Below the pieces are notes generated by a model that saw nothing but the letters and a program-made list of their open reading frames with translations, searched no databases and was not told the origin of the DNA. From NCBI GenBank assembly GCA_937873205.1, contig CALMVO010000134.1, positions 1 through 38,561 of the forward strand: DNA of 38,561 nt, given 5' to 3'. Shown in pieces: positions 1-38,561 of this stretch. Within the stretch, counting starts at the first letter, position 1, and each line of letters starts with the position of its first letter. This DNA comes from an uncultured Acetobacteraceae bacterium (GTDB lineage: Bacteria > Pseudomonadota > Alphaproteobacteria > Acetobacterales > Acetobacteraceae). Made by a program: the position numbers and the translations under genes.

Positions 1-425
1 GGCGAGGCCAGCAGGGTCTCGGCCGGATACAGCGATAGCCGCATCGCGACCGGCAGCAGCGGCGCCAGCGCGCGTGCGTCGGCATCCAGCGCCTGCCGCG
101 CCCGCTCGCGGTCTGCGGCCAGCGCCGACACCCGCCCGGTGGCATCGGCGGCGGTCCGGTCGGTGCGCTGCGCCTCGGCCGCTTCCTGCACGCTGGCCGC
201 CGACAGGGCGGCGGCGCGGGCGGCGGCATCCGCGGCGCGCCGCAGCGCCGCATCGCGTTCGGCGCCGTAGCGGCCGGCCAGCGCACGCGCCGCCACTGCC
301 TGCGCCTGAGTCGGCCGTCCCTGCGCGGTCTGCGCCGTCATCAGCAGCACCGCGAGGCCGAACCGGACAAACGGGTTTTCAGGGCCCCGCCCTGAGCGGG
401 TCCAGGGCAGAGCCCTGGCCTTCAC
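1..425 (-). CDS. EnvC-like murein hydrolase activator, N-terminal part (cut by window edge)
   Basis: Reading the minus strand from a GTG at 425 gives an open frame running off the left edge. After a short hydrophobic stretch (FGLAVLLMTAQTAQG) that could be a signal peptide comes an Ala/Arg/Glu-rich helical region typical of the coiled coil of EnvC/NlpD-type activators, ending with RLSLYPAETLLASP, which I recognise from alphaproteobacterial EnvC homologues. Family members sit in the periplasm and activate amidases that split septal peptidoglycan; the M23 peptidase-like domain would lie outside the window. The gene starts 7 bp after the gpmI stop, and gpmI-envC is a common alphaproteobacterial pairing. 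The start is uncertain: the first residues (about 1-16) are encoded by a dispersed palindromic repeat, and an in-frame GTG follows a few codons later. Confidence 0.6.
   Translation of the reverse strand, partial: MKARALPWTRSGRGPENPFVRFGLAVLLMTAQTAQGRPTQAQAVAARALAGRYGAERDAALRRAADAAARAAALSAASVQEAAEAQRTDRTAADATGRVSALAADRERARQALDADARALAPLLPVAMRLSLYPAETLLAS
376..422 (-). repeat. Dispersed palindromic repeat, copy 1 (type B)
   Basis: On the minus strand the segment reads AAGGCCAGGGCTCTGCCCTG followed by GACCCGCTCAGGGCGGGGCC. It contains two palindromes, CCAGGGC-TCT-GCCCTGG and CAGGGC-GG-GGCCCTG. The same layout occurs at 10745 and 28718, so this is a member of a dispersed family. It overlaps the presumed start of the EnvC-like gene. 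Confidence 0.7.
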
Positions 426-431
426 CTCGCG

Positions 432-1964
432 TCAGCCACCCAGCAGCGACCGCCCGGTCATGGCATCCGGCTGCTCCAGCCCCATGAGCGCCAGCAGGGT
501 TGGCGCGATATCCGCCAGGCGCCCCTCCGCCAGCGGCGCGTTTTGTCGTCCGGACAGCACCAGCGGCACCGCGTTCAGCGTGTGCGCCGTATGCGGCTCG
601 CCGGTCTCGGGGTCACGCATCATCTCGCAGTTGCCGTGGTCCGCGGTGACGAGCAGCACGCCGCCCTCGCGGTCGATCGCCTGCACGATGCGCCCGAGCC
701 CGGCATCGACCGCCTCGACCGCCCGGATCGCCGCCTGCAGGTTGCCGGTGTGGCCGACCATGTCGGGGTTGGCGTAGTTCAGCACGATCAGGTCGTACTG
801 TCCGCCGCCGATCGCCTCTACGGCCCTGTCGGTGAGCTCGGGCGCCGACATCTCGGGCTGCAGGTCGTAGGTCGCGACCTTGGGCGACGGCACCACGATG
901 CGGTCCTCGCCCGGCAGCGCCGCCTCGCGGCCACCGTTCATGAAGTAGGTGACGTGCGGGTACTTCTCGGTCTCCGCCATCCGCAGTTGACGGCGCCCGG
1001 CGCGGGAGACGACCTCGCCCAGCAGGTCGTCGAGGCTCTGCGGCGGGAACAGCACCCAGAGCCGGTCGGCGAGGTCGTCGCTGTAGCGGGTCATTGCCAC
1101 GGTGCCGACCAGTTGCGGCACGGCGGCGCGTGGGAAGCCGGCGAAGTCCGCGTCGAGGATGGCGGCGAGCAGCTGGCGGATGCGGTCGGCGCGGAAGTTG
1201 AACGAGACGATCCCGTCGCCGTCGCCCATGCCGTCATAGCCGTGCAGCACGGTGGGCGGCACGAACTCGTCGGTGATGCCGGCGGCGTAGGCATTCGCCA
1301 GCACCTGGTCGGGATCCGCCTCGCGCGGCCCGTGCGCGGCGACGATCGCCTCGTAGGCGAGGCGGACGCGCTCCCACCGGGTGTCGCGATCCATGGCGTA
1401 GTAGCGGCCGGACAGGGTGGCCAGCCGCACCTGCGGCGGCAGCCGGGCGCGCAGCTCAGCGACGTAGTTGCGGCCGGACTGCGGCGGTGTGTCGCGGCCG
1501 TCGGTGAAGATGTGCAGCGCGACCGGGACGCCCGCGTCGACCAGGATGCGGGCCAGTGCCACCGCGTGATCGGTATGCGCGTGCACGCCGCCGGGCGAGA
1601 CCAGACCCATCAGGTGCGCGGTGCCGCCGGTATCATGCAGCGCCGCGATCAGCTGCTGCAACGTCGCTGCCTGGGCGAGCGATCCGTCCTCGATCGCGGC
1701 GTGGATGCGCGGCAGATCCTGCATCACCACGCGGCCGGCGCCGATGTTGAGGTGGCCGACTTCGGAGTTGCCCATCTGGCCCTGCGGCAGGCCGACATCG
1801 TTGCCGCAGGTGCGCAGGAACGATCGCGGACCCTGCGCCCATAGCCGGTCGAAGTTCGGCATCCTGGCCTGGGCGATGGCGTTCTCGGTGGTCTCGTCCC
1901 GCCAGCCGAAGCCATCGAGGATCACCAGCATCACCGGGCGGCGCGATTGCCGGGTGGGGGTCAT
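432..1964 (-). CDS. gpmI: 2,3-bisphosphoglycerate-independent phosphoglycerate mutase
   Basis: Cytoplasmic glycolytic/gluconeogenic enzyme that interconverts 3- and 2-phosphoglycerate through a phosphoserine intermediate and two metal ions. The 510-residue length is normal for the family. Visible motifs include the metal-binding Asp17 in LDGFGWRDE, the nucleophile Ser67 in GQMGNSEVGH, FTDGRDTPP, SGRYYAMDRD, and VTADHGNCEMM near residue 440, so all expected catalytic blocks are present. The ATG at 1964 has GGAG five bases upstream, but that GGAG is locked in a perfect 7-bp stem (see 1967-1989). The EnvC-like gene follows 7 bp downstream on the same strand and probably shares the transcript. 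Confidence 0.97.
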   Translation of the reverse strand: MTPTRQSRRPVMLVILDGFGWRDETTENAIAQARMPNFDRLWAQGPRSFLRTCGNDVGLPQGQMGNSEVGHLNIGAGRVVMQDLPRIHAAIEDGSLAQAATLQQLIAALHDTGGTAHLMGLVSPGGVHAHTDHAVALARILVDAGVPVALHIFTDGRDTPPQSGRNYVAELRARLPPQVRLATLSGRYYAMDRDTRWERVRLAYEAIVAAHGPREADPDQVLANAYAAGITDEFVPPTVLHGYDGMGDGDGIVSFNFRADRIRQLLAAILDADFAGFPRAAVPQLVGTVAMTRYSDDLADRLWVLFPPQSLDDLLGEVVSRAGRRQLRMAETEKYPHVTYFMNGGREAALPGEDRIVVPSPKVATYDLQPEMSAPELTDRAVEAIGGGQYDLIVLNYANPDMVGHTGNLQAAIRAVEAVDAGLGRIVQAIDREGGVLLVTADHGNCEMMRDPETGEPHTAHTLNAVPLVLSGRQNAPLAEGRLADIAPTLLALMGLEQPDAMTGRSLLGG

Positions 1965-1966
1965 GG

Positions 1967-1989
1967 GGTCTCCTACATCTTGGGAGACC
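1967..1989 (-). promoter_or_regulatory. Hairpin sequestering the gpmI ribosome-binding site
   Basis: Minus-strand sequence immediately upstream of the gpmI ATG is GGTCTCC, a 9-nt loop (CAAGATGTA), then GGAGACC, then CC-ATG. The two 7-base arms are perfectly complementary and the 3' arm contains the only good Shine-Dalgarno sequence (GGAG, 5 nt from ATG). That such a stem would reduce ribosome access is inference. Confidence 0.5.
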
Positions 1990-2019
1990 TCAAACTAGCA
2001 TCCAATGAGACAGACGAGG

Positions 2020-2063
2020 CCAGGGGCCTTGCCCCTGGGCCCCAGCAAAGGCGGAGCCTTTGC
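2020..2063 (-). repeat. Dispersed palindromic repeat, copy 2 (type A, two hairpins)
   Basis: Two adjacent perfect palindromes: CCAGGGGC-CTT-GCCCCTGG (2020-2038) and GCAAAGGC-GGA-GCCTTTGC (2045-2063). The same pair of hairpins recurs in inverted orientation at 10815-10861. It lies between the small gene ending at 2074 and gpmI, so it may also act as an mRNA processing or stabilising element. The strand sign is nominal because the element is palindromic. Confidence 0.7.
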
Positions 2064-2073
2064 AATCCACCTG

Positions 2074-2229
2074 TTAAGGGGTCTTCGGGCCGGTGACCTT
2101 GGTGTCGCCCGGGCCGGTGCTGCCGCCGATGGATGGCGGATCACTGGCCGGAAAGGTATCGTCCATCACCTCGTCGATCTTCTCCTCGGTGGTCGCCGGC
2201 TCGGCCGGCTTCTTCTCGTCGTCCATCAT
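2074..2229 (-). CDS. Small conserved hydrophilic protein with TFPASDPPS motif
   Basis: A 51-residue charged protein beginning [11 protein letters not shown]. The start at 2229 (or the next ATG at 2226) is chosen because AAGGAG lies 6 bases upstream, whereas longer in-frame starts have no such site. The central segment [15 protein letters not shown] is a motif I recognise from many short uncharacterised alphaproteobacterial proteins; their function is unknown to me. No membrane segment or cysteine is present and the composition suggests a largely disordered protein. It is divergent from msrB and upstream of gpmI on the same strand. Confidence 0.65.
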
Positions 2230-2348
2230 CCTGGGCTCCTTGCGCATCGATGTCGCACCGAGCCTAGCGTCCCCTGGCCGTCCGGGTTGCGCCATCGCCG
2301 GATCGCGCCAATCTGCCACCCGATACCCCGTCTCGAAGGACCTGCATC

Positions 2349-2747
2349 ATGGACCAGCCGATGGACTTCACCGACGACGCCCTGCGCCAGCGTCTGACGC
2401 CGCAGCAGTACCACGTGCTGCGCGAGAAGGGCACGGAGCGCCCCGGCAGCAGTCCGCTCAACTTCGAGAAGCGCGACGGCAGCTTCCACTGCGCCGTCTG
2501 CGACACGCCGCTCTTCACCTCCAGCACCAAGTACGAGAGCGGCAGCGGCTGGCCCAGCTTCTTCGCGCCAATCGAGGACGCGACCGAGAACCGTGTCGAC
2601 AACGCCCACGGCATGCAGCGCGTCGAGGTGGTGTGCGCCACCTGCCACAGTCACCTCGGCCACGTGTTCCCGGATGGCCCCAACCCGACCGGCGACCGCT
2701 ACTGCATGAACGGCGTCTCACTGGCCTTCCAGCCCGCCGGCGGATAG
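2349..2747 (+). CDS. msrB: Peptide-methionine (R)-S-oxide reductase
   Basis: Repairs oxidised proteins by reducing the R epimer of methionine sulfoxide. The 132-residue protein is a complete MsrB domain: structural zinc cysteines C48/C51 (CAVC) and C96/C99 (CATC), the substrate-binding SGSGWPSFF block near residue 65, and the catalytic Cys119 in [13 protein letters not shown]. The ATG at 2349 is preceded by GAAGGA at an 8-base spacing. There is no signal peptide, so it is cytoplasmic. upp begins 14 bp downstream, suggesting a shared transcript. Confidence 0.96.
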
Positions 2748-2761
2748 GGGCTTCCCAGCGC

Positions 2762-3400
2762 GTGGCCGATTTCCCGTCGGTGACCGTGCTTGACCACCCG
2801 CTGGTGCAGCACAAGCTCACCCGGCTGCGCGAGGCCACCACCTCGACCGCCGGCTTTCGGCGCCTCACCCGCGAGATCAGCCTGCTGCTGGCGTACGAAG
2901 CCACCCGCGGGCTCGACCTCGAGGACGCGCCGATCGAGACCCCGCTGGAGCCGATGACCGGCCGGCGCCTGGCCGGCAAGAAGCCCTGCTTCGTCTCGAT
3001 CCTGCGCGCCGGGAACGGTATCCTCGACGGCATGCTCGACCTGGTCCCGGCCGCCGGCGTCGGCCATATCGGCCTGTACCGCGATCCCGACACCCTGAAG
3101 CCGGTCGAATACTACCTGAAGCTGCCGCATGCGCTGGCGGAACGGTTCTGCATCCTGGTCGACCCGATGCTTGCCACCGGCCATTCCGCCGTCGCGGCGG
3201 TGAACCGTTTGCGGGCGGCCGGCGCACGGCGGATCACCTTCGTCTGCCTGCTCTGCGTGCCGGAAGGCCTGCGCACCTTCGCAGCGGCGCATCCGGACGT
3301 GCGCGTAATCACCGCCGCGATCGACCGCGGGCTCGACGATCACGGCTACATCAGGCCGGGCCTGGGGGATGCCGGCGACCGCCTGTTCGGTACGCGGTAG
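2762..3400 (+). CDS. upp: Uracil phosphoribosyltransferase
   Basis: Pyrimidine salvage enzyme making UMP from uracil and PRPP. The 212-residue length fits the family when translation starts at GTG 2762 ([20 protein letters not shown]), which aligns with the usual Upp N-terminus; the longer open frame upstream overlaps msrB and is not credible. The PRPP loop is [10 protein letters not shown] near residue 134; the position after TG varies in the family, so His there is not alarming. The C-terminal uracil-binding block [16 protein letters not shown] is intact. It shares a strand with carbamoyl-phosphate genes only distantly, so no pyrimidine operon is implied. Confidence 0.95.
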
Positions 3401-3457
3401 GATCGGAACCACCGGGATCACCGGATCGTTCTGCATCCACCATGAAGGAGACGCGTC

Positions 3458-3688
3458 GTGACGGATCATGTTTATCGGGTCATCGAGGTGGTCGGCTCGT
3501 CGGAGACCGGCATCGAGGATGCGATCAAGGCAGCGATCGGCAAGGCATCGAACACCGTGCGCCACATGCGCTGGTTCCAGGTAGTCGAGACACGCGGCCA
3601 CATCGAGAACAACGCCGTCGCGCACTACCAGGTGACGATGAAGGTGGGCTTTTCCGTCGAGGACGAGAACGTTTCGCTGCAGCCCTGA
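3458..3688 (+). CDS. Dodecin family flavin-binding protein
   Basis: A 76-residue dodecin-like protein; family members assemble into hollow dodecamers that store and buffer flavins. The flavin-stacking Trp39 (RWFQVVETRG) and Gln58 (AHYQVTMKVGF) are present. The GTG at 3458 is selected because AAGGAG (3445-3450) lies 7 bases upstream and because residue 2 onward (TDHVYRVIEVVGSS) matches the family start. The last codons and the TGA fall in the first unit of a 16-bp tandem repeat, so the final few residues (SLQP) are probably a by-product of the repeat. Confidence 0.92.
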   Translation: MTDHVYRVIEVVGSSETGIEDAIKAAIGKASNTVRHMRWFQVVETRGHIENNAVAHYQVTMKVGFSVEDENVSLQP

Positions 3689-3759
3689 GCCGTTGCAGCC
3701 CTGAGCCGTTGCAGCCCTGAGCCGTTGCAGCCCTGAGCCGTTGCAGCCCTGAGCCGCTG
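3680..3759. repeat. Tandem repeat, five copies of a 16-bp unit
   Basis: The unit CAGCCCTGAGCCGTTG is repeated at 3680, 3696, 3712 and 3728 without mismatch, with a fifth copy at 3744 differing by one base (GCTG for GTTG). Unit 1 supplies the last codons and the stop codon of the dodecin gene and the array ends 5 bp before the ilvA stop. Each unit contains TGA; since 16 is not a multiple of 3, the array places stops in several frames on the plus strand. Confidence 0.95.
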
Positions 3760-3764
3760 CCGAC

Positions 3765-4961
3765 TCAGGAGCGCCTGATGACGTAGTGCTCGCCGAGCCT
3801 GCTCGCGATCTGCTCGGCATGCTGAGGGTCGCGGGCCTCCAGCATGATCTCGAGTTCCGTGGTCTGCACGCTGAGTGCAGCGAACAGCCGCTGGTGCAGC
3901 ACCTCGATGATGTTGCCGCCACTCTCGCTGATGATGGTGGCGATGTCGGCCAGCACGCCGGGCCGGTCCGGGATCTGCATGAACAGCCGCAACAGACGGC
4001 CGTCTCGCAGCAGCGAGCGCAGCAGGGTGTTCGCCAGGATGCGGCTGTCGATGTTGCCGCCGCAGATCGGGACCGCCACCCTGCGGCCGCGGAATAACGA
4101 CGGGTTCGACAGGATCGCCGCCAGCGACGCTGCACCGGCCCCCTCGGACACCTGCTTGGCGCCCTCAGCCATCAACGTGATCGCGTCTTCGACAGATTGT
4201 TCGCTGACCGTGATGACCTGCCCGACCAGCCGGCGGACGACGTCGAGCGGTCGCCGCCCCAGCTGCAGCACCGCGATGCCCTCGGCGATGGTGGAGCCGC
4301 CTGCCGGCACGACCTCCTCACCGGGAAAGGCCGACAGGGACGAAAAGTTCTCGACCTGGACGCCGATGATCTCGACCTCCGGACGCAGCGCCGCCGCGGT
4401 GACCGCGCTGCCGGCGATCAGCCCGCCGCCGCCGATCGGGATCACCAGCGCATCGAGCGGACCGGCATCCTCCAACAGCTCGAGCGCCAGGGTACCCTGT
4501 CCGGCCATGACGGCCTCGTCGTCGTACGGATGCACGAACACGCGCCGCTCGCTCTCGCACAACGCGTTCGCATGCTCCGTCGCCTCGGCGAAGCTCAAGC
4601 CGTGCAGCACCACGCGCGCGCCCCAGGCGGCGGTGCGGGTGACCTTGGCCGCCGGCGTGAAGCGCGGCATGACGATGACGGCGTCGATGCCGAGCAGGCT
4701 GGCATGGCGGGCCACGCCCTGCGCATGGTTGCCGGCCGAGACGGTGATGACGCCACGCGCGCGTTCAGCCGGCGTCAGCAGCCCGAGCTTGTTGGCGGCC
4801 CCGCGCTCCTTGAAGGAGCCGACCGCCTGCAGGTTGTCGAGCTTCAGGGTGATGGCGGCGCCGGTCGCCTGCGACAGCGCCTGGCTCGCGATCGTGGGCG
4901 TGCGCAACACGCGGCCCTCGATGCGCGCCGCCGCGGCCCGCACGTCGCCCAGGTCGATCAT
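3765..4961 (-). CDS. ilvA: Threonine ammonia-lyase with C-terminal ACT domain
   Basis: PLP enzyme converting threonine to 2-oxobutanoate and ammonia, first step toward isoleucine. Residues 1-320 form the fold-type II PLP domain: Lys51 in GSFKERGAANKL forms the Schiff base and IGGGGLIAG near residue 177 is the phosphate-binding loop. A single ACT domain follows (about 325-398, starting DRPGVLADIATIISESGGNI), matching the medium-length type rather than the 500-residue biosynthetic E. coli enzyme with its larger regulatory domain. Allosteric control through the ACT domain is likely, but the effector cannot be read from sequence. It starts 5 bp after the greA stop, so it is probably cotranscribed with carA-carB-greA. 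Confidence 0.9.
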   Translation of the reverse strand: MIDLGDVRAAAARIEGRVLRTPTIASQALSQATGAAITLKLDNLQAVGSFKERGAANKLGLLTPAERARGVITVSAGNHAQGVARHASLLGIDAVIVMPRFTPAAKVTRTAAWGARVVLHGLSFAEATEHANALCESERRVFVHPYDDEAVMAGQGTLALELLEDAGPLDALVIPIGGGGLIAGSAVTAAALRPEVEIIGVQVENFSSLSAFPGEEVVPAGGSTIAEGIAVLQLGRRPLDVVRRLVGQVITVSEQSVEDAITLMAEGAKQVSEGAGAASLAAILSNPSLFRGRRVAVPICGGNIDSRILANTLLRSLLRDGRLLRLFMQIPDRPGVLADIATIISESGGNIIEVLHQRLFAALSVQTTELEIMLEARDPQHAEQIASRLGEHYVIRRS

Positions 4962-4966
4962 GGCTG

Positions 4967-5440
4967 TCAGCCGTAGCTGATGGACAGGATCTCGTAGGTG
5001 CGGTCGCCGCCGGGTGCCGGCACCGAAACGGTGTCGCCCTTCTTCTTGCCGATCAGCGATTTCGCCAGCGGCGCCGACACCGACAGCAGACCCGACTTGA
5101 TGTCGGCCTCGTAGACGCCGACGATCTGGTAACTGACTTCACGGTCGCTCTCCTCGTCGACCAGCCGCACGACGGCGCCGAACTTGACGTGGTCGCCGGA
5201 CAGCGTGTGCGGCTCGATCACCTCGACCATCGACACGATGCCCTCGAGCTCGTCGATGCGCCCCTCGACGAAGGACTGCCGGTCGCGCGCCGCGTCGTAT
5301 TCCGCGTTTTCCGACAGGTCGCCGTGGCTGCGCGCCTCGGCGATCGCCCGGATCACCGCCGGCCGCTCCTCGCTCTTGAGCTTGCGAAGCTCCTCCTCGA
5401 GCCGCTGCAGGCCCTTGCCCGTCATCGGAAATTTCTGCAC
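4967..5440 (-). CDS. greA: Transcription elongation factor GreA
   Basis: Binds RNA polymerase and stimulates cleavage of backtracked transcripts. With GTG at 5440 the protein is 157 residues (VQKFPMTGKGLQRLEEEL...), matching the usual 158-residue family length and N-terminus; the longer frame to 5587 would overlap the end of carB. The N-terminal coiled coil carries ARSHGDLSENAEYDAA, the acidic tip motif needed for cleavage stimulation, and the C-terminal FKBP-like domain ends with GDRTYEILSISYG. The SD is a modest GGGGA 8 bases upstream. carB-greA adjacency is common in alphaproteobacteria. Confidence 0.96.
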   Translation of the reverse strand: MQKFPMTGKGLQRLEEELRKLKSEERPAVIRAIAEARSHGDLSENAEYDAARDRQSFVEGRIDELEGIVSMVEVIEPHTLSGDHVKFGAVVRLVDEESDREVSYQIVGVYEADIKSGLLSVSAPLAKSLIGKKKGDTVSVPAPGGDRTYEILSISYG

Positions 5441-5501
5441 CGAAGGCGTCCCCAAACTGGTGATCAGGTCATGACAGCGCGGCCGTTCTCGACGGCTCGG
5501 C

Positions 5502-8500
5502 TCAGAACGATCCGTGAAAGTAGGACTGCAGCGGGGCGACTTCAAGCGGCCCGGCCCGCATCGCGGCGATCGCATAGACCGCCGCACGAGCGCCGGCGAT
5601 CGTGGTGAAGTGCGGCACGTTGTTGGTGAGCGCGCTGCGTCGGATGTCGAAACTGTCGGCGACCGACTGCGCGCCGGCCGCGGTGTTGATCACCATCTGG
5701 ATCTCGCCCGAGCGGATCGCGTCCACGCAGTGCGGGCGGCCTTCCAGCACCTTGTTCACCGTCCTGGCCGGGGTGCCGGTCGCCTTCAGCGTGGCGGCGG
5801 TGCCGCGCGTGGCCAGCAGGGTGAAGCCCATGTCGGCCAGCCGGCGCGCCAGCGGGCCGATCGCGTCCTTGTCGCCGGCCCGCACCGAGAGGAACACCTG
5901 GCCGCTGCCCGGCAGCTTCACGCCGGCGCCGAGCTGCGCCTTGGCGAACGCGCGCTCGAAGCTGGCATCGAGGCCGATCACCTCGCCGGTCGAGCGCATC
6001 TCCGGACCAAGCATGACGTCGACGCCGGAGAAGCGGGCGAACGGGAACACCGCCTCCTTCACCGCGACGTGCGGCGCGATGGCGCGGTCGTCCAGCCGGA
6101 ACTCCGACAGCCTCGCACCCGCCATCACGCGGGCGCCGATCTTGGCCACCGGCACGCCCGTCGCCTTTGCAACGAACGGCACCGTGCGGGACGCGCGCGG
6201 GTTCACCTCCAGCACGTAGATCGCATCGCCCTTGATGGCGTATTGCACGTTCATCAGCCCGACGATGCCGAGCTCGCGCGCCATCGCCTCGGTCTGCGCC
6301 TTCAGCTCGGTGATCGTGGCGGGCGACAGCGAATAGGGCGGCAGCGAGCAGGCGCTGTCGCCGGAATGGATGCCGGCCTCCTCGATATGCTCCATGACGC
6401 CGGCGACGTACACCTGCACGCCGTCGCAGATGCAGTCGACGTCGACCTCGATGGCGTCGTTCAGGTAGCGATCGATCAGCACCGGGCCTGCGGCCGCGTC
6501 GGCGCCGGCCTGCTGCAGCGCCACCCGCATGTAGCGGGAGAGGCTGACGCGGTCGTGCACGATTTCCATGGCGCGGCCGCCCAGCACGTAGGAGGGTCGG
6601 ATCACCACCGGATAGCCGACGCGCTCGGCCACCTGCTCGGCCTCGGCGGGCGAGCGGGCGATGCCGTTCTCGGGCTGGCGCAGGCCGAGCGTGCGCAGCA
6701 TCGCCTGGAAGCGCTCGCGGTCCTCGGCGCGGTCGATGGCGTCGGCCGGCGTGCCCAGGATCGGGATGCCGGCCGCCCCCAGAGACTGGCTGAGCTTCAG
6801 CGGCGTCTGCCCGCCATACTGCACGATGCAGCCGAGCACGCGGCCGGCCTGCTGCTCGCGGCGGATCAGCGCCACCACGTCCTCGGCGGTGAGCGGCTCG
6901 AAATACAGCCGGTCGGAGGTGTCGTAGTCGGTGGACACCGTCTCGGGGTTGCAGTTGACCATGATGGTCTCGTAGCCGGCATCGCGCAGCGCGTAGGCGG
7001 CGTGCACGCAGCAATAATCGAACTCGATGCCTTGACCGATGCGGTTCGGGCCGCCGCCGAGGATCACGATCTTCTCACGCTCGGTCGGCGAACTCTCGCA
7101 GTCCGGCGCAGCGTATCCGCCCTCGTAGGTCGAGTACATGTAGGGCGTGATCGAGGCGAACTCGGCCGCGCAGGTGTCGATGCGCTTGTAGACGGGACGC
7201 ACGCCGGCGGCCTCGCGCCCGCCGTGCACCTCCGGTTCGGTCGTGCCGGCGAGCTGTGCCAGCCGCACGTCGGAGAAGCCCATCGCCTTCAGCCGGCGCA
7301 GCCCGTACGCGTCGCGCGGCAGCCCCTCCGCCGCGACCGCGCGCTCCGCCGCCACGATCCGCTCCAGCTCGCGCAGGAACCAGGGGTCGAACTTCGTGGT
7401 CTCGTGGATCTCCTCGACCGACAGTCCAGCCCGCAGCGCCTGGGCCGCCATCAGCAGCCGGTCCGGCTTCGGCTGGCTGAGAGCGGCGCGGAACGCATCC
7501 GGCCCGCCGTCGCCCGGCGGCTCGACCGGATCGAGCCCGGCCAGCCCGGTCTCCATCGAGCGCAGGCCCTTCTGCAGCGCCTCCGCGAAGGAGCGGCCGA
7601 TCGACATCGCCTCGCCGACCGACTTCATGCTGGTCGACAGCAGCGCCGGGCTGCCCGGGAACTTCTCGAAGGTGAAGCGAGGGATCTTCACCACCACGTA
7701 ATCCAGCGTCGGCTCGAACGCGGCCGGCGTGCTGCCGGTGATGTCGTTGGCGAGCTCGTCCAGCGTGTATCCGACGGCGAGCCGCGCCGCGACCTTGGCG
7801 ATCGGGAAGCCGGTCGCCTTCGATGCCAGCGCGGAGGAGCGCGACACGCGCGGGTTCATCTCGATCACCACCATGCGGCCGTCGGCGGGGTTGATGCCGA
7901 ACTGCACGTTGGAGCCGCCGGTATCGACGCCGATGCGGCGCAGGCAGGCGATCGAGGCATCGCGCATGTGCTGGTATTCCTTGTCGGTGAGCGTCAGCGC
8001 CGGCGCCACCGTCACGGAATCCCCCGTATGGATGCCCATCGGATCGATGTTCTCGATCGAGCAGACGATGATGCAGTTGTCGGCGCTGTCGCGCACGACC
8101 TCCATCTCGTACTCCTTCCAGCCGAGCACGCTCTCCTCGATCAGCACCTCGGTGGTGGGCGACGCCTCCAGCCCGCCGGTGACGATCTGCTCGAACTCCT
8201 CGCGGTTGTAGGCGATGCCGCCGCCGGTGCCGCCCAGCGTGAAGGAGGGCCGGATCACTGCCGGCAGCCCGATCCCGACCAGGGCTGCGCGCGCCTCCGC
8301 CAGACTGTGCGCGATCGTGCTGCGCGGGCTCTCGATGCCGATCTCGGCCATGGCGTCGCGAAACTTCAGCCGGTCCTCGGCGCGGTCGATCACCTCGGCC
8401 TTGGCGCCGATCAGCTCGACGCCGTGGGCGGCGAGGAAGCCCGAGGCGTCCAGCGCCATCGCGGTGTTGAGCGCGGTCTGCCCGCCCATGGTCGGCAGGA

Positions 8501-8756
8501 TCGCGTCCGGCCGCTCGCGCAGGATGATGCGCTCGACGAACTCCGGCGTGATCGGCTCGACGTAGGTCGCGTGCGCGAGACCCGGATCGGTCATGATGGT
8601 CGCCGGGTTCGAGTTCACCAGGATCACCCGGTAGCCCTCGTCGCGCAGCGTCTTGCAGGCCTGCGCGCCGGAATAGTCGAACTCGCACGCCTGCCCGATG
8701 ACGATCGGTCCGGCGCCGATGATCAGGATCGACGCGATGTCAGTGCGCTTGGGCAT
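5502..8756 (-). CDS. carB: Carbamoyl-phosphate synthase large subunit
   Basis: Synthesises carbamoyl phosphate for arginine and pyrimidines from bicarbonate, two ATP and ammonia channelled from CarA. The 1084 residues cover the duplicated biotin-carboxylase-like halves: first ATP-grasp half from [19 protein letters not shown], oligomerisation region in the middle, second half from [19 protein letters not shown] near residue 570, and an MGS-like allosteric domain in the last 140 residues ([14 protein letters not shown]). Both halves retain NPR-type metal-binding motifs ([10 protein letters not shown] and [10 protein letters not shown]). carA is 36 bp upstream and greA 61 bp downstream, all on one strand. 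Confidence 0.98.
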
Positions 8757-8792
8757 GGTATGCCTTCGATTATGGCCGTTCGTTGCGGAGCT

Positions 8793-10166
8793 TCAGGCCT
8801 TGCCGTGGTCGATCAGCGCGACGAACCGCTCGAACAGGTGACGGCTGTCCGAGGGACCGGGGCCGGCTTCCGGGTGGTACTGCACCGAGAAGGCGGGGTA
8901 GCGATCGCTGGCGATGCCCTCGTTGGAGCCGTCGAACAGGCTCGTGTGGGTGACGCGCACGCCGTCCGGCAGGCTGCCGTCATCCACCGCGAAGCCGTGG
9001 TTCTGGCTGGTGATCTCGACGCGGCCGGTGGCCAGGTCGCGCACCGGCTGGTTGGCACCGCGATGGCCCTGCTCCAGCTTGTAGGTGCGGGCGCCCAGCG
9101 CCAGCGCCAGCAGCTGATGGCCGAGGCAGATGCCGAACACTGGCAGCCCGGCCTCCAGCACGCCGCGGATCGCCGGCACCGCATATTCGGCGGTGGCCGA
9201 CGGGTCGCCGGGGCCGTTCGAGAGGAATACCCCGTCCGGCGCGTGGCCCAGGATGTCCTCGGCGCTGCTGTCGGCCGGCACCACGGTGACGCGGCAGCCG
9301 ACCTGCACCAGGCAGCGCAGGATGTTGCGCTTGGCGCCGTAATCGACCGCGACCACGTGCCGCGCCTCCGGCCCGGCCTGGCGCCGAGGCGTGCGGCCGT
9401 CGGTCCAGGTGCCCTCGGCCCAGGCATAGCTCTGCGTGCAGGACACCGCGCGCGCCAGGTCCATGCCGTCGAGGCCGGGCCAGGCCAGGGCGGCGGCGCG
9501 CAGGGTCGCGATGTCGAAGTGGCCGTCGGTCGGATAGGCCAGCACCGCCGTTTGCGGCCCGCCGTCGCGGATTCGGTGGGTCAGCGCGCGGGTGTCGATG
9601 CCGCTGATGCCGGGCACGCCGCGGCCCTTCAGCCAGGCGTCCAGCGTCTGCGTCGCGCGCCAGTTCGAGGGCTCGGTCAGGTCCTGCTTCACCACCAGCC
9701 CGAGTGCTGCGATGTTCGTCGCCTCCTCGTCTTCCGGGGTGGCGCCGACATTGCCGATGTGCGGGAAGGTGAAGGTGATGATCTGGCCGGCGAAGGACGG
9801 GTCGGTCAGCGTCTCCTGGTAGCCGGTGAGGCCGGTCGAGAAGCAGATCTCGCCGATCGCGCACGCGGCCTCGGCGGGCGCCCCGAAACCGCGGCCCCAC
9901 AGCAACGTGCCGTCGGCGAGCGCAAGCACGGCGGTGGCGCCCTCCGGCTGCTCGGCGGCGGGGATGGGCTCCGGAGCAGAAACTGAGGCGGGCGACAGGT
10001 CGGCGATCCCAAGCCGGGCGGCACCCATGATCGCCGCCCAGTGCTTGGGCGGCACCAGTCGCGCCTGCCGCCACTTGCGGATCGCCTCGGTGCCGACGCC
10101 GGTCAGACGCGCGGCCTGCTCGGCGCCGCCCAGACGATCTATGATAGCCTCGACGGTCATCGGCAT
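8793..10166 (-). CDS. carA: Carbamoyl-phosphate synthase small subunit with N-terminal helix-turn-helix
   Basis: Glutamine amidotransferase subunit supplying ammonia to CarB. Residues from about 75 onward are a standard CarA: the small-chain domain (LALADGTLLWGRGFG, GEICFSTGLTGYQETLTDPS) and a class I glutaminase with Cys near 347 in FGICLGHQLLALA and His/Glu near 430 in QYHPEA. The 457-residue length exceeds the usual 380-400 because of an extra N-terminus: residues 4-50 (VEAIIDRLGGAEQAARLTGV, TEAIRKWRQARLVPPKHWAA) look like a Cro/YdaS-type helix-turn-helix, followed by an Ala/Pro-rich linker. ATG 10166 (or the ATG two codons later) has GGAGGAG about 8 bases upstream. Two near-palindromes lie 50-94 bp upstream. 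That the domain binds DNA is inference; it could be a protein-contact module. Confidence 0.95.
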   Translation of the reverse strand: MPMTVEAIIDRLGGAEQAARLTGVGTEAIRKWRQARLVPPKHWAAIMGAARLGIADLSPASVSAPEPIPAAEQPEGATAVLALADGTLLWGRGFGAPAEAACAIGEICFSTGLTGYQETLTDPSFAGQIITFTFPHIGNVGATPEDEEATNIAALGLVVKQDLTEPSNWRATQTLDAWLKGRGVPGISGIDTRALTHRIRDGGPQTAVLAYPTDGHFDIATLRAAALAWPGLDGMDLARAVSCTQSYAWAEGTWTDGRTPRRQAGPEARHVVAVDYGAKRNILRCLVQVGCRVTVVPADSSAEDILGHAPDGVFLSNGPGDPSATAEYAVPAIRGVLEAGLPVFGICLGHQLLALALGARTYKLEQGHRGANQPVRDLATGRVEITSQNHGFAVDDGSLPDGVRVTHTSLFDGSNEGIASDRYPAFSVQYHPEAGPGPSDSRHLFERFVALIDHGKA

Positions 10167-10215
10167 GCTGGGCTCTCCTCCGGGATCGCAGCACTAGCAA
10201 GCCGACGGCCCGTAT

Positions 10216-10229
10216 GGGAAGTAATTTCC
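10216..10229. promoter_or_regulatory. Putative operator, distal to yqeY (site 1)
   Basis: GGGAAGTAATTTCC, an imperfect palindrome with GGAA/TTCC arms in the divergent carA-yqeY intergenic region. It resembles site 2 and is offset from it by exactly 30 bp, close to three helical turns. The short AT-rich island stands out in very GC-rich surroundings. The binding factor is unknown; the helix-turn-helix at the CarA N-terminus is a candidate by proximity only. Confidence 0.4.
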
Positions 10230-10245
10230 TAGCATGACGTGGTGT

Positions 10246-10259
10246 GGGAATTTTATTCC
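10246..10259. promoter_or_regulatory. Putative operator, proximal to yqeY (site 2)
   Basis: GGGAATTTTATTCC, whose inner 13 bases GGAAT-TTT-ATTCC are a perfect palindrome. It shares the GGGAA/TTCC arms and 14-bp length of site 1. It lies 30 bp upstream of the yqeY ATG and 80 bp upstream of the carA start, so it could influence both divergent transcripts. The TTTTAT inside could also be part of a -10 element. Confidence 0.4.
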
Positions 10260-10288
10260 ATGCGACGTCCGCGGAAGGAGGACGGATC

Positions 10289-10744
10289 ATGGCCTTGCGG
10301 ACGGACTTCACCGAAGGACTGAAGACGGCGATGAAGGCCGGCGACGCGCCCCGTGTCTCCACGCTGCGCATGGTGATGGCGCGGCTAAAGGATCTCGACA
10401 TCGCCGCGCGCCCGAAGGGCGTCGCCCAGATCCCGGACGACGAGATCGTCTCCATGCTGCGCAACATGGTGAAGTCTCGTGCCGAATCCGCGGCGATGTA
10501 CGTGCAGGGCGGACGGCCGGAGCTCGCCGCCAAGGAGGACTCCGAGATCGTCATCATCGAGCAGTTCCTGCCGGCGCCGATGGACGAGGCGGCGCTGGCG
10601 CTCGCGGTCGCCGACGCCGTCGCCGAGACCGGGGCCGGCAGCATGAAGGACATGGGCCGGGTCATGGCGGCGCTGAAGGGCAGGCATGGCGCGGCGCTCG
10701 ATCTCGGCCGGGTCAATCTGCTGGTGAAGGCGCGCCTCAGCTAA
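10289..10744 (+). CDS. GatB/YqeY domain protein
   Basis: A 151-residue protein beginning MALRTDFTEGLKTAMKAGDA, which matches the stand-alone YqeY family, related to the C-terminal tRNA-binding domain of GatB. Characteristic blocks are STLRMVMARLKD, DDEIVSMLRNMVKSRAESA and EIVIIEQFLPAPMDE, with a final GRVMAALKGRHG helix. The ATG at 10289 follows GGAGGAC at good spacing, better than the in-frame ATG 45 bases upstream, which lies within the putative operator region. Function is not firmly established; members are thought to interact with tRNA or aminoacyl-tRNA systems. It leads the yqeY-dnaG-rpoD series common in alphaproteobacteria. Confidence 0.9.
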   Translation: MALRTDFTEGLKTAMKAGDAPRVSTLRMVMARLKDLDIAARPKGVAQIPDDEIVSMLRNMVKSRAESAAMYVQGGRPELAAKEDSEIVIIEQFLPAPMDEAALALAVADAVAETGAGSMKDMGRVMAALKGRHGAALDLGRVNLLVKARLS

Positions 10745-10861
10745 AGGTCGGGGCCCTGCCCCTGGACCCCGCCAGGGCCGGCGGCCCCAGGACCCGATCT
10801 TTATAAGTGGTTTTCAAAGGCGAGCCTTTGGCGGGGTCCAGGGGCAGGGCCCCTGGCCTTC
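10745..10861. repeat. Composite dispersed repeat, copies 3a (type B) and 3b (inverted type A)
   Basis: Fills the yqeY-dnaG gap. The left element (10745-10805) contains GGGGCCCTGCCCCTGGACCC and a GCC-rich second palindrome. The right element (10815-10861) is an inverted type A unit with CAAAGGC-GA-GCCTTTG (10815-10830) followed by GGGGTCCAGGGGCAGGGCCC. The outer arms (10745-10773 and 10830-10860) are complementary over about 30 bases with one or two differences, so the whole could fold into one long stem in mRNA. An AT-rich patch (TCTTTATAAGTGGTTTTC) separates them. Confidence 0.75.
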
Positions 10862-10879
10862 CTGCCGCCCGGGAGCATC

Positions 10880-12703
10880 ATGGCGTTCGATCCCGCCTTT
10901 CTCGACGAGTTGCGCGCCCGCACCCCGATCGCGGCGGTGATCGGCCGCAAGACCAAGCTGCTCCGGTCCGGCCGGCAGTACAAGGCATGCTGCCCGTTCC
11001 ACGGCGAGAAGACGCCCTCCTTCTACGTCTATGACGACCACTTCCACTGCTTCGGCTGTGGTGCGCACGGCGACGCGATCTCGTTCGTCATGCAGGCCGA
11101 GGGCCGTTCCTTCCTCGAGGCGATCGAGGGGCTGGCCTCGGAGGCCGGGCTCGAGGTGCCGCGGCAGGCGCCGGCCGATCGCGACCGGGCGGAGCGGGCG
11201 AAGAGCCTCACCGACGTGCTGGACGCCGCACAGCGCAGCTACGTGCGCAGGCTGCGGGCGCCGGAGGGCCGCGCGGCGCTGGAGTATCTACATGGCCGCG
11301 GCCTCACCGACGCCACGATCGCCGATCACGGGCTGGGCTGGTCCGGTGAGGGCCGTGGTGCGCTGGCGGCCGAGCTGCGGGAGTTGGGCTTCACGCCCGC
11401 GCTGGCCGTCGAGGCGGGGCTGCTGCGCGTGGACGAGGATGGCCGGCCGAAAGGCGAGCTGTTCTTCAACCGGGTCACCTTCCCGATCCGCGACCGCCGC
11501 GGCGGGCTGGTCAGCTTCGGCGGCCGCACGCTGGGGGACGGCCAGCCGAAATACCTTAACGGGCCCGAGACGCCGCTGTTCGCCAAGCGGCGCACGCTGT
11601 TCGGGCTGGAGCGGGCGACCTCGTCGATGCGGACCGTGCGGCCGGCCGGCGAGACCAAGGCGGGCTCGCGCGAGCTCGTGGTGGTCGAGGGCTACATGGA
11701 CGTGATCGCGCTGCACCAGGCCGGCTTCGCGGGCGCGGTGGCGCCGCTCGGCACGGCGCTGACGCCGGAGCAGCTGGAGGCGCTGTGGCGGGTGGCGCCG
11801 GCGCCGTTGCTCTGCTTCGACGGCGATGCCGCCGGGCTGCGCGCATCCATCCGGGCGGCCGAGACGGCGCTGCCGCTGCTCGATCCCGAACGCACGCTGC
11901 GCTTCGTGCGGCTGCCGGAGGGTGAGGACCCGGACAGCCTGGTCCGCAAGGATGGCGCCGGCGCCTTCGCCGCCCGGCTGGATGGCGCCGCCCGGCTGTC
12001 GGACGTGCTGTTCGAGCTGCTGAGCGAGGGGGTGCGCGACCCCGGGCCGGAGCAGCGGGCGGCGCTGCACGCGCGGCTGACCGAAGCGGCGGGAACGATC
12101 GGTCACAGGGGCTTGGCGGCGGAGTATCGCCGGACGCTGACGCAGCGCTTCTTCGAGCATTTCTCCCGCGCCCGGCGGGGCGCGAGCGCGGGCGGCGCTG
12201 CGGGCAAGCCGGCGCGTCCGGTGCCGGCGGCGGACGGCACGCGGCTGGAGCGGCTGCGGCTGCTGCAGGCGATCCTGCTGCGCCATCCGGCGCTGCTGCA
12301 CGACGTCGAGGCGGCCTGGTGCCGCCTCGTGCTGCCGGCCGATCTGGCACGGGTCCGGGCCGCCGTGCTGGAGGCGGCCCACGACGCCGCCGCCCTTGAC
12401 TCGGGGGGTCTCATAGCCCACCTGCACACGGCCGGATTGGCGGCACAAGTGGACAAGATGCTGGCGTCGAGCCCGCTGCCGATGTCGGAAGTCGCTTCCC
12501 CGGGAGCGATGCCGGCAGATGCGGAGCGGGGTTGGTGGCACTTTTTCGGGCTCCTCAACACCGGTGGCCTGGACCAGGAGATCGATGCCGCGGCGGCCGC
12601 CTTCGCCCGCGACGCGGACGAGCCGTCGCAACGCCGCCTGACGATGCTGGTCCAGACGCGGTGGGACCTGCGGCGCGGCGAGCAGGCCGACGAGGAAGAT
12701 TGA
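10880..12703 (+). CDS. dnaG: DNA primase
   Basis: Makes RNA primers at the replication fork. The 607-residue protein has the CHC2 zinc domain with C38, H41, C57 and C60 (CPFH...CFGC), a catalytic TOPRIM core with [17 protein letters not shown] near residue 265 and [12 protein letters not shown] near 315, and a helical C-terminal region expected to bind the DnaB helicase. The segment around 430-450 ([20 protein letters not shown]) is a low-complexity linker. The ATG at 10880 directly follows the palindromic repeat, and rpoD starts 37 bp downstream as in the classic macromolecular-synthesis operon. Confidence 0.97.
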
Positions 12704-12740
12704 CGGCCGACACGGAGGCCGAGCTGGAGTTGAGTTGAGC

Positions 12741-14699
<1,959 letters not shown>

Positions 14700-14806
14700 G
14701 CCGCCGTCCCGGAGAGTCCAACGGGGCCGTGTCCTTTGCAGGCTCTGCGCCGGACGCGATAGGGTCCGCGCGACGCCCGGGTCGTCTTGGAGTGGAGGGT
14801 GCGGCG

Positions 14807-15376
14807 ATGACGATCTCCTTCCGGAACTCGACCCGCATTGCCGTCGAGGTTACCTTCCTGCGTCTGGAGCCTGGCCGGTCCGCTGCGGTGACGCTCGCTC
14901 CCGGTGACAGCGTGGTGGTCGTCCCGGCGCCGGCGGTCGGCTACTATCGCCACCTCTACGACAGCGTCGGCCAGGCCCATTGCTGGTGGCTGCGCCGCAT
15001 GATGCCGGATGCCGAGCTGGCCGCGCTGCTGGCCGATCCGGCGGTGTCGATCCACGTGCTGTATCGCGGCGGCCAGCCAGTCGGGTTCTACGAGCTGGAC
15101 GGCCGCGGCGCCCGCGACGTCAACCTCAGCTATTTCGGGCTGTTGCCGCAGGCGCTCGGGCGCGGTGTCGGCCGGGTGCTGCTGGACGCCGCAATCGCCG
15201 ACGCGCGGGCGCGCAGCGAGGCCGGCACGGTGCGGGTCAACACCTGCACCGCCGACCATCCGCGGGCATTGCCGAACTACCTGGACGCCGGGTTCCGGCC
15301 GCTGCGCACCGTGCGCGAGATCTGGGACATCCCCGACCGGCTCGGCCTGACGATCCCGGAACGCCTGAGGGTGTGA
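14807..15376 (+). CDS. GNAT family N-acetyltransferase
   Basis: A 189-residue protein starting [15 protein letters not shown], with GGAGGG 8 bases before the ATG. The C-terminal two thirds look like a GNAT acetyl-CoA transferase: strand [20 protein letters not shown] carries the Q-x-x-G-x-G pyrophosphate loop near residue 118, followed by [20 protein letters not shown] and [15 protein letters not shown]. The substrate cannot be predicted. Its stop overlaps the start of the TonB-type gene (TGATG), so the two are translationally coupled, an unusual pairing that may simply reflect compact packing. Confidence 0.85.
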
Positions 15377-16248
15377 TGGAGCGCGGCACCGCGCTGCATG
15401 ACACCGTGTCGCGGGTGCGGGGCCCGGGGACGCCCGGACCGGCTGCACCGGAACCGCCACGCCCACGCGCGGCCGCGCCGGCGCTGCGGGGAGGTCCGCG
15501 CGTCCGGCTGTTCGTGCCGTCCCGCGGCTGGGGCGGCCGGCGCCGGCGTGAGCTGCTGCTGGCGGCCGGCGCCATCGCGGTCGTCTTCCACCTGGCGCTG
15601 GTCGCCGTGATCCTGGAGGCGCCGCGGCTCTGGCCGACGCCGCCGCTGCAGCCGCCGCCGGCCGGACCGAGTGACCCGCCGACCATCGACATGGTGATGG
15701 ACGACGCGAAATATGCCGGCGGCTCGAAGCAGACGCCGCCCGCTGCCGCGACCCCGCCGGCGCCGCGGACGCCGCCTGCGCCGGATTCCCCGCAGACGCC
15801 GCCGAGCCCGCCGGTGCCACCGGATGCCAAGGCGCCGCCCGACCTGCCGCCACCCCCTGCCGCACCGCCGCCGCCGCAGTCGGAGGTCCAGGCGCAGCCG
15901 GAGGTCGAGCTCGACCCCAACGGCGATGTCGGCTATGGCCGCCAGGACAATCCAGGCGACATCGCAGCCTCGCCGGACGACCGGCACGCCAACAAGGTGC
16001 CAGCCTACCCCCGTAGCGCCGGGCTGCGCGGCGAGCAGGGCACGGTGGAGATGCTGGTCACGATCGGCGCCAGCGGCCAGGTCTCGTCGGCCGAAGTCGC
16101 CGTCAGCTCGGGCCATGCCGACCTCGACCGCACCGCGCAACGGGCGGTGCTGGGCTGGCACTTCCACCCGGCGATGCGGGGCGGGGTCGCGGTGCCGACA
16201 CAGTCGATGCAGGTGTTCAATTTCGAGATCGTCGGTCCGGACCGCTAG
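15376..16248 (+). CDS. TonB family energy-transducing protein
   Basis: A 290-residue protein with a basic N-terminus, one transmembrane segment (about 60-82, LLLAAGAIAVVFHLALVAVI), a long Pro-rich periplasmic linker (about 84-190) and a C-terminal TonB domain (about 205-290: KVPAYPRSAGLRGEQGTVEM, RAVLGWHFHPA). TonB proteins couple the inner-membrane proton motive force to outer-membrane receptors with ExbB/ExbD, neither of which is encoded here. The ATG overlaps the upstream GNAT stop. The N-terminal 55 residues before the membrane anchor are longer than in classical TonB and are Pro/Arg rich. Which receptor it serves is unknown. Confidence 0.88.
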   Translation: MERGTALHDTVSRVRGPGTPGPAAPEPPRPRAAAPALRGGPRVRLFVPSRGWGGRRRRELLLAAGAIAVVFHLALVAVILEAPRLWPTPPLQPPPAGPSDPPTIDMVMDDAKYAGGSKQTPPAAATPPAPRTPPAPDSPQTPPSPPVPPDAKAPPDLPPPPAAPPPPQSEVQAQPEVELDPNGDVGYGRQDNPGDIAASPDDRHANKVPAYPRSAGLRGEQGTVEMLVTIGASGQVSSAEVAVSSGHADLDRTAQRAVLGWHFHPAMRGGVAVPTQSMQVFNFEIVGPDR

Positions 16249-16325
16249 GATCGGGACGCCGGGCTGGCCCGGTACGGCGGAGTTCGTCTAGGATCGCCGC
16301 CGATACGCAACGGATACAAACGATC

Positions 16326-17432
16326 ATGGTCTCTCGGGTGGCGATCGTCGGCGCCGGCTGGTACGGCTGCCATCTCGGGAGCTCGCTGAAGGCGCTCGGC
16401 TTCGACGTCCGGGTCTTCGAGCAGCATCACCGGCCGCTGCACGAGGCCTCTGGCAACAACCAGTTCCGGCTGCACCTTGGCTTCCACTACCCGCGCCACC
16501 ACGGCACCCGGGTGCAGTCGCGCGACGGCTTCATGCGCTTCATGGAGCGCTATCCGCAGCTGAGCCGGGAGATCCCCGAGAACATCTACGCCGTGCCCAA
16601 ATCCGAGAGCCTGATCGATTTCGCGACCTATCGCCTGATCATGACCTCGACCGGCATCGAGTTCCGCGAGCAGACCGAGACCTCGATCCCGATCCGCGAG
16701 ATCGCCGGCCTGATGTTGACCGGCGAGCGGGTGCTGCTGATCGAGCAGTCGCGGCGCTTCTTCGCCGACCTGCTCGGCGACAGCCTGGTGCTGCGGCACC
16801 GTGTGACCTCGATCGAGGAGACGGACGACAGCGTGATGGTCGAGGGCGAGCCGTACGACCTGCTGATCGACGCCAGCTGGGGCCAGCAGCTTGGCATGCC
16901 GATGCCGTTCTTCTACGAGCCGACCATGCTGCTCTATTACGAGACCGATCACGCCTTCCCGGCGGTGACCTTCGTCGACGGCCCGCTCTGCTCAGTCTAT
17001 CCCACCGAAGACCCCAACATCTACACGCTGTCGAGCGTGCCGCATACGCCCCTGGCCCGGGTGCACGACGCGCGCGAGGCGCAGCGCATCCGCGACGGCG
17101 TGTCGTCGGAAACGGTGGCCGCCAAGGTGAGCGCCATGGAGGAGCAGGTGTCGCGCTACCTGCCGACCTTCCGGGAGAGCTTCCGCTTCGTGGGCCCGCA
17201 GCTGGCGATCAAGACGAAGCCAGTCGGCAACTTCGACGACCGCAGCTGCTCCGTGTTCCGCCGCGGCCGCGTCTTCCACGTCATGTCAGGTAAGATCGAC
17301 ACCATCTTCTTTGCCATGGAGCGCATCCTGGCCTTCGTCGAGAGCAGCCGCGAGCGCGGCTTCTCGCCGCTGGCCAGCCCGCTGCGCCGCGATATCGTCA
17401 CGCGCAGCCTGCAGACCCAGACACAGGGATAG
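16326..17432 (+). CDS. FAD-dependent oxidoreductase (DAO/amine-oxidase-like fold)
   Basis: A 368-residue flavoprotein-like enzyme. The N-terminus has a textbook Rossmann dinucleotide loop (VAIVGAGWYGCHLG, G9-x-G11-x-x-G14) and an acidic residue ending strand 2 (VFEQ). The motif NNQFRLHLGFHYPRHHGTR near residues 47-65 resembles one I associate with flavoproteins in surface-polysaccharide loci; the substrate is unknown. The C-terminal FRRGRVFHVMSGKIDTIF is consistent with the second FAD-contacting segment. It opens a compact four-gene unit: the next ATG is 8 bp after its stop. The ribosome-binding site is weak. Assignment to sugar or glycan metabolism rests on context. Confidence 0.75.
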   Translation: MVSRVAIVGAGWYGCHLGSSLKALGFDVRVFEQHHRPLHEASGNNQFRLHLGFHYPRHHGTRVQSRDGFMRFMERYPQLSREIPENIYAVPKSESLIDFATYRLIMTSTGIEFREQTETSIPIREIAGLMLTGERVLLIEQSRRFFADLLGDSLVLRHRVTSIEETDDSVMVEGEPYDLLIDASWGQQLGMPMPFFYEPTMLLYYETDHAFPAVTFVDGPLCSVYPTEDPNIYTLSSVPHTPLARVHDAREAQRIRDGVSSETVAAKVSAMEEQVSRYLPTFRESFRFVGPQLAIKTKPVGNFDDRSCSVFRRGRVFHVMSGKIDTIFFAMERILAFVESSRERGFSPLASPLRRDIVTRSLQTQTQG

Positions 17433-17440
17433 GAGCCGAC

Positions 17441-18211
17441 ATGACCGCACGCGCCCTGATCGGCCATACCGGCTTCGTCGGCTCGAACCTGCTGCGGCAG
17501 CAGGCGTTCGACCACCTTTACAACTCCGCCAGCATCGGTGAGATCGATGGCCGCCACTTCACCGACGTGGTCTGCGCCGGTGTTTCGGCCGTGAAATGGT
17601 GGGCGAACCAGAACCCGGCCGAGGACCTGGAGCGGATCCAGGGCCTGATCGCCCACCTCGACACCATCGCCGCCGACAACTTCACGCTGATCTCCACCGT
17701 CGACGTCTACGGCCACCCGATCGGCGTCAGCGAGGCCGACCAGCCGGCGCTGGATGGGCTGCACGCCTATGGCTCGAACCGCGCGATGCTGGAGCGCTGG
17801 GTGTCGGGCCGGTTCGCCGACCACCAGATCGTGCGCCTGCCGGCCCTGTTCGGAGCCGGGCTCAAGAAGAACGCGATCTACGACCTCATGCACGACAACC
17901 GCATCCAGGTGATCAACGGCGCCTCCTCGTTCCAGTGGTATCCGCTCGACCGCCTCACCGACGACCTGGCACTGGCGCACGACCGCCATCTGGGCGTGGT
18001 GAACCTCGCCACCGAGCCGGTGTCGATGGAGGAGATCCGCGCGCGGTTCTTCGAGGACAGCGTCATCGGCGCCGACGCCGCCCCGGTCGCGCATTACGAC
18101 ATGCGAACGATCCACGATGCGGAGTTCGGCGGCGCCGGCGGCTACGTGCTGGACCATGCCGGCGTGCTGGCGGCGATCGGGCGCTTCATCGAGGCGGAGC
18201 GTCCTTCGTGA
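17441..18211 (+). CDS. NAD-dependent epimerase/dehydratase-like (extended SDR) protein
   Basis: A 256-residue short SDR-type protein. The cofactor loop is GHTGFVGSN (G8-x-x-G11-x-x-G14). The central strand ends with FTLISTVDVYG (catalytic Ser/Thr position) and the helix that normally carries Tyr-x-x-x-Lys reads Y110-GSN-R114, so the catalytic Lys is replaced by Arg. The C-terminal substrate-binding part is present but short (about 320 is usual for sugar-nucleotide epimerases). AGGAG lies 6 bases before the ATG, and the stop overlaps the next start by 4 bases (GTGA). Family fit is good; activity may be altered or lost. Confidence 0.8.
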   Translation: MTARALIGHTGFVGSNLLRQQAFDHLYNSASIGEIDGRHFTDVVCAGVSAVKWWANQNPAEDLERIQGLIAHLDTIAADNFTLISTVDVYGHPIGVSEADQPALDGLHAYGSNRAMLERWVSGRFADHQIVRLPALFGAGLKKNAIYDLMHDNRIQVINGASSFQWYPLDRLTDDLALAHDRHLGVVNLATEPVSMEEIRARFFEDSVIGADAAPVAHYDMRTIHDAEFGGAGGYVLDHAGVLAAIGRFIEAERPS

Positions 18212-19029
18212 GGCGGCTCGGCGTCTCCAACCTCGCCTGGCCGGCGGAGGCGGAGGCGGCGGCCTTCGCGCTGCTGGCCGAACGCGGCGCCGACGGCGTC
18301 GAGGTGGCGCCGACCCGGATCGCACCCTGGGATGAGCTGACCCCGGCCAGGCTCGCCACCTTCCGCCGCGGCTGCGAGGCGGCCGGCCTCGAGACGAGCT
18401 CGCTGCAGGCGGTGTTCTTCGGCCGGCCCGAGGCGGCCCTGCTGGACGACGCGCCGCGGTTCGAGGCGATGTGCGAGCACACGCGCCGGCTGGCCGGGAT
18501 CGCCGAGGCGCTGGGCGCCCGAGTGGCGGTGTTCGGCGCGCCGAAGAGCCGGCTGCGCGGCGCGCTGGCCGAGCCCGACGCGATGGCGCTGGCCGCCGAC
18601 CGGCTGCGCGTTCTGGGCGACATCGCCGCCGCCGGCGGCCTCGCCTTCGGCATGGAGCCGGTGCCGCCGGTCTATGGCGCCGACTTCCTGAACCACGCGG
18701 CCGACATGATCGAGCTCGTGCGCCGTACCGGCCACCCCGCGATCCGTGCGCATCTCGACACCGCCTGCGTGACGCTGGGCGGCGACGATCCGGCCGCTTC
18801 GATCCACGCCGCCGCGCCGCTGCTCGCGCACTACCACATGGCCGAGCCGGAGCTGGGCCCGTTCGCGGCGCCGATCTGCGATCATGCCGCCGCCGGCCGC
18901 GCGCTGGACGAGGTCGGCTACGATGGCTGGGTGGTGATCGAGATGAGGCAGGGCGAGGGTGACGGCCTGGCCGCCGTGGCGACGGCGATCGGCTTCGCCC
19001 GCACCCACTACGTCACTGCCGCGATGTAA
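18208..19029 (+). CDS. Sugar phosphate isomerase/epimerase-like TIM-barrel protein
   Basis: A 273-residue protein starting at GTG 18208, which overlaps the preceding stop by 4 bases. It matches the xylose-isomerase-like TIM-barrel family (AP-endonuclease 2 superfamily). Likely metal ligands occur in order: Glu in FGMEPVPPVYG near residue 150, Asp in RAHLDTACVTLGG near 188, His in LAHYHMAEPE near 211, and Glu in WVVIEMRQGEG near 248. Such enzymes isomerise or epimerise keto sugars, inositol derivatives or hydroxy acids; the exact substrate is not evident. Tight coupling to the SDR-like gene suggests a common pathway. Confidence 0.82.
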   Translation: MRRLGVSNLAWPAEAEAAAFALLAERGADGVEVAPTRIAPWDELTPARLATFRRGCEAAGLETSSLQAVFFGRPEAALLDDAPRFEAMCEHTRRLAGIAEALGARVAVFGAPKSRLRGALAEPDAMALAADRLRVLGDIAAAGGLAFGMEPVPPVYGADFLNHAADMIELVRRTGHPAIRAHLDTACVTLGGDDPAASIHAAAPLLAHYHMAEPELGPFAAPICDHAAAGRALDEVGYDGWVVIEMRQGEGDGLAAVATAIGFARTHYVTAAM

Positions 19030-19037
19030 GGCCGGGG

Positions 19038-21026
19038 ATGTCGGACCTGCTCGGCCATGCGACCACCATCCCGGCGCCGAGATTGCGCGGCGCGGACCGG
19101 CGACGTCAGGAGCCCACGGCTCAGGCTGTCGATCTGCTGATCCAGGAGCCGCTGTTCCTCAAGGACGGCGCCCTGCATCTCCACCTCTGCGGACACGATC
19201 TGCCGCTGATGAACGCCGGCCAGCCGGTGACGGCGTTCCAGCCCGGGTGGCGCGCGCGTGCCCTGTTCACCGGCTTCGCGCCGCTGTTGCTGCTGGAGCT
19301 CGTGCACGACACCGGCGAGGAGGCGACCTGGTTTCTGGACTACCGCATGCAGCGCGTCGCCGGCACCATCGACCAACTGCCGCCGGACCTGCTGGAGCTG
19401 CTGACGCACAAGGCGACGGCGCTGCTGCTGGCGCTCATGCATCAGGTGCTCGAGGCGACGATGCCGGCGCTGGACGCAGCACTGGGCGGCTTCCTCGGGC
19501 TGAACGAGCCGGTCCGGCATGCGATCGCCCAGCTCTGCCACAAGAGCGTGGTGCGGCGGCCGGCGGTCTATCTGGTGCGGGACCTGATGCCGCACTCCCT
19601 GGTCTATCGCGGCCAGGACGGTGTGCTGCGCACGATCGATCAGGCGCTGCTCGCGGCCAGCCTGGCCGAGGACTGGCAGCGGCGCATCCCTGGCTTCGTG
19701 CGGTCGGGCACGCTGTCCTGGCCCGGCCCGGTCGACGGACGAGCGCTGATGGCTCAGGGGACGTTGCCGCTCGACGACTTCCACTACGCCTACCGCATCG
19801 TCGATCACCGCAACGCGCTCTCGTTCTTCGCGCTCGTCGGCAATCACCGCGCCGTCGTGCTCGGCCTGTGGTTCCCGGCCCAGGGCCTTCTCGTCGCGCA
19901 AGACGAGAAAGCCGGACACTTGGCCGGCTCGGTCCTGAACAACATCCAGTGGTGGTTCACGTCGCTGTCCGTGATGCGCGGCGGCGAGATGATCCCCTAC
20001 CTGGCACGCGGCGCGACCCGCTTCACCAGCGTCATGCGCGGGCCGCCCGGCGCCCATATCGGGCACCAGCTCTGGAACGAGCTGAGCGGCATCGAGCGGA
20101 TGGTGCGGGAGCATCCGGACGCGCTGCCGGACTGGCTGGTCTTGGACGCGGCGCGCGGCACGGAGTTCTATGGCCCGATCGACGAGCTGTTCGACGCGCT
20201 GCGGGGCAGGGTGGACCGGTCCGTCGGCGGCTATGCCGAACTGGTGCGGCGCTGCTTCGCCGAGCGGCTGTTCCTGCTGCGCGTGACCGACGACCTGGTG
20301 ACGGAGAGCCTGCGGGACCGCCTGCTGGCGCGGGTCGCGGCCTCGTCGGAGGCGCGCCGGGTGGCGGCGTCGCTGCCCGTGCCGCGGGGCCTGGTCCTGA
20401 TGGTCGGCCTCAGGGTTGAGAACCGTACCCTAGTCGAGCTCGGCGAGTTCCTGACCCATCTCGTGGCCTTCGTCGCCGGCACCCACCCCGGCGCCACCAT
20501 CGTCTTCGACGGCCATAACGTGTCGGCGACGGACGGCGGCGCGATTGCCAGCCACGGCGAGCGGCACGACGGACCGTCGATGACCGGGATCGAACGCGCC
20601 CTCGTCGACGCGCTGCGCCAGGCCTTCCAGGGCGTCGCCGTCACCATCCGGGACACCATCGGCGAGCCGCTGGCGAACAGCCTCGCCTGGAGTGCGGCAA
20701 GCGACGCCTTCGTCTCGATCTGGGGCGCCAGCCTCGCCAAGTACCGCTGGGTCTGCAACAAGCCCGGCTACATCCTGAGCGGCCGGATGAACCTGCTGCA
20801 CCGCGGCGACCTGCACATCTACGACTCGCCCCGCTACGTCGAGCGCCCGTCTCCGGTGCGCTTTGCCAATCCCGACTTGGTCACCGACCATCCTGATGCA
20901 CCACAGCTGGTGCCGGTGGCACCTGGCAACTGGGCCCTCTACAATTTCGACGTCGATCGCGCGGGTATCCTGGCCGAGATCGGGGAGACGATCGACGCGG
21001 TCCTGGCGGGCCGGGCCGTCGCCTGA
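19038..21026 (+). CDS. Unrecognised 662-residue protein, possible glycosyltransferase
   Basis: I do not recognise this protein as a whole. No signal peptide or clear membrane span is visible. The first 400 residues contain distinctive blocks (VRRPAVYLVRDLMPHSLVY near 175; NNIQWWFTSLSVMRGGEMIP near 305; WNELSGIERM near 350). From about 455 to 580 the pattern of a hydrophobic strand ending in an acidic patch (GATIVFDGHN near 487) and SAASDAFVSIWGASLAKYRW then NKPGYIL near 555-580 resembles the nucleotide-sugar half of GT-B glycosyltransferases such as GT61, where a GxHGA-like segment occurs. That is inference by eye. It starts 8 bp after the isomerase stop and ends the four-gene unit. High GC and codon use match its neighbours, so there is no sign of recent transfer. 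Confidence 0.6.
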   Translation: MSDLLGHATTIPAPRLRGADRRRQEPTAQAVDLLIQEPLFLKDGALHLHLCGHDLPLMNAGQPVTAFQPGWRARALFTGFAPLLLLELVHDTGEEATWFLDYRMQRVAGTIDQLPPDLLELLTHKATALLLALMHQVLEATMPALDAALGGFLGLNEPVRHAIAQLCHKSVVRRPAVYLVRDLMPHSLVYRGQDGVLRTIDQALLAASLAEDWQRRIPGFVRSGTLSWPGPVDGRALMAQGTLPLDDFHYAYRIVDHRNALSFFALVGNHRAVVLGLWFPAQGLLVAQDEKAGHLAGSVLNNIQWWFTSLSVMRGGEMIPYLARGATRFTSVMRGPPGAHIGHQLWNELSGIERMVREHPDALPDWLVLDAARGTEFYGPIDELFDALRGRVDRSVGGYAELVRRCFAERLFLLRVTDDLVTESLRDRLLARVAASSEARRVAASLPVPRGLVLMVGLRVENRTLVELGEFLTHLVAFVAGTHPGATIVFDGHNVSATDGGAIASHGERHDGPSMTGIERALVDALRQAFQGVAVTIRDTIGEPLANSLAWSAASDAFVSIWGASLAKYRWVCNKPGYILSGRMNLLHRGDLHIYDSPRYVERPSPVRFANPDLVTDHPDAPQLVPVAPGNWALYNFDVDRAGILAEIGETIDAVLAGRAVA

Positions 21027-21174
21027 GCTGGCGCCTGGTCTGAGCACCCGCTCGGGCGTCTGCTCGGGCTCCGGCGCTTGCGCGCGCGCGCGATCCGTGT
21101 TTCTTGCCGCGACTTCCCTGCCGGGGCGAGTGGCATCGCGCCGGCTATACCCATGTCCTGTCCGCAGGTCGCCG

Positions 21175-21220
21175 CTCCCGGGATGCCCCGGCCGGTCGGG
21201 TTGAACTCATCCGAAGGGAG
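21175..21220 (+). promoter_or_regulatory. Structured leader with occluded RBS upstream of rpsF
   Basis: CTCCC (21175-21179) can pair with GGGAG (21216-21220), and GGATG (21181-21185) with CATCC (21208-21212), leaving an asymmetric internal loop of one base against GAA (21213-21215). Inside, CCCG (21187-21190) pairs with CGGG (21197-21200). The rpsF Shine-Dalgarno GGGAG is within the outer stem, and a CCG trinucleotide sits at 21211-21213 at the bulge. Leaders of bacterial rpsF operons bound by the S6:S18 complex also display a CCG near a bulge, so autoregulation is plausible but unproven. Confidence 0.4.
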
Positions 21221-21226
21221 ACCCCG

Positions 21227-21742
21227 ATGCCACTCTATGAATGCGTGCTGATCGCACGAAACGACATCACTCAGGCTCAGGTCGAGGCGCTTGCCGACAC
21301 CATCGCCACCCAGTTCGAGGCAGAAGAGGGTGCGATCCGCAAGCGCGAATACTGGGGCCTGCGCAGCCTCGCCTATCGCATCAAGAAGAACCGCAAGGCG
21401 CACTACATGCTCCTCGGCCTCGATGCGAAGCCTGCCTCGATCAAGGAGATGGAACGCCAGCTCGGCCTGAACGAGGACGTGCTGCGCTTCATGACCATTG
21501 CCGTGGAGGCGATCGACGAGGCGCCGTCGGCGATCCTGAGCCGCAAGGCCGACGACCGCGAGCGCGGCTTCCGTGGGCCGAAGCCCGCCGGCCGCTTCGA
21601 CAGCGGCCGCAAGCGCGGCTACGACGACCGCGAGGAGTTCCGGGCCCGTCCCGAGGATGGCGAGCGTCCCGAGCGCGGCGAGCCGCGTGGCGATCGCGGC
21701 CCGCGCGGCCCGCGCGTCGAAACCACGGTCGAGGCGGAGTAG
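21227..21742 (+). CDS. rpsF: 30S ribosomal protein bS6
   Basis: Small-subunit protein that binds with bS18 to the 16S central domain. The 171-residue protein begins MPLYECVLIARNDITQAQVE, with the family blocks REYWGLRSLAYRIKKNRKAHY and NEDVLRFMTI in the first 110 residues. The remaining 60 residues are a charged low-complexity tail rich in Arg, Gly, Asp and Glu (for example PEDGERPERGEPRGDRGPRG), longer than in E. coli but not unusual for alphaproteobacteria. The ATG at 21227 follows AAGGGAG at 6 bases. It leads the rpsF-rpsR-rplI operon. Confidence 0.97.
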   Translation: MPLYECVLIARNDITQAQVEALADTIATQFEAEEGAIRKREYWGLRSLAYRIKKNRKAHYMLLGLDAKPASIKEMERQLGLNEDVLRFMTIAVEAIDEAPSAILSRKADDRERGFRGPKPAGRFDSGRKRGYDDREEFRARPEDGERPERGEPRGDRGPRGPRVETTVEAE

Positions 21743-21748
21743 GCCATC

Positions 21749-22042
21749 ATGTCGCAATCCAGTTCCCAGGGTCCGGCCGAGGATGTCGGCCCGGCCGCCC
21801 GCCGCACCGCCGTCGGCGCCCGCCGGCCGTTCTACCGCCGCCGCAAGTCCTGCCCGTTCTCGGGCCCGAACGCGCCGAAGATCGACTACAAGGACGTGCG
21901 GCTGCTGTCGCGCTTCCTGTCCGAGCGCGGCAAGATCGTGCCCAGCCGCATCACCGCGGTCTCGGCCAAGAAGCAGCGCGAGCTCGCCAACGCCATCAAG
22001 CGCGCGCGCTTCCTGGCGCTGCTGCCCTACATCCTGAGCTGA
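21749..22042 (+). CDS. rpsR: 30S ribosomal protein bS18
   Basis: A 97-residue protein with the bS18 core [38 protein letters not shown] and the conserved ending [20 protein letters not shown]. The N-terminal 20 residues ([20 protein letters not shown]) are a variable extension. It begins 6 bp after rpsF and partners bS6 in the ribosome and, in other bacteria, in autoregulating this operon. Confidence 0.97.
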
Positions 22043-22052
22043 GGGGCCGCCG

Positions 22053-22619
22053 ATGTCCGCGACCGAGGTGATCCTGCTCCAGCGCATCGAGAAGCTGGGT
22101 CAGATGGGCGACGTGGTGAGGGTGAAGCCGGGCTACGCCCGCAACTTCCTCCTGCCGGAGGGCAAGGCGATCCGTGCCAACGCCAATAACCGCGAGCGTT
22201 TCGAGCGTGAGCGCATCCAGCTCGAGGCCACCAACCTCAAGCGCCGCGAGGAGGCCGAGCGGCTGGCCGAGCGGATGAGCGGCCTGTCGGTCGTCATCAT
22301 CCGACAGGCCGGCGACAGCGGCAGCCTGTACGGTTCGGTGTCGCCGCGCGACATCGCGATGGCGGCGGCCGGGGGTGGCCTCATCATCAACCGCCAGCAG
22401 GTGCAGCTCGACCATCCGATCAAGACGCTCGGCCTCGCCGACGTACGGGTGGTTCTGCATCCCGAGGTGACGATCCGCATCGTCGCCAACGTCGCCCGCT
22501 CTGCCGAGGAGGCCGAGCGCCAGGCCCGCGGCGAGCGCGTCGGACGCGACACCGGCGACGATGACGATGACGATCGGCTCAAGCTGGACGACGAGCCGGA
22601 GCTCGATCAGACCGCCTGA
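22053..22619 (+). CDS. rplI: 50S ribosomal protein bL9
   Basis: Large-subunit protein at the base of the L1 stalk. The 188 residues show the N-terminal signature [20 protein letters not shown] then [14 protein letters not shown], a connecting helix rich in charged residues, and the C-terminal domain with [12 protein letters not shown] and [20 protein letters not shown] 35-residue acidic tail ([20 protein letters not shown]) extends beyond the usual 150-residue length. It lies 10 bp after rpsR, the last ribosomal gene of the operon. Confidence 0.97.
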
Positions 22620-22741
22620 TCGAGACCATCGGATCTTGAAGGCCTTTCCGGTCGGGTCCGAATCCTCGAAGATCATGGGCGCGGGCGATCACTCGTGCCG
22701 CCGGCCGGTGTCGGCGCCCCTCATCGTCTGGGAGTGTGTGC

Positions 22742-24019
22742 GTGGCCGTCCTGATCGACCTGGTCCTGAAGCGCTTCATCAGGATCGGCCGGCTCGACGT
22801 CCGCTACCCGAGTGGTCGTACGGGATCCTACGGTGCGGGCGAGCCGCGGGTCGGCATGGAGATCGCCGACCGTCGGATCGAGACCGGCCTGCTGCTGAAC
22901 CCGGCTCTGACGCTGGGCGAGGCCTATCTCGACGGCACCGTCCGCGTCACGCACGGCACGCTCTACGATCTGATCGACCTGTTCCTGGCCAACGCCGTGC
23001 GAGGCGGCAATCCAGGTGCCACGCTCTCGGCGAAGCTCCGGGAAGTCAAGCGGTTCTGGTCGCAATACAATCCGGCGCCGCGGGCGCGCCGCAACGTGGC
23101 GCACCACTACGACCTGAACGGCCGCCTCTACGACCTGTTCCTGGACCGGGACCGGCAATATTCCTGTGCCTACTTTCCGCGCGGCGACGAGACGCTGGAC
23201 GAGGCGCAGGAGGCCAAGAAACATCACATCGCCGCCAAGCTGCTGCTCGACCGGCCCGACCTCACTGTACTCGACATCGGCTGCGGCTGGGGCGGTCTTG
23301 CGCTGACGCTGGCGCGCGACTACGGCGCCCGGGTCACCGGAATCACCCTGTCCACCGAGCAGCTGGCCGGCGCACGGGCGCGGGCGGCGGCGGCGGGCCT
23401 GTCCGATCGGGTCGGTTTCGAGCTGCTGGATTATCGGGCGATCGACCGGTGCTACGACCGCATCGTTTCGGTCGGCATGTTCGAGCATGTCGGCGTCGGT
23501 CATTTTGCGGCCTATTTCGGCAAGATCCGCGACTGCCTCGCCGAGGACGGCGTGGCGCTGGTCCACTCGATCGGTCGCGCCGCCGGCCCCGGCGCCACCA
23601 ACCCGTGGCTCGACAAGTACATCTTTCCCGGCGGCTACTCGCCGGCGCTGAGCGAGACCTTCGCCGCGATCGAGCGCTCCGGCCTATGGGTCACCGACTG
23701 CGAGGTGCTGCGGCTGCACTACGCCCGCACCATCGCGCTCTGGCGGCAGCGTTTCGAGGCTAACCGCGCCGTGATCGCCGGGCTCTACGACGAGCGCTTC
23801 TGCCGCATGTTCGAGCTCTATCTGGTCGGCTCCGAGGTCGCCTTCCGGCGTCAGCGCCACATGAACTTCCAGATCCAGCTCGGCCGCCAGCCCGACGCCG
23901 TGCCGCTATCGCGCGACTACATGGTCGACGCCGAGCGCGCGGCGCGACACCCGGTCCGGCCGGACGTCGTCATTCGGTCCGGCGACGCCGCTACCCTTGA
24001 GCCGATCGAGGCCGATTGA
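22742..24019 (+). CDS. Cyclopropane-fatty-acyl-phospholipid synthase family protein
   Basis: SAM-dependent enzyme expected to methylenate unsaturated acyl chains of membrane phospholipids. The GTG at 22742 is chosen over GTG 22736 because GGAG (22731-22734) is 7 bases from the former and 1 from the latter, giving 425 residues. The N-terminal lipid-binding part (about 1-110) is followed by the SAM-binding loop VLDIGCGWGGLALTLARD near residue 178 and the CFA-type blocks YDRIVSVGMFEHVGVGHF near 236 and KYIFPGGYSPALSE near 290, plus the C-terminal HYARTIALWRQRFE. It is about 120 bp after rplI on the same strand, more likely its own transcription unit. Confidence 0.93.
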   Translation: MAVLIDLVLKRFIRIGRLDVRYPSGRTGSYGAGEPRVGMEIADRRIETGLLLNPALTLGEAYLDGTVRVTHGTLYDLIDLFLANAVRGGNPGATLSAKLREVKRFWSQYNPAPRARRNVAHHYDLNGRLYDLFLDRDRQYSCAYFPRGDETLDEAQEAKKHHIAAKLLLDRPDLTVLDIGCGWGGLALTLARDYGARVTGITLSTEQLAGARARAAAAGLSDRVGFELLDYRAIDRCYDRIVSVGMFEHVGVGHFAAYFGKIRDCLAEDGVALVHSIGRAAGPGATNPWLDKYIFPGGYSPALSETFAAIERSGLWVTDCEVLRLHYARTIALWRQRFEANRAVIAGLYDERFCRMFELYLVGSEVAFRRQRHMNFQIQLGRQPDAVPLSRDYMVDAERAARHPVRPDVVIRSGDAATLEPIEAD

Positions 24020-24079
24020 ACGACGGACGGCGTGGCCAGTCTGTCCGCGGTCGCCTGCCTCGACGGGCCGGAACGTTCA

Positions 24080-27000
24080 TCAGGTCAGCGTACTCTCGTG
24101 GGACCGGCTCGCCATGAAGCCGGCCAGCCACTCCTGCATTTCGGACGCCACCCCCGGGCGCGCAATCCGGAACCCCTGGACCTCGAAGCAGCCCTCGGCC
24201 CGTAGCAGCTCGATCTGCCGATCCGATTCCACGCCCTCGGCGGTGATCGCGACGCCCAGCCCGCCGCATAGAACGACCAGGGCCCGGATCACCGCCATCG
24301 CCTCCGGCTCGATGCCGAGGGCCTGGACGAAGCAGCGGTCGACCTTGATTCGGTCGAACGGCAAGGTGCTGACGAAGCTCAGCGACGAGTAGCCGATGCC
24401 GAAATCGTCGAGAGCGATGGTGATGCCGAGCGTTCTCAGCTGCTGGAGCATGAGACCGGCGGTCGCCACATCGTCGATCATCGCCGTCTCGGTGACCTCG
24501 AGTTCCAGCCGTTCGGGCGGCAGGCCGGCCTCCGCCAGGGCGCCGGCGACCCTGCCGACCAGGTCGGGAAGGAGAAACTGCCTTGGCGACAGGTTGATCG
24601 AGATCTTCACGGGGTTTCGCCAGCCCGCTGCCTCCCGGCAGGCGGTGCGCAGCACCCAGTCACCGATCTCGGGCATCAGGCCCGCCTCTTCCGCGAACGG
24701 GATGAAGTCGCCGGGCGGAACCATGCCGCGCGAGGGCGACTGCCACCGCAGCAGCACCTCGAAGGAGGTGACGATGTCCTTCTCCAAATCGACGATCGGC
24801 TGGTAGTGCAGGACGAACTCCTCGTCATCGAGCGCCGCCCGCAGATCGCGCTTGAGGTTGCGACGTTCCGGAGGTGCGGCATCGTCCGCGGCCATCGATG
24901 CGAAAGCCATCCCGATTGCCGAGGCGACCCGCCTTGATCGCTCCTCCTCGATCCGGTTCCGGCCGTCCTGCTTGGCTTGGTAGAGGGCCGTGTCCGCACG
25001 CTCCAGGAGCGACAGGGCGGTATCGCCGGCGCGAAGGAAGGCAATGCCGCCGCTCGACGTCACGGACCTGTCCTCGCCGGCGAAGTGGTACGGCGCACCG
25101 GTGATGACCAGATGGATGGCCGCAGCCCGCTGCATGATCAGGTCCGGATCGCCGTGCAGGATGAGGAGGAACTCCTCGCCGCCATAGCGCCCGACCGCCT
25201 CGGGACCACTGACGATGGTGGCAAGCCGTGCGCCGAAGGCGATGAGCACCTCGTCGCCCGCGAGGTGGCCGAAGCCGTCGTTGATCTTCTTGAAATGGTC
25301 TATGTCGTAGAGAAGAACGGCGAGCGGACCGCCCGATCCCGACGCCGAGGCGAGCGCCTCGTCCAACGCGTTCATGATCGCACGTCGATTGGCCAGGCCC
25401 GTCAGCGCGTCCGACATGGCCATATGTTCGAGCCTGATCCTGGCCTGTTCGATCTCGGCGGTCCTGGCGCCGACCAACTCCTCGAGACGCCGTTGATGAC
25501 CCAGGAGGATGTGGACCCGCATCCGCCAGGCCTCGATGAGCAGGGAGACGAGGGCCAGCGCGCACACGCCGTAGAACCACCAGCGTCGCCACCAGGGTGC
25601 CAAGACGTGGATCTTGAAGCCCGCCGGCACCGAGGCCATCCCGTGAACGGCATCGACGGCGATCAGCTCGAAACGGAAGTGTCCCGCGGGGAGATCCGCA
25701 TACCGGACCTCGTGTCCGGTGGTCGTACTCCAGCCGGTATCGAGCCCAGTCATGCGGTAGCGGAAGGCGATGGCGCGACCATGGGCGTAGTCGAGATCGA
25801 CGAAGCGGATCACCAGTGGGGCACGGGTCCAGTCGACATCAATCGACGGCCGCACCGGCAGTGCCTGGTCGCCGAACGACAGACCGGTGATGAGAGGGTG
25901 CAGCGTTGCAGGCGGCGGAAGCCGGGTCGGATCGATGAGATGTGACAGCCCACGGCTGGTCCCGAACCACATCGAGCCGTCTAGATCCTCGGCGATGGCG
26001 TCCTGAGCCGTGTCGTCGGTGATCAGCCCGTTGCTGCTGTCGAGCCGTCGCCACGATCGGCCGTCGAACATGTCCAGGCCGCGGTCGGTGCCCAGCCAGA
26101 TCCAGCCGCGGCGATCGCGTCGTGCGGACACGATGTCGTTCGAGCCGATCGTCGGCGTCACGATGGAGGGAAGCCGCTCGACATGATGGCCGGTCAGGCG
26201 GAAGCGTTGCACGCCCTCCGAAGCCGTGCCGAGCCAAATTTCGTCGTCCGCTCCGAACGTCAACGCGTTCGGCGGCGCCTTCGCGGGCGGCGGATGCACG
26301 ATCGGGTCGAAATGGCCGGTCGCGTTCTGTCGGAAGATGCTGCCGGACGAGAGCGCCCACACCGTTCCGGCAGGATCGGTCGTGACTAAGTTACAGTCGC
26401 CGGCCAGGACCAGAACGGGATGGATGTCCGGCGCCGGCGCGTCGGCGTTCGTCACCATGAAGAGCCCCGCCGGCGTGGCGATCCAGAGCCGGTCGGTCCG
26501 ATCGACGATCGCGGTCACCACCCGACCCACTGCGGGAAACCGTTCGGTCACGTTCCGCACCGGGTCGAACCGCATCAGATCGGAGGCCACGGGCCCCAGC
26601 CAGAGCCGGCCGCCAAGGGTCGCCCGGACGACGTAGCTGGTCTCGCTCGAAAGACGTCCCGCCGCTCCTTCGATCGTCACGACGCCGCTGTCGGTTGCTA
26701 CCCAGAGCTGCCGGTTGGGCAGCCGGGTGATTGACCAGACGGTGCTGCTGGGCAGTCCGTCATCGTTGGTCCAATGCTCCCAGCGGCGTAGGCCGATGCT
26801 GCGGAACGCGCCATTGCCGAAGCTTCCAGCCCAGAGCGACCCCTCCCGGTCGAGCATCATTGCATCGATCCGATCAGTCGGCAGGCCGTCCTGATGGTGC
26901 GGGTAAACGTGCCAGGCCACGCCGTTCCAGTCGATCAGCCCGTCGGCATATTGCGTCAGCACACCGCCATGCCGATCGCTCAGCAGGTCGAGAACGTCGG

Positions 27001-27838
27001 GCCTGCTGGCGTAGGAAGTATGGCCAGGGCTGTTCGGTCCGGAGCCGCCGTCCGGCAAAGTCACGACCTCGAAGCGCGCCTTGCCCGGCGCGCGCCGGGC
27101 AAGGCGGTCGAGGCTGCGGACCCAGAGAGTCCCGTCGGGGGCCCGCAGCGCCACCTGCCACGCATCCGGGGGCAGACCGTCGGCCTCCCCCAGTATCGTC
27201 ACACGTCCGCCGTCCGCCCGACAGATGGCGACGCCGCATCCGATCAGGAGCGCATCGTGCGCGTCCGGGGCCACGAAGCGCGCCCGCCCCAGTCCCGGAA
27301 CACGGGCCAGCGTCGCCGCGTCGAACAAGGGCAGGAACGCGCCGATGGAGCTCGCTCCGACCGAGGCGCGCAGGATCGTGCCATCGACGTCGAGGACGGC
27401 GCTGGCTTCGGTCAAGGCGAGGAGATGAGCCGACCGGAGGTGAAGCGATGCGCGTCCCGTGTCGATCCTGCTGAACGTCGAGCCGGAGCGGACATAGACG
27501 CCGTAGCTCGTGACGACCCAGAGTCTTCCCTGAACGTCTGGGATGATGCTGAGGACGTAGGCTCCTGACAGGTCATCTGCGGCATAAGGGGCAACGTTTG
27601 TCCCGTCGTAGCGGTAGAGGCCGAACTGGGTGCCGAACAGGATGTAGCCTTCTTGGTCCTGAGCCACCGCCTCCACGGCCGAATTCCCCAGCCCCTGCTC
27701 CTCAGAGAGATGTTGGAAGCGGGTGAATTGCGCGCGAGCCGGCCAGGAGAAGAGCAGGCCGAGGAACGTCGCATACAGCAGGGTCCTTGCCGTCCGCGAG
27801 CCGATGCGCCCGGTGCAGCGCGTCTTGACGACGGACAT
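24080..27838 (-). CDS. Two-component-propeller sensor with GGDEF and EAL domains
   Basis: A 1252-residue membrane sensor likely controlling cyclic di-GMP. Order: signal-peptide-like start (about 1-37, ending WPARAQ), a periplasmic beta-propeller of two-component-regulator type repeats (about 40-690; WVVTSYGVYVR, WAGSFGNGAFRS, WLGTDRGLDMFDGRSW, WFGTSRGLSHL), a Y_Y_Y domain (FRYRMTGLDTGW), one transmembrane helix (about 757-775), a GGDEF domain with an intact GGEEF signature near 884, and an EAL domain (about 1005-1245). The upstream RxxD inhibitory site is absent (SGPE there). The EAL triplet reads EVL (FEVLLRW), but the metal and catalytic residues NLSPRQF, ELEVTET, DDFGIGYSS, KVD and AEGVES are present, so phosphodiesterase activity remains possible. 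Downstream of rsmA by 80 bp. Confidence 0.93.
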   Translation of the reverse strand: MSVVKTRCTGRIGSRTARTLLYATFLGLLFSWPARAQFTRFQHLSEEQGLGNSAVEAVAQDQEGYILFGTQFGLYRYDGTNVAPYAADDLSGAYVLSIIPDVQGRLWVVTSYGVYVRSGSTFSRIDTGRASLHLRSAHLLALTEASAVLDVDGTILRASVGASSIGAFLPLFDAATLARVPGLGRARFVAPDAHDALLIGCGVAICRADGGRVTILGEADGLPPDAWQVALRAPDGTLWVRSLDRLARRAPGKARFEVVTLPDGGSGPNSPGHTSYASRPDVLDLLSDRHGGVLTQYADGLIDWNGVAWHVYPHHQDGLPTDRIDAMMLDREGSLWAGSFGNGAFRSIGLRRWEHWTNDDGLPSSTVWSITRLPNRQLWVATDSGVVTIEGAAGRLSSETSYVVRATLGGRLWLGPVASDLMRFDPVRNVTERFPAVGRVVTAIVDRTDRLWIATPAGLFMVTNADAPAPDIHPVLVLAGDCNLVTTDPAGTVWALSSGSIFRQNATGHFDPIVHPPPAKAPPNALTFGADDEIWLGTASEGVQRFRLTGHHVERLPSIVTPTIGSNDIVSARRDRRGWIWLGTDRGLDMFDGRSWRRLDSSNGLITDDTAQDAIAEDLDGSMWFGTSRGLSHLIDPTRLPPPATLHPLITGLSFGDQALPVRPSIDVDWTRAPLVIRFVDLDYAHGRAIAFRYRMTGLDTGWSTTTGHEVRYADLPAGHFRFELIAVDAVHGMASVPAGFKIHVLAPWWRRWWFYGVCALALVSLLIEAWRMRVHILLGHQRRLEELVGARTAEIEQARIRLEHMAMSDALTGLANRRAIMNALDEALASASGSGGPLAVLLYDIDHFKKINDGFGHLAGDEVLIAFGARLATIVSGPEAVGRYGGEEFLLILHGDPDLIMQRAAAIHLVITGAPYHFAGEDRSVTSSGGIAFLRAGDTALSLLERADTALYQAKQDGRNRIEEERSRRVASAIGMAFASMAADDAAPPERRNLKRDLRAALDDEEFVLHYQPIVDLEKDIVTSFEVLLRWQSPSRGMVPPGDFIPFAEEAGLMPEIGDWVLRTACREAAGWRNPVKISINLSPRQFLLPDLVGRVAGALAEAGLPPERLELEVTETAMIDDVATAGLMLQQLRTLGITIALDDFGIGYSSLSFVSTLPFDRIKVDRCFVQALGIEPEAMAVIRALVVLCGGLGVAITAEGVESDRQIELLRAEGCFEVQGFRIARPGVASEMQEWLAGFMASRSHESTLT

Positions 27839-27867
27839 GATCGCTGCGATCCCCCCCTTCGGAGACC

Positions 27868-27879
27868 GATCATATGATC
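27868..27879. promoter_or_regulatory. 12-bp perfect palindrome upstream of the GGDEF/EAL gene
   Basis: GATCATATGATC lies 30 bp before the start of the sensor gene, within an AT-rich patch (including GTTTAATAGATTTCGTTAAC on the minus strand) that is rare in this window. It could be an operator or contain a -10 element; no factor can be named. Confidence 0.3.
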
Positions 27880-27918
27880 CGGCCGGTTAACGAAATCTAT
27901 TAAACGCGCCGCCCCGCC

Positions 27919-28719
27919 TCAGAGCATCCGGGCCAAGCGATCAAACTCGATGATCGAGAGCGTCTCCGCACGGCGCCGCGGGTCGATCCCGGCGCGGGAC
28001 AGCAAGATCTCGCCGCCGAGCGGCTTCAACGCCCCGCGCAGCATCTTGCGACGCTGGCCGAAGGCGGCGGCGGTCAGCCGCTCCATCGACGTGAACAGCT
28101 CGGGTGCCGGCTGCTCCGCGTGCGGCACCAGCCTGACCACGGCGGAGTGGACCGTCGGCGGCGGTGAGAACGCGCCCGGCGGGATGCGCAGCAGCAGCGA
28201 GGCGCTGCAGGTCCACTGCGCCAGCACCGCCAGACGACCGTAGGCATCGCCGCCCGGTGCGGCGGCGATCCGTTCGGCGACCTCCATCTGGAACATCAGC
28301 GTCAGCCGCTCCCAGCAGGCGGCTTGGCGCAGCCATCCGATCAGCAGCGCCGTGCCGATGTTGTAGGGCAGGTTGGCGACGATCTGGCGCGGCGCCGGTG
28401 CCAGTTCCGTCAAGTCCTGCCCGGTGGCGTCCGCCTCGATCAGCCGCAGGCGCGCGCCCACGGCCAGGCGCAGCTCCTCGACGGCGCCGACCGCGCGGCG
28501 GTCGATCTCGACTGCGGTCACCGTGGCAGCACCCGTCTCAAGCAGCGCGCGGGTGAGGCCGCCCGGACCGGGTCCGACCTCGACGACGTGCCGGCCGGTC
28601 AGATCGCCGGCCAGCCCGGCGATACGGGCGAGCAGCACCGGGTCGAGCAGGAAGTGCTGGCCGAGCGACTTGCGGGCATCGAGGCCATGGCGGGCGATGA
28701 CGTCGCGGAGCGGCGGCAA
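27919..28719 (-). CDS. rsmA: 16S rRNA (adenine1518-N6/adenine1519-N6)-dimethyltransferase
   Basis: KsgA/RsmA dimethylates two adjacent adenines in helix 45 of 16S rRNA late in 30S assembly. The 266-residue protein shows the N-terminal KSLGQHFLLDP, SAM-binding VEVGPGPGGLT (46-56), and the catalytic NLPYN motif (116-120), with the C-terminal domain ending ETLSIIEFDRLARML. The only available start is a TTG at 28719, abutting or overlapping a palindromic repeat, and there is no clear Shine-Dalgarno sequence. The usual partner surA is upstream on the same strand, but pdxA, often between them, is missing. Confidence 0.96.
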   Translation of the reverse strand: MPPLRDVIARHGLDARKSLGQHFLLDPVLLARIAGLAGDLTGRHVVEVGPGPGGLTRALLETGAATVTAVEIDRRAVGAVEELRLAVGARLRLIEADATGQDLTELAPAPRQIVANLPYNIGTALLIGWLRQAACWERLTLMFQMEVAERIAAAPGGDAYGRLAVLAQWTCSASLLLRIPPGAFSPPPTVHSAVVRLVPHAEQPAPELFTSMERLTAAAFGQRRKMLRGALKPLGGEILLSRAGIDPRRRAETLSIIEFDRLARML

Positions 28720-28777
28720 AGGCCGGGGGCGCTGCCCCTGGACCCCGCTGGAGCCAGCGGCTCCAGACCTGCTTTCC
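28718..28777 (+). repeat. Dispersed palindromic repeat, copy 4 (type B)
   Basis: AAAGGCCGGGGGCGCTGCCC then CTGGACCCCGCTGGAGCCAG and CGGCTCCAG, containing the palindrome CTGGAGCC-AGC-GGCTCCAG. It follows the same pattern as the left half of the repeat at 10745 and the one at 376. It occupies the surA-rsmA junction and touches the rsmA start codon. Confidence 0.7.
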
Positions 28778-28827
28778 TTCGAGTTCGTGTTCAGCGGAAG
28801 AGCTTCTGGCGGGCAGCGGCCCTGGCC

Positions 28828-30213
28828 TCAGCTGCTGCTCCGCATGTCGATCACGGCACGCCGGTGCAGGTCGCGGTTGAGCTGGCGCGAGACCATCTCG
28901 ACGCGCTCGCTCAGCAGCTGGTCGGCGATCTGTCCGGTATCGAGGTCGGCCAGGTTCTTCTCCGTGCGCGAGCAGACCATGATCACGTCGATGCCGTCGC
29001 CGGAGACCAGCGGGTGGCTGGGCTCGTTCACGGCAAGCGGCTCCAGCACGTGCGCCATCTGCGGGTTCAGCCGGTCGAGCTGCACCGCGCCGGGGTCGCT
29101 CGGCCGGTGCTCGCCGAAATCCTTGTTGGCGGCGGCGATCTGGTCGCAATCGTGCGCGGTCTTGGACAGCGTCACCGCCCGGGCCAGGGCCGCCTGCTGC
29201 TGCGCCGTCGGCGTCTGCGGGTTCAGCGGCGTGGTGAAGGGGACGAACGCCTGGCGCAGGTCGAGCACCGTGGTCATCTGGCGGCCGACCTGGCGTCGTC
29301 CGGCCAGCGTCACGATCTCGTAGCCGCCGGCGACCCGGACCGGATCGCTGATGGCGCCGATCGGCATCCGGTTGACGACCGAGACCACCTGCGGATCGAG
29401 CGTGTCGGCCTGCACCCAGCCGATCGAGCCGCCGTCCAGCGCAGTCTGGCTCTGGCTGAACTGCGCGGCCGCAATCGCGAACGGTGCCCCCTCGTGCAAC
29501 TGCTGGATGATAATGTTCGAGAACCGGAGCGCATCGGCCGAGTTCTTCGGATCCTCCACCGGCACGAAGATCTCGCTGAGCTCGTATTCCGGCTCGCCGC
29601 TGGAGCGTTTGAGGCTGTCCTGGCGCTGCCGGATCTCCGCCGACGTGACGCGAGCGCGCTCGCCGAGCTGCTCGCGCAACACGCTGCTCCAGGCCAGCTG
29701 CACGCGGATCTGGTCGATGAGCGTGGTCATCGACACCTGGTCCTTCCCCAGGCGATCGCGCAGCGCGTTCTTCGCCATTCCGTTGCGCTGCTCGATGCCG
29801 TCGATCGACTTGGCGATCTGCTCGATCGGCACGTTGATGTGGCGCTGCTGGATCTCCTGCATGCGCAGCTTCTCGTCGATCAGCTGCCGGGTGATCTGCG
29901 GCCGCAGCCGGCTCAGCACGTCCTCGCTGATCGGCAGCCCGGTGGAGAGCGCGAACAGCCGGCCGCGATCATCGACGTCGCGATGAGTGATCGGTTGGCC
30001 GTTCACCACCACGACGATGTCATCCTCCGACTGCCCCCGGGCGGTGGCACGTGCCGGCGTCTGCACCGGGCCGGCGGCATCGCTGCCGGTGGCGGCCGAG
30101 GCCGACTGGGCCTGGTCGGTTCCCTGCTTGTGGCGATGATGCTGCTGCGCCAGCGCCGGACCCGAGATGGCCAGAGCGGCCAGCGCCGGAAGGGTGATGC
30201 GCCTGAAGCTCAT
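28828..30213 (-). CDS. surA: Periplasmic chaperone / peptidyl-prolyl isomerase SurA
   Basis: Escorts unfolded outer-membrane proteins to the BAM complex. The 461-residue protein has a signal peptide (about 1-22, ending GPALA), a Gln/His/Ala-rich spacer, the SurA N-terminal chaperone domain (from VVVNGQPITHRDVDDRG near residue 65 through LRPQITRQLIDEKLRMQEIQ), and one parvulin PPIC domain (YELSEIFVPVEDPKN through GGSIGWVQ and GGYEIVTLAGRRQVG). It follows lptD, its best-known client, by 81 bp. The start region is a 14-bp tandem duplication, so an out-of-frame ATG precedes the real one. Confidence 0.93.
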   Translation of the reverse strand: MSFRRITLPALAALAISGPALAQQHHRHKQGTDQAQSASAATGSDAAGPVQTPARATARGQSEDDIVVVVNGQPITHRDVDDRGRLFALSTGLPISEDVLSRLRPQITRQLIDEKLRMQEIQQRHINVPIEQIAKSIDGIEQRNGMAKNALRDRLGKDQVSMTTLIDQIRVQLAWSSVLREQLGERARVTSAEIRQRQDSLKRSSGEPEYELSEIFVPVEDPKNSADALRFSNIIIQQLHEGAPFAIAAAQFSQSQTALDGGSIGWVQADTLDPQVVSVVNRMPIGAISDPVRVAGGYEIVTLAGRRQVGRQMTTVLDLRQAFVPFTTPLNPQTPTAQQQAALARAVTLSKTAHDCDQIAAANKDFGEHRPSDPGAVQLDRLNPQMAHVLEPLAVNEPSHPLVSGDGIDVIMVCSRTEKNLADLDTGQIADQLLSERVEMVSRQLNRDLHRRAVIDMRSSS

Positions 30214-30227
30214 GGCCTGAAGCTCAT
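30200..30227 (-). repeat. 14-bp tandem duplication of the surA start, creating a 5-codon upstream frame
   Basis: On the minus strand ATGAGCTTCAGGCC is followed by ATGAGCTTCAGGCG. The second copy is the surA start (30213). The first ATG (30227) reads MSFRP and then TGA, the stop overlapping the surA ATG (CC-ATGA-GC). AGGGA lies about 6 bases before the first ATG, while the surA ATG itself has no good site, so surA may be translated by termination-reinitiation. Confidence 0.8.
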
Positions 30228-30247
30228 GGGAAGTCCCTGGTTGGCCT

Positions 30248-30277
30248 CCGGACCTGATCGGCAGGGATCAGATCCGG
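30248..30277 (-). other. Strong hairpin between lptD and surA
   Basis: CCGGACCTGATC and GATCAGATCCGG flank a 6-base loop (GGCAGG). The 12-bp stem has one non-Watson-Crick position that is a U-G wobble in the minus-strand RNA. No T run follows it, so it is not a classical intrinsic terminator; an attenuator or mRNA-processing role between two operon genes is possible. Confidence 0.55.
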
Positions 30278-30294
30278 TCGGTGGTGAATGGGTG

Positions 30295-32592
30295 CTAGCC
30301 GTTGATCGGGAAGGTGCCGAGCGTCTTGAAGGTGACGGTGAACAGGATCGAGGTGTCGCCGCTGTCGCCGTTGATGGTGGTGTAGCGCCGATTGAGCGAC
30401 ACGTCGAAGATGAAACAGTCGTTGGTGTAGGAGACATCGCCGCCCACTGCCACGAACTGGTTGGTGGCGAGGTCGCGGCGGCCGAACACGCCGACGTGGT
30501 AGCCCTTGTAGGTGCTGGATATACCAAGCGTCGCCTCGTTGGTCGGCACGAAGAAGGCTGCGGCTGGGCCCAGCGTGTAGGGGTTCTGGTTGTAGTAGTA
30601 GTAGTAGCTGCGATAGTTATAGACGTAGCCGCCGGAAACGCTGAACAGCGGCACGCCGGCCGAGACCAGCCCGTCGGCGAAATGCGTCTGGCCGGTCTCG
30701 TGGTCGAGCCGGTCGCGTACCGTGAAGTCGAGCCAGCGGGTCGGGATGAAGGACAGCCGGCTCACGATGTCGGACGCGTGGGTGGAGAGGCCGTTGTCGG
30801 GCAGCTGGTTCTGATCGATGTGCTCCTGGTAGCTCTCGCCCACCAGCGCGTCGATCTGGTGACCGTCGAAGGACCAGTTGCCGTGCAGCCCGACATTGGC
30901 GCGTAAGCCCCCGTCCAGCCGGTCGACGCCCTCGTGCCGGTTCAGCGAGAACAGCGTGCTGTCGGTGAACTCGGTATCGAGGCTGTCCTCGTTCGGCCGG
31001 TCGCGGGTGGTGCTGTTGCCGGAGTTGGGCGCCGCAATCACCTGCACGATCGGCTCGATGATGGCCGAGCCGTTCGGCAGCGCCCGCACGAACGGCCAGC
31101 GCATCTTGACGGCGACCGTCGGCAGCGCTTGGCCGGTGGTGGCCCCGTTCACCGGGCTGTAGTTCGGCACCAGGTCGAGCTTGGTCGCCTTGTAGACCTC
31201 GGAGTCCAGGTGCAGCGTGACGTCGTAGAGCTGGCCAAGCGTGTTGCGGAACGGCCGGTCGTAGTTGAGCCCGAGTTCGAGCCGCTGGTCCGAGGTGCCG
31301 TTCGGCCGGTAGATGTCGAAGTCGGTGGTGTAGAGCGAGCTGCGGCCGCCGAGCGCGTCCGGCGCGCCGGTGAAGGTGTAGGTGTAGCGCGGCAGCACGA
31401 ACGGCAGCTGGCTCGAGTTGATGACGCCGGTGTTCAGGCCCTGGAAGAACGTGCCGTCGACGCGAGAGTAGGCGCCGGCGCCGAAGCCTTCGGCATACAC
31501 GCTGCTGGTCAGCACGTCGGCGCCATAGCCGGTGATGCGGTAGTCGCGCAGGTAGTTGGCCGAGCTCGCCAGGTTGATGTCTGCGCCGTAGCGCCAGTAC
31601 TGGTTGAGGTCGAACACCGCGTGCGAATAGACGTAGCCCTGCACGCCCTTGTCGTTGACCGGCGCCACGAAGTTGCCGTTGTCGAAGAAGCCCGGCGTGT
31701 TGGTGGTGTCGTAGGCGACGGCGCCGGTGACGTGCACCAGGCCGGTGTTGAACCGCTCGCGATAGGCGGCGGTCAGCTGTGGCCCGGTGCGACTCGACAC
31801 CAGCGGGACCAGGGTCAGGTCGGAATCGCGATTGATCGCCCAGAAGTAAGGCAGCGTCGCGTAGGTGCCGAGATGCTTGTCGCTGGGCGAGAACTGGCCC
31901 AGCAGGAAGCCGCTCTGCCGCTTCACCGACGGGTCCGGCGTCGAGAAGAACGGCAGGTAGAACACCGGTAGGCCGAACATGTCGATATAGACGTCGCGGT
32001 ATTCGAGGCGCTTGTGCTCGAGGTCGTCGGTGGCGTCGTAGGCGCGCAGCTGCCAGAACGGGGGCTGGTCGGGGTGCTGCGCGCAGACCTTGCACGAGGT
32101 GTAGACCGCCCGCGACAGGTCGTTGACCCGTCCATCCACGCGCCGGGCGCCGTTGGCGGCGAGCTTGCCGTTCGCGGCCAGCAGCGCCCGCATGTCGGTC
32201 ATGACGCCCTCGCGCATCCCCTGCGTGAGCTCGGCGTAGTCGGAGAACAGCACCTGGCCGTCCGGCTCCAGGATCGCCACGTGGCCGGACGCGGCGGCGA
32301 CGTTGGTGTTGCGGTCGAAGGTGACCCGATCGGCGCGCAGCACGTGGTCGTTCTGCCAGATCTCGACGTGGCCGGTCCAGGTCACCAGTCCGGCCTTGCT
32401 GTCGTAGCTGACGCTGTCGGCACGGAACGTCACCGGCTCGTTGCGCGACAACGGCGTGCCTTTGGCGCCGCCCAGGCCCGGCAGCGAGATCTGGGCTCGC
32501 GCCAGCCCCCACGGCATTGCCGCGGCGGCGCAGAGTCCAGCCAGCAGCAGCGCCGGCCGGCGGGAGGGGGAGCGGGCGACGTGGCGGCGCAT
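30295..32592 (-). CDS. lptD: LPS-assembly protein LptD
   Basis: Outer-membrane beta-barrel that inserts lipopolysaccharide into the outer leaflet with LptE. The 765-residue protein has a signal peptide (cleavage likely after ARA-33), an LptA/OstA-like periplasmic domain (about 45-150: VTFRADSVSYDSKAGLVTW), then a long barrel of alternating strands. Cysteines of the mature protein are SCKVC near residues 167/170 and a single NDCF near 726; E. coli has two N-terminal and two adjacent C-terminal cysteines, so the pattern here is 2+1. A run of five Tyr (YNYRSYYYYYNQN) is coded by a triplet repeat. The ATG overlaps the lptG stop (TGATG). Confidence 0.95.
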   Translation of the reverse strand: MRRHVARSPSRRPALLLAGLCAAAAMPWGLARAQISLPGLGGAKGTPLSRNEPVTFRADSVSYDSKAGLVTWTGHVEIWQNDHVLRADRVTFDRNTNVAAASGHVAILEPDGQVLFSDYAELTQGMREGVMTDMRALLAANGKLAANGARRVDGRVNDLSRAVYTSCKVCAQHPDQPPFWQLRAYDATDDLEHKRLEYRDVYIDMFGLPVFYLPFFSTPDPSVKRQSGFLLGQFSPSDKHLGTYATLPYFWAINRDSDLTLVPLVSSRTGPQLTAAYRERFNTGLVHVTGAVAYDTTNTPGFFDNGNFVAPVNDKGVQGYVYSHAVFDLNQYWRYGADINLASSANYLRDYRITGYGADVLTSSVYAEGFGAGAYSRVDGTFFQGLNTGVINSSQLPFVLPRYTYTFTGAPDALGGRSSLYTTDFDIYRPNGTSDQRLELGLNYDRPFRNTLGQLYDVTLHLDSEVYKATKLDLVPNYSPVNGATTGQALPTVAVKMRWPFVRALPNGSAIIEPIVQVIAAPNSGNSTTRDRPNEDSLDTEFTDSTLFSLNRHEGVDRLDGGLRANVGLHGNWSFDGHQIDALVGESYQEHIDQNQLPDNGLSTHASDIVSRLSFIPTRWLDFTVRDRLDHETGQTHFADGLVSAGVPLFSVSGGYVYNYRSYYYYYNQNPYTLGPAAAFFVPTNEATLGISSTYKGYHVGVFGRRDLATNQFVAVGGDVSYTNDCFIFDVSLNRRYTTINGDSGDTSILFTVTFKTLGTFPING
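30592..30606. repeat. Triplet repeat (GTA)5 within lptD
   Basis: Five perfect GTA units on the plus strand, coding five consecutive tyrosines in LptD. Triplet slippage would change length without shifting the frame. Confidence 0.85.
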
Positions 32593-33704
32593 CAGCCGTC
32601 CTCCAGGTGCAGCAGCAGGGTGATCGCCAGCAGCAGCCCGGCGCCGGCCGGCGCCCAGGCCGCCATCACCGGCGGCAGCGCGCCGGATTGGCCGAACTGC
32701 TCGGCGACCTTGGAGATCGTGAACAGGGCGAAGCCGGCGGCGACGCCGCTGCCGATCATGCGGGCGACGCCGCCGCGGCGCACCGGCCGCATCGAGAAGC
32801 CGGCCGAGACCAGCGCCATCGTGCCCGCCAGCAGCGGCAGCGCCAGCAGCGCCTGGAAGTGCAGCCGATGGCGGATCGAGGAGAAGCCGGAGCGCTCCAG
32901 CAGCGCGATGAATCCCGGCAGCGTCCAGACCGAGAAGGTGTCGGGGGCGGCAAAGCTCTGCTGCACGCGGTTCACGGTGAGGTCGGTGGGCAGGCGGAGC
33001 GCGCCGACCAGGTTCGGCATGTGGTCGGGCGCGATGGTCGCGGCATCCTGGAACAGCCAGGCGCCGGGCTCCAGCTGGCCCGAGCCGGCCTCGATGCGCA
33101 GCAGCAGCCGATCATGGGCGTCGAGGCGGAACACGCTGATGCTCCGAGCGTCCAGCGTGCCGTCCGTGACCATCACCGAACGGGCGTGCAGGATCGCGAT
33201 GCCGCCCGACACCAGCCCGGAATCCGACTGCCGCAGCCAGAGCTGCCCGCCGGCCAGGTTCAAGAGGCCGCCCGAGTTGCGCAGGAAGGCGTTGTCGAGG
33301 GCTTCTGCGCGCGCGTACGTCGCCGACGAGAGCGGGCTCAGCAGCGTGGTGGCGATCACGCCCACCGCCATCGCGCAAGCCAACGGGGCGGCCAGGAACT
33401 GCCAGGCCGAGATGCCGGCGGCGCGGGCGACGATCAGCTCGGACGAGCGGGTCAGACGCCAGAAGCAGACGATGCCGCCCAGCAGCACGCCGAAGGGCAG
33501 GATCTGGATGCAGAAATAGGGCAGGTGCAGCGCCGCGATCTCGACCGCCAGGCTCGGCGGCACGTCCGGCCGGGTGGCGGCGCGGCGCAGCAGGTCGATG
33601 AAGTCGAACAGCGACACCAGGCCGGTCAGCGCCGCGATCAGCGCCAGGATCGACAGCGTGAACTGCCGCGCGATGTAGAACGAGAGCGTGACGGCGACGG
33701 CCAT
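32592..33704 (-). CDS. lptG: LPS export ABC transporter permease LptG
   Basis: Inner-membrane permease of the LptB2FG extractor that lifts LPS into the LptC-LptA bridge. The 370-residue protein has the family topology: transmembrane helices near residues 10-35 and 60-120, a large periplasmic beta-jellyroll (about 130-270), and three C-terminal helices (HFQALLALPLLAGTMALVSA, GVAAGFALFTISKVAEQ, VMAAWAPAGAGLLLAITL). LptF versus LptG is assigned by order and by the FIALLERSGFSS segment. It begins 12 bp after the lptF stop and overlaps lptD by one base. Confidence 0.93.
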   Translation of the reverse strand: MAVAVTLSFYIARQFTLSILALIAALTGLVSLFDFIDLLRRAATRPDVPPSLAVEIAALHLPYFCIQILPFGVLLGGIVCFWRLTRSSELIVARAAGISAWQFLAAPLACAMAVGVIATTLLSPLSSATYARAEALDNAFLRNSGGLLNLAGGQLWLRQSDSGLVSGGIAILHARSVMVTDGTLDARSISVFRLDAHDRLLLRIEAGSGQLEPGAWLFQDAATIAPDHMPNLVGALRLPTDLTVNRVQQSFAAPDTFSVWTLPGFIALLERSGFSSIRHRLHFQALLALPLLAGTMALVSAGFSMRPVRRGGVARMIGSGVAAGFALFTISKVAEQFGQSGALPPVMAAWAPAGAGLLLAITLLLHLEDG

Positions 33705-33716
33705 GCGGGCGCCGGC

Positions 33717-34904
33717 TCACGCGGCCACGGGCGCGCGCCGGCGCGATGCCGGGGTGCCGGGCCCGGACGTTCCAGCCGGCGGGCCACGCCGGGGTGCCGC
33801 CGGCGCGCGCAGGTCGGCGCCGAACAGGACGGTGGCGCAGACCAGCCCGGGCAGCACCGCCTCGATCCAGATCAGCGGGATCAGCGCCGGCGCGCGCGAG
33901 GCCACGCTCTGCACGGTGAGCCCGACCGCCAGCAGCCCGACCACCGTCAGGATCGCCACCAGCGGCCGCAGCAGGGCGCCGTGGCGGGAGAACGCGCCGT
34001 CCAGCACCGACAGCAGCGCCACCATGGCGAACGAGAACGCCGTCAGCGGCGCGGTCAGCCGGCGATTCGCCTCGACCAGGAACTTGCCGCGGTCGTGCGC
34101 CATCACCAGGCGCGGATCGGGATGCAGCAGCTCGCCCAGCGACATCTCGGTAGCGTCGCGGTATCGGATGTCGTCGTCCTTGCCGCTGTCGGTGAGGTCG
34201 ATGGTGTTGCGGCCGAAGGTGAGCACGTTGAGGCGTCCGGTCTTACGGTCGATCTCCTCGCGCGAGCCGTGATAGAGCACCACGCGGGGCACGTCGCCGG
34301 TAGATTCCAGGTGGCCATACTGAGCCAGGATGGTGGCGCGGGTGTTCTTCTGGCGGTCGTCCTCGACCAGGATGCCGCGAAGCGTGCCATCCGGGTCGCG
34401 GGTGCGGATGTAGACCGTCATGGTGTCCGACACCGGCGTGAACACGCCCTCCTGCAGCAGGAAGGCGGCCATCTTGTTGCGGATCTCGAACTCGTACTGG
34501 CGGAACCGGTGGTAGCTCGCCGGCACCACCCAGATGTTGAGCACGTAGCAGAGCGCCATCGCGATGACGGTGCAGTAGAACGCCGGCCGGGCGATCGCGA
34601 GCGGCGACAGCCCGGCGGCGCGCATCACGGTGAGCTCGCGGTCGCCGGCCAGGCGCTGATAGACGAACTGCGTCACGACGAAGGTGGTGATCGGCACGAT
34701 CACGGCGACGAAGGAGGGGATCAGCAGGCCGGTCAGCTGCAGGAACACGCGCAGGCTGAGGCCACGATCCACCACCAGGCTGACGAAGCGGAGCGACTGG
34801 GTGAGCCAGATCAGCGCCGCCAGGCCGCCGGTGCTGGCCAGCAGTGCCACGAGCAGCTGGCGCAGCACGTATCGGTCGAGCCGGGTCACCGAGGGCGCAA
34901 TCAT
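33717..34904 (-). CDS. lptF: LPS export ABC transporter permease LptF
   Basis: Partner permease of LptG in LPS extraction. ATG 34904 (MIAPSVTRLDRYVLRQLLVA) is chosen over one 14 codons upstream because it is preceded by an AGAGGGG site and matches the family start. The 395 residues show the N-terminal helix, the tandem helices LQLTGLLIPSFVAVIVPITT and the LAGDRELTVMRAAGLS coupling helix that contacts LptB, a periplasmic jellyroll (about 125-270), and C-terminal helices. The Pro/Arg/Ala-rich cytoplasmic tail (RAPAAPRRGPPAGTSGPG) is a low-complexity extension. It is the first gene of the lptF-lptG-lptD-surA run. Confidence 0.94.
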   Translation of the reverse strand: MIAPSVTRLDRYVLRQLLVALLASTGGLAALIWLTQSLRFVSLVVDRGLSLRVFLQLTGLLIPSFVAVIVPITTFVVTQFVYQRLAGDRELTVMRAAGLSPLAIARPAFYCTVIAMALCYVLNIWVVPASYHRFRQYEFEIRNKMAAFLLQEGVFTPVSDTMTVYIRTRDPDGTLRGILVEDDRQKNTRATILAQYGHLESTGDVPRVVLYHGSREEIDRKTGRLNVLTFGRNTIDLTDSGKDDDIRYRDATEMSLGELLHPDPRLVMAHDRGKFLVEANRRLTAPLTAFSFAMVALLSVLDGAFSRHGALLRPLVAILTVVGLLAVGLTVQSVASRAPALIPLIWIEAVLPGLVCATVLFGADLRAPAAPRRGPPAGTSGPGTPASRRRAPVAA

Positions 34905-35115
34905 GCCCCTCTCTACCCTCCAAGCCGCCCCGGCAAAAGACGCCACCGTGCCACCGACCGTATCGCCCGGTGCCGCCTGGCGGCCGAGCTGGTGGCGTCA
35001 TGCCCGGGCGGCGTTCCAGCGTGCCGACCCGGTTCGCTTGGCAGCCGCCGCAGGATAGCGGCCGGGACCGCGTGTCGTCCCGGGCGTGCGGGATTGCGAC
35101 CGCATGCGCCCTGCC
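34905..35115. other. Non-coding stretch between lptF and a broken GNAT gene
   Basis: 211 bases without a credible gene. It should hold the promoter of the lptF operon, but no convincing -35/-10 pair is visible. The hairpin CCGGGAC-(8)-GTCCCGG at 35062-35083 lies after the acetyltransferase stop and could be a weak rho-independent-like structure, though it lacks a T run on either side. Confidence 0.5.
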
Positions 35116-35561
35116 TCACTCCGGTGCCGGTGCGCCCTTCCGATCCAGCCGCTTGCCCATGACCGTGCGGGGTGCCGTCTCGAAGCCCAGGCGCTCGTAG
35201 AACGGGATCACCCCGGCATTGGTCTCGCGCACCAGCAGCTGCGCCTTCACCACGCCCCCCGCCGTCGCAGCCAGTCCTCCGCCGCCTCGACCATCCGCCG
35301 GCCGATCCCGCCGCCGCGCAGGCCGGGCGCCGACGCCACGAAATAGAGCCAGCCACGATGGCCGTCATGCCCGACCATGACCGTGCCGCCGATGCCGCCG
35401 AACCCATCCGCGGTGACCAGCACGGCGGAGCAGGCTCCCGCGAGCGCGAACCGAAAGTCCGCGACCAGGTCGTTGTCGGCCGTCACCAGGCCGCAGGCCC
35501 GCCACAACGCGACCACCGCCGGCTCGTCGTCCGCCCCGGCAGCCCTGGCGCTGTGCGTCAT
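35116..35561 (-). pseudogene. GNAT acetyltransferase broken by a -1 frameshift at a G run
   Basis: From ATG 35561 the frame reads a normal GNAT domain (VVALWRACGLVTADNDLVAD, GHRGWLYFVASAPGLRGGGI with the acetyl-CoA loop G-x-G-G-G-I-G) to WLRRRGAW-stop at 35247. Immediately beyond, another frame gives KAQLLVRETNAGVIPFYERL and GFETAPRTVMGKRL to a stop at 35116, which is the expected GNAT C-terminus. Adding one G to the six-G run (35255-35260, C on the plus strand) joins them into an intact protein of about 148 residues. It may be a real pseudogene, a phase-variable tract or an assembly error. It is 31 bp downstream of the MOSC gene. Confidence 0.75.
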
Positions 35562-35592
35562 GAGAGAACCGCCGGTGTCGCGAGAGGCGCCG

Positions 35593-36399
35593 TCATCGCG
35601 CGTCGAGGATCTCGACCGCGTCGCCGGCGGCGAGGCGGCCTGGCGCCTCGGGGATCAGGTTGGCACCGAACACGATCCCGGACTCGTGGCGGTTCAGCCG
35701 GCCCAGCGTCCGCAGCGGCTCGCCCGGCTCCGGCGTGTCGCCGGTCGACTGGTCGCGGGTGACGACCACGCAGCGCGTGCAGGGCTTGGGCGCCCGGAAT
35801 ACCATCCCGCCGATGCGGACCCGGCGCCAGCGATCCTCCGACCAGGCCGGCAGGCCGGACAGCACGAGGTTGGGTCGGAACCGCGCCATCGGCACCGGCC
35901 GGGCCAGCTGGTCATTCAGCGCCGCCAGCGAGCCGAGGCTGGCGGCGAGCAGCGGGTAGCCGTCGGAGAAGCCGACATGGTCGCCGGGCCGGGCGAACGC
36001 CGGATCGACCGGCCGCGCGCGCTCGTCGTCCATGTAGACCAGGTGGCACCGCCGCCCCAACGCCTCGGACAGGTACCCGTCGGCCTCGGCGTCGGCGCAG
36101 GCGGCCGACAGCCGGTCGTTCCAGATCACGACGTCCCGGCGCGGTCCGCCCGGGCCGGGGCGTCGGACCGGGCAGTCGCGGCCGTCATGGCGCAGCAGCA
36201 GCCCATCCGCGGTCGGCAACGCGTCCAGCCGCGCCATCGCCGCGATCTCGCGCTGGGTGAGGTACCGGCCGTCCGGGTCGGTGACCAGCCATCTCCGGTC
36301 GCCGGCGATGCCGCAGCCGGCCACCTCCGCCGCCGGCAGTGCCAGTCCGCGCAGGCTCTTCACCGGATAGACGTGCAGGCTCTGCAGGTGCACGGTCAT
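35593..36399 (-). CDS. MOSC domain protein (YcbX/mARC-like)
   Basis: A molybdenum-cofactor sulfurase C-terminal (MOSC) family protein; YcbX/mARC members reduce N-hydroxylated substrates using an electron-transfer partner. ATG 36399 (MTVHLQSLHVYPVKSLRGLA) gives the standard N-terminus and 268 residues; AGGAGG lies upstream but at a long 12-base spacing. The N-terminal beta-barrel (CGIAGDRRWLVTDPDGRYLT) is followed by the MOSC domain (FRPNLVLSG, FRAPKPCTRCVVVTRDQSTG, LGRLNR, FGANLIPEAPG). The Cys pair near residues 206/209 includes the expected molybdenum ligand. No fused ferredoxin domain is present. Confidence 0.92.
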   Translation of the reverse strand: MTVHLQSLHVYPVKSLRGLALPAAEVAGCGIAGDRRWLVTDPDGRYLTQREIAAMARLDALPTADGLLLRHDGRDCPVRRPGPGGPRRDVVIWNDRLSAACADAEADGYLSEALGRRCHLVYMDDERARPVDPAFARPGDHVGFSDGYPLLAASLGSLAALNDQLARPVPMARFRPNLVLSGLPAWSEDRWRRVRIGGMVFRAPKPCTRCVVVTRDQSTGDTPEPGEPLRTLGRLNRHESGIVFGANLIPEAPGRLAAGDAVEILDAR

Positions 36400-36521
36400 G
36401 GCGGATTCAGACCTCCTGGCCGCCACGAGTACACGCCGACGTGCGGCGCCTGCAACCGGGATGCCGGCACTCCGGCCTGCCTCGGACGTTTGTGCGCAAC
36501 CCATCGACGAGGACAGCCGCC

Positions 36522-36767
36522 ATGACGTCATCCAAGCATCCGACCCATCCCCCGGCCGGCCCGGACGACCTGGGCGCTGACGTGCCGCGCCCGCCCGACG
36601 ACCTCGAGCGCAACCCGGGCATCGGCGCCTCCAAGGGCGCCTTCGCCGCCACCGGCGCCGATCCCGAGTCGGTCGAGGCCGACAACACCTCCGAGGGCGA
36701 CGTGATGAACGACGGCGCCGAGGGCGGCGGCGTGAACCCAGCCAAGGCCGGACGCACCAACAAGTAG
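36522..36767 (+). CDS. Small hydrophilic conserved protein
   Basis: An 81-residue protein from ATG 36522, with GAGGA at 8 bases. Composition is rich in Gly, Asp, Pro, Asn and Glu with no hydrophobic segment, so it is likely disordered. The stretch DLERNPGIGASKGAFAATG followed by ESVEADNTSEGDVMNDGAEG looks like short conserved hypotheticals I have seen in Acetobacteraceae and Methylobacterium relatives; function unknown. It is divergent from the MOSC gene and convergent with the FAD oxidoreductase 12 bp away. An antisense open frame of 118 codons over the same DNA is less credible because it lacks a ribosome-binding site and sensible composition. Confidence 0.6.
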   Translation: MTSSKHPTHPPAGPDDLGADVPRPPDDLERNPGIGASKGAFAATGADPESVEADNTSEGDVMNDGAEGGGVNPAKAGRTNK

Positions 36768-36779
36768 GGCCCGGCCGGC

Positions 36780-38216
36780 TCAGCCCTTCGGGTCGGGGAG
36801 GACCTTACCGGGATTGAGCAGGCCCTTCGGATCGAGCGCCCGCTTGATCCGGCGCATGGCGTCGAGTTCGGCGCCGCCGCGCCACCCGGGCATCATGTAG
36901 GGCTTCAGGCGGCCCACGCCGTGCTCGGCAGAGAAGCTGCCGTCCAGCCCGCGCACGATCTCGCCCACCGCGTCCATGATCTCGTGGTCGCGGGCAAGGA
37001 AGTCGGCCGGGTCGGCGCCCTCGGGCTGCACCAGGTTGAAGTGGATGTTGCCGTCGCCAAGATGGCCGAACGGCGCCACCCGGATGCCTGGCACCAGTCG
37101 CTCGCACGTCGCGGTGGCCCGCGCGATCAGCTCCGGCACATGCGAGACCGGCACCGAGACGTCGTTCTTGATGTTGGCGCCAGCGCGCTTCTGGGCTTCC
37201 GAATGCTCCTCGCGCAGCCGCCACAGCGCCAGCCGCTGCGTGCCGCTTCCGGCGATCACCGCGTCGGTGACCAGCCCGTCCTCCAGCGCCGGGCCCAGCA
37301 CCGCCTCCAGCTGGTCGCGCAGCGTGCCGTCGTCGCGCGCGGTGGCGAGCTCGACCAACACGTAGTGCGGCGCCGGCGCCGACAGCGGCAGCGTGGCGTC
37401 CGGGATCAGCCCGGTCACCAGCGCCATGCCGGTGCCGGACATGTATTCGAACGCTTGGATCGCCGACGGATCGGCGGCACGGCAGCGCTGGAACAGCGCC
37501 AGCGCCGCCTCTGGAGTCTCCACCGCGCACAGCGCCACCTCGACCTGGCGGGGGCGGGGGCTCAGCTGCAGTACCGCGGCGGTGATGATGCCGAGCGTGC
37601 CCTCGGAGCCGACCAGGAGCTGGCGCAGCGCGTAGCCGGTATTGTCCTTGCGCAGCCGGCGCAGGCCCTCGAACACGCCGCCGTCCGCCAGCACCGCCTC
37701 AAGCCCCAGCACCAGCTCGCGTGCGTTGCCGTAGCGCACCGTGTTGTTGCCGCCGGCGTTGGTGGCCAGCACGCCGCCCACCGTCGCCGAGCCCTCCGAG
37801 CTGATCGAGAGCGGAAGCAGGCAGCCGGCCTCGGCGGCGGCGTCCTGCGCCGCCTTCAGCGTGACGCCGGCCTCGACCGTCATCGTCATGTCGACGGGGT
37901 CGATGCCCCGGATGCGGTTCATCCGCGACAGGCTGACCACGAGCTCGCTGCCGTCCTCCGCCACCGCGGCGCCGCCGACTAGGCTGGTGTTGCCGCCCAT
38001 CGGCACCAGCCGCGCGCCCGCTTCGGCGCACAGCCGCACGCAGGCGGCGAGGCTCGCGGTGTCGGTAGGACGCAGCACCGCCGGCGTGCGGCCCGAATAG
38101 AGCCCGCGCCAATCGCTGCAGAACGGCTCGGTGTCGGTGCGCTCGGTAAGCAGGCCGGCGGGCCCGAGCAGGGCGGCCAGGGCGGAGAGAAGGGCAGGGA
38201 GGAGATCGGGGCTCAT
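36780..38216 (-). CDS. GlcD-like FAD-binding oxidoreductase (2-hydroxyacid dehydrogenase family)
   Basis: A 478-residue protein of the vanillyl-alcohol-oxidase flavoprotein superfamily (GlcD, D-lactate and D-2-hydroxyglutarate dehydrogenases). The FAD-binding PCMH domain spans about 35-215 (RLVPMGGNTSLVGGAAVAED, SISSEGSATVGGVLATNAGG, LLVGSEGTLGIITAAVLQL). The C-terminal oxidase domain has the active-site HLGDGNIHFNLV near residue 380 and FSAEHGVGRLKPYM near 430, ending DPKGLLNPGKVLPDPKG. No Fe-S domain is fused. Substrate is a D-2-hydroxyacid by family; which one is unclear. The gene for a coiled-coil membrane protein ends 4 bp upstream, so both may be cotranscribed. Confidence 0.92.
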   Translation of the reverse strand: MSPDLLPALLSALAALLGPAGLLTERTDTEPFCSDWRGLYSGRTPAVLRPTDTASLAACVRLCAEAGARLVPMGGNTSLVGGAAVAEDGSELVVSLSRMNRIRGIDPVDMTMTVEAGVTLKAAQDAAAEAGCLLPLSISSEGSATVGGVLATNAGGNNTVRYGNARELVLGLEAVLADGGVFEGLRRLRKDNTGYALRQLLVGSEGTLGIITAAVLQLSPRPRQVEVALCAVETPEAALALFQRCRAADPSAIQAFEYMSGTGMALVTGLIPDATLPLSAPAPHYVLVELATARDDGTLRDQLEAVLGPALEDGLVTDAVIAGSGTQRLALWRLREEHSEAQKRAGANIKNDVSVPVSHVPELIARATATCERLVPGIRVAPFGHLGDGNIHFNLVQPEGADPADFLARDHEIMDAVGEIVRGLDGSFSAEHGVGRLKPYMMPGWRGGAELDAMRRIKRALDPKGLLNPGKVLPDPKG

Positions 38217-38220
38217 GCCG

Positions 38221-38561
38221 CTACTGCAGCACCGACGCCCGGTCCTCGGCCACCGTGTGCGTGATCATCATGACGGCACTGGTGCCGGCCACCCCGATCA
38301 GCAGCGCGCAGAGCGCCGTGAGCGCCAGCATCACCCGCTTCGGCGCCAGGTTCCGGGTCGCCATCAGCGCCTGCTGCGCCTCGGCGCGGGCCTGGCGGGT
38401 GAGGTGCAGCTCCGAGCGCAATGCCTCGATGCGGGCGCTGGCGCCGCGCAGGTCGAGGTCGAGCTTGTTCACGTCGGCAGTGAGCTGCGAGATCCGGGTG
38501 CGCGCGGCTTGGATCTCGGTGGCGGCCGGGCTGCCGGCGCGGGGTGCCCGCGCCCGCGGGG
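38221..38561 (-). CDS. Partial coiled-coil protein with a C-terminal membrane helix
   Basis: The frame is open to the right edge with no stop, so the true N-terminus probably lies beyond the window; a GTG at 38472 would give 83 residues but would cut a helix in two. Visible residues read PAATEIQAARTRISQLTADV then NKLDLDLRGASARIEALRSE, a regular heptad-like coiled coil, followed by a transmembrane helix (VMLALTALCALLIGVAGTSA) and a short tail (HTVAEDRASVLQ). This is a membrane-anchored coiled-coil protein of unrecognised function. Confidence 0.6.
   Translation of the reverse strand, partial: PRARAPRAGSPAATEIQAARTRISQLTADVNKLDLDLRGASARIEALRSELHLTRQARAEAQQALMATRNLAPKRVMLALTALCALLIGVAGTSAVMMITHTVAEDRASVLQ

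Follow-up and report, generated by a model that had tools for sequence, protein, structure and literature searches.

Results

The window analyzed here is a 38,561-nucleotide stretch of DNA from an uncultured bacterium whose genome (3.73 Mb in 155 contigs) is of the Acetobacteraceae type. It hosts four genes, designated A to D (Table 1), that lie on one strand with gaps of 8, -4, and 8 bp, the GTG start of C overlapping the stop codon of B. Third-position GC content was 0.91-0.94 in each of the four. The neighboring genes, whose names were read from their sequences, are dnaG, rpoD, a GNAT-like gene, and a TonB-like gene on the 5' side of A, and rpsF, rpsR, and rplI on the 3' side of D. The original prediction had described a compact four-gene unit amid core genes, and the four open reading frames were confirmed to lie just as it stated.

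Table 1. Genes of the four-gene unit and their predicted products (positions refer to the window)
Gene	Position	Strand	Length	Predicted product
A	16326..17432	+	368 aa	DAO-family FAD-dependent oxidoreductase, predicted sugar oxidase
B	17441..18211	+	256 aa	Atypical extended SDR / epimerase-like reductase
C	18208..19029	+	273 aa, GTG start	Xylose-isomerase-like TIM barrel
D	19038..21026	+	662 aa	Predicted cytoplasmic GT-B glycosyltransferase

Protein A scored 29.4 bits against the Pfam model DAO (PF01266), which has a gathering cutoff of 27.9, and its AlphaFold model (pLDDT 84) had PA4991, glycine oxidase, and sarcosine oxidase as its best Foldseek matches. Judged by its sequence, A is a DAO flavoenzyme and a predicted sugar oxidase. 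Protein B is a marginal member of the Pfam family Epimerase (PF01370; 22.0 bits against a cutoff of 20.9). Instead of the catalytic Y-x3-K motif, it carries Y110-x3-R114, as do 84 of 84 homologues, and the residues S85-T86 were invariant in the same 84 sequences. Protein C matched AP_endonuc_2 (PF01261) with 87 bits, and its closest solved relatives are D-tagatose/D-psicose 3-epimerases. C shares the E-D-H-E metal quartet of the ketose 3-epimerases of the PF01261 superfamily: residues E150, D184, H210, and E245 align with it and were kept in 65, 65, 64, and 65 of 65 sequences, respectively. C differs from the characterized ketose 3-epimerases and inosose dehydratase in that it matched no characterized NCBIfam member above cutoff (best score, 37.7 bits against 300). 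C seems best described as a xylose-isomerase-like TIM barrel that is of the ketose 3-epimerase type by its metal site and that may have epimerase or dehydratase activity.

The original prediction could not place the 662-residue protein D and suggested structure prediction followed by a fold search, which revealed a GT-B fold. By sequence, D matched no Pfam or NCBIfam model, and nothing was found in the PDB with either the single sequence or a 40-member profile; PHROGs likewise gave no match for A, B, C, or D. In the AlphaFold model of D (pLDDT 92.7, pTM 0.89), residues ~328-662 form a GT-B domain that aligned with WaaF (Z 14.8, 3.8 Å over 251 residues), WaaC (Z 13.6), and POMGNT2 (Z 11.9, 5.3 Å over 280 residues), the last being also the best Foldseek match (E ~1e-5); all of these matches rest on the C-terminal half of D and barely cover residues 1-325. 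D carries the invariant motifs HxGHxxWN, R459/R463 (VENRT), DGHN, and WGAxLAKYRW, and within a 40-sequence alignment, HxGH, VENR, DG, and GAxxAK were invariant. Since no transmembrane-like segment was seen in D and the fold is GT-B, D is most naturally read as a glycosyltransferase located in the cytoplasm. We consider it very likely that D is a glycosyltransferase.

The GT-B fold of the C-terminal half is that of families GT9 (WaaC, WaaF, TibC) and GT61 (POMGNT2, PF04577), whereas D has an extra N-terminal region of ~320 residues, other conserved motifs, and no significant sequence match to either family. The window protein did not match PF04577; 6 of 40 D-family members did so weakly (best E, 0.002). 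Profile comparisons of D with a single GT61-annotated and a single GT9-annotated protein were not significant, and D was therefore not filed in either family. The GT61 profile alignment, though not significant, falls on the WGAxLAKYRW loop of D. We describe D as defining a predicted glycosyltransferase family, for which there is no Pfam or NCBIfam model. The host genome carries at least 7 further D homologues, and D-family matches number ~8 per genome in the genus.

We compared the locus across five genomes of the genus, i.e., that of the window and four relatives; the genus includes the cultured Acetobacteraceae bacterium KSS8. In each of the five, A-B-C lay at one and the same chromosomal position. 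In the four relatives, A was 91-92% identical to that of the window and thus as conserved as rpoD (90-91%), with B at 78-81% and C at 74-78%. Two of the four carry D at the locus (49-54% identity); the other two lack it there and had ~8 D-family matches elsewhere in the genome. Since A-B-C is kept and D is variable or absent at the locus, the sugar-making part is stable while the transferase turns over. D adjoins A-B-C in the window, as originally predicted, but we reject it as a fixed operon member, as 2 of the 5 genus genomes have no D at this place; it belongs instead to a fast-turning-over paralogous family.

With an alignment of B, we scanned 84,980 species genomes and obtained 444 relatives, the best 80 of which were used. 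B, C, and an A homologue recur as a neighborhood in ~80 loci from many phyla among these best 80 of 444, and gene clustering around B separated two arrangements within the same sample. The A subtype in arrangement 1 (37 loci, mostly alphaproteobacterial) is that of the window and bears the signature NNQFRLHLGFHYPR. Arrangement 2 (39 loci from proteobacteria, Firmicutes, Planctomycetes, Verrucomicrobia, and others) combines the same B and C with a second A subtype. The two A subtypes are only ~24% identical, and the signature NQxRxHxGxHYxR is common to both (83 of 84 sequences). A GT2 protein with two C-terminal transmembrane segments and a second, soluble GT2 are usual in arrangement 2, which often also carries a small, flippase-like protein (SMR/EamA or GtrA) as well as a polytopic protein; GT2 and SMR families were found in none of the 37 arrangement-1 loci. 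The original statement that flippase genes are missing nearby hence applies to the window, but arrangement 2 of the same core carries flippase-like and transferase genes elsewhere.

D homologues occurred in 24 of 37 arrangement-1 loci and in 0 of 39 arrangement-2 loci. Counted by genome, they were found in 21 of 29 with arrangement 1 (8 had none) and in 0 of 35 with arrangement 2. D is not an obligate partner of A-B-C, being absent from 2 of 5 genus loci and from those 8 of 29 arrangement-1 genomes. Far from rarely co-occurring, A and full-length D were found together in 10 of 147 related genomes, whereas 1 genome had A without D, 1 had D without A, and 135 had neither (p ~1e-13), and by genus the counts were 6 with both, 1 with A only, and 1 with D only, out of 143 (p ~5e-9); the relatedness of the genomes weakens both p-values, and the genus count still stands. 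Put differently, 10 of the 11 A-carrying genomes and 6 of the 7 A-carrying genera of the family have D.

Across loci, the neighbors of the core were glycosyltransferases, rml genes, and ABC exporters, and neither sugar importers nor kinases were found among them. Arrangement 2 is also located on plasmids of Psychrobacter, Azospirillum, Sagittula, and Roseobacter and in a phage region of the E. coli plasmid pCUPF09A. A quick tree of B largely splits the two arrangements and needs three label changes; the arrangement-2 sequences do not all fall on one side, and the B of E. coli clusters with those of arrangement 2 inside one B family.

In E. coli, arrangement 2 lies directly after gnd, between gndA and ugd, in genomes with wzm/wzt of the O89/O101/O162 family. 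The O162 polysaccharide is that of O101 with a 4-deoxy-D-arabino-hexose side branch (PMC13168486). That paper puts forward the hypotheses that the genes directly 3' of gnd add the O162 branch (citing Liu et al. 2020) and that in O101 the post-gnd genes are inactive via transposon insertion (PMC13168486). The Onovel32 polysaccharide is described there as having an O101-type backbone, with no branch mentioned (PMC13168486). We found a near-identical module in 5 complete E. coli genomes, their strains being placed by wzm/wzt rather than by serotype. The module is intact in 2 of them; in the other 3, the match begins 13 bases into the first gene, so that the gene start is missing, and in the one of these that was inspected, an IS4 element, itself interrupted by an IS3-family element, lies at this point. 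The module was absent from the remaining 309 E. coli genomes with related wzm/wzt.

The post-gnd set of E. coli O162 contains A, B, and C proteins homologous to those of the window, with the same invariant B and C residues, and the window accordingly shares the A-B-C core of the set associated with 4-deoxy-D-arabino-hexose. Besides the core, the O162 set encodes a pair of GT2-type proteins together with one SMR/EamA and one polytopic protein; all of these are absent from the window, which carries D in their place. To date, 4-deoxy-D-arabino-hexose has been reported from O-antigens of E. coli O162, Citrobacter, and Franconibacter; its producers include Citrobacter braakii PCM 1531 and Franconibacter pulveris G3872. 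For the genus of the window, no glycan structure turned up. One paper calls its mode of synthesis unclear, and our search of the literature on this gene combination and 4-deoxyhexose found no biosynthetic route for the sugar.

Discussion

The original prediction proposed that the unit makes a modified sugar and transfers it, and the co-occurrence of A and D together with the GT-B fold of D supports it. A-B-C is, with high probability, a rare-sugar biosynthesis set. On the basis of the conserved A-B-C core, the GT-B fold of D, and the correlation of genes with the O162 branch structure in E. coli, we propose that the product of A-B-C is an activated 4-deoxy-arabino-hexose, or a sugar closely analogous to it, and that D, as a cytoplasmic GT-B enzyme, moves this sugar to a surface glycan or another acceptor, a scheme that we regard as probable. 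For its parts, arrangement 2 probably yields 4-deoxy-arabino-hexose, and the window may, more tentatively, yield the same sugar. The link to 4-deoxy-arabino-hexose comes from one serogroup, which has arrangement 2, and from an already published hypothesis. The E. coli gene assignment is the prior hypothesis of others; to it, the present analysis adds the shared core, the second arrangement, and the D family.

For the window, we infer not only the sugar but also the order of steps, the form of the donor, and the acceptor. 4-Deoxy-D-arabino-hexose differs from a precursor of gluco or galacto configuration by the loss of the 4-hydroxyl and by inversion at C2 and C3. A could oxidize the sugar at C2 to give a 2-keto group adjacent to a CHOH; C might then take the adjacent proton via an enediolate and expel the 4-hydroxyl, as inosose dehydratase does; and B, perhaps with the reduced flavin of A, would reduce the resulting 2,3-diketone. 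Since C2 and C3 would both be erased and reset, this chemistry would account for how such a precursor, whether gluco or galacto, ends up with the arabino configuration. Inosose dehydratase belongs to the same superfamily as C. A point against the scheme is that, to our knowledge, neither DAO flavoenzymes nor the TIM-barrel family of C have been described as acting on nucleotide sugars.

The core would act on a housekeeping sugar that is already activated, making a dedicated nucleotidyltransferase unnecessary. Given the soluble GT-B enzyme of arrangement 1 and the GT2 enzymes of arrangement 2, a nucleotide sugar would be the simplest common donor, and with such a donor no nucleotidyltransferase would be needed nearby. 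D would take the sugar from this soluble activated donor in the cytoplasm, and in arrangement 2, the same core would feed polyprenyl-phosphate GT2 enzymes, a small flippase, and a polytopic transferase rather than D. In this respect, arrangement 2 resembles the Gtr (serotype-converting glucosylation) and Arn (aminoarabinose) systems, which likewise have a polyprenyl-phosphate GT2, an SMR or GtrA flippase, and a polytopic transferase, but it brings its own three-enzyme sugar-making core. Unlike Gtr and Arn, the window is without the membrane parts, i.e., the polyprenyl-phosphate glycosyltransferase, the flippase, and the polytopic transferase.

The main rival to a nucleotide-sugar donor is that A-B-C act on a polyprenyl-phosphate-linked sugar, with D using a lipid-linked donor or doing something else. 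The polyprenyl-phosphate-type GT2 enzymes and flippase-like protein of arrangement 2 fit such a route, and there is a precedent in DprE1/DprE2 of mycobacteria, a flavoenzyme and SDR pair that acts on a lipid-linked sugar. Given, however, that GT2 and SMR families are missing from all 37 arrangement-1 loci and that D resembles soluble, nucleotide-sugar-dependent GT-B enzymes, we consider a lipid-linked substrate unlikely. A somewhat stronger, though still doubtful, alternative concerns the product: A-B-C of arrangement 1 might make another rare sugar (deoxy-, keto-, or epimerized) and have only the chemistry of the folds in common with the O162 module. At ~24% identity, the A subtypes could differ in product; the transfer genes of the two arrangements are wholly different, and the B tree mostly separates them. 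The same tree, on the other hand, accounts for the arrangements with three label changes and does not place arrangement 2 all on one side, and the invariant catalytic residues of B and C as well as the NQxRxHxGxHYxR signature of A are kept in both arrangements.

It is very improbable, in our view, that the core is catabolic, with an oxidase, an isomerase, and a reductase degrading a sugar or cyclitol and D being an unrelated neighbor. Catabolic operons often contain DAO oxidases and IolE/IolI-like TIM barrels, and the single families would be at home in such a setting. The core, however, is accompanied by glycosyltransferases, rml genes, and ABC exporters instead of sugar importers and kinases, the co-occurrence of D with A (p ~1e-13) speaks against an unrelated neighbor, and the E. 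coli copy is located within the O-antigen region.

Beyond the proposed synthesis of an activated sugar by A-B-C and its transfer by D, we can only speculate that A-B-C might be a general bacterial route to 4-deoxyhexoses, composed of flavin oxidation, metal-dependent dehydration, and reduction by an atypical SDR, which serves two unrelated transfer machineries. In this rather unlikely but broader scenario, D would represent a new glycosyltransferase family that, with ~8 copies per genome, delivers one rare donor to many acceptors. The three-gene core makes the route to 4-deoxy-D-arabino-hexose testable with three purified proteins, and the strong and specific genomic partnership of the D family with A-B-C suggests what the donor of D may be.

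Paralogues of the predicted glycosyltransferase D

Paralogues of D, the predicted GT-B glycosyltransferase, are found in several settings. The cluster in L012 places one among genes for KDO-type biosynthesis, for a GT61 protein, and for a protein with a GH4 domain, and this gene content suggests that the paralogue plays a role in capsule or LPS. At another locus (L009), the gene for a TonB-dependent receptor is followed immediately downstream by a paralogue. Genome G001 harbors a second, more distant paralogue directly upstream of A, the DAO-family oxidoreductase gene, and D genes therefore flank the A-B-C core on both sides.

The N-terminal region of D is also encoded separately, as a stand-alone protein of ~370 residues, with short matches in genomes G013, G042, G388, G409, and G424. 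In paralogues of ~800 residues, this region seems to be duplicated.

Arrangement 2 on plasmids and in E. coli

On the 10.8-kb Psychrobacter plasmid pA22P4, mobilization genes accompany B (atypical SDR), C (epimerase-like), an SMR transporter, A, a GT2 enzyme, and another protein with TM-like segments. In E. coli SY3626_hybrid (L153), the gnd and his region looks non-E. coli; it may originate from another enterobacterium, or the assembly may be mislabeled.

The E. coli plasmid pCUPF09A carries phage tail and lysozyme genes immediately followed by an arrangement 2 module, whose first glycosyltransferase is frameshifted, with integrase remnants downstream. This module looks like a seroconversion cassette carried by a phage.

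Coordinates of the loci described
Locus	Positions	Feature
L012	3887-18746	Cluster with D paralogue
L009	7184-11379	Receptor gene and D paralogue
L052 (G001)	4562-6619	Second D paralogue
L015	3417-4532	Stand-alone N-terminal region
L147 (pA22P4)	2336-8624	B, C, SMR transporter, A, GT2, and protein with TM-like segments
L152 (pCUPF09A)	6833-14092	Arrangement 2 module
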